Translations under genes and position numbers: made by a program
Shown here: piece after piece, positions 1-64,000 of the stretch
Numbering within the stretch: the stretch's first letter is position 1
Layout of the letters: each line of letters begins with the position of its first letter
Notes under the pieces: model-generated
What the model was told of the DNA's origin: nothing
Database searches by the model: none
The model's input: the letters and a program-made list of their open reading frames with translations, nothing else
Assembly: GCF_014642075.1 (NCBI RefSeq)
Contig: NZ_BMIK01000004.1
Location: forward strand, 62,001 to 126,000
DNA length: 64,000 bases
DNA from: Parapedobacter defluvii
Lineage (GTDB): Bacteria; Bacteroidota; Bacteroidia; Sphingobacteriales; Sphingobacteriaceae
Direction of reading: 5' to 3'

Positions 1-1
1 C

Positions 2-1000
2 CACACCGAACCCGACCGGAAGGTTGAGATGGTGGCCATGCCGTTGGATGGTTATCGTTTTACCTGTATGATTGACTTTAACTCGCCGGTATTGGGCAGC
101 CAGCATGCCTCCATCAGCAACATCGACGAGTTTCCCAAAGATATCGCCTCATCCCGCACGTTCTGCTTTCTGCACGAATTGGAGATGTTGCTCAAAAACA
201 ACCTCATCAAAGGAGGAGATCTCAACAATGCCATCGTCGTGGTCGATAAAGAGGTAAGCAAAGATGAACTGCGTCACCTGGCCAAACTGTTCAACCGGGA
301 AGATATCGATGTGGCCAAGGAAGGGATATTGGACAACATTGAGTTGCGCCACCAAAATGAACCTGCCCGCCACAAATTGCTTGACATGATCGGCGATCTC
401 GCATTGGTGGGGCGCCCCATCAAGGGACACATCATGGCTGCCCGGCCGGGGCATGCCGCAAACGTAGCATTCGCCAAAAAGATCAAAGCGCAGATAAAAA
501 AGGAAAAAGGGCGTAAATACGTAAAAATATACGACCCCAACATGCCGCCGCTGTATGACACCGTACAGATCATGAACATCTTGCCCCACAGGCAGCCGTT
601 CCTGATGGTCGATAAAATCCTGGAATTGACCAAAACACATGTCGTTGGGCTGAAAAACGTGACGATGAACGAGGACTTGTTCATGGGCCATTTCCCCGGA
701 GCTCCTGTCTTCCCGGGCGTGCTGCAAATCGAAGCCATGGCACAAACCGGTGGAATTCTGGTGCTCAGCACCGTACCCGACCCGGAAAACTACCTTACCC
801 TCTTCCTTAAAATCGAAAATGCCCGCTTTAAAGCACAGGTAAATCCCGGAGATACCATCATTTTCCGTTGTGATCTGCTCGAACCCATCCGGCGGGGCAT
901 CGCTCAGATGAAGGGCGTGGGTATGGTTGGCGAAAAAATAGTGGTGGAAGCAGAGTTGATGGCTCAGATTGTAAAAGTAAAAGAGAGCCAAGCGTCATGA
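2..1000 (+). CDS. lpxC-fabZ: Bifunctional LpxC deacetylase / FabZ dehydratase, 3' part
   Basis: The reading frame is open from the window edge, so the N-terminus is missing. The first half is the C-terminal part of UDP-3-O-acyl-GlcNAc deacetylase, the committed lipid A step: RHKLLDMIGDL (near base 370) and KGHIMAARPGHAAN (near base 425) carry the zinc-ligand and catalytic histidine regions. From about base 545 a complete FabZ hot-dog domain follows, with NILPHRQPFLMVDKI and GHFPGAPVFPGVLQIEAMAQ, whose His and Glu are the catalytic pair of 3-hydroxyacyl-ACP dehydratase. Such fusions are typical of Bacteroidota and couple lipid A with fatty acid synthesis. Its TGA overlaps the lpxA ATG by 4 bases, so translation is probably coupled. 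Confidence 0.96.
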   Translation, partial: HTEPDRKVEMVAMPLDGYRFTCMIDFNSPVLGSQHASISNIDEFPKDIASSRTFCFLHELEMLLKNNLIKGGDLNNAIVVVDKEVSKDELRHLAKLFNREDIDVAKEGILDNIELRHQNEPARHKLLDMIGDLALVGRPIKGHIMAARPGHAANVAFAKKIKAQIKKEKGRKYVKIYDPNMPPLYDTVQIMNILPHRQPFLMVDKILELTKTHVVGLKNVTMNEDLFMGHFPGAPVFPGVLQIEAMAQTGGILVLSTVPDPENYLTLFLKIENARFKAQVNPGDTIIFRCDLLEPIRRGIAQMKGVGMVGEKIVVEAELMAQIVKVKESQAS

Positions 1001-1791
1001 TACAGCCTTTAGCATATATACACCCACAGGCAAAGATTGCCGGCAATGTCGTCATCGAGCCGTTCGTCACCATCCATAAAGATGTAGTGATCGAAGAAGG
1101 CACGTGGATCGGTTCCAATGTAACCATCATGGACGGAGCACGCATCGGTAAAAATTGCCGTATATTCCCAGGTGCCGTCATCTCAGGTATCCCACAGGAC
1201 CTCAAATTTGACGGAGAAGAAACTACGGCAGAAATCGGCGATAACACCACCATCCGGGAGTGTGTCACCGTAAACCGCGGTACCAAGGATAAATGGAAAA
1301 CGGTAATCGGTAAAAACTGCCTGATTCAAGCGTACAGCCATATTGCGCACGACTGCATTGTGGGGGATAACTGTATTTTCTCCAACAGCAGTACGCTCGC
1401 AGGCCACATCACCGTGGGCGATTACGTCGTATTGGCAGGTATGGTAGCTGTACACCAGTTCTGCCACATTGGCTCCCATGCCTTTATTGCCGGCGGCTCA
1501 TTGGTGCGCAAAGACGTACCGCCCTTTGTCAAAGCCGCCCGGGAACCGTTGTCGTATGTCGGTATCAATTCCGTAGGGCTGCGGAGAAGAGGCTTTTCAT
1601 CTAATCAGATCAACGAAATCCAGGATATCTACCGGGTACTGTTCGTCAAAAACAATAACCTCACCAAGGCATTGGACATCATTGAGGCCGAATATAAACC
1701 CACCGAAATACGGGATGAAATACTGGACTTCGTGCGGAACTCCAACAGGGGGGTTATGAAAGGGTTTGGCCAAAGCAAGGGCATACTCTGA
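997..1791 (+). CDS. lpxA: UDP-N-acetylglucosamine O-acyltransferase
   Basis: 264 residues, the usual LpxA length. It transfers a 3-hydroxyacyl chain from ACP to UDP-GlcNAc, the first step of lipid A synthesis in the cytoplasm. The N-terminal two thirds are left-handed beta-helix hexapeptide repeats (for example IAGNVV, IEEGTW, IGKNCR). The segment YSHIAHDCIVGDN contains the histidine that serves as catalytic base in the family. A helical C-terminal region follows from about residue 190. It overlaps the upstream lpxC-fabZ by 4 bases, and the next gene starts 5 bases after its stop, so all three appear to be one operon. Confidence 0.97.
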   Translation: MIQPLAYIHPQAKIAGNVVIEPFVTIHKDVVIEEGTWIGSNVTIMDGARIGKNCRIFPGAVISGIPQDLKFDGEETTAEIGDNTTIRECVTVNRGTKDKWKTVIGKNCLIQAYSHIAHDCIVGDNCIFSNSSTLAGHITVGDYVVLAGMVAVHQFCHIGSHAFIAGGSLVRKDVPPFVKAAREPLSYVGINSVGLRRRGFSSNQINEIQDIYRVLFVKNNNLTKALDIIEAEYKPTEIRDEILDFVRNSNRGVMKGFGQSKGIL

Positions 1792-1795
1792 GGTT

Positions 1796-2419
1796 ATGGA
1801 TATCTCTTTGGAAGACATCGGCAGACGATTTAATCGTGATTGGGTTTTCCGGCATATCAACTATCGGTTTGAAATAGGTCAAAGCTACGCCATATTGGGG
1901 CCAAACGGGTCGGGTAAATCCACATTCCTGCAGGTCATCGCTGCCAATCTGGTCCCTTCGGCTGGCCATATCCGCTATACAGCTGCGGATAAGGAAATAG
2001 CCCCTGATTCCCTTTACCAGTACCTTTCTCTGGCCGCCCCTTATATGGAGCTTATCGAAGAGTTCACGCTCATCGAACAGATCCGCTTCCATTTTAAACT
2101 GAAGAACTACCTGCCCGGTTTCGACGAAGAGACGATTATGGAGCTGTTAAGCCTTCAGCACGCCAAAGACCGGCAGATCCGGTTTTTCTCTTCCGGCATG
2201 AAACAACGGGTAAAGCTCGCCCTGGCTTGCTGCTCCGACGTCCCGCTTCTCTTATTGGATGAGCCAACGAGTAACCTGGACCAGCAGGGGGTAGACTGGT
2301 ACCTTAACCTCGTGACTAAAACACGCACCGACCGCCTGGTGTTGGTTTGCTCAAATCAAGAAAAGGAATACGGATTCTGTGAACAGATCATCAACATCGT
2401 AGATTACAAACTCAGGTAA
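1796..2419 (+). CDS. Orphan ABC-type ATPase
   Basis: 207 residues from the ATG at 1796. An in-frame upstream ATG at 1766 lies inside lpxA and is less likely. A single nucleotide-binding domain is complete: Walker A GPNGSGKST (about residue 37), signature FSSGMKQR (about 130) and Walker B LLLLDEPTSNLD (about 150). Where most ABC ATPases have a His switch after the D-loop, this one reads LVCSNQ, with Asn at or near that place. There are no membrane segments and no adjacent permease, so the partner is unknown. Its place right behind lpxA suggests an envelope role, but that is inference. Confidence 0.85.
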   Translation: MDISLEDIGRRFNRDWVFRHINYRFEIGQSYAILGPNGSGKSTFLQVIAANLVPSAGHIRYTAADKEIAPDSLYQYLSLAAPYMELIEEFTLIEQIRFHFKLKNYLPGFDEETIMELLSLQHAKDRQIRFFSSGMKQRVKLALACCSDVPLLLLDEPTSNLDQQGVDWYLNLVTKTRTDRLVLVCSNQEKEYGFCEQIINIVDYKLR

Positions 2420-2425
2420 GTTTCC

Positions 2426-2456
2426 TTTGTAAAAGAAAGCTTGTTTTGTATCTTTG
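2426..2456 (+). promoter_or_regulatory. Promoter of efp
   Basis: TTTG at 2426-2429 and TATCTTTG at 2449-2456, separated by 19 bases, match the Bacteroidota -33/-7 consensus (TTTG-N19-TAnnTTTG). Transcription should start near 2461, giving a leader of about 30 bases before the efp ATG at 2492. This is the clearest promoter in the window. Confidence 0.75.
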
Positions 2457-2491
2457 ACCCCACATTTATACACTGTACTAGAATTAACATT

Positions 2492-3052
2492 ATGGCCAAA
2501 GCTTCAGAAGTAAAAACCGGCAATATCCTGCGCTTCAATGGTGAGTTGGTGTCCGTTGAAGAGTTTATCCACAGGACACCGGGCAACCTTCGGGCATTTT
2601 ACCAAGCCAAAATGCGTAACGTCAAAACCGGAAAATTGGTAGAATACCGTTTCCGTACCGATGAGGAAGTCGAAATTGCGCGGGTAGAAACCAATGATTA
2701 TCAATACCTCTACGAAGATGGAGATACCTTCGTCGTCATGGACAACAATACCTTTGAGCAATTCAATATCCCGAAACATTTATTCGGCAGTTCGGCACGT
2801 TTTTTGAAAGAAGGTATGCAGGTGCTGGTAGCCATGGAAAGCGATGAGCCCATTATGGCACAGGCGCCTACCACGGTAGAACTGGAGATCACCTATACAG
2901 AACCTGCTGTGAAAGGGGATACATCCACCAATGCACTGAAAAGTGCGACGGTAGAAACCGGTGTAGAAATACGAGTACCGCTTTTTGTGAATCAAGGAGA
3001 TAAAGTGAAAGTTGATACACGTTCCGGCGACTACATTGAACGTGTGAAATAA
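2492..3052 (+). CDS. efp: Translation elongation factor P
   Basis: 186 residues in three beta-barrel domains. EF-P binds between the ribosomal P and E sites and relieves stalling at proline runs. I start at the ATG at 2492 (MAKASEVKTGN), which aligns with the family N-terminus; the open frame extends further upstream but would include the promoter. The tip loop of domain I reads HRTPGNLRAF, so the position that is a modified lysine in E. coli (PGKGQAF) is Asn32. The lysine modification by EpmA is therefore not possible at that site. A terminator follows at 3085. Confidence 0.96.
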   Translation: MAKASEVKTGNILRFNGELVSVEEFIHRTPGNLRAFYQAKMRNVKTGKLVEYRFRTDEEVEIARVETNDYQYLYEDGDTFVVMDNNTFEQFNIPKHLFGSSARFLKEGMQVLVAMESDEPIMAQAPTTVELEITYTEPAVKGDTSTNALKSATVETGVEIRVPLFVNQGDKVKVDTRSGDYIERVK

Positions 3053-3084
3053 AGAATTCAAATTTTTAGGTTTAGGTTGATTAT

Positions 3085-3122
3085 TCGGTCTTGGGGCTCT
3101 CCGCTTCAAGGCCGATTTTTTT
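3085..3122 (+). terminator. Rho-independent terminator after efp
   Basis: Stem TCGGTCTTG (3085-3093) pairs with CAAGGCCGA (3107-3115), nine pairs with one G-U, followed by seven T. It lies 32 bases after the efp stop. Confidence 0.8.
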
Positions 3123-3209
3123 ATCGTTACGTGCCCTGGCCAGTTCCTTAAAACCTCGGTCAATTAAATTTAATGTACCTTAAAACGCCGGAAAATAGCC
3201 GCAAGTACG

Positions 3210-3217
3210 TATTTTTG
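3210..3217 (+). promoter_or_regulatory. -7 box close to a start codon
   Basis: TATTTTTG matches TAnnTTTG and ends 4 bases before the ATG at 3222. Transcription would begin at or near the start codon. I see no good -33 element. Confidence 0.5.
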
Positions 3218-3221
3218 AGCC

Positions 3222-3812
3222 ATGCAGTCCCCAGGTAAACAGGAGTTACGAAAGCGCTACCGCGAAAAACGGATCAATCTCTCAACCGAGGACTTCCTCC
3301 TGTTAAACCAGCGGTTATTGGAACAGGTTCACCGGCTCGATATGGCCGGATTCTCAACGGTACACCTGTTTCTCCCCATCGAAGGCAACCGCGAGCCCGA
3401 TACTTATGCCGTGGCGGAATGGCTACGGCATACCTACCCGCATATACGCTTGGTGCTCTCCCGAACCGATCGCATAACCCACGGCATGCATCATTTTATC
3501 TGGGCCGAAGACACCCTCTTAAAGGAGAATCATTGGGGGATACCAGAGCCGGAAAATGGGACGGCCGTTTCCGCTCAGGAAATAGACGCCGTGTTTGTTC
3601 CGTTGCTCGCCTTTGACATCCGTGGAAATCGTGTAGGCTATGGAAAAGGGTTTTACGATCGCTTTTTGGCCGAGTGCGGCCCCGCAACTACCAAAATTGG
3701 CCTGTCATTGTTTGAGGCCGAACCAGCCATTGGCGACACGGATGTATACGATATTCCCCTCGATTGCTGCGTAACACCGCAACAGATCTGGGATTTTAAT
3801 ACAATACCCTGA
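3222..3812 (+). CDS. 5-formyltetrahydrofolate cyclo-ligase
   Basis: 196 residues. Converts 5-formyl-THF with ATP to 5,10-methenyl-THF, salvaging folate in the cytoplasm. The family hallmarks are the basic N-terminal stretch KQELRKRYREKR for ATP/phosphate binding and the C-terminal signature VPLLAFDIRGNRVGYGKGFYDRFL (about residues 125-150). The 3' end overlaps the convergent serB-like gene by 17 bases. The ATG follows a -7 box by only 4 bases. Confidence 0.93.
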   Translation: MQSPGKQELRKRYREKRINLSTEDFLLLNQRLLEQVHRLDMAGFSTVHLFLPIEGNREPDTYAVAEWLRHTYPHIRLVLSRTDRITHGMHHFIWAEDTLLKENHWGIPEPENGTAVSAQEIDAVFVPLLAFDIRGNRVGYGKGFYDRFLAECGPATTKIGLSLFEAEPAIGDTDVYDIPLDCCVTPQQIWDFNTIP

Positions 3813-5088
3813 ATTTAATGGTGTTTTCGATTTGCCGGAGCTGCTTGAGCAGCTGCTTGTCGTATTGCGTATCCACATCGGTCACCGCATAGCCGATCGT
3901 TCCTTTTGTCATCAGAAATTGCGCAACAATGTTGATTCTGTTTTCGGCAAAAACCTGGTTAATCTGTGCCATCACACCGGGCACATTCCGATGGATATGA
4001 AGCAACCGATGTGCCTTTTCAATCTTCGGCAACAGCAAATTGGGGAAATTACGGCTCATGTACGTATCGCCCCTGTTGATAAAATCAGCCATACGCCGCG
4101 GGATAAACTCGTTGTTCCGCTTCTTGCCTTTTTTATCGTCAAAAAGAACAATTCCCTTTTCGTTGCAGATCTCCCGGTTTAATTGGTCTTTGCTATCTCC
4201 CAAATAACCGATCGTTTTTAGCTTATCAGCCCTTGCCAACTGATTGTCATCCAATTTTTCGTCTTTCCCCAACAGCAACATTCCCACGTCTTTGACATAT
4301 TTTTCTTCAAACGTCTGTTTTATCCGGATAGAAAACCCGTCCCGCTTCAGTATATGCGCCGAAATCTCGGGCACATCGCCCACAATCAGGCAAAGGATGC
4401 GGTTTTTGGGATAAGAGATCGCCCGCGGGAGGTCATTCACGTATAAAAATTCATCAAAACTGGGCGTCACGTGGTCGGCTTTCTCAGACACACTTTTCCG
4501 CTCAATGTTTTCCGTAAAAGCAAAAAAACGCTCAATAAGTCCCGATTCCTTCAGCTGGAAATCGGAATAACCATCTCCGATACCGTAAATTTTACCCGGC
4601 AGCTTCAACTGCTGCAAAAGCTTCACCTTGCCTCCCTCTTCAGATAACGGATTGCTCTCATCGTATCCCGTTATATTGCCCTGCTCGTCAAACGTAAAGG
4701 TATTGGCATAGACATTCTCCTGCTTGATATGATAAGGACTCACCACGGGCACGATGAATTCCTTGAACCCGCCGGATACAATCAACGCACTGTCGCTATG
4801 CTTCTTGAAGAATTCACGGTTGCGGAGAAACGAAGGGGAGACCTTTTTCTTGAGTATACTAACCAATTTCTTTAGGTGTTCCCGGTTGGCCTCCAGCAGT
4901 CTCACTCTCGCTGAGAGGCTTTCACGGAAAGACAACTGACCGTTCATGGATAGATTGGTCAGCCGTGCAATTTCTTCATAAATAAGTTCCCGGGCCGGAT
5001 GGTTGGCCAATGAAATGCGGGCCAATTCATCCAACGCTTCCACCTGGGTAAAGGTGCTGTCAAAGTCAATAATGTAATAATTGTCCAA
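3796..5088 (-). CDS. serB: Phosphoserine phosphatase fused to a SerA-like regulatory part with ACT domain
   Basis: 430 residues, about twice a plain SerB. Residues 1-215 are an HAD-type phosphoserine phosphatase: DFDST at 8-12 (nucleophile and acid Asp), IVSGGF near 104 and GIGDGYSDFQLK near 170. Residues 225-355 resemble the substrate-binding module of 3-phosphoglycerate dehydrogenase: KLKTIGYLGD, NEKGIVLFDD, then FINRGDTYMSRNFPNLLLP, which mirrors the SerA linker before its ACT domain. The NAD-binding Rossmann domain that SerA has between these parts is absent. Residues 360-430 form an ACT domain (HRLLHIHRNVPGVMAQINQV), known in SerA to sense serine. I infer serine feedback on the phosphatase. 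The reductase gene upstream ends one base before this start. Confidence 0.85.
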   Translation of the reverse strand: MDNYYIIDFDSTFTQVEALDELARISLANHPARELIYEEIARLTNLSMNGQLSFRESLSARVRLLEANREHLKKLVSILKKKVSPSFLRNREFFKKHSDSALIVSGGFKEFIVPVVSPYHIKQENVYANTFTFDEQGNITGYDESNPLSEEGGKVKLLQQLKLPGKIYGIGDGYSDFQLKESGLIERFFAFTENIERKSVSEKADHVTPSFDEFLYVNDLPRAISYPKNRILCLIVGDVPEISAHILKRDGFSIRIKQTFEEKYVKDVGMLLLGKDEKLDDNQLARADKLKTIGYLGDSKDQLNREICNEKGIVLFDDKKGKKRNNEFIPRRMADFINRGDTYMSRNFPNLLLPKIEKAHRLLHIHRNVPGVMAQINQVFAENRINIVAQFLMTKGTIGYAVTDVDTQYDKQLLKQLRQIENTIKFRVLY

Positions 5089-5089
5089 T

Positions 5090-6073
5090 TTATTGTACGG
5101 TTAAATAGCTACTACATATTTCGCGCAACGTATCGTCGATCGGTTTGAATGTGATACCTGTCGCGTCAAGGATCTTTTTATTGGAAAACTGCATCTGCAG
5201 GTTTGCAGCGTGTGCGGTTTCACGCGTCAAAAGCGGTCGTTTACCACTGAACAGGGACAACATCTTGGCGGCACGCCAAGCCAGTCCAAGCATAAAACCC
5301 GTTGCTTTAAATTTCGGTGCAGGCCGTCCGAGATACACACTGCACCGTGCCAGCAGCTCCCGGTGACTCATATTCTCGTTGCTCAGCAAAAACCGCTGCC
5401 CACTGATGGACAGGTTCTCCATCAACAGCACCATCGCCTTCGCCACATCTTCGACGTCTATCAGGCCAACCGACCCTGCAGTGTAAAAGTTGAGTCCAGC
5501 ATGCAGCTGTGCAAAAATTGACCCACTGCTTCCGTTTCCTTCCGTTTCGGCGGTCGGACCGATGATCAACGCCGGATTCACAATCACGGCGTCCAATCCT
5601 TCCGCAATACCCCGCCATACCTCCATCTCGGCCTCGTATTTGGCGACCGCGTAACCCGACTGGCTACGATCATATTCCCACAGATCGTCTTCCGTGGTTT
5701 CTCGCCCGTTCTTTCCCCGCCCTACCGCGGCTATCGAACTGACGTGCAACAGGCGCGCATGATGCTCCAGCGCAAGCGTAACCACATGCGCAGTGCCTTC
5801 CACATTCACCGCCATCATCCGCTTCCGGTCGGCCGCATGATAGGAAATAAGGGCAGCACAATGATATACCTGTGTTACACCTTTAAAGGCATCAGACAAG
5901 GCAAAAAAATCATTGACATCCGCATTCACCCATTCCAGCCCAGATACACCCACCAGTGGCCGCGGAAGAACAGACGTTTCCCGCTTCGTAGCGCGAACCT
6001 GATACCCTGCTGCGATCAATTGTTGAATAAGAATGGAGCCCAGAAAACCCGTACCGCCTGTTACTAAAACCAC
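5090..6073 (-). CDS. NAD(P)-dependent epimerase/reductase, extended SDR
   Basis: 327 residues, starting at GTG 6073 (no in-frame ATG fits better). The Rossmann motif VTGGTGFLG is at the N-terminus, and SGYAVAKYEAE near residue 140 holds the Tyr and Lys of the SDR catalytic set. It most resembles dihydroflavonol reductase-like extended SDRs, in which substrate cannot be read from sequence. It is followed with one base of spacing by the serB fusion, so the two are probably cotranscribed. A -7 box lies at 6112-6119. A link to serine metabolism is only suggested by position. Confidence 0.82.
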   Translation of the reverse strand: MVLVTGGTGFLGSILIQQLIAAGYQVRATKRETSVLPRPLVGVSGLEWVNADVNDFFALSDAFKGVTQVYHCAALISYHAADRKRMMAVNVEGTAHVVTLALEHHARLLHVSSIAAVGRGKNGRETTEDDLWEYDRSQSGYAVAKYEAEMEVWRGIAEGLDAVIVNPALIIGPTAETEGNGSSGSIFAQLHAGLNFYTAGSVGLIDVEDVAKAMVLLMENLSISGQRFLLSNENMSHRELLARCSVYLGRPAPKFKATGFMLGLAWRAAKMLSLFSGKRPLLTRETAHAANLQMQFSNKKILDATGITFKPIDDTLREICSSYLTVQ

Positions 6074-6111
6074 CGTCTTAGAATAGTTGATCTAACGCTT
6101 CCAAAAGTAAG

Positions 6112-6119
6112 GGAATAAA
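6112..6119 (-). promoter_or_regulatory. -7 box upstream of the SDR-serB operon
   Basis: TACTTTTG on the minus strand, 38 bases before the GTG start at 6073. It lies in the divergent gap with the gene starting at 6201. Confidence 0.5.
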
Positions 6120-6160
6120 TGGATATTACCTATACCGAATTAAAATGTAAAAAACTTCTT

Positions 6161-6168
6161 TACCTTTG
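6161..6168 (+). promoter_or_regulatory. -7 box upstream of the arginase-fold gene
   Basis: TACCTTTG, 32 bases before the ATG at 6201. No strong -33 TTTG is visible. Confidence 0.5.
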
Positions 6169-6200
6169 TCGAATAATTTGCCAAACAACATACGACTGCT

Positions 6201-7382
6201 ATGTCCCTTTCTGTTTTCTTTTCTTCTATTTCCCGTAGGAATTTCATGCCGGAGGCCGATTTTTTCCGCTCACAGATCGGTGCTACCCTGCGTGTATACG
6301 ACGAAATATTCCCCGATTTGGAAGAAGAAAAACCCGATTTGGCTTTATTTGGAGTGCTCGATGACCGGATGGCGATCGGCAACGCAGGCTGTGACGATGC
6401 GGCCAACGCCATACGTAAACACCTCTATCCGCTTTACCAGGGAGAATATAAGCTGAAGCTGGCCGACCTCGGCAACATAAAGGCCGGAGAAACCGTTACA
6501 GACACCTATGCGGCCGTAAAAACGGTTTGCGAAGAACTTATCCGCTCCGGCATCATTCCCATCCTCATCGGCGGCGGACAGGACATTACATACGCCCAAT
6601 ACCTGGCGTATGAAAAACTGGAGCAAAAGGTCGAAGTGGCCGTGGTGGATTCCCGGTTTGACCTCGATCAGGAGAATACCGAAAGCGCTCCGTTGAATTC
6701 ACAGACCTATCTCAACCACATCATTCTCCACGAACCCGATTACCTATTCAACTTGAACAACTTAGCTTATCAAACCTATTTTGTCAGCAAAGAGTCCATC
6801 GCCATGTACGATAAGCTCTATTTCACAGCGGTGCGTCTAGGCATGATAGCCGATCAGGTAGGTCAGGTTGAACCCGTCATCCGCGCAGCAGATATGCTAA
6901 GTTTTGATATCAATGCCATCCGGTTTTCGGATGCTCCCGGTAGCGCCCATGCGACTCCAAACGGCTTGTTTGGCGATGAAGCCTGCCAGCTATGCCGGTA
7001 CGCGGGAATGAGCGATAAACTCACATCCGTCGGATTCTACGAATACAACCCCACATTGGACAACCGGGAGCAGACGGCGATTCTTGTCGCGCAGATGATT
7101 TGGTATTTCATCGAAGGCTTCTACAATCGTAAACACGATGCACCGCTGTTACCCAAATCGGCCTATATTACCTATCGTACCACCGTGCATAACGATGCCT
7201 ATGAATTGGTGTTTATAAAAAGCAAAAAATCAGACCGTTGGTGGATGCAGGTGCCTTATTCGGGATCCCAATCCGTCAATGAGCGGTATCACCTGGTGCC
7301 TTGCCGTTACGAAGACTACCAGATAGCCGTGGGGGGCGAAATGCCCGATTTATGGTGGAAAACGCATCAGAAGCTGGTGTAA
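6201..7382 (+). CDS. Arginase/formimidoylglutamase-fold protein with altered metal site
   Basis: 393 residues, longer than typical arginases (about 300). The ureohydrolase fold is recognisable: GGGQDITYAQ (about 116), VAVVDSRFD (about 142) and MLSFDINAIRFSD (about 231). In active enzymes these read GGxHE/D, DAHxD and SxDxDxxDP, and they supply the Mn ligands. Here the first His is Gln, the second His is Arg, and the third motif keeps one clear Asp. Two-metal hydrolysis therefore looks unlikely, although annotation pipelines would call it formimidoylglutamase. The last 80 residues are an extra C-terminal region with several Trp and Tyr. ATG 6246 is an alternative start. Function unknown. Confidence 0.7.
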   Translation: MSLSVFFSSISRRNFMPEADFFRSQIGATLRVYDEIFPDLEEEKPDLALFGVLDDRMAIGNAGCDDAANAIRKHLYPLYQGEYKLKLADLGNIKAGETVTDTYAAVKTVCEELIRSGIIPILIGGGQDITYAQYLAYEKLEQKVEVAVVDSRFDLDQENTESAPLNSQTYLNHIILHEPDYLFNLNNLAYQTYFVSKESIAMYDKLYFTAVRLGMIADQVGQVEPVIRAADMLSFDINAIRFSDAPGSAHATPNGLFGDEACQLCRYAGMSDKLTSVGFYEYNPTLDNREQTAILVAQMIWYFIEGFYNRKHDAPLLPKSAYITYRTTVHNDAYELVFIKSKKSDRWWMQVPYSGSQSVNERYHLVPCRYEDYQIAVGGEMPDLWWKTHQKLV

Positions 7383-7407
7383 AGGGTGGTCAGTGGTGGG
7401 TTTTCCT

Positions 7408-7415
7408 TACATTTG
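7408..7415 (+). promoter_or_regulatory. -7 box close to the rmuC start
   Basis: TACATTTG ends 6 bases before the ATG at 7422, so the transcript would have almost no leader. Confidence 0.5.
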
Positions 7416-7421
7416 TTCATT

Positions 7422-8729
7422 ATGGAACTATACCTCGTTTTGATTGCGGTCGCGATCCTGGTCCTTGCGGTAATTCTATTCGTCAAACGCCCGCAACAGA
7501 CGTTTCCTGCCTCCGATGCGGAAACCATACGCAGACTAGCCCGTGCTGAGCAACAGGTGGAAGACCTCACGATCGAAAAAGAACGGATGACAGTCCTGCT
7601 GCGGGAGGAACAACAGCAACGGCTTGAATCCGAGAAAGCGCTTGAGAGCACCCGAGCCTATTACCAGTCCCAACAAGAAAAACTTCAGGAACAAAAGGCA
7701 GAAATCGAAACCATCAAACAGCAATTCAACACCGAATTTCAGGTGATCGCCAACAAAATACTTGAAGAGAAAACACAGAAATTTACAGAAACCAACAGCA
7801 AATCGCTCGATCAGATTTTAAATCCGCTCAAAGAGAAAATCAAAACCTTCGAGGAGAAAGTAGAAAAAACATACCAGCACGAAGCCGCCGAGCGCAACTC
7901 ACTGAAGGGAGTTGTGCAACAGCTTATGGAGCAGAGCCTCCGGATTAAGGACGAGGCCAATAGCCTGACGCGTGCACTACGTGGCGACAGTAAAAAACAA
8001 GGCAATTGGGGTGAAGTCATCCTGGAGCGGGTGCTGGAGCGTTCGGGGTTGGTCAAAGATCGTGAGTACCGGTTGCAGGCAGCGCTGACAGATGAGGAGG
8101 GTAGACGCCTGCAACCCGATGCAATCATCGACCTGCCGGATGAAAAGCACTTGGTGATCGACTCAAAGGTATCCCTCCTAGCCTACGAACGCTGGGTAAA
8201 CGCCGAAACCGACGAGGAGCGTGAAGGATACGCCAAACAGCATATTCAGTCGGTCGAAAATCACGTAAAAAGCCTCTCAGCAAAGAACTACCATGATCTC
8301 TATCAGATCAATTCGCCTGACTTTGTGTTATTGTTCATGCCCATTGAATCGGCATTCAGCATGTCCATTACCTACAAGGCAGAGCTTTTCAGCGATGCCT
8401 GGGACCGCAAGGTGGTCATCGTAAGTCCTTCAACCTTGCTGGCCACGCTGCGCACCATCGCCAGCATGTGGAAACAAGAGCGACAAACGCGCAACGTGCT
8501 GGAAATCGCCAAAGAGGCTGGAACCCTGTACGATAAGTTCGTGGGATTTCTACAGGATTTGGACAAAGTGGGGGAGCAGCTTAACCGCGCGGTACGCGCC
8601 CACGAAGAGGCTACCCGTAAACTCAGCACCGGCCCGGGTAACGTCGTAACCAAAGTGGAAAAACTCAAGAAACTGGGTGCTCGCGCGAGTAAGCAAATTG
8701 GGGGCAATTTGCTAGATGACGATAAATAA
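7422..8729 (+). CDS. rmuC: DNA recombination protein RmuC
   Basis: 435 residues. I start at ATG 7422 (MELYLVLIAVAIL), which opens with one membrane segment (residues 2-23); the open frame begins at 7386. A long coiled coil follows (about 35-140) and then the RmuC nuclease-like domain with WGEVILERVLERSGL, LQPDAIIDLPDEKHLVIDSKV (an Asp ... Asp-x-Lys arrangement of the PD-(D/E)xK type) and NYHDLYQINSPDFVLLFMPIE. RmuC limits inversions at short inverted repeats in E. coli; its exact activity is not settled. It stands alone here. Confidence 0.92.
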   Translation: MELYLVLIAVAILVLAVILFVKRPQQTFPASDAETIRRLARAEQQVEDLTIEKERMTVLLREEQQQRLESEKALESTRAYYQSQQEKLQEQKAEIETIKQQFNTEFQVIANKILEEKTQKFTETNSKSLDQILNPLKEKIKTFEEKVEKTYQHEAAERNSLKGVVQQLMEQSLRIKDEANSLTRALRGDSKKQGNWGEVILERVLERSGLVKDREYRLQAALTDEEGRRLQPDAIIDLPDEKHLVIDSKVSLLAYERWVNAETDEEREGYAKQHIQSVENHVKSLSAKNYHDLYQINSPDFVLLFMPIESAFSMSITYKAELFSDAWDRKVVIVSPSTLLATLRTIASMWKQERQTRNVLEIAKEAGTLYDKFVGFLQDLDKVGEQLNRAVRAHEEATRKLSTGPGNVVTKVEKLKKLGARASKQIGGNLLDDDK

Positions 8730-8995
8730 TCCCTTTATTAACCCGCTCCCATGCAAAATTCTTTTTATAAAGAAAAAAATTAACCTGTTCTTTATGGTTT
8801 TTTTATAAAAAGTTCTCACCTTTACGGCTTACATCTACCATTTACTTATGAATAACAGACGATCTAGATAAAGAGACCCGCGAAGCGTCGGCGATCTTGT
8901 GCCGTTATTGTATCGACCGTATAACATTATTTTGGAACCTAAAATGTCCGTGCATTAAGTCGAAAGACATTCCAAGATTGTAGTCAACGTTGCCT
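8730..8995 (+). other. AT-rich gap before the broken T9SS cargo gene
   Basis: 266 bases with no ORF I trust. It has A/T runs near 8765-8810 and no full -33/-7 promoter match; the closest is ACCTTTA near 8817. If that is the promoter, the following gene would have a leader of roughly 170 bases. Confidence 0.4.
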
Positions 8996-9307
8996 ATGAA
9001 AAATAAATTACTTTTCATATTAATAGCGTCCGTTTCATTTATTCCAACATTTGCTCAGCAGAAGCTAAAAGACAATACCGTCTCCGGCGAAGTATTACCC
9101 AATAAAGACGCGTTGCTGGAATTAGAAAGTATCAACAAAGGGTTGCTGTACACAAGGGTCCAATTGATCCGCACGGATGATGCTGCTCCGTTGTCGCAGC
9201 ATCGTGTTGGTATGGTGGTATACAACACGGCTACTACCAATGACGTAACTCCGGGTATTTATTACAACAATGGTAATCGCTGGATACGGCTTGTGGGTAA
9301 CCGATGA
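8996..9307 (+). pseudogene. N-terminal remnant of a T9SS-secreted surface protein
   Basis: 103 residues from ATG 8996. A clear signal peptide (MKNKLLFILIASVSFIPTFAQ) is followed by DALLELESINKGLLYTRVQL and GMVVYNTATTNDVTPGIYYNNGNRWIRL. This is the style of the N-terminal segment of large Bacteroidota surface proteins, where 'completed' text such as YYNGxxW precedes long repeats. It stops at 9307. In the +1 frame the sequence continues straight into VTDENGLKDFATV and a CHU_C sorting domain. I read both pieces as ends of one large gene whose middle is lost and whose frame is broken. Confidence 0.65.
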
Positions 9308-9614
9308 AAACGGGCTGAAGGATTTTGCAACTGTCCGGATGAACATTCTCCTCGCTGAGTTGCTGATTCCCAATGCGGTAACACCGAATGGTGACGGTAA
9401 AAATGATTTCTTTGTTATCCAGGGATTGGAAAATTATGATAATGGCGACCTGACCATCTTCAACCGTTGGGGCAATGAAATCTACCGAAGCCGCAGCTAC
9501 CAGCAAAATTGGGACGCTGCGGGTGTGAGCGAAGGCACCTATTATTATCGCTTGGTACTCATCAAAGACGGTATAGAAACCATCCATAAAGGGTGGGTAC
9601 TCGTAAAACGATAA
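9270..9614 (+). pseudogene. C-terminal remnant: CHU_C / T9SS type B sorting domain
   Basis: Frame open from an internal ATG at 9270 (114 codons), overlapping the previous frame by 38 bases. VTDENGLKDFATVRMNI looks like the end of a PKD/Ig-like repeat. From about residue 32, IPNAVTPNGDGKNDFFVIQG, LTIFNRWGNEIYRS, NWDAAGVSEGTYYYRLVL and a final GWVLVKR form the gliding-motility-associated C-terminal (CHU_C) domain that targets cargo to T9SS. As an independent gene it lacks a signal peptide and could not reach the periplasm. It lies 21 bases before the porP/sprF-like gene, the usual partner order. Confidence 0.7.
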
Positions 9615-9635
9615 CAAACACAGAACACTACCACC

Positions 9636-10643
9636 ATGAAAATAGCATTCAAAAGCCTCGTATGGTTGCTCTGCTGGAGTACCGTATTACCTATACGGGG
9701 CCAGCAGAACATCCAGTTTACCCAATATGTATTCAATTCGATGAGTGTAAACCCCGCCTATGCTGGTTACATGGAAGAGCTGTTTGCTCAATTGGGGCTC
9801 CGAAGCCAATGGATAGATCTGGAAGGTGCACCGCAAACGGGATTGTTATCGCTGGATGGTCTGCTCGACCTGTATGGCGCGCGGCGGCATGGTGGTGGCA
9901 TACAGGTCATGGCTGACGAGTTAGGTCCCCAAACCGCCACCTCCGCCTACCTCAACTATGCATACCGGCTCCGTCTTGACCGCGAGGATACCCAACGGCT
10001 TAGTTTCGGGTTAGGAGCGGGGGTAACCCGATACAGCCTCGATGGCACTAAGATTACCGTGCTAGACGACGGTGATCAGGCGCTTCCCACGGGAAAAATC
10101 AGCAACTTCGTGCCGGACATCCGGTTCGGTATCTATTACCACAATGCCAGGTGGTATGCCGGAGCCTCGATCATGGACCTTCTCTCCGGTGGCAGCAGCG
10201 ATAACCTGTTCCGATGGGACCAAACCACTACAGACCGCATCCGGCGCAGACGGCACTTATACCTGATCGGTGGACTGCTGGTGGATCTCAATGAATCCGT
10301 CAAGCTACGCCCCAGCGTGTTGTATAAAGATGACTTCAAGGGCCCGCCCAGCCTGGACCTCAATGCCATGGCCATCTTCAGCGACCGCCTGTGGCTGGGA
10401 GGCGGCATCCGCACAGGTGTTTCTGCTTTCCGCCGGGACTATCAGCGGTTCACCGGAGATCGCCTGAGCGGCCTGAATGCCATTTCCTTCGTCATGCAGG
10501 TCTTCGCCACCGACCGACTCCGGATCGGGTATTCCTATGATTACATGCTAAGTCGCCTCAATGGCTTACAAAACGGATCGCATGAAGTGACACTCGGTGT
10601 TACATTGGGAAGACCGCTTGACCGGGTAAAATGCTATTTCTAA
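9636..10643 (+). CDS. PorP/SprF-family T9SS outer-membrane protein
   Basis: 335 residues with a signal peptide ending near GQQNIQFTQYVFN. The motif NIQFTQYVFNSMSVNPAYAG is the family N-terminus. The rest alternates like a beta-barrel, with SAYLNYAYRLRL, LSFGLGAGVTRYSLD, DIRFGIYYHNARWYAGAS, LRPSVLYKD and LRIGYSYDYML. It ends in KCYF, an aromatic C-terminus fitting an outer-membrane barrel. Such proteins pair with type B cargo and are encoded right after it. Here the cargo gene upstream is broken, so the protein may have lost its partner or serve others. It converges with fabF, 5 bases away. Confidence 0.9.
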   Translation: MKIAFKSLVWLLCWSTVLPIRGQQNIQFTQYVFNSMSVNPAYAGYMEELFAQLGLRSQWIDLEGAPQTGLLSLDGLLDLYGARRHGGGIQVMADELGPQTATSAYLNYAYRLRLDREDTQRLSFGLGAGVTRYSLDGTKITVLDDGDQALPTGKISNFVPDIRFGIYYHNARWYAGASIMDLLSGGSSDNLFRWDQTTTDRIRRRRHLYLIGGLLVDLNESVKLRPSVLYKDDFKGPPSLDLNAMAIFSDRLWLGGGIRTGVSAFRRDYQRFTGDRLSGLNAISFVMQVFATDRLRIGYSYDYMLSRLNGLQNGSHEVTLGVTLGRPLDRVKCYF

Positions 10644-10648
10644 TCGCG

Positions 10649-11887
10649 CTATAGTTTCTGGAAAACCACGGTGGCATTGTGTCCGCCAAAACCGAATGCA
10701 TTGCTCATCGCTACGTTGATCTTATGGGGTTGCGCTTCGTTCATGACGATGTGCATACCCTGCGGAACCGCCTCGTCAAGCGATGCAATGTTGATGGTTG
10801 GCGGAATTACCTGATCGTTGATTGCCTTTATGGCGATAATTGCTTCAATGGCGCCAGCGGCACCCAATAGATGTCCGGTCATCGACTTGGTGGCACTGAT
10901 GCGCAGGTTTTCCGTATTACCCAGGGCGGCACTCACCGCCTTTAGCTCGCTGATGTCGCCGATCGGCGTAGAAGTTGCGTGCGGATTGAGGTAATCTACC
11001 CCTGCGGAGGATACCCCCGCCTCTTTCAGCGCCAGTTTCATAGCTTTGGAAGCACCGATTCCCTCGGGATGGGGTGCCGTCATGTGATAGGCGTCTGCCG
11101 TCATAGCAGCTCCCACCAATTCGGCGTAAATATGGGCACCTCGTTGCTTTGCATGTTCATATTCTTCCAAAATCAGGGCTCCTGCACCTTCACCCATCAC
11201 AAAACCATCCCGGTCCCGATCATACGGACGGCTTGCGTGCTGGGGGTCCGCATTGCGCATAGACATCGCCTTCATGGCCGAAAACCCACCGATGGAAGCC
11301 GGCGTAATCGGCGCCTCAGAACCTCCGGTTACGAATACTTTCGCCTTACCCATCCTAATGTAATTAAACGCATCCATCAGGGCGGTGTTAGAGGTTGCAC
11401 AGGCTGAAACAGCGGTGTAATTAATACCCTGCAACCCGAACTTCATCGAGATCATGCCCGAGGCAAGGTTCACAATCAGCCGCGGAACAAAAAATGGACT
11501 GAAACGGGGTGTATATCCGCCTGTGACGTATTGGGTCACCTCCTCCTCGAAGGTCTCCATGCCACCTTGGCCCACCCCCCAGATCACGCCGATATCAAAT
11601 GGATCCATTGCCGAAAGATCCAGCCCCGAATCTTCCAGCGCTTGCGAAGCCGAATACAGCGCATATTGGGTAAAGAGATCGCTCCGCTTGATTTCGTTCC
11701 GGTTCAAATAACGCTCCGGCGAAAATCCCTTGACCTCGCAGGCGATCTGCGTACGGAATTGGCTTGCATCAAACCGGGTAATGGTTCCAGCTCCGCTTAC
11801 GCCGCTGATAAGGTTTTGCCAAAATGTTTTCACATCGTTGCCCAGGGGCGTAACAGCTCCCATGCCGGTGACGACCACTCTTGTCAT
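10649..11887 (-). CDS. fabF: 3-oxoacyl-ACP synthase II
   Basis: 412 residues, full length for FabF. Condenses malonyl-ACP with acyl-ACP in chain elongation. The catalytic triad is visible: Cys in TAVSACATSNTALMD (about 164), His in NPHATSTPIGD (about 304) and His in SATKSMTGHLLGAAGAIEA (about 341). A glycine-rich C-terminus NAFGFGGHNATVVF completes the thiolase fold. No acyl carrier protein gene is beside it. It is single, with its own -7 box at 11905-11912, and follows the metal-efflux operon on the same strand by 43 bases. Confidence 0.96.
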   Translation of the reverse strand: MTRVVVTGMGAVTPLGNDVKTFWQNLISGVSGAGTITRFDASQFRTQIACEVKGFSPERYLNRNEIKRSDLFTQYALYSASQALEDSGLDLSAMDPFDIGVIWGVGQGGMETFEEEVTQYVTGGYTPRFSPFFVPRLIVNLASGMISMKFGLQGINYTAVSACATSNTALMDAFNYIRMGKAKVFVTGGSEAPITPASIGGFSAMKAMSMRNADPQHASRPYDRDRDGFVMGEGAGALILEEYEHAKQRGAHIYAELVGAAMTADAYHMTAPHPEGIGASKAMKLALKEAGVSSAGVDYLNPHATSTPIGDISELKAVSAALGNTENLRISATKSMTGHLLGAAGAIEAIIAIKAINDQVIPPTINIASLDEAVPQGMHIVMNEAQPHKINVAMSNAFGFGGHNATVVFQKL

Positions 11888-11904
11888 AGTTTCAAAATTT
11901 CCGG

Positions 11905-11912
11905 CAAAAATA
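11905..11912 (-). promoter_or_regulatory. -7 box of fabF
   Basis: TATTTTTG on the minus strand, 17 bases before the fabF ATG (11887). It suggests a leader of about a dozen bases. Confidence 0.5.
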
Positions 11913-11930
11913 GCAAATTAAACCGGTTAG

Positions 11931-14900
11931 CTAGCCTACCCGCTCATTCCGGTACATCCAATAAAACAATTGCGGCAGTACGGTGAACGAAAGCAGCATG
12001 CAAACCTGCAATCCGCCCACAATCATAATGGCCAATGGTTTTTGGATTTCGGATCCCATTCCCGTCGAAAGTGCTGCCGGCAGTAATCCCATGGAGCCCA
12101 TCAGGGCAATCATAACGATGGGACGGATACGGCTGTACACGCCTTGGCGGATGGCTGCTGCCAGGGACAACTTCCTGCGAAACAGATTTTCTTTCATCAC
12201 CGCAATAAGGATAATGGCATTGATCGTATTGACACCGAACAGGATGATGAAACCGATTCCCGCGGAGATACCAAACACCGTGCCCGTCGCCCATAACGAT
12301 AAAAACCCGCCCACAAAGGCAAAGGGGATCGTGCCCAGCGCTACAAACGTGTCTTTGTAATTGCCAAAATTGAAGTACAGCAGAAACAGAATCAACACCA
12401 ACGCTATGGGCACTACCACAGCCAATTGACGCGAAGCCCGTTCCTTACTTTCAAATTCGCCCGCCCATTCCACTTTGTTCGTTTTTGGAATATTCGTTTC
12501 CGCCGCTACGCTGCGCTGGGCGTCGGCAATCGTGCTTCCCAGGTCACGCCCCTCGATACTGAACCCCACGCCGATGTAGCGGCTGCTTCCTTCACGATAA
12601 ATGAACGTCGGCCCCGTATGAAACCCAATCGTGGCGATTTCACGGAGTGGTACCGACTTACCATCCATGGTAGGAATCAAAATGTTGCCGATCTTTTCAT
12701 CATCATCGCGATACGCAGCCTGAAAACGCAGACGCACATCGAACAACCGTTCGTTTTCATAAAATTGCGTAGCCGCTTGCCCGCCGATCGCCATTGCCAC
12801 TACCGCCTGTACATCAGCCGTATTCACCGCATAGCGGGCCATCTTGCTGTCGTGCAGTTGAATACGCAACTCCGGTAGCCCGATGTTTTTATAGACTTTC
12901 AGATCCGTAATACCCCGAACCGTTGCCAGGACCTTTTCCACCTGACCCGCATAATCTTCCAGCTGGCCTAGGTCATCACCAAAAATCTTGACAACCAACG
13001 CGCTTTTTACCCCGGCTACATATTCTTCCACATTGTCCTGGATGGGTTGGCTGAACCCAAAGTTGATGCCGGGATAGGCTTCCAGTTCCGCACGCATTTC
13101 GCTGAGTAACTCATCTTTGCTGATCTTCCGCTTCCAGTCCGATTCGGGAAATAACTGGATGTGGAATTCAATGTTGAAAAAACCGGTGGGATCGGTTCCA
13201 TCGTTCGGCCTTCCCGTCTGGCTCATCACAAATTCCACCTCCTCAAAGCCCCTTAATTTCTGACGCATCTCATTGGCCAGCCGTACGGATTCGTCCAGGT
13301 TGACACTGTTGGGTAAGGTTGCCCGCACATAAATCGCTCCCTCGTTCAGGCTCGGAATAAATTCGGAACCATAAAATAAAAAACGTACGCCGCAGCCAAC
13401 CACCAATACGGAAAAGCCAACCAGCGTCAGTCGCCGATGGCGCTGGCTCCACTCAAATAGAAGCGACGCCCCACGGTGGAATCCGTTGGAAATAAAGTTC
13501 TCTTTTTCGCGGATATTCCGCCGCAGTAGGACCTTGCACATGGCAGGTACATAGGTCAGGCTAAGAATGAGTGAACCCAGCAGGGCATACCCCAGGGTAA
13601 ATGCCAATGGTGAAAACATCTTGCCTTCCACCTGCTGAAAGGAGAAAATAGGAAGCAAGGCGACGATCAGGATCAACTGTGCAAAAAAAACGTAGGTAGC
13701 TACACTGGCTACACTTTTTTTGATGATGCCCAGCTTGATTGAACGATTAAACCGTTCCATGCCCACCAAATCAGCCCGCTTGCGCATGCCGACGAATACG
13801 CTTTCGACAATCACCAGCGTTCCTTCCAGCAGAAGCCCGAAATCCAATGCACCCATGGAAATGAGGTTGGCAGGCAATCCCTGAATACGCAGCATAACGA
13901 TGGCAAAGAGAAAGGCCAGGGGGATAACGGAGGCTACGATGACGGTGGTGCGCCAATTGAATAGGAAGATAAAGACAACTACCGATACCAGCACGATGCC
14001 TTCGATCAGGTTCCTGCTTACGGTATGGACCGTCGCCCCCACCAACTCGGTACGGTCGATAAACGGAACGATCTTGACATTCACCGGCAGGATGCGCTCA
14101 TTGAGTTCCGTAATTTTTTCTTTTAGCCGGGCGATGACGTCTCCGGGATTTTCCCCACGGAGCATAATGACGATACCTTCCACCAGATCGTCATCGTCCT
14201 GAAGCCCGACTTTGCCGAGCCGTGGCTTGGCCGACACCACCACCTGGGCGACATGCTTCACCAATATGGGAGTACCTCCTTTCACCGTGATGAGGATGTT
14301 CTCGATATCCTCCTCTTTGTCAAGCAGGCCGATACCGCGCACCACGTAGGCCTGATCTCCGCGTTGGATGACATCGCCCCCCACATTGATGTTGCTTTTG
14401 CTCACGGCTTCATACACATCCAATGGGGACAGGTCGTAGTTGACCAGTTCGGTTGGATTGATCTTGATTTCATATATTTTCTCCTCTCCACCAAAGCTCA
14501 CCACATCGGCCACGCCCGGTACGGCCACCAACTCACGTTCGATGACCCAATCCTGTATGGCGGTGACCTCCTTAATGGGCAGATCACTCTTTACCACATA
14601 CCGGAAGATTTCACCCGTCGCGCCCGAAGGAGGTTCGATATCCGCAGTGGCCCCTTCGGGCAGGTCAACCCCCTGCAAGCGGTTCGATGCATACTGCTGC
14701 GCATAGAAGTCGTCCATCCCATCTTCGAAGATTAGCGTCACTACGGACAACCCGAACAACGAAATAGACCGTACCTCCGCTTTGCGGGGGATGGTATTGA
14801 CTTCTTTGGATATCGGTAGTGTAACGAATTTCTCTACCTCCTCTGCACTTCGCCCGGGCCATTGGGTAATGATACGCGCGCGGGTATTCGTCACATCGGG

Positions 14901-15026
14901 ATATGCCTCAATGGGGGTATGCACGAGGCAATAAATGCCTACCCCCAGCAGCAGCGCGGTGAAGAAAAAGACAATGAATGTATTTTTGAGCGAGAAGGAA
15001 ACCACCCCCTGAACCAGCTTCTTCAT
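11931..15026 (-). CDS. Heavy-metal RND efflux pump, CzcA/CusA family
   Basis: 1031 residues, typical for HME-RND. Inner-membrane, proton-driven pump with 12 membrane segments and two large periplasmic loops (start FFTALLLGVGIYCLVHTPIEAYPDVTNTRARI). The segment 4 motif reads GALDFGLLLEGTLVIVES. CzcA-type pumps for divalent ions carry Asp, Asp and Glu in DFGxxxDGAVVxVEN; here the set is Asp, Glu, Glu. That favours a divalent metal over Cu/Ag, but the substrate is inferred. It is the last gene after the channel and adaptor, starting 3 bases past the adaptor's end. Confidence 0.93.
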   Translation of the reverse strand: MKKLVQGVVSFSLKNTFIVFFFTALLLGVGIYCLVHTPIEAYPDVTNTRARIITQWPGRSAEEVEKFVTLPISKEVNTIPRKAEVRSISLFGLSVVTLIFEDGMDDFYAQQYASNRLQGVDLPEGATADIEPPSGATGEIFRYVVKSDLPIKEVTAIQDWVIERELVAVPGVADVVSFGGEEKIYEIKINPTELVNYDLSPLDVYEAVSKSNINVGGDVIQRGDQAYVVRGIGLLDKEEDIENILITVKGGTPILVKHVAQVVVSAKPRLGKVGLQDDDDLVEGIVIMLRGENPGDVIARLKEKITELNERILPVNVKIVPFIDRTELVGATVHTVSRNLIEGIVLVSVVVFIFLFNWRTTVIVASVIPLAFLFAIVMLRIQGLPANLISMGALDFGLLLEGTLVIVESVFVGMRKRADLVGMERFNRSIKLGIIKKSVASVATYVFFAQLILIVALLPIFSFQQVEGKMFSPLAFTLGYALLGSLILSLTYVPAMCKVLLRRNIREKENFISNGFHRGASLLFEWSQRHRRLTLVGFSVLVVGCGVRFLFYGSEFIPSLNEGAIYVRATLPNSVNLDESVRLANEMRQKLRGFEEVEFVMSQTGRPNDGTDPTGFFNIEFHIQLFPESDWKRKISKDELLSEMRAELEAYPGINFGFSQPIQDNVEEYVAGVKSALVVKIFGDDLGQLEDYAGQVEKVLATVRGITDLKVYKNIGLPELRIQLHDSKMARYAVNTADVQAVVAMAIGGQAATQFYENERLFDVRLRFQAAYRDDDEKIGNILIPTMDGKSVPLREIATIGFHTGPTFIYREGSSRYIGVGFSIEGRDLGSTIADAQRSVAAETNIPKTNKVEWAGEFESKERASRQLAVVVPIALVLILFLLYFNFGNYKDTFVALGTIPFAFVGGFLSLWATGTVFGISAGIGFIILFGVNTINAIILIAVMKENLFRRKLSLAAAIRQGVYSRIRPIVMIALMGSMGLLPAALSTGMGSEIQKPLAIMIVGGLQVCMLLSFTVLPQLFYWMYRNERVG

Positions 15027-15029
15027 TCC

Positions 15030-16106
15030 CTATCCTTTTATTTTTTCATAAATGAGCAAATGGTTCTCTGTAACCACGCATTCACCAGCCTTCAACCCTT
15101 CGCTTACGAAACACCATTCCTGGTCGCGGGCAAGCAAGGAAAGGCGTCGCAGTTGAAGGTCGCAGTCTCCGCCGTATACCACGGCAAAATATTGGTTGTC
15201 GTCGAAAATAACGGCGTCTGCAGGCAGGGCAACCGTCGATTTGCCGGTACGGCGGGTCACCACAACATCGGCAGACATCCCCGGTTTCAACTTCAGTCCC
15301 TCATTGGCGATCACAATACGAGCTTTGAGCACGCGCTCATTACTGTCAAACACCTGCGGAAGTGCCGAAATGCGCCCATGGAAAACCACTCCGGGATAAG
15401 CCAGCGTGCGGATCTCGGCATCCATGCCCTCCTTCACAAATTGCATGTCGGTTGCATATATGTTGGCCATCACCCACACATCGTCGAGTCCGGATACCGT
15501 AAACAGGTTGTCTCCATCGTTGACTGGCATACCCGAATTGATGTTTTTCTCCACGATGTAACCGGAAGAAGGCGAGCGGATCTCAAAAGTACCCTGTGCC
15601 GGGTTGGGATGAAAAAGCGATAGGTTCGCCTCGATGTTCCCCAGTTCGGCATCCAGCTTTTCAAGTGTCGATTTCGCTTCTGCGAGGTCCCGATCCGAGG
15701 CAATATGGTCCGCATGCAGGCCCTGTGCCGCAGCCAGTTCGCGTTCGGCAAGCCGTCGCTGCGATTCAAGGCTTCGCTTTTCGGCCAACAGGGAATGAAG
15801 TGCCGGACTTTTCAGTGTGGCCAATAGTTGTCCCTGTTTCACGAAATCACCCAGGGAAAAAAAGGTTTGCACAGTCACACCCGTTACCCAGCTTACGAAT
15901 TGCACCACCTTGTCCGGATTGTAGGAAACCTCACCCGTCAACGTAATATGTTGGGTGATACCCCGCTCCTGCAAGGTATCCAGCGCCAGTTGACTGCGCA
16001 AACTTTCGCTCAGGCAGAAGCCTGTAGGCTTTTCTTCAACCAGTTGCTCTCGCGGCTCGCATGCAGCGGCCAGCAATAGCACAAACCAACTATACCGTTT
16101 TATCAT
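15030..16106 (-). CDS. RND efflux periplasmic adaptor lipoprotein, CzcB/CusB family
   Basis: 358 residues. N-terminal signal with lipobox LAAAC (Cys near residue 16), so probably lipid-anchored. Lipoyl-like halves VSWVTGVTVQTFFSLGDFVKQGQLL and FEIRSPSSGYIVEKNINSGMPV flank a coiled-coil hairpin (about 110-160). Beta-barrel and membrane-proximal domains follow. There are no obvious His- or Met-rich metal-binding ends. It links the pump downstream to the channel encoded 14 bases upstream. Confidence 0.92.
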   Translation of the reverse strand: MIKRYSWFVLLLAAACEPREQLVEEKPTGFCLSESLRSQLALDTLQERGITQHITLTGEVSYNPDKVVQFVSWVTGVTVQTFFSLGDFVKQGQLLATLKSPALHSLLAEKRSLESQRRLAERELAAAQGLHADHIASDRDLAEAKSTLEKLDAELGNIEANLSLFHPNPAQGTFEIRSPSSGYIVEKNINSGMPVNDGDNLFTVSGLDDVWVMANIYATDMQFVKEGMDAEIRTLAYPGVVFHGRISALPQVFDSNERVLKARIVIANEGLKLKPGMSADVVVTRRTGKSTVALPADAVIFDDNQYFAVVYGGDCDLQLRRLSLLARDQEWCFVSEGLKAGECVVTENHLLIYEKIKG

Positions 16107-16120
16107 ACGTCTATTTTTTA

Positions 16121-17419
16121 TCAGGGAAGTTGATTCCCCACGTGGTACCGGAGCGCTTCGTATTGCACACGCAATTCTTTTTCGGTATCCAGCAGGGTGT
16201 CTTTTGAATGTAAATACGCCTCCAAAAAGTCGAGGTATTCCAATAGGCTGATGTGCCGTTCGGCAAAGTTCCGGTGGTAGCTCGCCAGCAGGGTATCCAT
16301 GTCGGCTTCATACTGTGTCCCCATGTGTTCCCTGCGTGCAATGATAGCCAGCAGGTCTTTCCATATCCGGATGGCTTCGCTTTCCGCTTCATTCTTTTTG
16401 TCGTCTGCCAGCAATCTGCTTTGCGCCAAGGCCAATTGAGCGGCCTTGATATTGCCTTGATTACGGTTGAAAAAGGGAAGGTCCACTGCGATACCGAGCC
16501 CCACGAAGTCACGCATGATGTTACCTCCTCGGTCATAGCCCGCGCTAACGGTAACATCCGGCACCCGTTGCGCCTGCTCGTAACGCAATTGCCAATCGGC
16601 CTGAACTGTGCCCGATTGCAGGGCTGCAAGTTCGGCATTGTGGGTATTTGCCCATTCCTGTAGGGTAGGTGCATCCAGCGCGTTAAGGACATCGATGGGG
16701 ATGTCCGTGCCCCCCCCCCCGCCGGTAAGGATCAACTCCTGTTGTGGTGTCAGCCCCATGAGCGTCTTTAACTGCCGTTGGGCCTCCCCATTCTCCCGCC
16801 GGAGATCATCGATGGCTTTCATTAGTGCTACTTCGGAGGCCTGCAATCGCATGTATTCGCTGCGGCTGATGTTGCCCTGTGCGACCTGACGCTGATACCC
16901 ACCCAGCAATTGCTGCAGCTGTCCCAATACCCCCTGGTAAACAACCATTCCCGCCTGGGTACGGTACAATTCGGCCATTTCGGTGCGGAACTCGGCTTGC
17001 AGGCTTCGGAGCAGGTCCTCAAAGGAGTGCTCCGCCACGACCAGGCCGGCCTCCTCCACGGCGATGCGTTTCCGGCGTTTGCCTGCCGTCTGAATGAGTT
17101 GTTCGACATCCACCGCCACCTGAGCGTGGTTGCCCCAATCGCCAAAAAGGCGGCCCAGCACTTCGGCATCCCGGTTGGACCAAGGATTGACTTCTCCGAT
17201 GGACAGCACCGGATTGGGCCATAATTTGGCCTGTATTACCTGCGCTTTGGCCATATCGATATCCAGCTTACCGGCCAACAAGCGCAGATTGCGTTGCAGG
17301 AAGACCGCTTCGGCCTCCGTAGGGGTTACCGCCAAGGTGTCCGGAGCGTATTGCCCGTGGGTTCCTGTTGCCACGCAGCAAAATGCCACCACCGCCAGGT
17401 AACGAAAACCCATTTTCAT
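16121..17419 (-). CDS. TolC-family outer-membrane efflux channel (CzcC/CusC type) with an 11-G tract
   Basis: 432 residues with signal peptide (MKMGFRYLAVVAFCCVATGTHG). Two repeats of long helices of the OEP family: NLRLLAGKLDIDMAKAQVIQAKLWPNPVLSIGEVNPW in the first and YRQAQRVPDVTVSAGYDRGG-type text in the second. It forms the exit duct of the tripartite efflux system. Bases 16710-16720 are eleven C on the plus strand, that is G11 in the coding strand, encoding Gly residues in LILTGGGGGTDIPID between the two halves. Length change by slippage would shift the frame and remove the second half. Its ATG overlaps the TGA of the tatA-like gene by 4 bases. Confidence 0.92.
   Translation of the reverse strand: MKMGFRYLAVVAFCCVATGTHGQYAPDTLAVTPTEAEAVFLQRNLRLLAGKLDIDMAKAQVIQAKLWPNPVLSIGEVNPWSNRDAEVLGRLFGDWGNHAQVAVDVEQLIQTAGKRRKRIAVEEAGLVVAEHSFEDLLRSLQAEFRTEMAELYRTQAGMVVYQGVLGQLQQLLGGYQRQVAQGNISRSEYMRLQASEVALMKAIDDLRRENGEAQRQLKTLMGLTPQQELILTGGGGGTDIPIDVLNALDAPTLQEWANTHNAELAALQSGTVQADWQLRYEQAQRVPDVTVSAGYDRGGNIMRDFVGLGIAVDLPFFNRNQGNIKAAQLALAQSRLLADDKKNEAESEAIRIWKDLLAIIARREHMGTQYEADMDTLLASYHRNFAERHISLLEYLDFLEAYLHSKDTLLDTEKELRVQYEALRYHVGNQLP
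16710..16720 (-). repeat. Homopolymeric G11 tract in coding sequence
   Basis: Eleven consecutive C on the plus strand inside the efflux channel gene, the longest G/C homopolymer I noticed in the window. The frame is intact at length 11. Confidence 0.9.
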
Positions 17420-17640
17420 AGGTGCCCCTCCTTGTCCGAATCCTTATCCGTCTTATCGCCTTCCGGCTCGGGCTCCTCCTCCTGTCCACGCTTAAACTCA
17501 CGCACACCGCGACCGAGGCCACGCATCAATTCCGGTATCTTTTTTCCCCCGAATAGCAACAGGCAGGCCAGCACGATCAGCAGCATCTCCTGTCCGCCGA
17601 TACCCATAATGCCCAACAAAACCAATTTTCCGTAAACCAT
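17416..17640 (-). CDS. tatA: TatA/TatE-type twin-arginine translocase subunit
   Basis: 74 residues from ATG 17640 (the open frame runs to 17676). One N-terminal membrane segment, EMLLIVLACLLLFGGKKIPE, then the amphipathic helix LMRGLGRGVREFKRG and an acidic tail. The FGxKKxPEL pattern is the TatA signature. TatA forms the pore for export of folded Tat substrates. The unusual point is place: it heads the metal-efflux operon and overlaps the channel gene by 4 bases. No tatC is in the window. It may supply Tat capacity for metalloproteins or be a stray passenger. Confidence 0.88.
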   Translation of the reverse strand: MVYGKLVLLGIMGIGGQEMLLIVLACLLLFGGKKIPELMRGLGRGVREFKRGQEEEPEPEGDKTDKDSDKEGHL

Positions 17641-17661
17641 CGTTCTTATTTCGTTTGACCG

Positions 17662-17669
17662 CAAAAGTA
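17662..17669 (-). promoter_or_regulatory. -7 box of the tatA-efflux operon
   Basis: TACTTTTG on the minus strand, 21 bases before the tatA ATG and downstream of the kinase stop (17703). It suggests the efflux operon can be transcribed apart from its two-component genes, presumably under the response regulator. I could not define the operator. Confidence 0.5.
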
Positions 17670-17702
17670 ACGGCACAACATTAGAACGGGATTAGAGCGG
17701 GG

Positions 17703-19058
17703 TTAAAGTTGCCTAAAGATAAACGTAGCCTGGGTGCCCCGCGCATCTGAGGTGAGGGAAAAAGCAACATCATTTTGCTTACAGATAAGCACGGCTAAGG
17801 AGAGGCCGATACCGCTTCCCTTGGTATCGCCCACATTGCTGCCCCGGTAAAAGGGCTGGTGCACAAACTGCAATTCCGTCGGGGGTATGCCCGGTCCCTG
17901 GTCCTGAACCGTCAATCGAAGCGCCCCGTCCGATTCAGCAAGCGCGATGGTAACCGGCTTGCCGCATGCATATTTCACGGCATTGTCAATCACATTGTAA
18001 ACAGCCATCTGCAGCTGGTTACGATACCCCTTTACAACGAGGCGATCCGCATCGGCCACGGAAACATCCAGACTCAGCAGCGGCTTAACTTCCGGCCACC
18101 GTTCGAAAATCCGGTCCATTACATCCCATAACAGCTCGTCTAAGCGATACATTACACTGCCTTGTGGATTCGTGCGAAGACCCGCCAGTATCATCAGGTT
18201 ATTGAGCATATGTTCCAACTGTGATACCTCCGCCAGCACCGTTTCACTTACCTTTCTATACTCGGCGGGTGAACGCTCACGCTGCGCAAATACTTCAAGG
18301 TTGCCCGTGATGGATGCCAACGGTGTCTTGAACTCGTGCGATACGTAGTTAATGAAGTTTCTTTGGATGACAAAATTCTCCGAAAGCCGCAGCAGCAACC
18401 CATTGAAGGTATCAATCAACTCATGCAGCTCATCTTTGGTGCGCGGCAGGGTCAATGCGCGTTCCAGGTTGTGGGCTTGAAGTTGGTTCACCTGATGGAT
18501 GACGGATGAAATCGGCCGATAGGCGATCCGAGATAATGCATAGCTCAGCAGAAAAATAAGCAGCAGGCCAATGGCGAGTGCAGTGCCCATCGCGAGCAGC
18601 AACTGATTGCGTTGTGCCGTAAAAAAGGAATGATCTGCCGCCACCACCACCACAAAGTCACCTTGGTTGTCTGGGTAGTGCAGGCCATAGTAGTAATACC
18701 CTTCAGTCTTGAACCGCACCCGCCCTTCTTCCCGGATACGTTGCAGCATCGCGGGCGTGACCGCTTCCCTGAACTGCCCGTTGCCATAGCGCAGCCTGCC
18801 GGAATGATCGTATACTTTGACGTCTGTCTGCTGCATCTCCACTTCAAAGTCTGTCCGTATCCGATTGTGTTCGCGGGTAGAAAGCTCATCTTCTTCCAGG
18901 TAAAACATAGCGGATAGCAACCCCGTCTTTTGCAGATCACTGAAAATGATCCGTTCGGAAGTGACCACAAACATATAGTAGACCACAAACGCCGCTAAGG
19001 CAAATACCACACCGAACGTGAGCGACGAAATCAAGGTAAGCCTGTTGCGGATGGTCAT
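17703..19058 (-). CDS. Sensor histidine kinase
   Basis: 451 residues. Membrane segment near 10-32, periplasmic sensor region (about 33-155), second segment (LLLAMGTALAIGLLLIFLLSYAL, about 152-175), HAMP-like linker, then HisKA with NYVSHEFKTPLASI (phospho-acceptor His near 240) and an HATPase domain with DNAVKYA, DQGPGIPP and GSGIGLSLAV. It resembles the kinases next to CzcCBA/CusCBA pumps, so metal sensing is likely. The sensor region has no obvious His/Cys/Met metal cluster. It follows the response regulator by 10 bases and precedes the tatA-efflux operon. Confidence 0.92.
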   Translation of the reverse strand: MTIRNRLTLISSLTFGVVFALAAFVVYYMFVVTSERIIFSDLQKTGLLSAMFYLEEDELSTREHNRIRTDFEVEMQQTDVKVYDHSGRLRYGNGQFREAVTPAMLQRIREEGRVRFKTEGYYYYGLHYPDNQGDFVVVVAADHSFFTAQRNQLLLAMGTALAIGLLLIFLLSYALSRIAYRPISSVIHQVNQLQAHNLERALTLPRTKDELHELIDTFNGLLLRLSENFVIQRNFINYVSHEFKTPLASITGNLEVFAQRERSPAEYRKVSETVLAEVSQLEHMLNNLMILAGLRTNPQGSVMYRLDELLWDVMDRIFERWPEVKPLLSLDVSVADADRLVVKGYRNQLQMAVYNVIDNAVKYACGKPVTIALAESDGALRLTVQDQGPGIPPTELQFVHQPFYRGSNVGDTKGSGIGLSLAVLICKQNDVAFSLTSDARGTQATFIFRQL

Positions 19059-19068
19059 GGCCGGAATT

Positions 19069-19749
19069 TCATTGGGGTTCTTTCCACAGGTAACCGGTAC
19101 CTTTCACCGTATGGATGAACTTGACTCCCTGTCTCTCAATTTTATTTCGGAGATAAGAAATGTAAACATCCACCACATTGGTGCTGTTGTCAAAGTTAAT
19201 GCCCCAAACCGCGTTAAGTAACTGTGTTCTTGGCAGTACGCGACCGCGGTGTTCGACCAAATACAGCAGCAGTTTGTATTCTTTGGGCGACAGCTCGATC
19301 TCTTCGCCGTGCAGCGTTACCCGGTGTTCATCCGTATTGACAATCAAAGGGCCGCTGTGATACGATTGCCCGCCGCCTTGGCGGGACAGCTGTGCTCGGC
19401 GCACCAGGGCGTTGATGCGCGACAGCAGTTCCTTAAAGTGAAAGGGCTTTACCAGGTAGTCGTCTGCTCCGCTATCCAGCGCCGTAACTTTATCATCGGG
19501 ACCGTCTAACGCACTGAGTACCAAAATGGGTGTGTGGTTACGCCGGTAGCGGATCAGCTTCGTCAGCTGCACCCCATCGATACCCGGCAACATGATATCC
19601 ATGAGGATGACGTCCCATTCGTGATCGCCTATCCAGTCCCTTGCCAGCTCGGCGGTACGTGCCAGCGCGACCGTATGCCCGGATTCCTCCAGACCTTTGA
19701 TGACAAAATCACTGATGCGGCTATCATCTTCAACGAGCAAGATGTTCAT
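19069..19749 (-). CDS. OmpR/PhoB-family response regulator
   Basis: 226 residues from ATG 19749 (MNILLVEDDSRISDFVI); the frame extends to 19854, but the -7 box lies in that extension. Receiver domain with acidic EDD at 7-9, phospho-acceptor Asp in WDVILMDIMLPG (about 51) and Lys in YLVKPFHF (about 101). The C-terminal winged helix has ELSPKEYKLLLYLVEHRGRVL and VDVYISYLRNKI. It most likely controls the efflux genes downstream. It is divergent from the MutS-like gene; the two -7 boxes lie 34 bases apart. Confidence 0.94.
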   Translation of the reverse strand: MNILLVEDDSRISDFVIKGLEESGHTVALARTAELARDWIGDHEWDVILMDIMLPGIDGVQLTKLIRYRRNHTPILVLSALDGPDDKVTALDSGADDYLVKPFHFKELLSRINALVRRAQLSRQGGGQSYHSGPLIVNTDEHRVTLHGEEIELSPKEYKLLLYLVEHRGRVLPRTQLLNAVWGINFDNSTNVVDVYISYLRNKIERQGVKFIHTVKGTGYLWKEPQ

Positions 19750-19755
19750 GTAGGC

Positions 19756-19763
19756 CAAAGTTA
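19756..19763 (-). promoter_or_regulatory. Promoter of the response regulator-kinase pair
   Basis: TAACTTTG on the minus strand with a TTG 20 bases upstream (complement of 19784-19786). The box ends 6 bases before the ATG at 19749, so the mRNA is a leaderless candidate. Confidence 0.55.
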
Positions 19764-19797
19764 ACGTTAAGGACTGCGAAATCCAATTTTGGAAATG

Positions 19798-19805
19798 TAT
19801 ATTTG
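19798..19805 (+). promoter_or_regulatory. -7 box close to the MutS-like start
   Basis: TATATTTG ends 4 bases before the ATG at 19810. Confidence 0.55.
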
Positions 19806-19809
19806 TGTG

Positions 19810-21117
19810 ATGGACCCCTTTTACACCGATAAACAGACCCTTTCCGATCTGCAATTACTGGACGATGGGCCTGACAGTGTATTCGCCTGCTTTAACAAAA
19901 CCATCACGTACGGAGGGGAGGATGCATTGCGTGAACTGTTCCGTAAGCCGCTTACCGACCTCAACCAGCTCCAACAACGAAGCGCAACAATCCGGTTCCT
20001 TATGGATCAGGTGGACGAATTGCGGTTGGACAAAACCACCGTGGATTTTCTGGATTACTACCTGAAAAGCCCCGAGCGGCCGGTGTCGTTTTCCGTTTAC
20101 CGTGGCATCCGCAATACGGTTAAATTCTTTTTTTCGCCCAACCAGGCTTTTTATGCCAAACGCCGGGGAATTGCGGAGATGGTCGATACCCTGATGTTTA
20201 TCAAGCAGTTTGGCGAAACCCATCCCGAAGGAAACAACATTCCATTGCTGGCCGATCTGCAGGAATCGTTGCACAAACTGACGCAACACCCGATACTTAA
20301 AAAATTGGTAAATGCTCCCCAACGCCGCCTGAAGCGCTATACCCTGGAGCAGATTGACTTCCTTTTGCGCAAGGAATACTACCAGGAAACCCTTACCTTG
20401 CTCGATCAGCTGTATTTCCTCGATGCCTACTACGCCGTGGCCAGCACTTCCAGGGCACGGGGGTTTACGTTCCCCACCTTTCAAGAAAAGGAAAACTTGA
20501 GCCTGGAAGGCGTCTTCCATCCTTTGGTTAGCAATCCGGTGGCCAATGCTGTCATCCTGGATACCGACAAACGGGTAAATTTCATTACCGGCGCCAACAT
20601 GTCGGGCAAATCCACCTTGATGAAAGCGACCGGTATTGCGGTATACCTCGCCCACATCGGGTTTCCGGTTCCGGCAAGCCGCATGGAAACGTGTATCCTG
20701 GATGGATTGATCACCACCATTAACCTGGCCGATAACATCAACGACGGTTACAGCCATTTTTACAGTGAGGTAAAGCGCGTCAAGCTGGTAGCACAGCAGA
20801 TCCATCAGTCGGATCGCCTGCTGGTTATTTTTGATGAGCTGTTCCGGGGCACCAACATCAAAGATGCGTACGACGGTTCGCTCCGTATCATACAGGCCTT
20901 TTCCGGACTTGGCAAAGGTTTCTTCATGGTCTCAACCCACATTGTAGAGGTTGCACAGGCACTTTCCACCAATGGAAAAATTGCATTTAATTACCTGCCC
21001 AGCCGTATGGAAAAAGAAAGACCTGTATTTGACTACCAACTGCGCGGGGGCATAACCGACGACCGAATTGGCCTTTGGATATTACAGAATGAGGGCATAT
21101 TTGAACTTTTAAAATAG
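19810..21117 (+). CDS. MutS-like ATPase without mismatch-recognition domain
   Basis: 435 residues from ATG 19810 (MDPFYTDKQTLSDLQLLD); an in-frame ATG upstream would precede the -7 box. Only the lever/clamp-like helical part and the ABC-type ATPase domain of MutS are present: Walker A TGANMSGKSTLMKA (about 259), LLVIFDELFRGTN (Walker B, about 338) and MVSTHIVEVAQAL (His switch). The N-terminal mismatch-reading domain with its Phe-x-Glu motif is missing, so it is not the canonical repair MutS. Related short MutS-type proteins occur widely in Bacteroidota; their role is not established. It stands alone and converges with a lipoprotein gene. Confidence 0.85.
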   Translation: MDPFYTDKQTLSDLQLLDDGPDSVFACFNKTITYGGEDALRELFRKPLTDLNQLQQRSATIRFLMDQVDELRLDKTTVDFLDYYLKSPERPVSFSVYRGIRNTVKFFFSPNQAFYAKRRGIAEMVDTLMFIKQFGETHPEGNNIPLLADLQESLHKLTQHPILKKLVNAPQRRLKRYTLEQIDFLLRKEYYQETLTLLDQLYFLDAYYAVASTSRARGFTFPTFQEKENLSLEGVFHPLVSNPVANAVILDTDKRVNFITGANMSGKSTLMKATGIAVYLAHIGFPVPASRMETCILDGLITTINLADNINDGYSHFYSEVKRVKLVAQQIHQSDRLLVIFDELFRGTNIKDAYDGSLRIIQAFSGLGKGFFMVSTHIVEVAQALSTNGKIAFNYLPSRMEKERPVFDYQLRGGITDDRIGLWILQNEGIFELLK

Positions 21118-21131
21118 CATCAAAGCCCTCA

Positions 21132-22214
21132 TCACTGGTACTGGATATAAATCGGCTTCGGTATAAAGCTATTCACTTCCTCAACCGTCATCATCCGGTG
21201 CGGAGCTGGTATCAGGTCGTTTTTGTAAAAGAACTTAAACCCGGTAAATTGTACTGGTTCCCGGAAAATGTATGACTGATAGGTGTTCTTTTTCAATGCC
21301 GGAGCACCCCATCCGTCCATATTGATCACCACCTGCACCTCGGGCCGTAATGCTATCCGGCTGTAATCTTTGACCATTCCTTGTGTGAAACGATGGACGA
21401 CCAACACCTTTGGTGGGAGATCATGCTCACGAACCAATTCCGCCAGGTGCGATGCCGCAAAATTAATGTCCTCGGCTGTAAAATGACCGACCCGCTTTCC
21501 CGGCGGCAGGTCGTCTTTCATCGAAAACTCCGGATCAATACCCAAATGTACGTGGGGCATGCGCAGAAATGTATCCAAGCGGGGCAGTTCATCCGCCAAC
21601 GTGCTGAAGCCCACCTGTATATCCAAAAACACCAGTGCGTCCCTTTTCTTTGCAATGCGCAGCACCGAATCTACCTGGCTGAACGGCATACGCGATCGGT
21701 ATTTTCCATCCCTTCCCCCACTGCCTTGTGCCGTTACGGCGATGTAATGCAAGGCAGGAATCGCTTCTGTGGACGTATCCACCGCATTCCATGCGGCGAC
21801 TTCCCCGTCCAGCTTAGCCAGCATATCGTCCGGTGGTAATTCACCTAGAATACCCATTTTAGCCGAATAGAGGTTTCCGTAGAAGGCAATGATCCGCTTA
21901 TATGGCAAGATTGCCCCTGTGAGCGGAACAGGCTGTTCCGCTACCGGCCATCGACCGGTGGTGTCGTGTTCAGCCAGATCGCGGACAAGCGCGTGGTATT
22001 CCAACGAGTCGACGGTAGTAGATCTTACCTGCTTTGCCACAGTGTCTTCCTTTGTTTCCACGGTATCTTCGTTTATCGCTACGGTATCTTCCGCAGCCGT
22101 TGCTCCCGTTGCGAATGAGCGGCCGCTCTCTGTAAACTGACATCCGTGGAGACCCCACAGCAGGCCTATGCTGAAAATAGGCAGTATAACGCGTCGGAAT
22201 GTTCCCTGCTTCAT
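21132..22214 (-). CDS. Uncharacterised lipoprotein, possibly a TIM-barrel enzyme
   Basis: 360 residues from ATG 22214, with lipobox LHGC (Cys near 25). After the Cys comes a low-complexity linker with three EDTV units (about 42-60). From residue 105 on the text is a compact domain: RIIAFYGNLYSAKMGIL, LHYIAVTA, DALVFLDIQVG, HVHLGIDPEFSM, PKVLVVHRF and VQVVINMDGWG. Alternating strand-and-loop segments ending in acidic residues suggest a (beta/alpha)8 barrel of a surface-anchored hydrolase. I do not recognise a named family. It follows the phosphoesterase gene by 35 bases on the same strand. Confidence 0.6.
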   Translation of the reverse strand: MKQGTFRRVILPIFSIGLLWGLHGCQFTESGRSFATGATAAEDTVAINEDTVETKEDTVAKQVRSTTVDSLEYHALVRDLAEHDTTGRWPVAEQPVPLTGAILPYKRIIAFYGNLYSAKMGILGELPPDDMLAKLDGEVAAWNAVDTSTEAIPALHYIAVTAQGSGGRDGKYRSRMPFSQVDSVLRIAKKRDALVFLDIQVGFSTLADELPRLDTFLRMPHVHLGIDPEFSMKDDLPPGKRVGHFTAEDINFAASHLAELVREHDLPPKVLVVHRFTQGMVKDYSRIALRPEVQVVINMDGWGAPALKKNTYQSYIFREPVQFTGFKFFYKNDLIPAPHRMMTVEEVNSFIPKPIYIQYQ

Positions 22215-22249
22215 CGCCGCAAATAAACATAAAAAATAAGAATATCCCA

Positions 22250-23422
22250 TCAATGGCTTGGGTACAAGGTAATCGAATCGATCGTTTTCCCCGATTGATC
22301 GACGACGTCAATATGCAGGCGCTGACCGTCGGCTGTCGCTTTCAACATATTGTTATTCGAATTAACCAATATGGGGAATTGATGGTTTCCCGGCTGTGCT
22401 TCCCGTTTCATGTGCCTGTGCAGGTGACCGCTCAGCATGACCTGGGCGCCCGCCGCATTCAACAACGGAACAAATTTTCGGGCAATTTCCTCCTCGCCAT
22501 GCCAACCGCCGAAAGGCGGCATGTGGCAGACAACCACCTTATAAGGGGCCTCCCGGTATTCCGGACGCTGAAGTGCTTCTTTCAGCCACTCGGCCTGCTG
22601 GGTGCGGTATTCGTCCATAGTAACTATTCCGCTGTACTCGATATCGCTATCGGGCTTGTCTTCTCCACAGTCGAGCACAACAAAACAGACCGGCCCTCTC
22701 CTGAATACGTAATAAAGATGTCCCGAAGTAGTGGGAAAATAATCGGGAAATGCACTTGCGAAATTTCCCCGCGTCTCGTGGTTTCCCCGCGCATAATACA
22801 TCGGGATTTCCGAAGCAAATAACGCGGTCGCGGTATCCATGTAATGGGCAAACAACTGCTCTTCGCTCCGCAAATCATTGGCCATGTCTCCATTGAAGAA
22901 AACCAGGTCCGTCTCTGGCCAGTCCAATTGGCCCAACAGGTTTTTCATCACGTCGTTACGGCCGTGTATATCATTGACAATTGCAAACGAAAGGCTGGAT
23001 TGATCCGGCCGGCTCGTTGTAAAGCTCAACGGTGCGCGCTGATATACCTGCGTGGCCACGACCTGCCCGTACTGGACATTGGTACCCACGTGGCTGATTA
23101 CTTCTTGTGCATATACCCGGTAGCGGTATTTTACCCCCGGCTGAAGCCCGCGCAACGTCACCTTGTGCAGCTTGGATACATCCTTGAAACCGTGGCTGGA
23201 AGCAAAATGCTTGGGCCGTTCTTCCCGGTAAAAGTGGGTACTGTCATCCGGGGCAAGCTCCACCCAACCCACCGCATCCTTATCGGTTGTCCAGACGATC
23301 GTCACACCCGTGTCGTGCAATGCCTGCAGATAAGGCCCATGGGTGATGGAAATCTTGGTTTGTGCAATGCACACCGTAACATTCAGGAAGCAGCATAATA
23401 GGAAACAGACCGATTTATTCAT
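22250..23422 (-). CDS. Secreted calcineurin-type metallophosphoesterase with purple-acid-phosphatase-like N-domain
   Basis: 390 residues from ATG 23422 with a signal peptide (MNKSVCFLLCCFLNVTVCIAQ). A fibronectin-III-like domain (about 25-130: HGPYLQALHDTGVTIVWTT, LRGLQPGVKYRYRVYA) is followed by the metal-site motifs VNDIHGRND, FFNGDMAND, YARGNHETRG, VCHMPP and LSGHLHRHM. These are the five blocks of two-metal phosphoesterases. Substrate is unknown; extracytoplasmic phosphate release is the family's usual role. Probably an operon with the lipoprotein gene that follows. Confidence 0.88.
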   Translation of the reverse strand: MNKSVCFLLCCFLNVTVCIAQTKISITHGPYLQALHDTGVTIVWTTDKDAVGWVELAPDDSTHFYREERPKHFASSHGFKDVSKLHKVTLRGLQPGVKYRYRVYAQEVISHVGTNVQYGQVVATQVYQRAPLSFTTSRPDQSSLSFAIVNDIHGRNDVMKNLLGQLDWPETDLVFFNGDMANDLRSEEQLFAHYMDTATALFASEIPMYYARGNHETRGNFASAFPDYFPTTSGHLYYVFRRGPVCFVVLDCGEDKPDSDIEYSGIVTMDEYRTQQAEWLKEALQRPEYREAPYKVVVCHMPPFGGWHGEEEIARKFVPLLNAAGAQVMLSGHLHRHMKREAQPGNHQFPILVNSNNNMLKATADGQRLHIDVVDQSGKTIDSITLYPSH

Positions 23423-23513
23423 GTTCTTTAGTGTTTTACATTCCATAGGCATGCAAGATAGCCAAAGTATTTCTTTTCCCACTTAAACCACAAGCAGGGC
23501 TGGATTAAATCCG

Positions 23514-23521
23514 TAATTTTG
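23514..23521 (+). promoter_or_regulatory. -7 box close to the rRNA methyltransferase start
   Basis: TAATTTTG ends 6 bases before the ATG at 23528; the predicted transcription start is at the ATG itself. Confidence 0.5.
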
Positions 23522-23527
23522 TATCGT

Positions 23528-24904
23528 ATGAGCAACATCATCCCACCTCCTTTGGTACGCAGACTAGGCAACCTCGCAGGTTTTGATACAGACGCTTTTG
23601 AAGCGGTGCATAAGCAGGAGGGAGGCGTCACCTCCATCCGGGTCAATCCAGACAAGCCGCCTTTTCCCCCGTCCTTGTCTATTGATCGGGATCCCGTGCC
23701 CTGGTGCAACACGGGTTATTACCTACCCGAGCGTCCCGTGTTTACCCTCGATCCTTTGTTCCATGCGGGCTGCTATTATGTACAGGAAGCATCGTCTATG
23801 TTTATTGCCCACGTCATTAGGGAGTTGGCGTTGGAGAGACAACCACTTGTCGCATTGGACCTCTGCGCGGCCCCGGGGGGAAAGAGTACACTGCTGAACA
23901 CCTATCTGCATCCCGACAGCCTGCTCATTACCAACGAACTCATCAAGAGCCGGGTTATCGTCCTGGCCGACAACCTTGTCCGCTGGGGACATTCCAATAC
24001 GGTTGTCACCAACAACGACCCTTCGGCATTCTCACGCCTTCCGGGGTACGTCGATCTCATGCTGGTCGATGCACCCTGTTCCGGATCGGGGATGTTCCGC
24101 AAAGATCCGGCGGTCCTCAACGAATGGTCGGAAAGCATGGTGCAGCTATGCAGCGAGCGGCAGCGCCGGATTTTGGCTGACAGTCTCCCCGCACTCAAAG
24201 AAGGAGGTATTCTGCTGTATTCCACCTGTTCGTATTCCGTTGAGGAAAACGAAGAAATTGCCGACTGGCTGTGTGAAACACAAGGCATGGAACCCGTGGC
24301 TATCCCGGTAAATGACGCATGGGGCATTGAGCAGACACAATCGGAGCGGCATGCATGCCCCTGCTTCCGCTTCTATCCGCATCGGTTGCGGGGGGAGGGC
24401 TTTTTCCTGGCTGCATTCCGTAAGGTCGTAGGCCAACCCTCGTTCGACCGCCCCAAACCAAAAACAGAGCGCTCTAACCCATCCATTGCACTGGAAAATT
24501 GGGTGATTCATCCTGAAAAATTCTTTTTGTTTCCCGTTGGCGACGATATACACATCCTTCCCAACGGAAGGGAAAGCGATCTGCGCATTCTTCAGCAGAT
24601 GCTTTATCTACGCAATGCAGGCACACGGGTTGGCCGCATGGCAAAGGGAGCACTTGTACCCGCGCATGACCTGGCCCTGAGTCTAGCCCGCCATCCCGGT
24701 ATCCCCACTGTACCGCTGGATCGTGCACAGGCGTTGGAATACCTCCGCAAGGGTAACCTTCCGCTCTCGGTCAATCCGGAGGGGCTTACCGGCTGGGTAA
24801 TCGCTTCGTATGAAGGGGCTTCCTTGGGTTGGATGAAAATGCTTCCAAACCGCATCAACAACTATTACCCGAAAGAATGGCGGATTTTAATGGATAATGG
24901 ATAG
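23528..24904 (+). CDS. RsmF/NOP2-Sun-family RNA cytosine-C5 methyltransferase
   Basis: 458 residues. Motif I LDLCAAPGGKST (about 111), PCSGSGMFRKDP with one catalytic Cys (about 183) and TCSYSVEENEEI with the second (about 233) define an m5C methyltransferase. A C-terminal RNA-binding region follows from about 310. In E. coli RsmF modifies 16S rRNA C1407; the position here is inferred. The last codons and the TAG stop lie inside a 7-base repeat array that fills the gap to phoH, so the true C-terminus may have been altered by the repeat. Confidence 0.9.
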   Translation: MSNIIPPPLVRRLGNLAGFDTDAFEAVHKQEGGVTSIRVNPDKPPFPPSLSIDRDPVPWCNTGYYLPERPVFTLDPLFHAGCYYVQEASSMFIAHVIRELALERQPLVALDLCAAPGGKSTLLNTYLHPDSLLITNELIKSRVIVLADNLVRWGHSNTVVTNNDPSAFSRLPGYVDLMLVDAPCSGSGMFRKDPAVLNEWSESMVQLCSERQRRILADSLPALKEGGILLYSTCSYSVEENEEIADWLCETQGMEPVAIPVNDAWGIEQTQSERHACPCFRFYPHRLRGEGFFLAAFRKVVGQPSFDRPKPKTERSNPSIALENWVIHPEKFFLFPVGDDIHILPNGRESDLRILQQMLYLRNAGTRVGRMAKGALVPAHDLALSLARHPGIPTVPLDRAQALEYLRKGNLPLSVNPEGLTGWVIASYEGASLGWMKMLPNRINNYYPKEWRILMDNG

Positions 24905-24992
24905 TGGATAATGGATAATGGATAATGGATAATTGTCAACTGTCAACTATCAACTGTCAACTATCAACTGTCAACTATCAACTATCAATTAA
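24889..24992. repeat. Array of 7-base repeats between converging genes
   Basis: About fourteen 7-mers in register: first GATAATG/GATAGTG units, then GTCAACT/ATCAACT units, ending in AATTAATTAA. It begins within the last codons of the methyltransferase gene and ends at the phoH stop. A related short array is at 52722-52760. Confidence 0.85.
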
Positions 24993-26321
24993 TTAAAGCA
25001 GATCATTTGCCAGGTTGGCCAATTCACTCCGTTCACCCTTTTGTAACGTAACATGGGCATACAGGGGATGATTTTTCACATTCTCGATAAGGTAAGACAG
25101 CCCATTGCTTTCGGCATCAAGGTAGGGGGTATCGATTTGGTAGATATCACCTGTAAAGACGATTTTGGTGTGTTCACCCGCACGCGAAATGATGGTCTTG
25201 ATTTCATGCGGTGTCAGGTTCTGTGCCTCATCCACAATAAAGAAAATCTTGGTCAGCGTACGGCCCCGGATGAAAGCAAGCGGGGCGATGGCAATCTTTT
25301 CTGTTGCGATCAGCTCATCGATCTTTTCGAGCATCTTTTCATCGTCCGCATATTGTTCCTTGATAAAGCGGATGTTGTCCCATATAGGAGCCAAAAAAGG
25401 ATCGGTTTTGGATTTTGCATCTCCCGGCAGGAAACCGATTTCACGGTTGCTCAGCGGGATGACCGGCCGGGTGATGTAGATCTGTCGGTAGTTTTTGCGC
25501 TGCTCCAATGCACTTGCCAGCGCCAGCAAGGTCTTTCCCGTGCCGGCATTGCCCTGGATACTTACCAAGCGGATTGCCGGATCAAGCAACGCATGAAGTG
25601 CAAACGCCTGCTCGGGATTTCGCGGCTTGATCCGGAAAACAGGAGCCGTCGATACGGGCGTCAGGGTTTGCGAGCTTCTATGATAAAACGCATATAACGT
25701 CTTCCGGTTATGTCGGATGGCATAGAAATGGTTTGCTCCGATATGGTCCAGCGGTATATTCCCCACAGGTACGCTGGTTTTGTTCTTCAGCGTTTCAACG
25801 AGTTCATCGGGGAAATCGTTCCGTACCGTCTTACCGGTATAAAGCGCTTCCACGTTCTTGATCTTTCCGGTTTCATAATCCTCCGCAGGCAGGTTGAGTG
25901 CTTTAGCCTTCAAACGGAGGCAGATATCTTTGGATACCAGAACGACTTTCCGGTCCGGATTTTCTTCCATCAGAATGAGGGCCGCATTGATGATCTGGTG
26001 ATCGTACTTATCGTTGCCGAAAATCTTTTCCGCATCCATGCGCTGCGGTTTTCCCGAAAGGATCACCCGGAATTTACCCTTAGTCTGCCCATTGAGGTGT
26101 ACCCATTGGTTAATCAGCTTTTTGCGCGAAAGTTCGTCAATCAACCGGATAAAACCGCGTGCCTCAAAATTTCGGGTTTCATTGCCCCCCTTCATGTTGT
26201 CGAGCTCCTCCAACACCTGCACAGGAATCGCCACATCGTGCTCCTGAAAGTTGTTCAGCGCGTTGTGGTCATACAAAATGACAGATGTATCCAGAACAAA
26301 AATTTTACGGGATGCCGCCAT
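24993..26321 (-). CDS. PhoH-family ATPase with N-terminal PIN domain
   Basis: 442 residues. Residues 1-150 are a PIN nuclease-like domain (KIFVLDTSVILYDHNAL, with LEELDNMKGG and VVLVSKDICLRLKA). Residues 235-442 are the PhoH ATPase: IQGNAGTGKTLLALAS (Walker A, about 256), RPVIPLSNREIGFLPGD and FFIVDEAQNLTPHEIKTII (Walker B, about 362). PIN-PhoH proteins are RNA-acting helicase/nuclease candidates, related to mycobacterial PhoH2 and Bacillus YlaK. It is single. The 676-base gap upstream has no other gene. Confidence 0.92.
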   Translation of the reverse strand: MAASRKIFVLDTSVILYDHNALNNFQEHDVAIPVQVLEELDNMKGGNETRNFEARGFIRLIDELSRKKLINQWVHLNGQTKGKFRVILSGKPQRMDAEKIFGNDKYDHQIINAALILMEENPDRKVVLVSKDICLRLKAKALNLPAEDYETGKIKNVEALYTGKTVRNDFPDELVETLKNKTSVPVGNIPLDHIGANHFYAIRHNRKTLYAFYHRSSQTLTPVSTAPVFRIKPRNPEQAFALHALLDPAIRLVSIQGNAGTGKTLLALASALEQRKNYRQIYITRPVIPLSNREIGFLPGDAKSKTDPFLAPIWDNIRFIKEQYADDEKMLEKIDELIATEKIAIAPLAFIRGRTLTKIFFIVDEAQNLTPHEIKTIISRAGEHTKIVFTGDIYQIDTPYLDAESNGLSYLIENVKNHPLYAHVTLQKGERSELANLANDLL

Positions 26322-26997
26322 AGGTACCTGCTTGCTCCAATTGAAGACATAAAATTACTGTTTTTTCATTATTTCTAGGAGCGTAAACTAGAATTTAAGA
26401 AGAAAAGTGCAATACAGATCATCCGCATTTTGCGGTGCAGTGTGGATAATTATATCCACGTAAAATGTGTAAAACCTTATGCTTATGTTACGTAAAGATT
26501 ACTTAACCCAATGTTTCGGGACAAACAAAATGTGGATAACCCAAGCATTCTAGGTGGAAAACATGTTAATAAAATAACTCATTTTTTTCTTGGCACATAA
26601 GTATTTTGTTACTACCTTAGACAATATCAAGTACGAAGTTCTTTGAATCGCCCAAATGAGTATCCACAAACGAAGCAGTGCCAACAGGTAACTATTTCAG
26701 GATTACTTTAGCGATGGATTGGTTCCAAAGGTGTCATGCCGATGGAAGTTGCCAAATGCCCTGTAAAAGGGGTAGGCTCAATCAAAAACATACGCAGTGG
26801 GGTTGTTACTTTTCACTGTTCTCTACGGAGAAGGTATAAGGTAGCAAATGCATGATGGAATTGCGATGCCTTCCGTGCATACGCAAGGAACAAATGCCGA
26901 CAAAGATACTTGACTTGATACCTGAATTTTCAGCTACGGCTGTAATTAAGGTTAAAAACGGAAGGTTCAAATCGAAAGAAGAGGCCTTCCGTTTTTT
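26322..26997. other. 676-base gene-free region with DnaA-box-like sites
   Basis: No ORF of meaningful length or coding character on either strand. It holds two exact DnaA-box 9-mers TGTGGATAA (26451-26459 and 26531-26539), a facing ATATCCACG (26462-26470), and GTATCCACA (26660-26668). GTGGATA-ATTA-TATCCAC (26452-26469) is an exact inverted repeat. A possible plus-strand promoter, TTG-N20-TACCTTAG, lies at 26590-26620. The right half (26640-26940) is of higher GC and could be a non-coding RNA, but I match it to no known family. The region ends in a two-way terminator. Confidence 0.55.
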
Positions 26998-26999
26998 TT
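26955..26999. terminator. Hairpin terminator, usable on both strands
   Basis: AAAACGGAAGG (26955-26965) pairs with CCTTCCGTTTT (26985-26995) around a 19-base loop. Eight T follow on the plus strand (26992-26999) and five on the minus strand. It directly abuts the stop of the minus-strand gene at 26998, so it most likely ends that operon; it could also end a plus-strand RNA. Confidence 0.75.
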
Positions 27000-28122
27000 A
27001 TAGCTTCAGATCCGCCCATACGGGATAGTGATCCGATAGCTTAGCCTTGATGATCTGATACCGGGCTACCTTAAAATCTTTGCTGGCCAAAATGTAATCG
27101 ATCTGAAAATTGGGAAAATCCCCATTGTAGGTTACCCCCCAGCCCCGGCCTTTTTCGCGAAACGCATTTTGCAGACCAGACGATACGTTGCTCACCGCGT
27201 ATGACAAAGGGGTATCGTTGAAATCTCCCGCAATGAGATAGGGAATTTCACACTCCTGACTATGTTTCCGGAGCGCATCGGCTTGGTCACTACGGGCACT
27301 AAAGGCCCATTTCAGCCGTGCCCCGATACGCTTGGTGGATGCCGCGTCTTTCTCTAGGGTCTTCGCCGGGCTCTTGATGAATTCGTAATCTTCCTTTTGG
27401 AAACCGATGGAACGCAGGTGGACATTGTATACCCTGAAAATACGCCCTCCTTTATCAATATCTGCGTAAATCACCCGGTTCACACCGTGCTCATGGTTCG
27501 GGAGATAGCCCGATGCAACAATCGGATACCGGGAAAAGATCGCCAGGCCATACGCTTCGTAATCATTCTCTGCCGTGGGCAGAAAATAGTAATACGGCAT
27601 TCCCATCTCCCGTTCAAATGCCTTGGCCATCCGGTTCCTCCCCTTTTGCCGCGTATAGTATTCCTGGATACAGATGACATCGGGAGAGATGCTGTCCATC
27701 AACTGCATCGTTTCTTTCCGAATGGTCAGCTCGGTGTCCTCCTGCTCAAAGGTCCTGAAAAAATGAACGTTATAGGTAAGCAGCCGGATGTCGCTACTGT
27801 CACGTAAAACGATTTCCGACGCAGAAACCTTTGCATGGAATCCGAAATGCTTAGCCAGCGTACCCCATCCAATAAGGATTGCAAAAGCAGAAATTACGGC
27901 AAACTTTACCCGGCGAACCAGCCAGTAAATAATAAACAGTACGTTGATAAGCAGCAGGGGTAGGTAAGCGATGCCAAAAAAAGCAATCGGCCAGAACGCC
28001 TGAGGGTTAATGACAGGGGCTAGGTAACTTAACAGCAATCCCCCAACTGCAAAAAAATTAGTCCATAAAACAGATCTGCTGAAGAAGTTCAGTCGTTTTA
28101 ACCGGCGTGATTTCGCTGCCAT
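26998..28122 (-). CDS. Membrane-anchored endonuclease/exonuclease/phosphatase-family protein
   Basis: 374 residues. Three N-terminal membrane segments (about 18-38, 42-64, 72-92) precede an EEP domain with LTYNVHFFRT, VICIQEYY (metal Glu), YNVHLRS, IAGDFNDTP and IDYILASKDF ... SDHYPVW (catalytic His). The domain probably faces the periplasm. Substrate cannot be told; the family includes nucleases and phosphoesterases. Its ATG overlaps the rhomboid TGA by one base (TGATG). Confidence 0.87.
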   Translation of the reverse strand: MAAKSRRLKRLNFFSRSVLWTNFFAVGGLLLSYLAPVINPQAFWPIAFFGIAYLPLLLINVLFIIYWLVRRVKFAVISAFAILIGWGTLAKHFGFHAKVSASEIVLRDSSDIRLLTYNVHFFRTFEQEDTELTIRKETMQLMDSISPDVICIQEYYTRQKGRNRMAKAFEREMGMPYYYFLPTAENDYEAYGLAIFSRYPIVASGYLPNHEHGVNRVIYADIDKGGRIFRVYNVHLRSIGFQKEDYEFIKSPAKTLEKDAASTKRIGARLKWAFSARSDQADALRKHSQECEIPYLIAGDFNDTPLSYAVSNVSSGLQNAFREKGRGWGVTYNGDFPNFQIDYILASKDFKVARYQIIKAKLSDHYPVWADLKL

Positions 28123-29009
28123 CAGTATTCATTTTGTCCTTGCTTGCTGGCTTTGAACAAGGCTTCTTTTTCGGCTTTTGTCAGGCTGTCATAACCCGAC
28201 TGAGAAATTTTATCTAAAATGCGATCGATTACTTCCTGGTTTGGGACCAGCGGTTCTTCATGGGGTGGTGGTACATCGTTGCGTACTACGCGGAGTTTAC
28301 GCTTCCTACGCTCCCTTCCTCCTAATATACGGCTCCAATCCCGTCCGTTCTGCAGCCGTTTGATGTAAACGAAGCCGAATAGTGCTCCGCCGATATGGGC
28401 GATATTTCCGCCGGCGTTTAGCCCCCCCACGGCTAAAATAGCCAACGCTATAAACGCCAGTGCCAGGTATTTCAACTTGACATTGCCGAATAACAGCAGC
28501 CGGATGGTATAGTCCGGCAACAACGTTGCCGTGGCAAATACCACTGCACTCACGCTGGCCGAAGAACCGATCATAACCGTACGGTAAGCATCTGCGCGGA
28601 AGATAGGAATCAGGTTATACGCAAGCAGGTACAACGCACCACCTGCTAGACCGCCTGCAAGATAAACGAATGTGAGCTGCCTCTTTTTTAGGAAATCAAG
28701 AAAAATAATGCCCAGCCAAAATAGCCAGAGCATGTTAAAAAGGATATGGAACAGCCCCTGCTGCGTAAACATATACGTGCCGATTGTCCAGGGCCGGTAT
28801 AACCAATCCGACGCGGATGCCGGAAGTTGCAACCAGGAAATCACATAATCCGACAAGGGTATGCGCGTGATACCCAAAGCCGTAACCAGCGACAAAATGC
28901 CGAGCCCTAAAAATACCACGATGTTGATGGCAATCAATACGTACAACGGATTCCCGGAACGGAAAGCCTTGTGCCATAAATCGCCAATCCATGACCTCTT
29001 CATCGCCAT
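28122..29009 (-). CDS. Rhomboid-family intramembrane serine protease (first copy)
   Basis: 295 residues, six predicted membrane segments. The catalytic serine motif is GSSASVSAV (GxSx, about 147) and the catalytic His lies in NIAHIGGALFGF (about 212). A WLFWLGIIFLDFL segment follows the L1-like loop. The cytoplasmic tail (from about 225) is basic, then acidic. ATG 29003 is an alternative start. Rhomboids cut membrane proteins; the target is unknown. The second copy is encoded 63 bases upstream on the same strand. Confidence 0.88.
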   Translation of the reverse strand: MAMKRSWIGDLWHKAFRSGNPLYVLIAINIVVFLGLGILSLVTALGITRIPLSDYVISWLQLPASASDWLYRPWTIGTYMFTQQGLFHILFNMLWLFWLGIIFLDFLKKRQLTFVYLAGGLAGGALYLLAYNLIPIFRADAYRTVMIGSSASVSAVVFATATLLPDYTIRLLLFGNVKLKYLALAFIALAILAVGGLNAGGNIAHIGGALFGFVYIKRLQNGRDWSRILGGRERRKRKLRVVRNDVPPPHEEPLVPNQEVIDRILDKISQSGYDSLTKAEKEALFKASKQGQNEY

Positions 29010-29072
29010 ACTTCCTGATAAGAGTCGCTAATATATGAATTTTTTTTCTGAATCATTTTCCCCATCGAATCC

Positions 29073-29807
29073 TTACCAATAATTCGGCCGGCGGATTTTC
29101 CAGAACTTGATCAGCAGAAAACCTACCAGGGCTCCACCGATGTGCGCAAAATGCGCAATCGAACTACCGGTTCGGGAAATGCCCAAAAACAGCTCAATCA
29201 AAATCATCACCGGAATAAAATACTTCGCTTTGATGGGTACCGGCAGGAAAATCAGCATCAGGGGCGTATTCGGGAAAAGGTAGCCAAAAGCGATCAGCAA
29301 GCCGTAAATGGCTCCCGAAGCACCCACCATCGGCGTCGTGTATATCGAGCGGAGCGTCTGCCCTTCCGCTTCCGTCAGGCTTGAATTCACGCTTATGCTC
29401 TGCTGAATGACATCGACGTCCGCAATCAGCTGCCTGGCCGAAACGGAGTCGGCAATGCTATATACCTCCAGCGCCTGTACGCCGAACTGCAGTAACAGTG
29501 CCCCCAGCCCCGTAATCAAGTAATAGTTCAGGAAGCGTTTCGACCCCAGCACCTGCTCCAAAACCGGGCCGAACATGAACAACGCAAACATGTTGAAAAA
29601 GATATGCGTGAACCCTCCATGCATAAACATGTACGTGATAACCTGCCAGATGTGGAAGCCGGGAGAGTCCGGATAGTATACGCCAAACAATCGGTTTGCT
29701 CCCGGAAAAATAAGCGCACTGCCGACAAAACAGATGATATTAACAATCAATAGATTCTTGACAACGGGTGGTATTCCTGAAAACGGTGATGCGGTGTTGT
29801 TAAACAT
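29073..29807 (-). CDS. Rhomboid-family intramembrane serine protease (second copy)
   Basis: 244 residues. Catalytic Ser in VGASGAIYGLLIAFG (about 159) and His in SIAHFAHIGGALVGFLLIKFW (about 221). HGGFTHIFFNMFALFMFGP is the classical L1/segment-2 text with His and Asn of the oxyanion region. Compared with the other copy it lacks the long tail and has an extra hydrophilic stretch (about 112-145). The -7 box at 29818-29825 overlaps the mutL stop, so it can be transcribed on its own. Confidence 0.9.
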   Translation of the reverse strand: MFNNTASPFSGIPPVVKNLLIVNIICFVGSALIFPGANRLFGVYYPDSPGFHIWQVITYMFMHGGFTHIFFNMFALFMFGPVLEQVLGSKRFLNYYLITGLGALLLQFGVQALEVYSIADSVSARQLIADVDVIQQSISVNSSLTEAEGQTLRSIYTTPMVGASGAIYGLLIAFGYLFPNTPLMLIFLPVPIKAKYFIPVMILIELFLGISRTGSSIAHFAHIGGALVGFLLIKFWKIRRPNYW

Positions 29808-29817
29808 AATATTCTTT

Positions 29818-29825
29818 CAAAATTA
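29818..29825 (-). promoter_or_regulatory. -7 box overlapping the mutL stop
   Basis: TAATTTTG on the minus strand, 10 bases before the rhomboid ATG (29807). Confidence 0.45.
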
Positions 29826-31646
29826 GCGCTCAAACCGTTCAGACAGTTCTTGCAGTGTAAACGTAAGGATCACGGGTTTGCCACTCAATGACACGTTAGG
29901 CATCTCGCAGGCAAACAGCCGGTCAATCAATTCAGCCATATCATCTGTGGACAGTGCGGTGCCGGATTTAATAGCTGCGTGCCGCGCGAGGCTTCTGGCC
30001 AGTTTCTCCCGCTTTGGCAATTTTAAGGCGGCCTGGTTATTTTTGTAATCTTCCAGCAGCTGCTCCAACACCTGCCGCTCGCTCATGCCCGAGGTCAGGT
30101 CGGCCGGAATGCCCTCGACGACAAACGTATGTTTGCCGAACTCCCGGATCTGGAAACCCAGTGCCTGGATATCGGGCAATAAATCACTGATCAGTTGGAA
30201 GTCAGCCGCATTCAGTGTAACCGTCTGTGGGAACAGGCTCTGCTGGCTGGCACCCTTCCGGTTTTCCAGCTGCTGGCAAAACTGTTCAAACAGGATACGT
30301 TCGTGCGCAGCCTGCTGGTCAATCAAAATAAATCCCGAATGGATCTGCGACACGATGTACCGGTTGTGCAGCTGAAAAGGCTGCTTTTTTCCCGGTTGCG
30401 GCTGTTCTGCCGACAACTCTTCTTCATCCCTGTGGAGTCCAAGCTGGGTCGGCGCTTCTTTCTGTGAAATCTGGTACAACGTATCCCAGTTTTGCGGGAT
30501 CGGCGATGACTGTCTGCCGCCACCGGATTTCCCATTCTCAAATGGGTTGAAATCCGGATTAAACGTAATCGAGGGTGGCGTGATCTCCTCCAGCGGTTTC
30601 GGACGGATCATTTGGCTGAATCCGGTCTCCTGGTTAAAATCCAGGGTGGGTGTGATGTTATAACGCCCCAACGATCGTTTTACGGCCGATTGGATAATGG
30701 CATAGATCGCCCGTTCATCGGCGTATTTAATCTCCGTTTTCGTGGGATGGACGTTGATGTCGATCTTCGCCGGATCAATCTCGATAAACAGTACGTAGAG
30801 CGGATAGCTCTCGGGGGGCAGAATTTCTTCATACGCCTTCACCACCGCATGGTTAAGGTATGGGTCTTTCACAAAGCGGTTATTCACAAAAAAGAACTGC
30901 TCCCCCCGTGTTTTCTTCGCATATTCAGGCTTGCCGATAAACCCCCTGAGGTTGATGATGGTGGTTTCTTCTTCCACCGGTACAAGCCGCTGGTTATAAC
31001 TGTTACCAAAAATATGGACAATCCGTTGTTTGAGACTTTCGCCCGGCAGGTGAAACAGTTCGTTATCGTCGCTATGGAACGTAAAGAAAATGCGCGGATG
31101 TGCCAACGCCAGCCGTTGGAACTCATCCACGATGTGACGCATTTCCACGGGATTGCTTTTCAGAAAATTGCGCCTTGCCGGTATGTTGTAAAACAGGTTC
31201 TTGACGGCAATGCTGGTTCCTGCGGGAAGGGCTTCCGGCTCCTGCCGCACCACGTTCGAGCCTTCGATCTCTATAAGCGTACCCAATTCATCTTCCACGC
31301 GCCGCGTCTTCAGTTCTACATGCGCGATGGCCGCGATGGAGGCCAGGGCTTCTCCCCGGAATCCCATCGAACGGATGGCAAACAGGTCTTCCGCTTTCCG
31401 TATTTTTGAGGTAGCATGGCGCTCGAAACAGCGCCTTGCGTCAGTCACACTCATGCCGCAGCCGTTGTCGATCACCTGTATGAGCGATTTGCCCCCATCT
31501 CTCACGATGAGCCGGATTTTGTCGGCTCCCGCATCAATTGCATTCTCGATCAATTCCTTCACCGCCGATGCCGGGCGTTGCACCACTTCTCCCGCGGCAA
31601 TCTGGTTGGCCACGGCATCCGGCAAGAGTTGGATAACGTCTGACAT
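29823..31646 (-). CDS. mutL: DNA mismatch repair protein MutL
   Basis: 607 residues. N-terminal GHKL ATPase: ELIENAIDAGADKI, DNGCGM, RHATSKI and FRGEALASIAAI. The dimerisation domain is at the C-terminus. The endonuclease motif of MutL proteins outside E. coli, DQHA-x2-E-x4-E, reads DQQAAHERILFE here (about 424), with His replaced by Gln. The later CPHGRP motif appears as SLSGKP. Nicking activity may therefore be changed or absent. It lies 11 bases after uvrA on the same strand, so the repair genes probably share a transcript. Confidence 0.95.
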   Translation of the reverse strand: MSDVIQLLPDAVANQIAAGEVVQRPASAVKELIENAIDAGADKIRLIVRDGGKSLIQVIDNGCGMSVTDARRCFERHATSKIRKAEDLFAIRSMGFRGEALASIAAIAHVELKTRRVEDELGTLIEIEGSNVVRQEPEALPAGTSIAVKNLFYNIPARRNFLKSNPVEMRHIVDEFQRLALAHPRIFFTFHSDDNELFHLPGESLKQRIVHIFGNSYNQRLVPVEEETTIINLRGFIGKPEYAKKTRGEQFFFVNNRFVKDPYLNHAVVKAYEEILPPESYPLYVLFIEIDPAKIDINVHPTKTEIKYADERAIYAIIQSAVKRSLGRYNITPTLDFNQETGFSQMIRPKPLEEITPPSITFNPDFNPFENGKSGGGRQSSPIPQNWDTLYQISQKEAPTQLGLHRDEEELSAEQPQPGKKQPFQLHNRYIVSQIHSGFILIDQQAAHERILFEQFCQQLENRKGASQQSLFPQTVTLNAADFQLISDLLPDIQALGFQIREFGKHTFVVEGIPADLTSGMSERQVLEQLLEDYKNNQAALKLPKREKLARSLARHAAIKSGTALSTDDMAELIDRLFACEMPNVSLSGKPVILTFTLQELSERFER

Positions 31647-31657
31647 ACGCTGCGAAG

Positions 31658-34525
31658 TTACGAAAACGTCCCTACTCCGCGCATCTCCAGGGCAAGAAAA
31701 CGCGCGGTTTCGCTCCGCTCGCAGGCAACGAGGTCTTCCGGCGTACCGCTGAACAGGATTTCTCCGCCGCCGGCGCCGCCCTCCGGACCGAGATCGATCA
31801 CCCAGTCCGCCACCTTGATGACGTCCAGGTTATGCTCAATCACCAATACCGTGTTTCCACGGTCCACCAAACGGTTAAGCACGCCCAGCAGCACATTAAC
31901 GTCTTCAAAGTGAAGTCCCGTGGTCGGTTCATCCAGGATGTAAAAAGTTTGGCCCGTATCCTTTTTGGAAAGCTCCGTAGCCAGCTTTACCCGCTGCGCC
32001 TCGCCCCCCGAGAGGGTTACCGACGATTGCCCGAGCGTAAGATAACCCAGCCCGACATCCTGCAAGGTTTTTATTTTACGGTAAATCGAAGGAATTTTTT
32101 CGAAAAAGCTGACCGCCTCGTCAATGCGCATATCCAGCACGTCGGCGATGGATTTCCCCCGATAACGTACTTCCAGCGTCTCACGGTTGTAGCGTTTGCC
32201 ATTGCAGGTTTCGCAAGGTACCTGCACATCGGGCAGGAAATTCATTTCGATGACCTTCATCCCCGCTCCCTGGCAGGTCTCGCAGCGCCCACCCTTCACA
32301 TTGAAGGAAAAACGCCCCGGCTTATACCCCCGGATCTTGGATTCGGGCAGCTGCACAAACAACGCACGGATATCCGAAAAGACACCCGTATAGGTGGAGG
32401 GATTGGACCGCGGTGTACGCCCAATGGGGCTTTGGTCGATTTCGATCACCTTGTCGATGTGTTCCAGGCCTTCTATTTTTTTATAGGGCAGGGGCGCTTT
32501 CTTCGCCCGGAAGAAATGTCGGTTCAGAATGGGATACAACGTTTCCGTAATCAGACTGGATTTGCCGCTTCCGGAAACCCCCGTTACGAGCACGAGCTTC
32601 CCCAAGGGAAACTCCACGCTCACATTCCGCAGGTTGTTGCCTTTGGCTCCCGATAGCCGCAGGACGTGGCCGTTTCCTTCCCTGCGTTTTTCCGGCACGC
32701 GGATTTCCTTCCGGCCGTTTAGGTAGGCCGCGGTAAGCGTGTCGGCTTGTTTGATGTCATCCGGCTTGCCCTGCGCCACCACCAGCCCCCCATGCGCTCC
32801 CGCCGCGGGTCCCATGTCAATCACGTAATCGGCGTGAAGGATCATGTCTTTGTCGTGTTCCACCACGAGGACTGAGTTGCCGATATCCCGGAGGTTTTTG
32901 AGGGCCTTGATAAGCCGCTCATTGTCGCGCTGGTGCAGGCCAATGCTGGGTTCATCCAGGATGTACAGCACGTTGACCAACTGCGACCCGATTTGCGTAG
33001 CCAGCCGTATGCGTTGTGCCTCCCCGCCCGAAAGTGTCTTGGCCGTACGGTCCAGCGTCAGGTACGTAAGGCCTACATCCAGCAGGAATCCCAGCCTGGC
33101 GCGTATCTCTTTCAGGATTTCCGTGGCAATGATGGTTTGCCGTTCGTCCAGCCGTTGCTCCACATCCCGGAACCATCCGGCCAGCGCGGTGATGTCCATC
33201 ACCGCCAGTTCATGGATGTTCTGGCCGGCGATCTTGAAATGCAGCGATTCCTTTTTGAGCCGGGCACCGTGGCAGGCCGGACAGACTTTCTGCGCACGGT
33301 ATTCATCCAGGCTCTGCCCGTTTGATCCCAGGCGCTCGTTCTGGTCTTCCAGCATTTTGAAAAGTCCGTCAAAGGAAATCTTATAGTCCTTGGTGTTCCA
33401 GCTGCTGTAGGTTACCGGCACAACGACCTCTTCTTCCGCACCGTTGAGGAGAATATTCAACTGTTCATCCGTAAGCTTTTCGATGGGGGTGGTCAGTGAA
33501 AAGTCGTATTTTTTGGCTATCGCTTTGAGCACCTGGAAGTTCCACGTATCCCGGTATTCCCCCAGGGGAGCAAGACCCCCCTTCTGAATGCTGAGCTTCG
33601 GGTCGGGGATGACGGCATCGCGGTCTATTTCATACACATAACCCAGGCCGTCGCATTGTTCGCAGGCCCCGTAAGGCGAATTGAACGAGAAGGTGTTCGG
33701 TTGCGGTTCGTCGTAGGAAATGCCGGATTCCGCATCCATCAGGTAGCGGCTGTAAAAATATTCGTTATTGGCCTTGTCGCTGATTTTGATGATTCCTTTA
33801 GCAGCTTTCATCGCCTGCATCACCGAGGCATACAGGCGTTTCCGGTCTTTTTCCGAAACCTGTAGCCGGTCGATGACCATTTCAATATCATGGATCTTAT
33901 AGCGGTCCACCTGCATTTTGGGTACCAGATCCAACAACTCCCCATCTACCCGCACTTTCACATAGCCCTGTTTACGGATCTGTTCAAACAGTTCCCGGTA
34001 ATGGCCTTTGCGCCCTTTTACCACTGGCGCCAGCACGTTAATCGCCTGCCCGTCAAACTGCTGGATAATGCGGTCAACCACCTGGTCTTCCGACATCCGT
34101 TCCATTTTTTTTCCCGTCACGTAGGAATACGCTTCCCCCGCCCGGGCAAAAAGCAAGCGCATGAAATCGTATACTTCCGTAATCGTACCCACCGTCGAGC
34201 GCGGATTCTTGCTGGTGGTCTTCTGCTCAATGGAAATCACGGGACTGAGTCCCGATATCTTGTCAACATCCGGACGCTCCATGCCCCCGAGAAACTGCCG
34301 GCTGTACGCGCTGAATGTTTCCATGTACCGGCGCTGTCCTTCGGCGTAGATTGTATCGAACGCCAGGGAAGACTTTCCGCTGCCGCTCAATCCCGTAACG
34401 ACAACCAGTTCATTCCGGGGAAAACTTACATCAATGTCTCTGAGGTTATGTACGCGTGCGCCGAATACCTGTATTTCGCCACCTTCGTGGGATTCACCCG
34501 GATTGGGCGTCATTTGTTTCGTCAT
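31658..34525 (-). CDS. uvrA: Excinuclease ABC subunit A
   Basis: 955 residues, full length. The damage sensor of nucleotide excision repair. Two ABC modules: [14 protein letters not shown] (about 47) with [16 protein letters not shown] and [15 protein letters not shown], and [17 protein letters not shown] (about 645) with [16 protein letters not shown] and [11 protein letters not shown]. Zinc modules include [22 protein letters not shown] and [11 protein letters not shown]...[11 protein letters not shown]. Promoter at 34557-34587. mutL follows by 11 bases. Confidence 0.97.
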
Positions 34526-34556
34526 GTACCCTTACTAAAAATAATCACGTGGTACG

Positions 34557-34587
34557 CAAAATTAGATAAATTTGCCCTGATATGCAA
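34557..34587 (-). promoter_or_regulatory. Promoter of uvrA
   Basis: On the minus strand TTG (complement of 34585-34587), 20 bases, then TAATTTTG (34557-34564). Leader of about 27 bases before the ATG at 34525. I saw no LexA-type palindrome. Confidence 0.6.
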
Positions 34588-34666
34588 GTTCATCGGCCTT
34601 TCGCCCGCCGCTAAAGATAATGGTTTATCGGTGAAAACCGCCAAAAAAATACTAAAAATATTCGAC

Positions 34667-34694
34667 AAAAAAGCCCGGTAAGAGTTTACCGGGC
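34667..34694 (-). terminator. Terminator of the nif3-zinc ribbon operon
   Basis: On the minus strand GCCCGGTAA (34694-34686), loop ACTC, TTACCGGGC (34681-34673) and then six T. Perfect nine-pair stem, 33 bases after the zinc-ribbon gene stop. Confidence 0.9.
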
Positions 34695-34727
34695 CGACTG
34701 ATTTTTTTGTTAGGAGTGTCCTAATTA

Positions 34728-35480
34728 TCACCCCACTGTCGTGTCGTCTGTCTCGTGTACCAACGCCTCGTCAACGAGTATACGGCCGCAATGTTCGCAG
34801 ACAATGATTTTCTTGCGTTGGCGGATTTCCAGTTGCATCTGAGGTGGTATCTTATTGTGGCAGCCGGAGCAGCTATCGCGGTCAATTGAAACCACGGCCA
34901 GTCCATTTTTATAGGAAGTACGTAAGCGGCGGTATACCCGCAGCAACCGGTCTTCAATCTCCTTTTCGGCCCCTTCTGCCCGACTTAACAACTCGTCCTC
35001 ATCTTTTTGGGTCTCGGCAGTGATCGTATCCAGTTCCCCTTTTTTTACTTCCAGGTCCTTCTTTGCCGTTTCAAGCGTAGCCTGCGTATTTTCGTAAATT
35101 TCCGTTTTGTTCTTGATTTCAAACTCAAACTCCCGGATTTTCTTCTCGCTCACCTGGATGTCCAGTCCCTGGATTTCGATTTCCTTCGTGATTGCATCGT
35201 ACTCCCGGTTGTTCTTTACCTCATTGAGCTGGCTCTCATACTTCTTGATGGCAGCCTGTGCATCTTTGATCATGTTGCGGCGGTTGACGATGGAATCCTC
35301 CAATTCATCCAACTCACCCCGGATTTTCTCAATACGGGTTTCCAATCCCGCAATTTCATCCTCCAAATCACCCACTTCCATCGGCAACTCACCTCTTACC
35401 TGACGAATTTTATCTATCTGGGTGTGTATGGTTTGCAGTTGCCAGAGTGCTCTCAGTTTTTGTTCTATGGTCTGTTCCAT
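34728..35480 (-). CDS. Coiled-coil protein with C-terminal zinc ribbon
   Basis: 250 residues. Residues 1-190 are a long charged coiled coil (for example EDEIAGLETRIEKIRGELDELED). Residues 200-240 form a C4 zinc ribbon: CSGCHNKIPPQM and CEHCGRILV. This is the family often labelled 'C4-type zinc ribbon domain protein' (with relatives such as HP0958, CdsZ), linked to RNA/protein binding, but no firm role is known for Bacteroidota. It starts directly after the nif3-like stop, as is common across genomes, which supports joint function. Confidence 0.88.
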   Translation of the reverse strand: MEQTIEQKLRALWQLQTIHTQIDKIRQVRGELPMEVGDLEDEIAGLETRIEKIRGELDELEDSIVNRRNMIKDAQAAIKKYESQLNEVKNNREYDAITKEIEIQGLDIQVSEKKIREFEFEIKNKTEIYENTQATLETAKKDLEVKKGELDTITAETQKDEDELLSRAEGAEKEIEDRLLRVYRRLRTSYKNGLAVVSIDRDSCSGCHNKIPPQMQLEIRQRKKIIVCEHCGRILVDEALVHETDDTTVG

Positions 35481-36578
35481 TTAACTGTAGTATTTTATCG
35501 GGTTTGTGTCTATTCCCGTCAAACGGACTGCAAAGGTAGGAAATTTTTTTCGAATAATTTCCAACAATAATTGCTGCGTAAATTGTTCGCTTTCAAAATG
35601 TCCCACATCCGCAATGACGATTTTTCCCTCGGCGTCAAAAAACTCGTGGTATTTGTAATCTGCCGTTACAAACACGTCGGCACCCGAGCGGATGGCCTGG
35701 TCCAGCAGAAAGCCCCCGGCACCTCCACAAACCGCAACCCGTGCTACCGGCTTACTCCGCAGTTCGGTATGCCGGATAACCTGGGCATTCAACCGTTCTT
35801 TCAGCAAACCGAGAAATCCTTCCTCGGAAAGGGGCTGCTCCAATTGACCGATCAGGCCACTGCCGACCTGCTGATGGGTGTTTTGTAACGGGTATATGTC
35901 ATACGCCACTTCTTCATAGGGGTGCGTTTCAAAAAGTGCCAGTAATATAGCGCGTTCCCGGTTGACCGGAAAAATCACTTCCACACGTACTTCTTCCTCC
36001 CGGTGCTGCTCCCCGGGATTACCGACATAGGGGTCGGTACCTTCCCCGCCGCGGAATGTGCCATACCCCACGACGTTAAAACTGCATTCATCGTAATTGC
36101 CCACATGCCCCGCACCGGCGGTAAATAGGGCTGTCCGCACGGCTTCTACATGGCTCAGCGGCACAAAAACAGCGAGTTTACGCAGCAAATCGCTCTTTGG
36201 ACTGAGGATTGCCGTCTGGCGGAGGCCCAACCGTTCGGCCAGTTTGCCGTTAACGCCCCCCGTTACATTGTCCAGGTTGGTATGGATGGCATAGAGGGCA
36301 ATGTCGTGTTTGATTGCCTTCATTACCACACGTTCCACATACGAGTTTCCATTAAACCGCTTAAGCCCCTTGAACACGATGGGATGATGGGAGATAATGA
36401 CGTTGCATCCCGAATCAATCGCTTCATCCACCACGGCTTCCGTGCAGTCCAGCGAGATCAACGCTTGATTGATTTCCTGATCGGGCCGGCCCACCAACAA
36501 CCCGGCATTGTCATACGATTCCTGGTAGGCTAAGGGAGCCAGCGACTCAAGGTGATCGGTCAATTCACGTACTAACAT
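35481..36578 (-). CDS. Nif3-like dinuclear metal centre protein
   Basis: 365 residues, the long YqfO-type variant: the two NIF3 halves (about 1-125 and 250-365) are split by a PII/CutA-like insert (about 130-235, RVEVIFPVNRERAILLALFETHPYEEVAYDI). Metal ligands in ISHHPIVFKG, AIHTNLDN and DVGHFESEQF. The family is hexameric and widespread; reported links include GTP cyclohydrolase I-like fold proteins and metal handling, yet the reaction is unknown. Start ATG 36578 lies 6 bases after the preceding gene's stop. Confidence 0.92.
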   Translation of the reverse strand: MLVRELTDHLESLAPLAYQESYDNAGLLVGRPDQEINQALISLDCTEAVVDEAIDSGCNVIISHHPIVFKGLKRFNGNSYVERVVMKAIKHDIALYAIHTNLDNVTGGVNGKLAERLGLRQTAILSPKSDLLRKLAVFVPLSHVEAVRTALFTAGAGHVGNYDECSFNVVGYGTFRGGEGTDPYVGNPGEQHREEEVRVEVIFPVNRERAILLALFETHPYEEVAYDIYPLQNTHQQVGSGLIGQLEQPLSEEGFLGLLKERLNAQVIRHTELRSKPVARVAVCGGAGGFLLDQAIRSGADVFVTADYKYHEFFDAEGKIVIADVGHFESEQFTQQLLLEIIRKKFPTFAVRLTGIDTNPIKYYS

Positions 36579-36584
36579 AAGCCA

Positions 36585-37046
36585 TCAATCTTTAGGGGTA
36601 TTTCTGAATTTTTCATGCTCAACCAGTAAATTCCGGAAGTTGCTGACTTTTACCCAATAAACGATAAAGTAGGTGATGCTCAGCAAAAAGAAGGTGATGA
36701 GGATAAAAGGGGGAAGCGGGATATTTGTGAGCAAAAACAGCCAGGCATACCAATTACCCGCCGCCCGTCCGGGATTCTCTTCCTCCGCGATTTTACGGTC
36801 ATAGAACTCATTGGTCAGCGAGTCGGCCAACCGGGAAGCTATGACAAAGTTCCAGTAAATATTAAACAGGGGGACAGCTAGCAACCAGGCTTGGTTTGGT
36901 GTTATCAACCGGTTTTCAGGAGCAACCAATAGAAGCGTCTTCCGGACCGTATTGGCATAAAACAGCCAAATGAGCAACCGGATCAGAAACACGGCTACGG
37001 CCACCTGAATCATCTCGGGCGACAGATGTTCTAAATCAATATTCAT
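36585..37046 (-). CDS. Small integral membrane protein, DUF4328-like
   Basis: 153 residues from ATG 37046. Four predicted membrane segments (about 15-35, 50-72, 95-112, 116-134). PLFNIYWNFVIASRLADSL resembles the central motif of DUF4328 proteins. Lys/Asp-rich cytoplasmic tail. No catalytic motif. First gene of the operon with nif3-like and zinc-ribbon genes. Function unknown. Confidence 0.65.
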   Translation of the reverse strand: MNIDLEHLSPEMIQVAVAVFLIRLLIWLFYANTVRKTLLLVAPENRLITPNQAWLLAVPLFNIYWNFVIASRLADSLTNEFYDRKIAEEENPGRAAGNWYAWLFLLTNIPLPPFILITFFLLSITYFIVYWVKVSNFRNLLVEHEKFRNTPKD

Positions 37047-37069
37047 TCGCAATTGTTTGCTTTAAAAGC

Positions 37070-37122
37070 CTCATGGAACCGGCATTTACATCGCCTTTTC
37101 TGAAGGCGCCGTCGTGGCGGGT
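37070..37122. repeat. REP-like imperfect palindrome, copy 1
   Basis: Arms GGAACC near the left end and GGGTTTC near the right end enclose ATCGCC...GAAGGCGCCGTCGTGGC. The same design with ATGAAACC/GGTTTCAT arms is at 61943-61993. It sits upstream of the DUF4328-like gene. Confidence 0.6.
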
Positions 37123-37169
37123 TTCACGGAGCTAAATTACGGCGATTTGGGCACAAAACCCAATGTATT

Positions 37170-37262
37170 CGTGATTTGATTGAACATGGATTGCACGGAT
37201 TCAACAGGTTCACACAGATAACGATCCGCACGGATCCGTCTGATCTGCGTTATCCGTGTTCC
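37170..37262. repeat. ATCCGTG-type dispersed repeat, copy 1
   Basis: GATTGCACGGATT, CACACAGATAACGATC, GCACGGATCCG and GATCTGCGTTATCCGTG recur at about 11-14 base steps and partly in inverted form. The right end overlaps the last codons of the elaA-like gene. A relative lies at 59112-59200. Confidence 0.6.
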
Positions 37263-37723
37263 AACTGCCTTCGGGTCATCTCGATATGCATAATCCCTGC
37301 ATCCATATACGGTTGACTGGTCTGCTCAAAACCCAAGTAGTTATAAAACGCTTTCAGGTGCTGCTGGGCGCCGATTTTGATGGGATGATGTCCAAACAAG
37401 CTGTATACACCTTCCATGCTGCGCAGCATCAGCTCCCTGCCCAACCCATTGCTCCGGAATGCTGCAGCCACCACCACCCGGCCGATACTCAATGCATCGG
37501 GGTAGGATACCCCATAGGGGAGCAGCCGTGTATAAGCAGCCAGTGTTTCGCCTTGCCAGGCCATCAGGTGGAATGATTGCTGGTCCTTGTGGTCCAAATC
37601 GTTGTATACACACGCCTGTTCCAGCATAAAAACTTCCTGCCGCAGCTGCAGGATTTTATACAGTTCTTCAAGCGATAGTGCGTCAAAAGACTTTGTTTCC
37701 CACGTTAAGATCCGGTCTTCCAT
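37250..37723 (-). CDS. ElaA-type GNAT acetyltransferase
   Basis: 157 residues. Pattern of the ElaA subgroup: LYKILQLRQEVFMLEQACVYNDLDHKDQQSFHL at the start, RLLPYGVSYPDALSIGRVVV, the acetyl-CoA loop RSNGLGRELM (about 91) and IGAQQHLKAFYNYLGFEQ near the end. Substrate unknown. Its 3' end lies in a dispersed repeat. It follows the hydrolase gene by 9 bases, so probably cotranscribed. Confidence 0.88.
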   Translation of the reverse strand: MEDRILTWETKSFDALSLEELYKILQLRQEVFMLEQACVYNDLDHKDQQSFHLMAWQGETLAAYTRLLPYGVSYPDALSIGRVVVAAAFRSNGLGRELMLRSMEGVYSLFGHHPIKIGAQQHLKAFYNYLGFEQTSQPYMDAGIMHIEMTRRQLEHG

Positions 37724-37732
37724 GGCTTTCCG

Positions 37733-38482
37733 CTACTTTTCCCCACCCACTTTGCTGAGCAGTTCGACCAGTTTATCGGGCATGTCCATCTGCGGATTAT
37801 GGCCTGCCTGCATGTGGATAATTTTCCATCCATATCCTTTTGCCCGGTTGGCGAAAAAAGCAAATGCATCTTTTCCGGGGTCGTCCCCCTCGTAGGTCAG
37901 GATATACGTAGTCGGTATGTTAAACCGCTCTTTATTTTTCAGCACAAGTGGCTGCGAAAATGTCTTAGCCGGCTGCGGTACATCGTGGGGGAACTTTTGA
38001 TCATCCGTGCTCCAGAACGGGTGAATCAGACCGTCCGCTGACGGCTTTTCCCGGCCGGTTTGTTGTTGTCCGTGCGCTGTGGCTACACTTTGCCCGTCTT
38101 CCGGCACAAAAGCATCCAGATAGACCAGCTGCCTGATCCGTTCCGGAATGCTGTCGGCCACGCCCGTTACCACCATTCCCCCGTAGCTGTGCCCCAACAA
38201 AATGACATCGTGAAGGTTCTCAAACAGGATGGTATTGACTACATCGGCGATGTGTGTACGCAGGTCAATATCAGGCGAAGCCAGGTGCACCCGCTCACCC
38301 AACCCCGACAGGGTCGGGCGGTATACCGTATTTCCCTGCAAGCGCAATAAGGAATCCGTTTGCTTGAAGGACCAACCACCGCCCCAGGCTCCGTGCACCA
38401 ATACATAAGTCGCCTGTTGCGCCATCGTGCCGCTTGACAGCAGCATGCTGCCAATCAGCCCTAAATACATGAGTTTACACAT
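37733..38482 (-). CDS. Secreted alpha/beta hydrolase
   Basis: 249 residues from ATG 38482, with a signal peptide (cleavage near TMAQQ). LVHGAWGGGWSF is the oxyanion region, GHSYGG (about 102) the nucleophile elbow with Ser, YLDAFVPED the acid region and HMQAGHNPQMD (about 234) the catalytic His. It resembles the plant-esterase-like salicylate/methyl ester hydrolase group. Substrate unknown. It could act with the neighbouring FAD hydroxylase on aromatic esters, but that is speculation. Confidence 0.85.
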   Translation of the reverse strand: MCKLMYLGLIGSMLLSSGTMAQQATYVLVHGAWGGGWSFKQTDSLLRLQGNTVYRPTLSGLGERVHLASPDIDLRTHIADVVNTILFENLHDVILLGHSYGGMVVTGVADSIPERIRQLVYLDAFVPEDGQSVATAHGQQQTGREKPSADGLIHPFWSTDDQKFPHDVPQPAKTFSQPLVLKNKERFNIPTTYILTYEGDDPGKDAFAFFANRAKGYGWKIIHMQAGHNPQMDMPDKLVELLSKVGGEK

Positions 38483-38560
38483 ATCAATCAATCTGAAAAG
38501 AAACCACTACGGTTATTGACCCATACAAACCTACTAAAATTTGAAATAAATCCGGCCCTT

Positions 38561-40180
38561 CTAACTTCTCAATCCGGCGTTGCCTGTGGAAACCCACCCA
38601 ATGACTTCTTCCATATACGTATCGATCAAATTTACGTTCAGCGCATCGTTGATGTAACCGATATACATATCCGGCCGGATAAGTACCGATTTGGTTCCGT
38701 CCGGTTTTACTTCAAAGGCATCGAATACCGCCTGGTTCTGTGGTGAAAAAGGAAGGTAATACAGGTGCATTGCCCGGGGATAGCGTTGCCGTACCCATTG
38801 TCCAATGATGTGCAGCTGGTGATGACTCACCGTACCAAGCAGCAAAAGCATGAACCCCGGTTTTTCACACCATCGGTGCAGATCGGTTTGCTTTTTGGTT
38901 TTTTCGTCAAATACGGGCAGAAAAGGAAGCCGGTCGCCCGCCTGTATGTGCCGGCCTGTTGCATAGTGGATGGCGAGCGGAGCCTTGCGGTAATGGATGT
39001 TTAACTGCGCCAGTTCGTTGAATAGCCGCTTTATCCAACCCGGTCTTTGGCCAACCAACCGCATTCCCCAAGCAAACAAGGAATCACTCAGTGGCTTGAA
39101 CCAGCCCGGCATCGTCCTTATCCATCCAAATGCACGGTCAGTATCCCGTAACGTTGCCTTCGCCACCGGCATCCGCTCCTGTTGATACGTATGCAATATC
39201 CGCGGGTTCATCTTTCCGGCCAGGACACCGGCCAGCTTCCACGCCAGGTTGGCGGCGTCCTGCATGCCGCTGTTCATCCCCTGGCCGCCGATGGGCGAAT
39301 GAATGTGTGCTGCATCACCGACCAGAAAGCAGCGTTGCCGTGCAAACGATTCTGCAAGCCGTTTATGAAGAGAAAACCGGCTGATCCAAAGGCAACGGTC
39401 TACCGAAAGTCCGAAACCCACCGCGTCATCAACCCTAGGCTTGATGTCTGCATATTGGAGGGGAAGTTCCGGCAAGTTGTCGGTTGCCGGCAATGGCCCC
39501 ATAAGTCGGTACCGGCCCTCCGGTCCATAGGGGAAGATGCCGAGAAAACCCTTCGCCGACAGGAAAAAATGGACCCGCCGGCTATCGGTTCCACGGATCT
39601 GCACATCCGCCAAAAAATATTGGCCCGGATACTTCTTTCCTTCAAAAGGAATACCGATACACGTCCTTACCGTGCTGTTTGCCCCATCCGCCCCAATTAC
39701 CCACTTGCATACCCATTTCTGAACATCGGCGCCCTGTTTCAGTTCCACGATGGCTTCTTTATCGTCCTGCCGGAGCGAAATTAGCTGGGTTTCCCACCTT
39801 ACCGGGCAGGCATTTTCCGTAAGCCGGTCAATCAGCACCTTTTCCGTCTTATCCTGGCCCACTAAATAGACAAAGGGAAATGCCGTATCCGGGTGGTCCA
39901 TCTGTGCGAAATCCAGTCGGCCCAGCAGCTTCCTGCCCCGTTGCAACTGCACGCCGTAGCTGGGGTTACCCTGGGCAAGCAACGCATCGGCCAACCCCAT
40001 CTGCCGAAACAATTCCAGCGACCGTGCGTGCACCGCGATGGCCCGGGATGTCCGGTCTGGTCCGGATTTGGCATCGATGATCGTAGGCTGTATACCGAAA
40101 CGCAGCAGCTGCGCCGCCATCATGAGTCCCGAGGGGCCTGCCCCCACAATGAGCACATCGGTATGTCGGACGGATTCCAC
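38561..40180 (-). CDS. FAD-dependent aromatic hydroxylase (PHBH-type)
   Basis: About 539 residues from GTG 40180, three bases after the methylase stop. The frame is open to ATG 40240, but that start would overlap the methylase C-terminus by 58 bases. Motifs: VLIVGAGPSGLMMAAQLL (FAD dinucleotide), VIGADGANSTVR (DG motif, about 185) and FLVGDAAHIHSPIGGQGMNSGMQDAANL (GD motif, about 290). A thioredoxin-like C-terminal part follows, as in pentachlorophenol/rifampicin-type monooxygenases. It hydroxylates aromatic or polyketide substrates with NAD(P)H and O2; the substrate cannot be read from sequence. Confidence 0.87.
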   Translation of the reverse strand: MESVRHTDVLIVGAGPSGLMMAAQLLRFGIQPTIIDAKSGPDRTSRAIAVHARSLELFRQMGLADALLAQGNPSYGVQLQRGRKLLGRLDFAQMDHPDTAFPFVYLVGQDKTEKVLIDRLTENACPVRWETQLISLRQDDKEAIVELKQGADVQKWVCKWVIGADGANSTVRTCIGIPFEGKKYPGQYFLADVQIRGTDSRRVHFFLSAKGFLGIFPYGPEGRYRLMGPLPATDNLPELPLQYADIKPRVDDAVGFGLSVDRCLWISRFSLHKRLAESFARQRCFLVGDAAHIHSPIGGQGMNSGMQDAANLAWKLAGVLAGKMNPRILHTYQQERMPVAKATLRDTDRAFGWIRTMPGWFKPLSDSLFAWGMRLVGQRPGWIKRLFNELAQLNIHYRKAPLAIHYATGRHIQAGDRLPFLPVFDEKTKKQTDLHRWCEKPGFMLLLLGTVSHHQLHIIGQWVRQRYPRAMHLYYLPFSPQNQAVFDAFEVKPDGTKSVLIRPDMYIGYINDALNVNLIDTYMEEVIGWVSTGNAGLRS

Positions 40181-40182
40181 GG

Positions 40183-40890
40183 TCAGAAGAGCAGGAAAAT
40201 AGCCGGTTTTTTTTGGAAATCGTGGTTCTTCGTTTTCCATTGCCGGATGGGCTGGCTGATGATCTGTTGATCGGCGGTGGTCAGATTACAGGCCACGCAT
40301 AGGCGGGTCTGCGGTTTGCCGATGCGCAGGATCTCCGCGAGCAGCTGTTGATTGCGGAATGGCGTTTCGATGAAAATCTGGGTCTGCCTTTCCCGTTGTG
40401 CCTGCTGTTCCATTGCCTTAATTTTCTTAGCCCGCTCACCTTTATCGATGGGTAGGTATCCGTGAAAAACAAAACTTTGCCCATTAAACCCCGAAGCCAT
40501 CAGCGCCAGGAGGATGGAACTCGGCCCCACGAGAGGAGCAACGGGAATTCCTCTGCGGTGTGCCTCGGCCACGATGTCGGCACCGGGGTCTGCTACACCG
40601 GGACAGCCTGCTTCGCTCATGAGGCCTACGTTTTTACCCTTCAGCAAACCACCGAAATAGTCGGCCACAGATCCGCTGTTCCGGGCATGTTTACCATAAT
40701 CGTGTAAAATCAGTTCGCTTTGGGGCCGCAGGATACCTGCCTGCTTCAGAAACTTACGCGCCGTTTTCTCGTTCTCTACGATGTACTCATCGATGGCATT
40801 CACAACCTGAATCAAATAGGGTGTATAAGACGCTGCCGCAGCATCGTCGGCAAGCGGCACGGGAATCAGGTACAGCGTTCCGTAAGGCAT
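40183..40890 (-). CDS. RsmI-like SAM-dependent methyltransferase
   Basis: 235 residues from ATG 40890 (MPYGTLYLIPVPLAD). The open frame extends to 41403, but the upstream part is antisense to apaG and beyond the -7 box. GLMSEAGCPGVADPGADIV and PLVGPSSILLALMASGFNGQSFVFHGYLP are the tetrapyrrole-methylase fold motifs of RsmI, which 2'-O-methylates 16S rRNA C1402. It is shorter than E. coli RsmI (286) and has a helical insert after the first strand, so the exact target is uncertain. The FAD hydroxylase follows by 2 bases. Confidence 0.8.
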   Translation of the reverse strand: MPYGTLYLIPVPLADDAAAASYTPYLIQVVNAIDEYIVENEKTARKFLKQAGILRPQSELILHDYGKHARNSGSVADYFGGLLKGKNVGLMSEAGCPGVADPGADIVAEAHRRGIPVAPLVGPSSILLALMASGFNGQSFVFHGYLPIDKGERAKKIKAMEQQAQRERQTQIFIETPFRNQQLLAEILRIGKPQTRLCVACNLTTADQQIISQPIRQWKTKNHDFQKKPAIFLLF

Positions 40891-40895
40891 GGATA

Positions 40896-40903
40896 CAAAG
40901 GTA
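40896..40903 (-). promoter_or_regulatory. -7 box close to the RsmI-like start
   Basis: TACCTTTG on the minus strand, ending 5 bases before ATG 40890, with TTG (complement of 40921-40923) 17 bases upstream. Confidence 0.55.
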
Positions 40904-41028
40904 GCAAAAGGAATCCTTAACAAGGACGCGAAGATACATATGAAGGCTCCGCGCAAAAAGTTAGCTGGGTAGCTCTTCTTTAATTCAAACACATTTATTA
41001 AATTGGCCCACAAATTCCGTTTACACAC

Positions 41029-41415
41029 ATGGCCACGCAAATCACAGACGGGGTAAAAGTTTCGGTTGAAACAGTCTATCAGCCTGAGTATTCCAATCCG
41101 GAAAACGAACACTACATGTTTGCGTATCGGATTACCATTGAAAATCTGGGCGACTACAGCGTACAGCTTTTGCGGCGCCATTGGTATATCTTCGACTCCA
41201 ACGGTACCCACCGGGAAGTGGAAGGAGAGGGGGTTGTAGGCGTACAGCCCATCATCGAACCCGGAGAACAGCACGAATATGTGTCGGGATGCAACCTGAA
41301 AAGCGACATGGGTACCATGACAGGTACGTATCAGATGCTGCGCGAATTTGACGGTAGCCTCTTTGAGGTAAAAATCCCCAGGTTTGATCTGATCGCACCC
41401 CACCGGCTGAATTAG
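41029..41415 (+). CDS. apaG: ApaG protein
   Basis: 128 residues, a single immunoglobulin-like ApaG fold. MFAYRITIENLGDYSVQLLRRHWYIFDSNG, VEGEGVVGVQPIIEPGEQHEYVSG and GTMTGTYQML are the conserved blocks. ApaG is linked to Co/Mg resistance in Salmonella and is related to FBXO3-type domains; the molecular role is open. Lone plus-strand gene in a minus-strand stretch. Confidence 0.94.
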   Translation: MATQITDGVKVSVETVYQPEYSNPENEHYMFAYRITIENLGDYSVQLLRRHWYIFDSNGTHREVEGEGVVGVQPIIEPGEQHEYVSGCNLKSDMGTMTGTYQMLREFDGSLFEVKIPRFDLIAPHRLN

Positions 41416-41430
41416 GTATTTACCACCGCA

Positions 41431-42000
41431 TCAACCCGTTAATTGCCCAAGGTAGACACTTCTGCTGAACTGTTTCTTCTTGCTGTTATGCATGAATAGG
41501 TAGGCATGGAAAGGTTGGCCTTGCAGTTGTGCGGGTATCTTCAACCGGATGTGGCCATCCTTCCGGAAAAACACGTCCGTATTCCGGCCGGCGATTCCTA
41601 TTTCAGGACTGTAAACAACCAGGACCACTTCATCGGTACTGCTGGCCATCGGTGTCGATTCACCGGAAAAATACACTTCCAGCATCCGGTCACCGCACAC
41701 CACATCTTCCACATGCATGGCCGGCAGCAGTCCTGTGCTAATCAGCACCCGTTCGGCCGCAATGCGTTGGTCCGGATAGTAACCGTCCATGGCCTCCTGC
41801 ATCAGTGCCTTCAACGCTTGCCCGAACGCTTTGCTGCGGTTCCCCTGGCCTTTACCCAACCAACTTTCGGCAATAACCGGCCTTAACGGATGTAAAAATG
41901 CCATTGCCAGGCGCATCCGCTGTTGCACGGCAAGCCTTCCATACGATTGTTTCTTCTCCTTCTTTGGTTTGCTTTTATCGTAGAAAAAGTTAATATCCAT
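41431..42000 (-). CDS. DUF6266-family protein (second of pair)
   Basis: 189 residues from ATG 42000; the frame is open to 42300 but that part overlaps the preceding DUF6266 gene. RMRLAMAFLHPLRPVIAESW, GNRSKAFGQALKALMQEAMDGYYPD and the end HAYLFMHNSKKKQFSRSVYLG fit the Bacteroidota DUF6266 pattern. The usual N-terminal GKxGxVxG block is replaced by a Lys-rich stretch. Function unknown. Seven bases after its partner. Confidence 0.7.
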   Translation of the reverse strand: MDINFFYDKSKPKKEKKQSYGRLAVQQRMRLAMAFLHPLRPVIAESWLGKGQGNRSKAFGQALKALMQEAMDGYYPDQRIAAERVLISTGLLPAMHVEDVVCGDRMLEVYFSGESTPMASSTDEVVLVVYSPEIGIAGRNTDVFFRKDGHIRLKIPAQLQGQPFHAYLFMHNSKKKQFSRSVYLGQLTG

Positions 42001-42007
42001 GTCGATC

Positions 42008-42652
42008 TTATTCAGATTCCCCGTTTTCAATGGGAATATATACCGTTTTGGAAACCTGTTTATGGGCTTTGTCGGCAAAAAAAAGCCACAGGTGAAATTT
42101 GTGCGAACGTGAAGCCAACTCGTCGTCCGTAGCCTGTATCCCTCCATCCAGTCGTAGCGCCTCATAACCCCCAATAAAATACGCATCTGTTTCGTCATAA
42201 AGCACCAAAAAGGCCTTATCATCCATCGATCTTCCCATACCGTATGTATGAGGATCCCAGGTAACATGGAGGGTATCTCCCTCCAACCAAGCCTTTTCAT
42301 CGCCCGCGGGAAATAGCGAACCCTGGCTGAATTGCAATGCAGGATAATTGAGGGCTACATTTTCCCCTTCATTCACGAATGCATGATCGAAGTTAACGCT
42401 AAATGCAACGTTTCTGCCGGTTGCCTTGCTCGTATATTGATTAAAACCGATTTCCAACAGGTTAGCAACCGGATCAAAAAACTGATTCAATAGGACGAAT
42501 TTCGCGCGCTGTAATGCTTGGCGAGGCGATGGTTTTCGCTTTATTTTTCGCGGTAACCCCTTGATGTAGTTTATTTTACGCCAGCTACTCCCGATTACAC
42601 TTCCGGTTTTACCCCGGAAAGGTCCGTTGATTCCTTCTTCAATTTTTCCCAT
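42008..42652 (-). CDS. DUF6266-family protein (first of pair)
   Basis: 214 residues from ATG 42652. N-terminus MGKIEEGINGPFRGKTGSV followed by SWRKINYIKGLP is the DUF6266 hallmark; LHVTWDPHTYGMGRSMDDKAFLVLYDE and HLWLFFADKAHKQVSKTVYI continue the family pattern. Such proteins are abundant in Sphingobacteriaceae, often as tandem copies; their role is unknown. The region upstream carries direct and inverted repeats. Confidence 0.8.
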   Translation of the reverse strand: MGKIEEGINGPFRGKTGSVIGSSWRKINYIKGLPRKIKRKPSPRQALQRAKFVLLNQFFDPVANLLEIGFNQYTSKATGRNVAFSVNFDHAFVNEGENVALNYPALQFSQGSLFPAGDEKAWLEGDTLHVTWDPHTYGMGRSMDDKAFLVLYDETDAYFIGGYEALRLDGGIQATDDELASRSHKFHLWLFFADKAHKQVSKTVYIPIENGESE

Positions 42653-42961
42653 AGGTTGTCCGTTAGTCAAAGCAAGATAGAAAAATCTTTACCATTTTAC
42701 AAATAAACAGGTATAAATTACGTATAACTTTCGGAATATCAATTCAAAATAATTATCTACTGGTATATTTATGGTCATTTATTTATCGTGCTAAAGATGA
42801 CCAAAAGACCATAAAAAGACGACCAAAAGACGATAAAATTAGCTGTTAATTACCTAAATCACCCGCATTCTTATACTTGTTAATAAGAAAGCTTACACGG
42901 CATTTATCCGAAACAGATCAAATACCGAACCGATATATTTTCCGTATTTTTGCAGGGATTT
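42653..42961. other. AT-rich divergent intergenic region with repeats
   Basis: 309 bases between the DUF6266 pair (minus) and the NAD(P)-binding gene (plus). It has a 22-base direct repeat with core GACCAAAAGAC at 42799-42809 and 42821-42831, and an inverted repeat TTTATGGTC (42768-42776) / GACCATAAA (42807-42815). These could be regulator sites. A -7 box for the rightward gene is at 42945-42952. Confidence 0.6.
42945..42952 (+). promoter_or_regulatory. -7 box near the NAD(P)-binding gene start
   Basis: TATTTTTG ends 9 bases before ATG 42962. Confidence 0.5.
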
Positions 42962-43627
42962 ATGACGGCTCAAAAAACGGCGATATTGTTCGGTGCCACA
43001 GGATTGGTAGGAGGGCATCTGCTGCAAGAGCTGCTGAATAGTTCCTCCTACCGTACGGTCACTGCGGTAGTTAGGCACGACGTTGGTTTCAGTCATCCGA
43101 AGCTTACTCAACTATTTGCTGATTTACAGTATGTTAACGACATAAAAACGCAAGTTGTGGCTGACGATGTATTTTGCTGCGTGGGCACGACCCGGAAAAA
43201 AACGCCGGATCTAAAAGACTATTACCGCATCGATCACGACTATCCGGTAGCTGCGGCCCGGTTGGCCAAAGCTGTGGGAGCCCGTACCTTTGTATTGGTA
43301 TCAGCAGTCGGTGCAAACGCAAAATCCACCAATTTCTATCTCCGGATGAAAGGTGAAACCGAGCGTGATGTGGTTGCGGAAGGTCCGGCTCATACGCACA
43401 TTTTCCGCCCATCGTTACTTACGGGAAACCGCGCTGAAAAACGATGGGCAGAAACGCTGTCCACCGGCTTTTTTAAATTAATTAATCCGTTATTAATCAG
43501 AAAGTTATCAAAATATAGAAGTGTCCCCGCAGCTTGGGTTGCCAAGGCAATGTACCGGGTAACGGAACGGGAAAACGGGGCAGGTGTCCGTATTTATTAT
43601 TGGAATGATATCAGAAAATTGGTGTGA
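42962..43627 (+). CDS. NAD(P)H-binding atypical SDR (HTATIP2/YbjT-like)
   Basis: 221 residues from ATG 42962. N-terminal Rossmann motif ILFGATGLVGGHLLQEL, FCCVGTTRKKTPDL, FVLVSAVGANAKSTNFYLRMKGETE and FRPSLLTG match the NAD(P)H-binding domain of the CC3/TIP30-like group. The usual catalytic Tyr-x3-Lys appears as YLRMKGE. Substrate unknown. Its TGA overlaps the GTG start of the ABC-F gene by 4 bases, so the two are translationally coupled. Confidence 0.82.
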   Translation: MTAQKTAILFGATGLVGGHLLQELLNSSSYRTVTAVVRHDVGFSHPKLTQLFADLQYVNDIKTQVVADDVFCCVGTTRKKTPDLKDYYRIDHDYPVAAARLAKAVGARTFVLVSAVGANAKSTNFYLRMKGETERDVVAEGPAHTHIFRPSLLTGNRAEKRWAETLSTGFFKLINPLLIRKLSKYRSVPAAWVAKAMYRVTERENGAGVRIYYWNDIRKLV

Positions 43628-45486
43628 ATATCTTATCGACAGAACGGCTGGGCCATAATTTCCACGACCGATGGTTGTTTAAAAATCTCCATTTTGGATT
43701 GCAGAAAGGGGAGCGGGTGGCGTTAGTGGGTGCCAACGGAGCGGGAAAATCTTCGTTATTGAGCATCCTGGCCGGACAGCTCGAACCCATGGAAGGCATC
43801 GTGGTTAAGGAGCGTGGGGCCCGTGTGGGCTTTCTGCCGCAGGACCCCGGTTTTAAACAGTTCCATTCGATCAATGATTTTATTTATAGTCCGGACAACC
43901 CGCAACAGCAATTGATCCGTGCGTATGAGGAGTTACTTGTACAACCGGATGCAGATTCCCGGAAATTAACGTCTTTAACCGATCAGATCAGTTCGTTGGA
44001 CGCATGGGAATACGAACACAACATCAAAAGTATTCTTACCCGATTGCAAATTACGGACTTTTCACAAGCCATTGATACGCTTTCTGGCGGTCAACGGAAA
44101 CGCTTGGCGTTGGCTAAATTATTGATCGACGAACCGGATGTGTACATCCTGGATGAACCGACCAATCACTTGGATATTGAAACCATTGAATGGCTGGAAA
44201 AACTGTTGACCACGGGACAGAAAACGGTTTTATTGGTTACGCACGATCGCTACTTCCTTGATACGGTATGTACGGAAATCCGTGAACTGGACAAGGGGCG
44301 GATAACCGCATACGCGGGTAATTACCGATATTACCTGGAAAAGAAGGCCGAGCGTGAAGAAGCAGAAGAAGTGCTTCTCGAACGCAATCGCAACTTATTA
44401 CGCAGGGAGCTGGAATGGATGCGGCGGCAACCCCAGGCAAGGGGAACCAAATCGAAAGCCCGGATAGATGCCTTTCATCAATTGGAGGAAAAGACACATA
44501 TCCAAAAGTCTGGAAATGGTTTGCAGTTAAGTGTGAAAGTAAGCAGACAGGGAGGTAAGATCCTGGAACTGGAAAACGTCAGCAAACGCTTCGGAAAACA
44601 CACGCTTATTGATGGATTTTCCTATGTATTCAAAAAGGGTGACCGAATTGGTCTAGCTGGCCGGAACGGAACGGGAAAATCTACTTTTCTCAATCTCATC
44701 ACCGCTTCAGAGCGCCCGGACTCCGGAAACATAATCGTGGGAGAAACGACCGTCTTTGGTTACTACAAACAAGGTGGACTTACCGTAGGGGAGGATGAAC
44801 GGGTTATTGACGTGGTAAAATCTGTAGCGGAACACATCCGCATGGCGAATGGAGATGTATTGACCGCCTCTCAATTACTTACCTTATTCCTATTTCCTCC
44901 CGAGAAACAGTTTGGCCTGGTCGGCAAACTAAGCGGGGGCGAACGAAAGCGCCTGCAGTTGATGCGCGTACTCATGCAGAATCCGAATTTTCTCATTCTG
45001 GACGAACCCGCCAACGATCTGGACATCGACACCTTAAATATACTGGAGTCGTTTCTGCTAACCTTTCCGGGTATTCTATTGCTGGTGTCGCACGACCGCT
45101 ATTTACTCGACCGTTTGACTGATCAACTTTTTATTTTTGATGGAAATGGTAAGATTACCCTCTATAATGGTAATTATGCCGACTATAAAACGGAACAGAC
45201 GGCGCTTGCCGAGGAAAATAAACGAAAAAATGAACCTCAGCGGCTTGTTGTGACATTACCTAAAAAAGAAGCCAAAAGAAAACTCACGTTCCAGGAACGG
45301 AAAGAATACGAATCGCTCGATGAAGCAATTCCGGCGCTCGAACAGCAAATTTCCGATCAAACCCAGGCATTAACCAATACCACCGATCATGCACTGCTTA
45401 CGGATATCGCTGCGGAGATAGCACGGTTAAACCAAGAACTGGATGAAAAAACAGAACGGTGGATGGAATTAGGGGAATATATATAA
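43624..45486 (+). CDS. ABC-F family ATPase (Uup-like)
   Basis: 620 residues, GTG start overlapping the previous stop. Two ATPase modules without membrane parts: GANGAGKSSLL (about 39) with LSGGQRKRLALAKLL and YILDEPTNHLD; GRNGTGKSTFL (about 349) with LSGGERKRLQLM and LILDEPANDLDID. The linker between them is charged. A C-terminal coiled coil (about 530-620) as in Uup suggests nucleic-acid binding. ABC-F proteins act on the ribosome; Uup also affects transposon excision and branched DNA. The parS-like sites begin 5 bases after its stop. Confidence 0.92.
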   Translation: MNILSTERLGHNFHDRWLFKNLHFGLQKGERVALVGANGAGKSSLLSILAGQLEPMEGIVVKERGARVGFLPQDPGFKQFHSINDFIYSPDNPQQQLIRAYEELLVQPDADSRKLTSLTDQISSLDAWEYEHNIKSILTRLQITDFSQAIDTLSGGQRKRLALAKLLIDEPDVYILDEPTNHLDIETIEWLEKLLTTGQKTVLLVTHDRYFLDTVCTEIRELDKGRITAYAGNYRYYLEKKAEREEAEEVLLERNRNLLRRELEWMRRQPQARGTKSKARIDAFHQLEEKTHIQKSGNGLQLSVKVSRQGGKILELENVSKRFGKHTLIDGFSYVFKKGDRIGLAGRNGTGKSTFLNLITASERPDSGNIIVGETTVFGYYKQGGLTVGEDERVIDVVKSVAEHIRMANGDVLTASQLLTLFLFPPEKQFGLVGKLSGGERKRLQLMRVLMQNPNFLILDEPANDLDIDTLNILESFLLTFPGILLLVSHDRYLLDRLTDQLFIFDGNGKITLYNGNYADYKTEQTALAEENKRKNEPQRLVVTLPKKEAKRKLTFQERKEYESLDEAIPALEQQISDQTQALTNTTDHALLTDIAAEIARLNQELDEKTERWMELGEYI

Positions 45487-45490
45487 TGTA

Positions 45491-45543
45491 TGTTCCACGT
45501 GGAACATCAACTCATAATTTAAATACACGTTCCACGTGGAACA
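45491..45543. promoter_or_regulatory. parS: Two parS-like centromere sites
   Basis: TGTTCCACGTGGAACA (45491-45506) is a perfect 16-base palindrome. CGTTCCACGTGGAACA (45528-45543) differs only in its first base. Both match the ParB/Noc-type parS consensus (TGTTTCACGTGAAACA in Bacillus, TGTTCCACGTGGAAC in Pseudomonas). They lie 37 bases apart between the ABC-F gene and mnmG. parA and parB are not in the window. parS sites normally cluster close to oriC. Confidence 0.88.
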
Positions 45544-45555
45544 AAAAAATAAAAG

Positions 45556-47415
45556 ATGTTTAATAAATATAACATTATTGTAGTAGGAGGTGGGCATGCG
45601 GGTTGCGAAGCTGCGGCTGCGGCTGCCAATTTAGGGTCGTCGGTATTGTTGATTACGATGAACATGGCCACCATTGCCCAAATGAGCTGTAATCCGGCTA
45701 TGGGCGGTGTAGCGAAAGGGCAAATTGTCCGGGAAATCGATGCAATGGGTGGTTACTCGGGGATTATTGCTGATAAAACGACTATTCAGTTTCGTATGTT
45801 GAACCGATCCAAAGGTCCAGCGATGTGGAGTCCACGTACACAGAATGACCGCATACGTTTTGCGGAAGAATGGCGCCTACAGCTTGAATCGTTGCCCAAT
45901 TTGGATATATGGCAGGATACAGTGAAAGAAATCGTTGTGAAAGACGGAAAAGCCTCGGGAGTAGTCACCTCACTGGGGATTATAATTGAAAGCGATGCGG
46001 TTATTTTAACGAACGGTACTTTTCTTAATGGAACCATTCACATCGGAGAGAAACGATTTGGAGGAGGCCGTACCGGTGAAAAGTCGGCCACCGGACTAAC
46101 CGAGCAATTGGTAAGTCTCGGTTTTGAGTCGGGACGCATGAAAACAGGTACGCCGCCCCGCGTAGACGGACGCAGCCTGAACTACTCCAAAATGGAAGAA
46201 CAGTGGGGAGATGACGAGCGGGGTAAATTCTCCTTCACCGATGTTGATCTTCCCATGGAACAACGTTGCTGCTGGATTACCTATACCAATGAGGCTGTTC
46301 ATGAGGCACTCAAGGAGGGCTTTGAAAAATCACCCATGTTTACCGGACGGATTAAGGGTCTTGGTCCGCGGTATTGCCCATCCATCGAAGATAAAATCAA
46401 TCGTTTTGCCGAACGCGACCGTCATCAAATATTCGTGGAACCGGAAGGGTGGAAGACGATTGAAATCTACGTCAATGGGTTTTCCACTTCATTACCCGAA
46501 GATGTGCAGCTAAAAGCCATGCGGTTGATACCCGGATTCGAAAATGCACGCATGTTCCGGCCTGGCTACGCAATCGAATACGACTATTTTCCACCCATGC
46601 AACTGGACTTGACGCTGGAAACTTTTCGGATAAAACACCTCTTTTTCGCAGGTCAGATCAATGGAACCACCGGATATGAAGAGGCCGCCAGCCAGGGATT
46701 TGTTGCAGGCGTAAACGCACACCAGCGGATCAACGACCTTCACGAGCTGATCCTAAAACGATCAGAATCGTATATCGGCGTGTTGATTGACGACCTGGTC
46801 ACCAAAGGAACCGAAGAACCGTACCGCATGTTTACCTCCCGGGCCGAGCATCGTCTTCTCCTTCGCCAAGATAACGCTGATGCGCGTTTAACTCCCATTG
46901 CCCATCAACTCGGCCTAGTATCCGACGAACGTCTGGAACAGGTAAAGCAGAAAGTAGAGGCAGCAGAGCGTCTCGTAGCCTACATGCGTAGCCAATCAGT
47001 CAGTGCTGAGGTCATCAATCCAGTATTGGATCAATTGAAATCAAGTCCTGTTTCTCAAAAGACCCGTCTTTTTCATATCCTTTCACGGCCGCAGGTTACA
47101 ATATATGACCTTGCCAAAGCCGATGAATCCTTCGCTGATTTGTTGTCGCAATACAGCAAAGAAGAAATTGAACAGGCGGAAATCAAAGTGAAGTACGATA
47201 GCTACTTTGAAAAGGAAATTGAAATCGTCAATAAGATGCGTCGAATGGAGGACCAGGAAATTAACCCCGACTTTAACTACTCAAACCTGGTCTCCCTTTC
47301 GAAAGAAGCACGTGAGAAATTAATTAAAGTAAAACCACGCACGTTGGGCCAAGCTTCACGGATTTCGGGCGTTTCTCCATCAGACATTTCGGTTTTAATG
47401 ATACATATGGGCTAA
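45556..47415 (+). CDS. mnmG: tRNA uridine-5-carboxymethylaminomethyl modification enzyme MnmG
   Basis: 619 residues, full length. With MnmE it installs carboxymethylaminomethyl groups at U34 of certain tRNAs, using FAD, NADH and methylene-THF. VVGGGHAGCEAAAAAANLG binds FAD; CNPAMGGVAKGQIVREIDA, GTFLNGTIHIG and GLGPRYCPSIEDKI are the MnmG signatures, and the helical C-terminal domain ends in SRISGVSPSDISVLMIHMG. Formerly gidA, a gene that lies next to oriC in many bacteria. The parS-like pair is immediately upstream. Confidence 0.97.
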   Translation: MFNKYNIIVVGGGHAGCEAAAAAANLGSSVLLITMNMATIAQMSCNPAMGGVAKGQIVREIDAMGGYSGIIADKTTIQFRMLNRSKGPAMWSPRTQNDRIRFAEEWRLQLESLPNLDIWQDTVKEIVVKDGKASGVVTSLGIIIESDAVILTNGTFLNGTIHIGEKRFGGGRTGEKSATGLTEQLVSLGFESGRMKTGTPPRVDGRSLNYSKMEEQWGDDERGKFSFTDVDLPMEQRCCWITYTNEAVHEALKEGFEKSPMFTGRIKGLGPRYCPSIEDKINRFAERDRHQIFVEPEGWKTIEIYVNGFSTSLPEDVQLKAMRLIPGFENARMFRPGYAIEYDYFPPMQLDLTLETFRIKHLFFAGQINGTTGYEEAASQGFVAGVNAHQRINDLHELILKRSESYIGVLIDDLVTKGTEEPYRMFTSRAEHRLLLRQDNADARLTPIAHQLGLVSDERLEQVKQKVEAAERLVAYMRSQSVSAEVINPVLDQLKSSPVSQKTRLFHILSRPQVTIYDLAKADESFADLLSQYSKEEIEQAEIKVKYDSYFEKEIEIVNKMRRMEDQEINPDFNYSNLVSLSKEAREKLIKVKPRTLGQASRISGVSPSDISVLMIHMG

Positions 47416-47495
47416 CTTATTGTTAATTAATCAGTTACACTAAAAAATAATCGACTTTAATAAATTAATTATAAGACACTTTCTCGAAATTTCCG

Positions 47496-49160
47496 ATGCA
47501 AGATATATCGAACATAAAAAATGGCTCAAATCGGCTAAAAATAGTCAAAAACACAAAATGGGCTATTTTGCTGTTTTTTTTGGTGCTTTTTTCCCTTACC
47601 TGGCAATGTGCGAGCATACAGCAACCCATGGGTGGACCTAAAGACTCGATTCCTCCAAAAATTCTGAAAGAGACTCCACCCAACCTGACACGGAATTTCA
47701 ATGCTGAGAAAATAGTCATCGAATTTGACGAGTATGTCAAATTAAACAACGCGCAAAAGGAAGTCAGTGTATCGCCCGATGTTGAACAGCCAATCAATCC
47801 GCGGGTAAAAAGGAAAACCATTGAAGTTGCGCTCCCGGATTCACTTGAAGAAAATACCACCTATACCCTAAACTTCGGTAAAGCCATCGGCGACTTCAAC
47901 GAGGGGAATCCAATACTCAACTACAGTTATGTCTTTTCTACCGGTGATGTCATCGATTCCCTATCCATATCGGGAAAAGTAACAAACGCGCTTACCAAAG
48001 TAAACGAAAAAGAAGTAACCGTTCTCCTAATTCCAACCCGGCAGGATTCGATCTTCGGGAAACGCAAGGCCAACATATTTACGCTTACCGATACTTCAGG
48101 AAATTTTCAACTGAAAAATTTACGGGAAGATACCTATCGCATTTATGCACTCAAAGAAGAAAACAACGACCGGGTGTACAATGCTCCAGGTGAATACATT
48201 GGTTTCCTCAACGATTCGATCGTACTTACTGGCGATACTTCCGGAATACTGCTGGAAATATCCAAAGGAATCCCCAAGGACTTCCGGCTATTGGACCGAA
48301 AAATAGAATCAAGCGGCAAGATTTCCTTCGCATTCAATAAAACACTGAAAAATCCCGACATTGTCATAGCCCATCCCAAAGAGTTGGACGAAACCAAGCA
48401 AATTACTTATAATCCGACCCGGGACTCCGCATCGGTCTGGTTATCAGACCTGACGTTCGACTCCTTGAAGGTACGCATACTGGATGACGGAAACATGCTG
48501 GATTCGGTCACCATGAGACGGGGGCGCAACGAGAAATACGACCGGGATTTCATTATCCTAGATAACCTATCCGGCAATAAGGTTACCCGCGTAAAGCATA
48601 TCCAACTCTCGGCAGGATCTCCGGTACAATCCATTGACCGGAGCAAAATAGTCCTGACCGAAGACTCGATACCGCGTACCAACTATCAACTTGCCAAAGA
48701 TACAACTGCGCCGGGTAAATACATCCTGCGATACAACTGGCGACCAAAGCGTAATTATCAATTAACCCTCGAAGAAGGAGCATTCCTTGGTTTCTTCGGC
48801 GACAAAAATAAACCGGTCTCCAAATCGTTTACCATGAATGAGACGGAAAACTTCGGCGATATTGTCCTCGATGTTAACCTTCCGGATACCAATCATCAAT
48901 ACCTTGTCCAATTGATCAATGAAAAAATGGATTTCATCCACCGGAGTGTACCCATACGGAAATCCGGAAAGATTCCATTCCGCCAATTTCCGGGCGGAAA
49001 ATATACGATACGCGTTGTATACGACGAAAATAATAACGGTGAATGGGATTCAGGGGATGTATACCAGAAACGACAGCCCGAACGTGTTTGGTATCTCGGC
49101 AGGACGTTTATCATCCGTGCCAACTGGGAACAGGAAGAGATCATTCAAGTGCCCGAATGA
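47496..49160 (+). CDS. Outer lipoprotein with N-terminal Ig-like domain
   Basis: 554 residues. A positively charged start, membrane segment WAILLFFLVLFSLTWQ and lipobox Cys near 47 (WQCASIQQP) followed by MGGPKDSIPPKIL. An Ig-like (Big_5) domain follows, ILKETPPNLTRNFNAEKIVIEFDEYVKL ... ENTTYTLNFGKAIGDFNEGNP, with its typical text. Middle parts include a carboxypeptidase-regulatory-like fold (SISGKVTNAL ... NFQLKNLREDTYRIYAL). This family is common in Bacteroidota and uncharacterised; a surface or periplasmic binding role is inferred. It follows mnmG by 80 bases. Confidence 0.8.
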   Translation: MQDISNIKNGSNRLKIVKNTKWAILLFFLVLFSLTWQCASIQQPMGGPKDSIPPKILKETPPNLTRNFNAEKIVIEFDEYVKLNNAQKEVSVSPDVEQPINPRVKRKTIEVALPDSLEENTTYTLNFGKAIGDFNEGNPILNYSYVFSTGDVIDSLSISGKVTNALTKVNEKEVTVLLIPTRQDSIFGKRKANIFTLTDTSGNFQLKNLREDTYRIYALKEENNDRVYNAPGEYIGFLNDSIVLTGDTSGILLEISKGIPKDFRLLDRKIESSGKISFAFNKTLKNPDIVIAHPKELDETKQITYNPTRDSASVWLSDLTFDSLKVRILDDGNMLDSVTMRRGRNEKYDRDFIILDNLSGNKVTRVKHIQLSAGSPVQSIDRSKIVLTEDSIPRTNYQLAKDTTAPGKYILRYNWRPKRNYQLTLEEGAFLGFFGDKNKPVSKSFTMNETENFGDIVLDVNLPDTNHQYLVQLINEKMDFIHRSVPIRKSGKIPFRQFPGGKYTIRVVYDENNNGEWDSGDVYQKRQPERVWYLGRTFIIRANWEQEEIIQVPE

Positions 49161-49685
49161 TCAGGAATTGCCTTTATTGGGAAACCAACTGGAATACATC
49201 ACATACCGGTCGGGCAATTCGTCCAGCAGCTTACGCTGTTCGTCAGAAAGCGGCTTGATCTTTTTTGCCGGCACCCCGGCGTACAGGTAACCGCTTTCGC
49301 AACGGGTGCGTTCAAGTACCACAGCTCCCGCGGCAATAATGACGTATTCTTCAACAACGGCATGATCCATGACAATTGCGCCCATGCCGACAAGTACGCG
49401 GTCATGCAGCGTACAGCCATGAACCAGCGCCTGATGCCCGATATTGACATAACTCCCAATTACTGTTGGCGCAGTCCGATAGGTGCAATGGATCACCGCG
49501 CCGTCCTGAATGTTGGTATATCTTCCGATTCGTATGGAATTGACATCACCGCGGATCACCGCATTGAACCATACCGAACCATGTTCACCTATTTCCACAT
49601 CGCCCACTATGGTCGCATTTTCTGCCACAAAACAGCTTGCTGCAATTGCCGGATAACTATCTTTTACGGGAAGGATTAATGCCAT
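49161..49685 (-). CDS. Gamma-class carbonic anhydrase-like protein
   Basis: 174 residues. Left-handed beta-helix from hexapeptide repeats (VAENATIVGDVEIGEHGSVWFNAVIRGDVNSIRIG). The three zinc histidines of the gamma class are present in VIHCTYR, NIGHQALVHGC. It is of the YrdA/PaaY/CaiE group, in which activity varies, so carbonic anhydrase is likely but unproven. It is transcribed alongside nadB on the same strand with 32 bases between them. Confidence 0.88.
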   Translation of the reverse strand: MALILPVKDSYPAIAASCFVAENATIVGDVEIGEHGSVWFNAVIRGDVNSIRIGRYTNIQDGAVIHCTYRTAPTVIGSYVNIGHQALVHGCTLHDRVLVGMGAIVMDHAVVEEYVIIAAGAVVLERTRCESGYLYAGVPAKKIKPLSDEQRKLLDELPDRYVMYSSWFPNKGNS

Positions 49686-49717
49686 TTTTTGTTACTTGTT
49701 AAAGTACGAATAGCTTG

Positions 49718-51304
49718 CTAAAATATAGTATTTACCAACTCTTTGGAACGTTCAGGGTAATCGGTAGTATAATGTAATCCACGGCTTTCTTTCCGAGCCA
49801 TTGCCGATTTGATTACCAGGTAAGCCACCTGAATTACATTTCTCAATTCGCATAATTTCACTGATAGCTTGGTATTTTTATAAAAACTTTCCGTTTCATC
49901 GTACAATAACCCCAGTCGGCGCATTGCGCGCTCCAGACGGAAGTCAGAGCGTACAATCCCCACATAATCGCTCATCACCTTCTGCGTCTCGCGCAAATTG
50001 TGGGTCACCAAAATATCCTCATTGGAAAGAACGGTATCCGAGTCGTCCCAATCCGGAATACTGCCGGACACCGAAATCGAATTCACCTGCGAAATAGAAT
50101 CCTCGTATATGCGATGCGCAAATACAGTTGCTTCAAGTAACGAGTTAGAAGCCAATCGATTCGCTCCGTGCAATCCGGTCGATGCACATTCCCCGCAAGC
50201 ATACAGATTCCGGATGGATGACCGGCCATACTCGTCTACCATAATTCCGCCACATAGGTAATGTGCGGCCGGAGTTACCGGTATGTAATCCCGTGACATG
50301 TCGATACCGATGGAAAGGCATTTCGCGTAAATGTTCGGAAAATGCTTTAAAATATCTTCCTTAGTTCGGTGGGTGATATCCAGAAAGACAAAATCATCGC
50401 CGGATTTCTTCATCTCGGAATCGATGGCCCGGGCCACAATATCCCTCGGTGCCAACGAACCGCGGCTATCGTATTCCTCCATAAACGGATCCCCGTTCTT
50501 TCTACGCAGCACTCCACCGAAACCCCTCACAGCCTCTGACACCAAAAAAGCCGGGTATTCCCCCGGATTATAAAGCGCGGTGGGATGAAACTGAATGAAC
50601 TCCATATTGCGTACCTTCCCCTTCGCACGGTACACCATCGCGATCCCGTCGCCCGTGGCAATCACTGGGTTTGTCGTACTCGCATACACATGACCCGCAC
50701 CTCCGGAAGCCATCACGGTCACTTTACTCAACACTTTTTCCACACGGTTATTTACCGTATTCAATACATAAACGCCGTAACAGGTAATATCGGTGGTGCT
50801 TTTATCCACAAACTTTCCCAGATGGTGCTGTGTAATCAGGTCGACGGCAAAATAATGCGTCAATACACTGATATTCGGGTTTTCGTGTACCTTCTCAAGC
50901 AGTGCGCGTTCAATCTCAAAGCCGGTCACATCTTTGTAGTGCAATACCCGGTGTTCCGAATGCCCGCCTTCGCGTGCCAAATCATACACCCCATCGGTGC
51001 GTTTATCAAAATGTGTCCCGTAATCAATGATCTCCTGGATCCGTTTCGGCCCTTCCCTAACAACGTTCTCCACAACTTTCACATCGCATAATCCGTCTCC
51101 AGCTATCAGTGTATCAGTAATATGTTTCTCAAACGAATCGGACTTATCCACAACCACCGCTACGCCGCCCTGTGCATACTTCGTATTTGACTCATCCTCG
51201 TTGGATTTGGTAATAATCATGACCTTACCGTGATTCGCTGCTTTCAATGCAAAGCTCAATCCGGCGATTCCGGACCCGATAACCAAGAAATCTATTTCAT
51301 GCAT
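49718..51304 (-). CDS. nadB: L-aspartate oxidase
   Basis: 528 residues from ATG 51304 (MHEIDFLVIGSGIAGLSFALKA, FAD-binding). First step of NAD synthesis: L-aspartate to iminoaspartate, which NadA uses. NTKYAQGGVAVV, REGGHSEHRVLH, MASGGAGHVYASTTNP and YACGECASTGLHGANRLASNSLLE are the family blocks. nadA is divergent across a 417-base AT-rich gap. Its coding sequence holds TTATCCACA at 50802 and 51144 and near-matches at 50736 and 51066; some of these simply encode Val-Asp-Lys or Val-Glu-Lys. Confidence 0.96.
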   Translation of the reverse strand: MHEIDFLVIGSGIAGLSFALKAANHGKVMIITKSNEDESNTKYAQGGVAVVVDKSDSFEKHITDTLIAGDGLCDVKVVENVVREGPKRIQEIIDYGTHFDKRTDGVYDLAREGGHSEHRVLHYKDVTGFEIERALLEKVHENPNISVLTHYFAVDLITQHHLGKFVDKSTTDITCYGVYVLNTVNNRVEKVLSKVTVMASGGAGHVYASTTNPVIATGDGIAMVYRAKGKVRNMEFIQFHPTALYNPGEYPAFLVSEAVRGFGGVLRRKNGDPFMEEYDSRGSLAPRDIVARAIDSEMKKSGDDFVFLDITHRTKEDILKHFPNIYAKCLSIGIDMSRDYIPVTPAAHYLCGGIMVDEYGRSSIRNLYACGECASTGLHGANRLASNSLLEATVFAHRIYEDSISQVNSISVSGSIPDWDDSDTVLSNEDILVTHNLRETQKVMSDYVGIVRSDFRLERAMRRLGLLYDETESFYKNTKLSVKLCELRNVIQVAYLVIKSAMARKESRGLHYTTDYPERSKELVNTIF

Positions 51305-51608
51305 AAACGGAAACAACCTAAAACCTGTGGATAACCTGTAGACTATCCGTTGAATAAAAATGAAAAGTCGGCAACTCGGGGATTTTATCTTTAATTCTGC
51401 ACATACCTCCGCATGAAATCACCCGATATACCGCACAATATTAACAAATACGATTCAATAAATAGTATACAAACGGGTATGGAAAAACATTTTTACAAAA
51501 ATAAAAATCACTGGAAATCAGTAATTATCGATTAAATTTATGTTAATAATATGTTAAAAGAAAAGTAAAACCGAAAAATCAAAATAAAATCATCCCATAT
51601 TTTTCACA
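50736..51608. other. oriC: Candidate chromosomal replication origin (DnaA-box cluster and AT-rich gap)
   Basis: DnaA-box 9-mers: TTTTCCACA 50736-50744 (relaxed), TTATCCACA 50802-50810 and 51144-51152 (exact), TTCTCCACA 51066-51074 (8 of 9), TGTGGATAA 51326-51334 (exact, reverse) and TTTTTCACA 51600-51608 (relaxed). The part from 51440 to 51720 is very AT-rich and could unwind. The region lies about 5-6 kb from the parS pair, and the plus strand changes from C-rich to G-rich around here. Caution: four of the boxes are within nadB codons. Confidence 0.55.
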
Positions 51609-51721
51609 AAACCAACACCCTAACAAACAATAAAATCATTTATATATAAAAGCTATTATTATAGATTGAGCCTGTTGGGATCTTGAAAACCGAATCAAAT
51701 GTTTAGTACCTTTGTATAATC
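51305..51721. other. 417-base AT-rich nadB-nadA intergenic region
   Basis: Divergent gap without ORF. It holds one exact DnaA box (51326-51334) near nadB, long A/T stretches (51480-51660) and, next to nadA, a promoter with TTG (51683-51685) and TACCTTTG (51707-51714). Confidence 0.85.
51707..51714 (+). promoter_or_regulatory. -7 box close to the nadA start
   Basis: TACCTTTG ends 7 bases before ATG 51722; TTG lies 21 bases upstream. Leaderless candidate. No NadR- or NrtR-type operator was recognised. Confidence 0.6.
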
Positions 51722-52717
51722 ATGGAAGCACTACTGACTGAACTAAACACAAAGGGCTATATCGATGAACCGATCGATCCTACGTTGGATCTGGTCGAGG
51801 AGATAAACAAACTCAAGAAAGAAAAAAATGCCGTGCTGCTGGCGCATTACTACCAGGAGCCGGAGATACAGGATATTGCCGACTACATTGGCGATAGCCT
51901 TGGGCTTTCGCAGCAGGCGGCCAAAACGGAGGCGGATGTCATCGTGTTTGCAGGGGTGCATTTCATGGCTGAAACTGCCAAGATCCTGTCTCCGCAAAAG
52001 AAAGTACTTCTTCCGGATCTGAAAGCCGGATGTTCGCTATCGGACAGCTGTCCGCCGCATCTGTTTGCGAAATTCAAAGAGAAATATCCGGATCATATTG
52101 CCATTACCTATGTGAATTGTACGGCTGAATTGAAAGCGCTTACGGATATTGTGTGTACGTCCAGCAATGCGGTACAGATTGTGGAAAGCTTGCCGAAAGA
52201 CCAAAAGATTATTTTCGGACCGGATAAGAACCTGGGGGATTACGTTAAAAAGAAGACAGGGCGTGATCTGGTACTTTGGAACGGTGCATGCATGGTGCAT
52301 GAAATTTTTTCACAGGAGCGCATTACTCAGTTAAGAAATGACTATCCGGAAGCCAAATTTATCGCGCACCCCGAATGTGAAAAAGAAATTTTAGACGCAG
52401 CTGATTACGTCGGTTCGACATCCGGATTACTGAAATACACGAAGGAGAACGACGCCAACGTGTTTATTGTGGCTACGGAGAGCGGTATTATCCATCAGAT
52501 GCAGAAAGCGAATCCGCAAAAGATATTCATACCGGCTCCGCCAAATAATGCGTGTGCCTGTAACGACTGTCCGTACATGAAGCTTAATACCCTGGAGAAG
52601 TTATATAATTGCATGAAATTTGAACTTCCGGAAGTGGATTTACCGGCGGATATCATTGAGCGGGCCAGACGGCCCATCGAGCGGATGTTGGAGATTTCAG
52701 AGCGATTGGGACTTTGA
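51722..52717 (+). CDS. nadA: Quinolinate synthase
   Basis: 331 residues. Condenses iminoaspartate with dihydroxyacetone phosphate to quinolinate using a [4Fe-4S] cluster. [65 protein letters not shown] and [14 protein letters not shown] carry the substrate- and cluster-binding residues. It pairs functionally with the divergent nadB. nadC is not in the window. Confidence 0.97.
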
Positions 52718-52721
52718 TTAA

Positions 52722-52760
52722 ATTGATAGTTAATAGTTGATAATTGATAGTTAGATATTC
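52722..52760. repeat. Short 7-base repeat array
   Basis: TTGATAG, TTAATAG, TTGATAA and TTGATAG follow in register, just after the nadA stop. The unit is the reverse complement of the CTATCAA phase of the array at 24889-24992. Confidence 0.7.
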
Positions 52761-52791
52761 CTTCATCTTTCTTTTTTAAATACATAAAAAT

Positions 52792-53829
52792 ATGTTCGAA
52801 AACGCCGGGACGACGAATTTGGAGCAGTTGGGTGAATTCGGTCTGATCGATCACCTAACCAAATCGGTTGAACTGACTCAGGAAACGACAGATAAAGGGA
52901 TCGGTGACGATGCTGCGGTACTGGATTTTTCAGGGAAGAAGACGTTGGTATCTACGGATTTATTGCTGGAAGGTATCCATTTTGATTTGCGGTATGTGCC
53001 GCTTAAACATTTGGGTTATAAAGCCGTACAGGTAAACCTCAGTGATATTTATGCCATGAATGGCATGGCTTCGCAGATCACGTTTTCCATCGGTTTATCG
53101 AGTAAATTTCCATTGGATGCGGTGGAGGAATTGTACGCTGGTGCCCTATTGGCGTGCCGGAAATATGGCGTGGATCTGGTGGGAGGCGATACGTCTGCTT
53201 CCGCGCAGGGACTGGTGATCAGCGTTACCAGCATCGGCTACGCGAAGGAAACTGATGTAACCTACCGCAATGGCGCACAGGAAGGAGATTTAATCTGCGT
53301 ATCCGGCGATTTGGGTGGCGCATATGTGGGCTTGCAGCTGTTGGAGCGGGAAAAGCGTATTTTCTTGGAAAACCCGAATATCCAGCCCGATCTGGAAGGA
53401 AAAGATTACATCGTTGAAAGACAGCTGAAACCGGAAGCCCGCAAAGATATCGTTCAGCTGTTGGCTTCGTTGGATGTCAAACCGACGGCAATGATCGATG
53501 TTTCCGATGGATTGGCTTCGGAGGTATTGCACATTTGCCGGGAGTCTGAAAAAGGTTGCCGGTTGTACGAAGAAAAAATCCCGATCGATCCTATGACGTA
53601 TGATACAGCACGCGAATTCGGATTGGATCCAACTGTATGTGCACTAAGCGGCGGCGAGGATTATGAACTGCTTTTTACCGCCCGCCAATCGGATTATGAA
53701 AAGTTAAAAAGCCAACCGGATATCAGCATAATCGGGCACATAACGGAAGTATCTGCGGGCAGGGAATTGATATCCAAGTCGGGTAACGTACACCCCATTA
53801 AAGCGCAGGGTTGGAACGCTTTTGGATAG
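52792..53829 (+). CDS. thiL: Thiamine-monophosphate kinase
   Basis: 345 residues. Phosphorylates thiamine monophosphate to the active cofactor thiamine diphosphate. TDKGIGDDAAVLDF, LVSTDLLLEGIHFD, VQVNLSDIYAMNG, DLVGGDTSAS, IDVSDGLASE and CALSGGEDYELLFT are the ATP/Mg and substrate motifs of the PurM-like fold. The N-terminus carries a short ELGEFGLIDHLTK leader typical of Bacteroidota. The TPR gene starts 33 bases downstream. Confidence 0.95.
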   Translation: MFENAGTTNLEQLGEFGLIDHLTKSVELTQETTDKGIGDDAAVLDFSGKKTLVSTDLLLEGIHFDLRYVPLKHLGYKAVQVNLSDIYAMNGMASQITFSIGLSSKFPLDAVEELYAGALLACRKYGVDLVGGDTSASAQGLVISVTSIGYAKETDVTYRNGAQEGDLICVSGDLGGAYVGLQLLEREKRIFLENPNIQPDLEGKDYIVERQLKPEARKDIVQLLASLDVKPTAMIDVSDGLASEVLHICRESEKGCRLYEEKIPIDPMTYDTAREFGLDPTVCALSGGEDYELLFTARQSDYEKLKSQPDISIIGHITEVSAGRELISKSGNVHPIKAQGWNAFG

Positions 53830-53862
53830 GTGTTAGGGTGTGATATAAATAATTATAGCACG

Positions 53863-54678
53863 ATGATCGGAAAATTAGCAATCCTATACTTGTTTGCCAT
53901 TCTGCCGCTATCTGCGATCGGACAGACGTATAGTCAACGCTTTGACGAAGCATTGAATCAGCGTGATACCTCCCGGCAGAAGCAGTTGCTCCAAGAATGG
54001 AGGGCAAACAAACCGAAAGATGCAGATCTGCCTGTTGCGTATTTCAATTTCTTCAAGCAGCGCTATGAGGCGGAATCGGATCCGATGGTTAAAAATGAGT
54101 TTCTTTCAAAAGCTCTTTCCCATATTGATGCAGGTATAGCGGGTTTTCCGAACCGATTGGACATGCCCTTGCTCAAGATTGCCCTGTTGGGTGAAGCAGG
54201 TAGGTACGAAACGTATACCCAAACCATTCTTGCGGTATTGGACCGGAATGACGTGGTGACTGATGGATGGCTTTGGAAACGTGATGCTTCTTTGGTGGAT
54301 GCAACGGATTTTCTCCTGCAATACGTGGATAATTTCGTGGTGCAGCTCTATAACCTACAGGATGAGTCGCTGCACCCCTATATGGATCGGATTTCGACGC
54401 GGGTACTGCGTTCCTATCCAACGCATATACCCAGCCTGTCCAACCTAGCCATTACCGCATTATACCATAAGGACTACGAAAAAGGGATCGGCTACTTGGA
54501 AAAAAGCCTGTCTGTCGATTCGACCAATACCAGTGTACTCAGCAATTTGGCTTATGCCTACGGGCAGGTCGGCCAGACAGAAACCGCTATTGCGTATTAC
54601 CAGAAAGTCATTAAATACGGCGATGCGCAAACGCAGGATTATGCCAAAAAGCAGATCGAAAAGTTAGCAGGTAAATAA
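53863..54678 (+). CDS. Secreted TPR-repeat protein
   Basis: 271 residues from ATG 53863 (the open frame begins at 53830, but this ATG opens a signal peptide MIGKLAILYLFAILPLSAIG). Two recognisable TPR units near the C-terminus: PSLSNLAITALYHKDYEKGIGYLEKSLSVD and TSVLSNLAYAYGQVGQTETAIAYYQKVIKYG. Protein-protein scaffold in the periplasm is the likely role; the partner is unknown. Probably cotranscribed with thiL. Confidence 0.8.
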   Translation: MIGKLAILYLFAILPLSAIGQTYSQRFDEALNQRDTSRQKQLLQEWRANKPKDADLPVAYFNFFKQRYEAESDPMVKNEFLSKALSHIDAGIAGFPNRLDMPLLKIALLGEAGRYETYTQTILAVLDRNDVVTDGWLWKRDASLVDATDFLLQYVDNFVVQLYNLQDESLHPYMDRISTRVLRSYPTHIPSLSNLAITALYHKDYEKGIGYLEKSLSVDSTNTSVLSNLAYAYGQVGQTETAIAYYQKVIKYGDAQTQDYAKKQIEKLAGK

Positions 54679-54702
54679 CCCAGCGAAACCATATCAAATC
54701 GT

Positions 54703-54734
54703 ACACGTATAAAAATTATAAATTTAATACGTGT
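54703..54734. promoter_or_regulatory. Inverted repeat before the toxin-antitoxin pair
   Basis: ACACGTAT (54703-54710) and ATACGTGT (54727-54734) are perfect inverted copies around a 16-base AT-only centre, followed by five T. It may be the operator of the pair or a weak terminator of the thiL operon. Confidence 0.5.
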
Positions 54735-54750
54735 TTTTATGTTCGTTTTG

Positions 54751-54758
54751 TATTTTTG
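54751..54758 (+). promoter_or_regulatory. -7 box of the toxin-antitoxin pair
   Basis: TATTTTTG, ending 9 bases before ATG 54768 and 17 bases after the inverted repeat. Confidence 0.5.
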
Positions 54759-54767
54759 TTAGGAATT

Positions 54768-55031
54768 ATGGAGGATGACACGATGAATACGAAACTCACG
54801 TTAACCATTGAACGATCGGTTATTGAAAAAGCAAAAAAATATGCGCGTAAAAGAGAAAGAAGTCTCTCTGATTTGATAACCAATTATTTGAAAGCATTGA
54901 CTAACGAAGAAACACCCCTTGAAGATGAATTAACGCCAACTGTTAAATCATTAAGAGGGTCATTTAAACTTCCCAAAAATTTCGATTATAAAAAGGAACT
55001 TGTGGATCGTCTATCAGAGAAATATTTGTGA
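54768..55031 (+). CDS. DUF6364-type antitoxin
   Basis: 87 residues (ATG 54768; ATG 54783 is an alternative that starts MNTKLTLTIERS). A ribbon-helix-helix-like N-terminus, KLTLTIERSVIEKAKKYARKRERSLSDLITNYLKAL, would bind DNA; the C-terminus (SLRGSFKLPKNFDYKKEL) would bind the toxin. It is AT-richer than its neighbours. The stop and the toxin ATG share one base, the usual coupling of such pairs. Confidence 0.8.
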   Translation: MEDDTMNTKLTLTIERSVIEKAKKYARKRERSLSDLITNYLKALTNEETPLEDELTPTVKSLRGSFKLPKNFDYKKELVDRLSEKYL

Positions 55032-55444
55032 TGGATAACGTTTTAATTGATACGGACGTCATTCTTGATTTCTTTTTTGATAGAGAACCTTTTTCGGCGG
55101 ATGCTTCAAAAATTCTTAGCCTGTGTGAAAAAGGGAACGTGATAGGCTTTGTAACACCCGTACTGATCAGCAATGTCTATTACTTACTCAGAAAAACGGC
55201 TAAACACGAAAAAGTCATTGCACATTTAAAAATGCTGTTGAATATCGTACATGTTGCTATGATAAGCAGACAAGTCGTTTTGGATGCGTTAAATTCTGAT
55301 TTTAAAGATTTTGAAGATGCTTTACAGAATTTTTCCGCCCAAAACGAAGAAGAAATCAAGATAATCGTTACCCGAAATATCAAAGATTATAAATCAAGTA
55401 ATTTATCTGTAATGACACCGGAAACCTACCTGAAAAGTCGCTGA
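55031..55444 (+). CDS. PIN-domain toxin (VapC-like)
   Basis: 137 residues from ATG 55031. NVLIDTDVILDFFFDREPF gives the first conserved Asp, LISNVYYLL the Asn/helix region, and DFKDFEDALQNFSAQ the Asp-Glu-Asp set of PIN endoribonucleases; IIVTRNIKDY is the last typical strand. Likely an RNase neutralised by the upstream antitoxin. It ends 5 bases before the convergent acnA stop. AT-rich and probably a recent arrival. Confidence 0.85.
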   Translation: MDNVLIDTDVILDFFFDREPFSADASKILSLCEKGNVIGFVTPVLISNVYYLLRKTAKHEKVIAHLKMLLNIVHVAMISRQVVLDALNSDFKDFEDALQNFSAQNEEEIKIIVTRNIKDYKSSNLSVMTPETYLKSR

Positions 55445-55449
55445 ATTAC

Positions 55450-58173
55450 CTACTTCTTCAAAAATCCCCGTAACACATATTGCAAGATACCCCCGTGCTG
55501 GTAATATTCAATTTCAATGGCCGAATCAAATCTTGCTTTTGATTGGAAAGTTACCGTTTGTCCATTGGATTTTGTAGCGACGACCTCAAGCAGTTTATGT
55601 GGTTTCAGACCCTCGGAAATACCATGGATCGTAAACTGTTCCGTACCGTCCAAACCCAGGGACTCTGCGTTTTCTCCTGCCGGAAATTCGAGGGGAATGA
55701 CACCCATACCTACCAGGTTGCTCCGGTGTATGCGTTCAAAACTTTCCGCAATCACTGCTTTTATTCCCAATAGATTAGCACCTTTTGCCGCCCAATCGCG
55801 TGAGGAACCGCTTCCGTATTCTTTTCCCGCCAATACAATCAAAGGTGTTTGGTTCTCGGCATATTTCATTGCTGCGTCGTACACCGAAAGTGTTTCACCC
55901 GTGGGAAAGTAGGTGGTGTATCCACCTTCTTTTTCGGTAATCCGGTTCCGGATGCGCACATTGGCAAAGGTACCCCGCATCATCACTTCGTGGTTTCCAC
56001 GGCGTGATCCGTACGAATTAAAGTCCTTGGGATCCACGCCCTTTGAAATGAGGTATCGGCCTGCGGCAGAATCGGGTTTAAACGACCCGGCCGGTGAAAT
56101 GTGGTCGGTCGTAACTGAATCGCCCAAGTATAAGAGGACCTTGGCGTTGTTTATATCCTGCGCGGGCACCGGTTCGCTGCTTATATTTTTGAAGAAAGGA
56201 GCTTCCTGTACATAGGTGGATTGCTCGTTCCATTCAAAATTTTTGCCCTGCGGGGCTGTCAGTTTTTTCCAGTCGTCGCCACCGTCAAAAATAACGTCAT
56301 ATACCTCTTTGAAGTCGGATGTACGCATGCATTGATTGATGGTATCGACGATTTCCTGCTGCGTAGGCCAGATATCACGCAGGTAAACCGGATTGCCATT
56401 GGGATCGTAACTCAGGGGATCGTTGAGCAGGTCCACATCCACGCGGCCAACCAATGCATAGGCAACGACGAGCATCGGTGACATGAGGAAATTCATTTTT
56501 ACCTGGGGATGTACACGGGCTTCGAAATTCCGGTTGCCCGACAGGACAGAGGCAACCACGAGGTCTCCTTTGTCCACCGCTTCCGCGATGTGCGGAGGCA
56601 GGGGTCCGCTGTTCCCGATGCAGGAGGTACACCCATACCCCACGGTGTGAAAACGCAGTGCCTCCAGGTCTTCCAGTAGATTGGCGCGCTGCAGGTATTC
56701 GGTCACGACTTTGGATCCTGGAGCCAAGCTGGTTTTTACCCAGGATTTGGTACGGATGCCTCGTGCTACGGCTTTCCGTGCCACGAGACCGGCACCCACC
56801 ATAACTGCCGGATTGGACGTGTTGGTACAACTCGTGATGGCGGCGATGACGATGCTGCCGTCACTCAATACATACTCCTGATTTTTGATCTTGATGCGTA
56901 CGGAACGGATGTCCTCGTTTTCAACTTTTATGGCCGAGTCAGTATGGCGGCTTTCGTAGGTAAATTCGCTGCCCGACCCACCTTCGTAGAGCCATGCTTG
57001 TTCCTGCCGTTGTTTAACGGGGACGTAGTTGCGGCGATATTCTTTTTCAAGGAGGAGCGAGAATTGCGACGCAAAATCCCTTACCAATATTTTATCCTGC
57101 GGCCGTTTCGGTCCGGATACTGTGGGTTCCAGTGTGTCCAGGTTCAGTTCCAGCACATCGGAATATTCGATGTGCTCATTGCCCGTGCGCCACAGTAAAT
57201 TATCCTTGCAATAGGTTTCCACCAGGGATATCTGTTCTTCCGAACGATTGGTGCGCCGCATGTATTCAAGCGTCTGGTTGTCGATGGGGAAATACGTAAC
57301 AGTGCAGCCAAACTCCGGCGACATATTGGAAATGGTGGCGCGGTCTGTAACGCTGAGGGAGTCCAAGGCGTCGCCAAATACTTCCACAAACTTTCCGACC
57401 ACGCCGTAGTCGCGCAACAGTTTGGTAATGGTGAGCACCATATCGGTTGCGGTGCAACCCGGAGGAATTTTTCCCGTCAGCTTCAGTCCGATGACCTGCG
57501 GGCAGGTGAAATAGATCGGTTGGCCGAGCATGGCTGCCTCGGCTTCGATACCCCCTACTCCCCAAGCAATGACGCCGATTCCGTTGACCATGGGCGTATG
57601 GGAATCGGTTCCCACCAACGTATCGGGAAAGGCCCATCCGTCGCGTGCAATGACGCCCTTTGCCAGGTATTCCAGGTTCACCTGGTGGCAGATACCCATA
57701 CCGGGAGGTACGACCGTGAAATTATCCAGTGCCTGCTGTCCCCATTTGAGCAGTTCATAACGTTCGGCATTGCGTTCGTACTCCAATCCGACGTTGTTCA
57801 GGTAGGCATAGTTAGTACCGAAATAATCGACCTGTACGGAGTGATCGATGACCAAATCAACGGGAATAGCCGGATTAATTTTACTTCCATCTCCGCCTTT
57901 CCGGATTACCTCTGCCCGGATGGAGGCCATGTCGACAACGGCCGGCACACCGGTGAAATCCTGCATCAGTACGCGGGCCGGTTTGAACGGTATTTCCTTG
58001 TCGGTTCCGGCGGGATTCCAATTTACCAATGTATCCAGGTGTTCGTCCGTGATTGCGAAGCCGTCATGGTTGCGCAAGACATTTTCGAGTAGTATGCGGA
58101 TTGAAAAAGGGAGCTTACCAATTTTCTGGTTTTCTTCTTCCAACTTTTTCAGCGAAGCTATTTGATAGTCCAT
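55450..58173 (-). CDS. acnA: Aconitate hydratase A
   Basis: 907 residues, the AcnA/IRP1 type. Isomerises citrate and isocitrate in the TCA cycle via a [4Fe-4S] cluster. AITSCTNTSNPAVMVGAGLVARKA and FHTVGYGCTSCIGNSGPL supply the three cluster cysteines; GTDSHTPMVNGIGVIAWGVGG, LAGKEYGSGSSRDWAAKG and SFERIHRSNLVGMGVIPL line the active site. Single gene; I saw no promoter matching the consensus. Confidence 0.97.
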   Translation of the reverse strand: MDYQIASLKKLEEENQKIGKLPFSIRILLENVLRNHDGFAITDEHLDTLVNWNPAGTDKEIPFKPARVLMQDFTGVPAVVDMASIRAEVIRKGGDGSKINPAIPVDLVIDHSVQVDYFGTNYAYLNNVGLEYERNAERYELLKWGQQALDNFTVVPPGMGICHQVNLEYLAKGVIARDGWAFPDTLVGTDSHTPMVNGIGVIAWGVGGIEAEAAMLGQPIYFTCPQVIGLKLTGKIPPGCTATDMVLTITKLLRDYGVVGKFVEVFGDALDSLSVTDRATISNMSPEFGCTVTYFPIDNQTLEYMRRTNRSEEQISLVETYCKDNLLWRTGNEHIEYSDVLELNLDTLEPTVSGPKRPQDKILVRDFASQFSLLLEKEYRRNYVPVKQRQEQAWLYEGGSGSEFTYESRHTDSAIKVENEDIRSVRIKIKNQEYVLSDGSIVIAAITSCTNTSNPAVMVGAGLVARKAVARGIRTKSWVKTSLAPGSKVVTEYLQRANLLEDLEALRFHTVGYGCTSCIGNSGPLPPHIAEAVDKGDLVVASVLSGNRNFEARVHPQVKMNFLMSPMLVVAYALVGRVDVDLLNDPLSYDPNGNPVYLRDIWPTQQEIVDTINQCMRTSDFKEVYDVIFDGGDDWKKLTAPQGKNFEWNEQSTYVQEAPFFKNISSEPVPAQDINNAKVLLYLGDSVTTDHISPAGSFKPDSAAGRYLISKGVDPKDFNSYGSRRGNHEVMMRGTFANVRIRNRITEKEGGYTTYFPTGETLSVYDAAMKYAENQTPLIVLAGKEYGSGSSRDWAAKGANLLGIKAVIAESFERIHRSNLVGMGVIPLEFPAGENAESLGLDGTEQFTIHGISEGLKPHKLLEVVATKSNGQTVTFQSKARFDSAIEIEYYQHGGILQYVLRGFLKK

Positions 58174-58208
58174 GATGTTTAGTTAGCGTTATCAATAATT
58201 TACTATTC

Positions 58209-58688
58209 TTACCACAAATTGATCATCCATATGAATCCCAGCCAAAGCAGGTAGACGAAAAGGAACGTGAGCAATAGGAAGACTGCCAATAGGATGATCA
58301 GTATATTGGCGCCGTTTCCCTGGTGTTTACCTTCATAGTAGTATTCGTTAAGCAGTATAATGTTCTTCTTATTTGCTTTGAAAAAGAAATCAAAGATATT
58401 GCCAAGGACCGGGATCGCGCCGATGGTTAAATCAATAATGACATTGATTAACATCAGCATCACCAGTTTTCTACTTGCACCGTGACGCCACATGACCAGT
58501 ACCAGGTAAAAGGCGATGAAGAATCCGATGAGATCTCCCAGGAATGGAACCAAGTTGATAAGCGGATCCAAACCGAAACGGAACCGCGTGCCCTTTAGAC
58601 GGAATTTATCGTCCATCAACCAAGCTAAGCGTTCGGTCCAAGCCAGATCCCTTTGTAAGCGACTACCTATTTCCCGATGCGTTTGCAT
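58209..58688 (-). CDS. DUF4112 membrane protein
   Basis: 159 residues. ERLAWLMDDKFRLKGTRFRFGLDPLINLVPFLGDL is the DUF4112 signature; three membrane segments follow (about 50-72, 80-104 and 128-155). ANKKNIILLNEYY lies in the cytoplasmic loop. Function unknown. It lies 35 bases upstream of acnA on the same strand and is divergent from csp. Confidence 0.85.
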   Translation of the reverse strand: MQTHREIGSRLQRDLAWTERLAWLMDDKFRLKGTRFRFGLDPLINLVPFLGDLIGFFIAFYLVLVMWRHGASRKLVMLMLINVIIDLTIGAIPVLGNIFDFFFKANKKNIILLNEYYYEGKHQGNGANILIILLAVFLLLTFLFVYLLWLGFIWMINLW

Positions 58689-58777
58689 GTCAGCGTGATG
58701 TGCTAAAATAGCGAAAAAAAATGACAGTTAACTACCTAATGGCTAAATGTATGCTATTCTATTGTAAATATTTTTGC

Positions 58778-58807
58778 TTGGTTTACAAATAATTATACAT
58801 ACATTTG
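58778..58807 (+). promoter_or_regulatory. Promoter of the cold-shock gene
   Basis: TTG (58778-58780), 19 bases, TACATTTG (58800-58807). Leader of roughly 25 AT-rich bases to ATG 58837. Confidence 0.6.
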
Positions 58808-58836
58808 AGTTTTATTATTTTTAATTTTTCAATACA

Positions 58837-59028
58837 ATGGCAGAAGGAGTAGTTAAATTCTTCAATGAAACCAAAGGTTTTGGTTTTATCGTCCCCAACT
58901 CTGGTGAAAGTGAAATTTTCGTTCACTCATCGGGTCTTATCGACAAAATCCGCGAAAATGACAATGTTTCGTACGATGTTGAACAAGGCAGAAAAGGTTT
59001 AAATGCGGTAAATGTTAAGGTAATCTAG
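58837..59028 (+). CDS. Cold-shock domain protein
   Basis: 63 residues, one OB-fold. RNP1-like KGFGFIVP and RNP2-like EIFVHSS bind single-stranded nucleic acid. Slightly shorter than E. coli CspA, as usual in Bacteroidota. Own promoter and strong terminator, so a single-gene transcript. Whether it is cold-induced cannot be told. Confidence 0.95.
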   Translation: MAEGVVKFFNETKGFGFIVPNSGESEIFVHSSGLIDKIRENDNVSYDVEQGRKGLNAVNVKVI

Positions 59029-59061
59029 GTATTATTTTTCAACTATATTTATTGTATTTCG

Positions 59062-59089
59062 CCGGCTATCATTGATAGCCGGTTTTTTT
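59062..59089 (+). terminator. Terminator of the cold-shock gene
   Basis: CCGGCTATC (59062-59070), loop ATT, GATAGCCGG (59074-59082) and seven T. Perfect nine-pair stem. Confidence 0.92.
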
Positions 59090-59111
59090 GTGGCAGTTGT
59101 TAATGCCACTT

Positions 59112-59200
59112 ATGGTCACTGATTATCTGTGAACATTTGTGCATCCGTGGCGATTCTTGTTTATCACGGATGCATGGATACCTATTGATTATCTGTGGAC
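59112..59200. repeat. ATCCGTG/ATCTGTG-type dispersed repeat, copy 2
   Basis: ATTATCTGTGAACATTTGTG, CATCCGTGGCGA, ATCACGGATGCATG and ATTATCTGTGGACATTTGCG recur. It overlaps the last codons of the AI-2E-type gene (stop 59182). Related to 37170-37262. Confidence 0.65.
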
Positions 59201-60264
59201 ATTTGCGTATCGCTATCACCGATGAGGTTTCCATAGGGTTTCAGGGAATCCACATGGTCGAAAATTACTTTTGCAACACCCAGGAAGGGTACAAATAGAA
59301 TCATACCGGCTACATTCCAGACCAAACTGCCCAATAGAAGAGCCATAATGGTAAACAATGCATTCAGCTGTATTTTACTACCCGTGATCTTTGGGGTGAG
59401 TATGTAACTGTCTATCTGCTGCATGACAATAAAAAAAATAGCCACGATCGTTGGGGTAAGCAGTGAATCACGGGTAATGAGGGTATAAAGTACGACAACG
59501 GAACTGCCGGCTACGGAGCCGATATAGGGAATAATGTTGATGAAGGCAACCATCACGCCAAAGAATAGGGCATTTTCAATACCGATGATCATCAGACCAA
59601 TTGTGTTAACAACAGAGAAGATAAGTGCTACGGAAAATACACCGGCTAAATAAGCACTGGCCACAGCTGCCGTTTTGTCTACAATGTCTTGAGCTTCCGT
59701 TACGCGCTCTTTGCCGGCATAATAGGAAACAAGCGAAAGCACAAAATTTTTGATCCGTCGCCGATAGATCAGTAACAGGACAGAATAGGCGGTAATGATC
59801 AGTACGTGTACCAAAAAAGAAAGGATGGATCGAAAGACATTGCCGATAAATTTTCCGGACAAGTCTGATATACCCGCTATCTGGCTTTGAAGGTATTCTT
59901 TCTGTTTGGCAACGGGCAATTGAAAATGTTCGGAAATAAAGTCGTGCCCCGAATTGAGCATTTCGTTAAGTTTGTTACCGATTACAGGCAGATCTTTCCC
60001 CAACGCGATCAATTGAACATATAACAAATAACCGACGGCGAGCAATAGCATGAGGGTCAGAAGCACGCAGATGACTGCCGCCAATGCCCGGGGAACGTGA
60101 TGCCGCTCTAACCGTTTACAAACCGGAACCAAGAGCATTGCCATCATTCCGCCAATGGCTACCGGGATGAGAAATGGTTTTGCAAAATAAAGTATGGCAA
60201 AGACCAATACAATGAAGAGCAGAACTTGATTAAACCGCGCAATGGGGTTACTTTTCGTTGGCAT
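59182..60264 (-). CDS. AI-2E-family transporter (PF01594)
   Basis: 360 residues, about eight membrane segments. NINIIPYIGSVAGSSVVVL-type text (VAFINIIPYIGSVAG), QQIDSYILTPKITGSKIQLNALFTIMALLLGSLVWNVAGMILFVPFLGVAK is the conserved C-terminal block. Members export autoinducer-2 or act as sodium/proton antiporters; substrate open. The last residues (DTQMSTDNQ) are encoded by a dispersed repeat. Starts one base into the pterin dehydratase stop. Confidence 0.88.
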   Translation of the reverse strand: MPTKSNPIARFNQVLLFIVLVFAILYFAKPFLIPVAIGGMMAMLLVPVCKRLERHHVPRALAAVICVLLTLMLLLAVGYLLYVQLIALGKDLPVIGNKLNEMLNSGHDFISEHFQLPVAKQKEYLQSQIAGISDLSGKFIGNVFRSILSFLVHVLIITAYSVLLLIYRRRIKNFVLSLVSYYAGKERVTEAQDIVDKTAAVASAYLAGVFSVALIFSVVNTIGLMIIGIENALFFGVMVAFINIIPYIGSVAGSSVVVLYTLITRDSLLTPTIVAIFFIVMQQIDSYILTPKITGSKIQLNALFTIMALLLGSLVWNVAGMILFVPFLGVAKVIFDHVDSLKPYGNLIGDSDTQMSTDNQ

Positions 60265-60494
60265 TACCGTAGATCATCTATCGCTCTTGCGAGTTTCCGG
60301 TCTTTTTCGGTCACCGTATCACCTGCGTCGTGCGTAGTCAACCAGATTTCTACCTTATTCCAGGTATTGGTCCACGTGGGATGATGATTGTGCTGTTCGG
60401 CCAGTAGAGCGACCCGGGTCATAAAAGCAAATGCTTCGGAAAAATCGCGAAAAGTGAACGATTGATAAAGCCTGTTGTTTTCTTCATTCCACAT
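60264..60494 (-). CDS. Pterin-4a-carbinolamine dehydratase
   Basis: 76 residues, somewhat short for the family. FSEAFAFMTRVALLAEQHNHHPTWTNTWNKVEIWLTTHDAGD contains the HNHHPTW active-site motif. Regenerates pterin cofactor after aromatic amino acid hydroxylation, or acts in other pterin chemistry. No hydroxylase is nearby. It overlaps the permease gene by one base. Confidence 0.9.
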   Translation of the reverse strand: MWNEENNRLYQSFTFRDFSEAFAFMTRVALLAEQHNHHPTWTNTWNKVEIWLTTHDAGDTVTEKDRKLARAIDDLR

Positions 60495-60602
60495 GGGCGT
60501 ACGGATGGGTTGTTAAAATACTTATCTTTAAAACAAACAAGGGCGGATTTTGTTTGGACGATTGTTTTATCAACAGGCACCGCATTTCAACGAACAATTT
60601 GG

Positions 60603-61325
60603 TTAGCGGAAAACCTCTTCAAGCACTTCGTGCGAGTGGATTTCACCTAGATGATCGATATGCAGGCGATAGAAATCAAGTATTTTCCCAAGCAGGATGC
60701 GTCGTTCGGACGAAGGGATGTGCATGGATGTCAATTCTTCGAATGAGCAGGTAAGCAGGCGGGCAAAGGAAGCCGTTTGGGGGTGTTGCAGGACCCAGGC
60801 ATGTGCAGGCAAAGTATGGCAGAAAATGCCATCTTTTAAGTCAAAAAAAGGTTCGCCCGATTTGGGCAAGGTAGGGCTGAATCCAAGGTAGCGGGAAAGT
60901 TTAATCAGAAAAAAAAGGTGGAAATTGGGCGCCGGTTTTTCCACCGTGTCCCACCAGGAAATCGCATTGAAGAGGTAATCAAACAGGGGTTCATCTGCCG
61001 ATTGTTGACGCAGGCTCTTATAGAGTACCTCATTGAGGAAAAGTGCAACGGTACGTTTGATGATATCATGAGGGATACTTTGCAGGGGTGGCATCTGCCG
61101 GGCATCGGAAATGCGCTGCAGCGATGCGTTTTCACGATGGTAGACCACCATATCCAGTAGGTGCAGGGGTTGCAGCAGGCTTGTCCCGATTTTTGCTTTC
61201 GGTTTTCGGGCTCCGTTTACCAAATAGGCCTGCAGGCCAAATTTCTCCGTGAATACCTGGACCACCAGGCTGCTCTCCGAATATTTGGTGGTTTTCAAAA
61301 CAATGCCGCGTGTTTTATGCTGCAT
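60603..61325 (-). CDS. recO: DNA repair protein RecO
   Basis: 240 residues. N-terminal OB-fold (TRGIVLKTTKYSESSLVVQVFTEKFGLQAYLVNGARKPKA) and helical C-terminal region. RecO loads RecA with RecR. The four-Cys zinc site of many RecO proteins is not visible. Lies 1 base after the dgkA-like stop on the same strand. Confidence 0.9.
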   Translation of the reverse strand: MQHKTRGIVLKTTKYSESSLVVQVFTEKFGLQAYLVNGARKPKAKIGTSLLQPLHLLDMVVYHRENASLQRISDARQMPPLQSIPHDIIKRTVALFLNEVLYKSLRQQSADEPLFDYLFNAISWWDTVEKPAPNFHLFFLIKLSRYLGFSPTLPKSGEPFFDLKDGIFCHTLPAHAWVLQHPQTASFARLLTCSFEELTSMHIPSSERRILLGKILDFYRLHIDHLGEIHSHEVLEEVFR

Positions 61326-61326
61326 A

Positions 61327-61692
61327 CTAGTCGAAAAAAAAGTGACCCAATTTCGGTAGAAAGATTGATGCTCCGACGATCAATGCAAAAATAGCGCCGA
61401 TCAGCACTGCTCCTGCGGCAGCATCCTTCGCTTTTTTGGCGAAGGGATGGGAAGCCGGAGACAGCAGGTCGACCACGGCCTCAATTGCGGTGTTCAACAG
61501 CTCAAGTGCAAATACCAGGGCGATACAGAATGTGATCCAAAGCCAGTCTGATGTGGACAAATGGATCCAACTACCGGCCGCGACGGCAACAACGGCACAA
61601 ATGAGATGGATTTTGAAATTCCGTTCGGTACGGGCAGTTTCCAAAATTCCCCTCATCGCATGGATAAATGGGTTCTGACGATGTTTATTCAT
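61327..61692 (-). CDS. DgkA-family lipid kinase
   Basis: 121 residues from ATG 61692. Three membrane segments. ALELLNTAIEAVVDLLSP is the active-site block (Glu, Asn, Glu, Asp) and HPFAKKAKDAAAGAVLIGAIFALIVG the second. Gram-positive members phosphorylate undecaprenol and proteobacterial ones diacylglycerol; which applies here is not clear. It overlaps the upstream small membrane protein gene by 8 bases. Confidence 0.9.
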   Translation of the reverse strand: MNKHRQNPFIHAMRGILETARTERNFKIHLICAVVAVAAGSWIHLSTSDWLWITFCIALVFALELLNTAIEAVVDLLSPASHPFAKKAKDAAAGAVLIGAIFALIVGASIFLPKLGHFFFD

Positions 61693-61915
61693 TGTTTTGC
61701 TGTCGCTCCTTGCGTTCATCGAGGATGCTCCGGCGTTCGATTTTCCGGATGAGCCCGTACAGGATGGTTAAAAACCCGATCCCGAACACGATGACTCCCG
61801 ACACCAACACCCATTTATAGACCGATAATTCCCTTCCCATGAGAAATAGTCCCAACATGCACAATGCTATGCCCAATAAAGCACCCAAAATTCCTCTTTG
61901 AAGATATTTATTCAT
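61685..61915 (-). CDS. Small two-segment membrane protein
   Basis: 76 residues. Two membrane helices (about 8-26 and 35-57) and a highly charged tail RKIERRSILDERKERQQNNE. No known domain recognised. First gene of the set with dgkA-like and recO. Confidence 0.6.
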   Translation of the reverse strand: MNKYLQRGILGALLGIALCMLGLFLMGRELSVYKWVLVSGVIVFGIGFLTILYGLIRKIERRSILDERKERQQNNE

Positions 61916-61942
61916 TAGAAAATCATTACTCTTAGTGGTCTA

Positions 61943-61993
61943 ATGAAACCCGCATTTCATCGCCTTTGAAGACGCTGACATGACAGGTTTCAT
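61943..61993. repeat. REP-like imperfect palindrome, copy 2
   Basis: Perfect outer arms ATGAAACC (left) and GGTTTCAT (right) with CATCGCCTTTGAAGACGCTGACATG between. Same pattern as 37070-37122. Confidence 0.65.
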
Positions 61994-62094
61994 GCTCTTT
62001 AATTGAAGACGTACCTTACAAAGATAGGGCTTTTATCCGTTGATGTAATTACATAGGGAATGCTTATCTTTATCCTTTTATTTATTTTGGTACC

Positions 62095-63147
62095 ATGCCC
62101 CAGATGACTTTACGGGATATTGCCTATGCATTGGGTTTGTCTGTTTCGACGGTATCCAAAGCGCTGCGCGACAGTTACGAGATCAGCAAGGACACCAAGG
62201 AAAGGGTGATCGCTTATGCCCGGACTAACCATTACTTGCCGAACCGGATGGCCAAAAGCCTCAAAGAAGGCAAGAGCGGCTCCATTGGTGTGGTGGTCTG
62301 CTCCATTGACAACAGCTTTGTGTCCCGGATGCTGGATGGCATTGACGGTGTCTGTGCGCAAGCGGGATATGACATCGTGATCATGCAGAGCAAAGAGTCG
62401 TTGGTACAGGAAAAATCATGTCTTAAACAGTTGGAGGCGCGGGGGGTAGAAGGCATTCTGATCTCACCTTCTGCGGAGACCATCGGCTTTGAACACCTGT
62501 TGGCGCTGAGGGAGACGGGGATGCCCATAGTCTTGTTTGACCGGATCAGTGAACGGTTTGAATCGGATCAGGTTGGCATTGATAATTATCACGCGGCATT
62601 TCAGGCAACGGAACACCTGCTTGCCAACCGGTATCGACGTATTGCTATGCTCAATATCGGGTTGGATATTCCTTTTGCACGGCTGCGGAGTGCAGGCTAT
62701 CTAGACGCGCTGAAAAAAAAACACCTGACTTACGGGAAGCAGCTTATACGTCCGTGCTGGCCGGATACGGGCGAAACGCTGAAAGACCGTGTAAGAGCAA
62801 GCATCCAATCCCTTTTTGAGCTGGCAGAACCCCCGGACGCACTTTTTACGGCAACCGACCAGCTTTCCACCCTTAGTCTCAGCGTGCTGCATGAAATGGG
62901 ACACCGTATTCCCGAGGATATCGCGCTGATAGGTTTCAGTAATACCGAATTAGCAGATGTACTCACCCCTCCCCTTTCCACCATCTATCAGCCGGCACTT
63001 GAAATCGGTCGGCTGGCCGCTGAGAAATTGATCGGATTGATTTCCGGCAGGGGCTTATCTGAAGAATATGAGACGGTTATTTTACCGGCTCAATTACATA
63101 TACGGGATTCGAGCAGGCCGGGGGTTAAGGTGCAAGTAAACGGATGA
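62095..63147 (+). CDS. LacI-family transcriptional regulator
   Basis: 350 residues. Helix-turn-helix TLRDIAYALGLSVSTVSKALRDS at residues 4-26 with hinge YLPNRMAKSLKEGKSG. The ligand-binding domain (about 60-340) has GSIGVVVCSIDNSFVSRMLDGID, GIPILISPSAE-type and DQLSTLSLSVLHEMGHRIPEDIALIGFSNTE blocks. Controls probably a carbohydrate locus, but no sugar genes are adjacent. Its 3' end overlaps the convergent coaBC by 23 bases. Confidence 0.93.
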   Translation: MPQMTLRDIAYALGLSVSTVSKALRDSYEISKDTKERVIAYARTNHYLPNRMAKSLKEGKSGSIGVVVCSIDNSFVSRMLDGIDGVCAQAGYDIVIMQSKESLVQEKSCLKQLEARGVEGILISPSAETIGFEHLLALRETGMPIVLFDRISERFESDQVGIDNYHAAFQATEHLLANRYRRIAMLNIGLDIPFARLRSAGYLDALKKKHLTYGKQLIRPCWPDTGETLKDRVRASIQSLFELAEPPDALFTATDQLSTLSLSVLHEMGHRIPEDIALIGFSNTELADVLTPPLSTIYQPALEIGRLAAEKLIGLISGRGLSEEYETVILPAQLHIRDSSRPGVKVQVNG

Positions 63148-64000
63148 CACGGGAACAGATATCTTTGGCGACTTCCTCTTTTGACTTCAGTCCAAAGACT
63201 TCTTTATCTCCGTTTTTGCCGATGATTGTCACCTTATTCGTGTCGCCCGCAAAGCCGGCACCTTCATCGCGCATGGAGTTGAGCACAATGAAATCGAGAT
63301 TTTTCCGATGAAGCTTGTCCTGGGCATTTGTTTCTTCATCCTGCGTTTCCAATGCAAAACCAACCAGGATCTGGTCGTTACGTTTTGATTTTCCAAGGGT
63401 TGCCAGGATATCCGTGGTTTTGACCAATTCGAGGGTCAGGTGTGAATCGGCTTTTTTTATTTTTTGGTCTGCCACGGCTTTGGGTGTATAGTCGGCTACA
63501 GCCGCGCTCATGACGGTGATATCAGACAGCGGGAAATGAGATTGGCATGCGGCCAGCATCTCGGCTGCGGAAGTTACCCGCACCACATTTACTCCGGCAG
63601 GAGGCACCAAACCCGAAGGCCCACTTACCAGGGTTACTTCGGCTCCCAGCAGCAGCAGTTGAGAAGCGATCGCATATCCCATTTTTCCGCTGGAATGATT
63701 ACCGATGTACCGTACGGGATCAATGGCTTCATAGGTGGGGCCTGCGGAAACCAATGCTTTTTTGCCGGCCAGGGGCCGGTCCTTTCCGAAGTGATGGTCT
63801 AGGGCGGCGAGGATTTCCTCCGGCTCCGCAAGCCGCCCTTCTCCACTCAGGCCACTCGCCAGGGCACCCCTTCCCGGCGGGATGAGGTAGTTTCCAAACG
63901 ATTTAAGTTTGCCGATATTCGATTGGGTGCTGCCATGAGCCCACATATCCAAATCCATAGCCGGAGCAAGGAAGACGGCGCTTTTGGCAGATAGGTAGAT
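63125..64000 (-). CDS. coaBC: Phosphopantothenoylcysteine synthetase/decarboxylase, 3' part
   Basis: The frame is open to the window edge, so the N-terminal part is missing. It contains the end of the CoaC decarboxylase domain (FLAPAMDLDMWAH) and the full CoaB ligase domain: KKALVSAGPTYEAIDPVRYIGNHSSGKMGYAIA, SAAVADYTPK and the Lys/Asn-rich NDQILVGFALETQ ... LDFIVLNSM. Two consecutive steps of coenzyme A synthesis. Overlaps the LacI gene tail to tail. Confidence 0.95.
   Translation of the reverse strand: MYLSAKSAVFLAPAMDLDMWAHGSTQSNIGKLKSFGNYLIPPGRGALASGLSGEGRLAEPEEILAALDHHFGKDRPLAGKKALVSAGPTYEAIDPVRYIGNHSSGKMGYAIASQLLLLGAEVTLVSGPSGLVPPAGVNVVRVTSAAEMLAACQSHFPLSDITVMSAAVADYTPKAVADQKIKKADSHLTLELVKTTDILATLGKSKRNDQILVGFALETQDEETNAQDKLHRKNLDFIVLNSMRDEGAGFAGDTNKVTIIGKNGDKEVFGLKSKEEVAKDICSRVIRLLAP

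Follow-up and report, generated by a model that had tools for sequence, protein, structure and literature searches.

The nadB-nadA locus and its DnaA boxes

The window analyzed here is a stretch of 64,000 nucleotides from the draft assembly of Parapedobacter defluvii (5.80 Mb in 66 contigs), and it corresponds to C4:62001-126000. The genes for L-aspartate oxidase (nadB) and quinolinate synthase (nadA) are found divergently arranged in its right part, separated by an AT-rich gap (Table 1). The NadB protein shares 94% identity with its counterpart in Parapedobacter indicus RK1 and 89% with those of two other Parapedobacter species. The nadB start codon is probably the ATG at 51304, and the DnaA box at 51326 is therefore likely to be intergenic, while the boxes located at 50736-51152 are coding.

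Table 1. Features of the nadB-nadA locus and its surroundings (positions refer to the window).
Feature	Position	Strand	Evidence or remark
parS TGTTCCACGTGGAACA, 0 mismatches	45491..45506 (C4:107491)		match to parS consensus
Second parS, one mismatch	45528..45543 (C4:107528)		match to parS consensus
mnmG (gidA)	45556..47415	+	TIGR00136, 813 bits, above cut-off; adjoins parS pair
nadB, L-aspartate oxidase	49718..51304	-	NF006567, 678.5 bits, above cut-off; boxes in first ~570 bp
DnaA box variant TTTTCCACA in nadB, Val-Glu-Lys, offset 560	50736..50744	+	one-mismatch scan
Exact DnaA box TTATCCACA, nadB offset 494 (Val-Asp-Lys)	50802..50810	+	exact-match scan
DnaA box variant TTCTCCACA in nadB, Val-Glu-Asn, offset 230	51066..51074	+	one-mismatch scan
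Exact DnaA box TTATCCACA, nadB offset 152 (Val-Asp-Lys)	51144..51152	+	exact-match scan
Gap between divergent nadB and nadA, proposed oriC core	51305..51721		gap conservation, contig skew minimum, low stability
Exact DnaA box TTATCCACA in gap	51326..51334	-	lies in conserved block (9 Parapedobacter genomes aligned)
Candidate DNA unwinding element, 300-bp segment of lowest predicted stability in the window	51437..51736		runs into nadA start
Two degenerate boxes in tandem, TGTTAATAA and TGTTAAAAG (spacing 11 bp)	51541..51560	-	alignments of relatives
Box variant TTTTTCACA, then conserved block ACCAACACCCTAACAAACAATAA	51600..51633	+	alignments of relatives; candidate edge of unwinding element
Candidate nadA promoter -7 element TACCTTTG	51707..51714	+	window sequence and alignments of relatives
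nadA, quinolinate synthase	51722..52717	+	NF006878, 476.7 bits, above cut-off

The initial annotation of this DNA had proposed a replication origin at the locus, based on three exact and three near or relaxed DnaA boxes together with an AT-rich stretch. All six boxes were recovered at the positions listed in Table 1, and its estimate that about 0.5 exact boxes would occur by chance agrees with a computed expectation of 0.55 for the window. Seven exact boxes were observed, a number reached by none of 100 shuffled sequences, and the four located away from nadB were found at 2565, 26441, 26531, and 37813. Allowing one mismatch resulted in a mild enrichment only, with 24 sites in the window compared to 15.2 expected, and 3 of 100 shuffles were as high. 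The entire draft genome contains 89 exact boxes (43 + 46 on the two strands), while the reversed motif used as control occurs 21 + 31 times. When the list of 89 was inspected by eye, the nadB triplet was the only case of three exact boxes within 1 kb.

The stretch 51440-51720, which had been described as AT-rich, is 76% AT. According to nearest-neighbour energies, predicted stability in the window reaches its lowest values within the gap for segments of 100, 200, and 300 bp, but a 60-bp segment at 47413 is less stable than any in the gap. The least stable 300 bp are on this prediction a candidate DNA unwinding element, and the block formed by TTTTTCACA and ACCAACACCCTAACAAACAATAA may represent its edge. 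A simple regular expression based on the DnaA-trio consensus matched 11 of 77 gaps from related genomes compared to a shuffled mean of 9.7, and had no match in the window. The DnaA-trio is not known to be a universal feature of oriC. As its count is close to that of the shuffles, unwinding may use another motif, for instance the conserved block at 51600-51633.

GC skew, parS, mnmG, and dnaA

The cumulative GC skew of the whole contig C4 (279,784 bases) has its minimum at window position 51637 (-1935), inside the nadB-nadA gap. The next-lowest value more than 5 kb away is -1811 at 42943. The curve drops to the bin containing the box cluster and climbs afterwards, with some wobbles. Four single-contig relatives were sampled for skew using 20 stretches of 20 kb each, corresponding to 7-10% of the chromosome. 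In G057 the sampled skew was negative up to 1.47 Mb, positive from there to about 4.2 Mb with one stretch close to zero, and then negative again; the local minimum, determined for the 40 kb surrounding nadB, was 442 bp from the nadB start. In G035 the sampled skew turned at 0.30-0.32 Mb, and the local minimum, again within 40 kb, was 520 bp from the nadB start. The skew of G014 was weak with a local minimum 14.8 kb from nadB, and that of G023 changed sign several times without marking nadB, possibly owing to rearrangement or misassembly. The proposal that the locus coincides with a skew minimum was therefore borne out by the gap on contig C4 and by nadB in G057 and G035, but neither by G014, where the minimum is weak and 15 kb off, nor by the scrambled skew of G023.

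The G:C counts made by hand in the initial annotation were correct for all five lines, and the line at 56521, reported to go the other way, does so (15:20). Genes at 10.6-42.7 kb had been described as almost all leftward, and this is the direction of 16 of the 19 long ORFs there. Between 42.7 and 51.3 kb four long ORFs run rightward and one leftward, while four run in each direction to the right of the gap. The long ORFs beside the gap are thus not aligned with the proposed replication forks, and gene direction there provides no support.

A parS-like pair had been noted 5-6 kb away, and both sites were found about 6 kb from the locus by comparison with the parS consensus. They are the only sites with at most one mismatch in the home genome, and five more with two mismatches are located on other contigs. 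Among six genomes of the family, four carried parS at most about 7 kb from nadB; the scan found no parS in G057 and only two distant one-mismatch sites in G023. In each of the six, mnmG and nadB were separated by 2.3-2.7 kb, measured between their nearest edges. The dnaA gene was 0.36-1.47 Mb from nadB in five of the six relatives (1.47 Mb in G057, 0.73 Mb in G035, 0.89 Mb in G056, 0.36 Mb in G045, and 1.0 Mb in G014 when the contig is treated as a circle), and only 11 kb from it in G023.

Outside the family, parS was found beside mnmG in five of the six genomes where both were sought. In G095, which belongs to another family, the skew turns in a broad zone at 1.26-1.40 Mb that contains both nadB and parS-mnmG, and parS-mnmG may hence be the older landmark. 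A further genome from another family carries seven parS sites with a spacing of about 99 bp (G094:C24:13202-13810).

These landmarks bear on the possibility that the boxes at nadB belong to a DnaA-regulated divergent promoter or to a titration site in the vicinity of the true oriC, which would itself be located elsewhere, for instance at dnaA or next to mnmG-parS around 43-45 kb. Such an arrangement would fit the presence of parS and mnmG at 45.5 kb and their pairing in other families, the lesser skew minimum at 42943, and the promoter-like element that nadA has of its own in the gap (TACCTTTG, which fits the Bacteroidetes -7 consensus TAnnTTTG). However, the skew minimum at 51637 exceeds the one at 42943 in depth, the local skew minima of G057 and G035 are at the nadB gap, and between 42 and 46 kb the one-mismatch scan for DnaA boxes yielded a single site, TTATCGACA. 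With a shallower skew minimum and a single near box, an origin at 43-45 kb was rejected. So was an origin at dnaA, which is located at 222 kb on contig C7 with the nearest exact box 26 kb off, on a contig that ends about 10 kb past the gene. We therefore consider an origin outside the nadB-nadA locus improbable.

Conservation of the boxes among relatives

For the comparison between genomes we used 80 named nadB loci, the best 80 of at least 513 confirmed loci; all counts for relatives in this paragraph and the next refer to these best 80. nadA was divergent from nadB in 77 of the 80 relatives. For 73 of these the gap between the two genes measured 398-512 bp, for the other four 601-1658 bp, and its AT content was 66-80% across all 77.

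Exact boxes counted in 250-bp bins accumulated around the nadB start, with 24, 10, 27, 31, 5, and 2 boxes in the six bins from -500 to +999, compared to an average of 0.16 for the bins beyond this range. The reversed motif did not occur in the six bins. Two control motifs carrying one swap each gave a single peak, of 10 in the bin -750 to -501 for TTATCACCA and of 9 in the bin -250 to -1 for TATTCCACA; any conserved sequence can give rise to such peaks. In the 76 gaps shorter than 700 bp we identified 31 exact boxes, spread over 20 gaps, compared to 0.2 in shuffled gaps, and 51 copies of TTWTCCACA, spread over 21 gaps, compared to 0.7. The relaxed motif TTWTNCACA occurred 78 times in these gaps compared to 10.6 in shuffles, and its three scrambled controls 31 times (10.8 in shuffles), 21 times (10.4), and 8 times (9.1). 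Since two of the three scrambled controls were high too, only the strict motif is informative in the gaps. The region from -520 to +620 of the nadB start contained an exact box in 54 of the 80 relatives and TTWTCCACA in 69, leaving 26 without an exact box and 11 without TTWTCCACA.

The location of the boxes differed between genera. They were mostly found in the gap in Sphingobacterium (12 loci) and mostly inside nadB in Pedobacter (42 loci) and Mucilaginibacter (10 loci), which suggests that the positions are common while the set in use shifts. Gaps were aligned for 9 and for 21 chosen sequences. Among nine Parapedobacter genomes the box at 51326 was itself variable, although the surrounding block was conserved, and the tandem TGTTAATAA/TGTTAAAAG aligned where some Sphingobacterium loci carry two exact boxes 11 bp apart. 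In G023, inspection by eye showed three boxes within 1 kb at nadB and nowhere else; pairs of exact boxes occur elsewhere than at nadB too in G057 and G014.

The initial annotation had cautioned that boxes inside nadB could be accidents of codon usage, as the box encodes Val-Asp-Lys. Elsewhere in these loci, long ORFs other than nadB used the spelling TGTGGANAA for 4 of 70 VDK, 9 of 153 VEK, 1 of 25 VDN, and 2 of 49 VEN tripeptides. In nadB, VDK was box-spelled in 27 of 63 relatives at offset 152, and spelled TGTGGANAA in 33 of 59 at offset 494, where 30 were exact boxes. VEK at offset 560 was box-spelled in 43 of 59 relatives, 37 of them as TTTTCCACA, and VEN at offset 230 in 12 of 12, most relatives carrying another tripeptide at this position. 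The box spelling at the three main Val-Asp/Glu-Lys sites thus amounts to 43-73%, compared to about 6% in other genes. In species where the tripeptide is displaced by one or two codons, boxes were found in 5 of 5 (offset 236), 1 of 11 (497), 5 of 5 (500), 0 of 10 (563), and 2 of 5 (566) cases. Fisher tests for the four main sites gave p-values from 2.6e-7 to 9e-23 with relatives counted as independent despite their shared ancestry.

Synonymous shuffling of 81 nadB genes in 200 rounds never reached the observed numbers in the first 620 bp, which contain 65 exact boxes (shuffle mean 16.4, maximum 32) and 121 copies of TTWTCCACA (shuffle maximum 40). The rest of nadB holds 3 exact boxes, approximately the 2.2 obtained by shuffling, and 3 copies of TTWTCCACA; the relaxed TTWTNCACA exceeds chance there too (32 compared to 10.1, maximum 20). 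Shuffled genes still yield exact boxes in the 5' part, so the NadB protein sequence favours them. Nevertheless, with twice the shuffle maximum observed in the first 620 bp and few boxes in the rest of the gene, with boxes in only 2 of 27 and 0 of 7 relatives at the later offsets 878 and 1208, and with the non-coding gap enriched in exact boxes as well, the explanation that Val-Asp-Lys and Val-Glu-Lys codons merely happen to spell boxes in AT-rich promoter surroundings is very improbable. The conservation check proposed in the initial annotation accordingly found boxes kept in place across relatives, beyond codon constraint.

For comparison outside the family we used 20 genomes that each represent a different family and gave a good match to nadB, taken from 39 genomes of the same class. 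No exact box was found within 900 bp of nadB in the 20 genomes, two of which had less than 900 bp of upstream DNA at the locus. A search with one peptide motif, which detected nadA at all in only two of the 20, revealed no divergent nadA. A nadB-linked origin throughout the class was therefore rejected, and the nadB-nadA position looks specific to Sphingobacteriaceae.

Interpretation of the locus and other observations in the window

An oriC combines DnaA boxes with an AT-rich unwinding element at the skew minimum. The box cluster, the skew turn on the contig, the low predicted stability, the link to parS, and the conservation among relatives all support the candidate origin put forward in the initial annotation, and we consider it highly probable that the nadB-nadA locus is the chromosomal origin, with DnaA binding, melting, and initiation predicted from sequence. 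Its mode of action looks ordinary. DnaA would occupy the high-affinity sites, namely the 51326 box and those in the 5' part of nadB, and the complex would then spread across the weaker boxes of the gap. The AT-rich stretch at about 51440-51720 would melt, presumably at or close to the candidate unwinding element, and the helicase would be loaded there, with two forks departing for bidirectional replication. ParB bound to the parS pair about 6 kb away could then separate the new origins. A more speculative extension, which we regard as possible but rather doubtful, is that nadB codons have been selected for DnaA binding, and that an orisome spanning an NAD gene could tie transcription of nadA and nadB, and the supply of NAD, to initiation.

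The proposed origin resembles oriC of Escherichia coli and Bacillus subtilis in its TTATCCACA-type boxes, the adjoining AT-rich unwinding stretch, and the proximity of mnmG (gidA) or parS. It differs from these in that the boxes are partly located in a metabolic gene, in that dnaA is distant in five of six relatives, and in a DnaA-trio count (11 of 77 gaps) similar to that of shuffled gaps (9.7). Two groups of boxes are also present in the bipartite oriC described for Epsilonproteobacteria (PMC5043019). There the groups flank dnaA, whereas here one is located in nadB and one in the gap. As stated in the Prevotella intermedia OMA14 paper with reference to DoriC, oriC of Bacteroidetes is commonly located far from dnaA (PMC4755523). 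The oriC of P. intermedia OMA14 likewise consists of a DnaA-box cluster at a GC-skew turn with a distant dnaA; the nadB-nadA neighbourhood and the codon-embedded boxes found here are not among the features named in the passages compared (PMC4755523). An origin distant from dnaA is thus of a known kind in Bacteroidetes, and what is added here is its address in the family and the boxes embedded in codons. The titles and abstract openings listed in literature searches contained no placement of oriC at nadA-nadB, and the one paper found to combine nadA, nadB, oriC, and dnaA concerns a Propionibacterium. DoriC may already list such sites; its predictions are described as not always accurate (PMC13342612).

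The locus provides a testable origin address for a large family, in which this proposed origin is usually far from dnaA and easily missed. Some single-contig records begin at dnaA; in G057 dnaA is found at about 1 kb and nadB at 1.47 Mb. The position of the origin underlies growth-rate estimates from read depth, studies of strand bias, and the construction of shuttle vectors. Boxes retained in synonymous codons would in addition illustrate clearly how a gene can carry information for replication.

Two of the exact DnaA boxes outside the locus, 90 bp apart at 26441-26539, are located upstream of a PhoH-like gene with a PIN domain (24993-26321, minus strand). In the corresponding region an exact box was found in six of nine Parapedobacter loci and box-like sites in eight of nine, L268 having none. 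Box-like sites upstream of phoH were present in five of five Parapedobacter loci compared to 1 of 14 loci from other genera. They are possibly a genus-level DnaA-regulated promoter or titration site. Next to them, 100-150 bp of the non-coding stretch at about 26552-26700 were matched at 77-89% identity by seven of eight further Parapedobacter genomes, while the eighth was 73% identical over the whole query. This stretch had no Rfam or tRNA match and is possibly a novel RNA or leader. On the other side of the nadB-nadA locus, the window contains a gene pair at 54756-55444 encoding a DUF6364 protein and a PIN_3 domain protein, which resembles a toxin-antitoxin pair.
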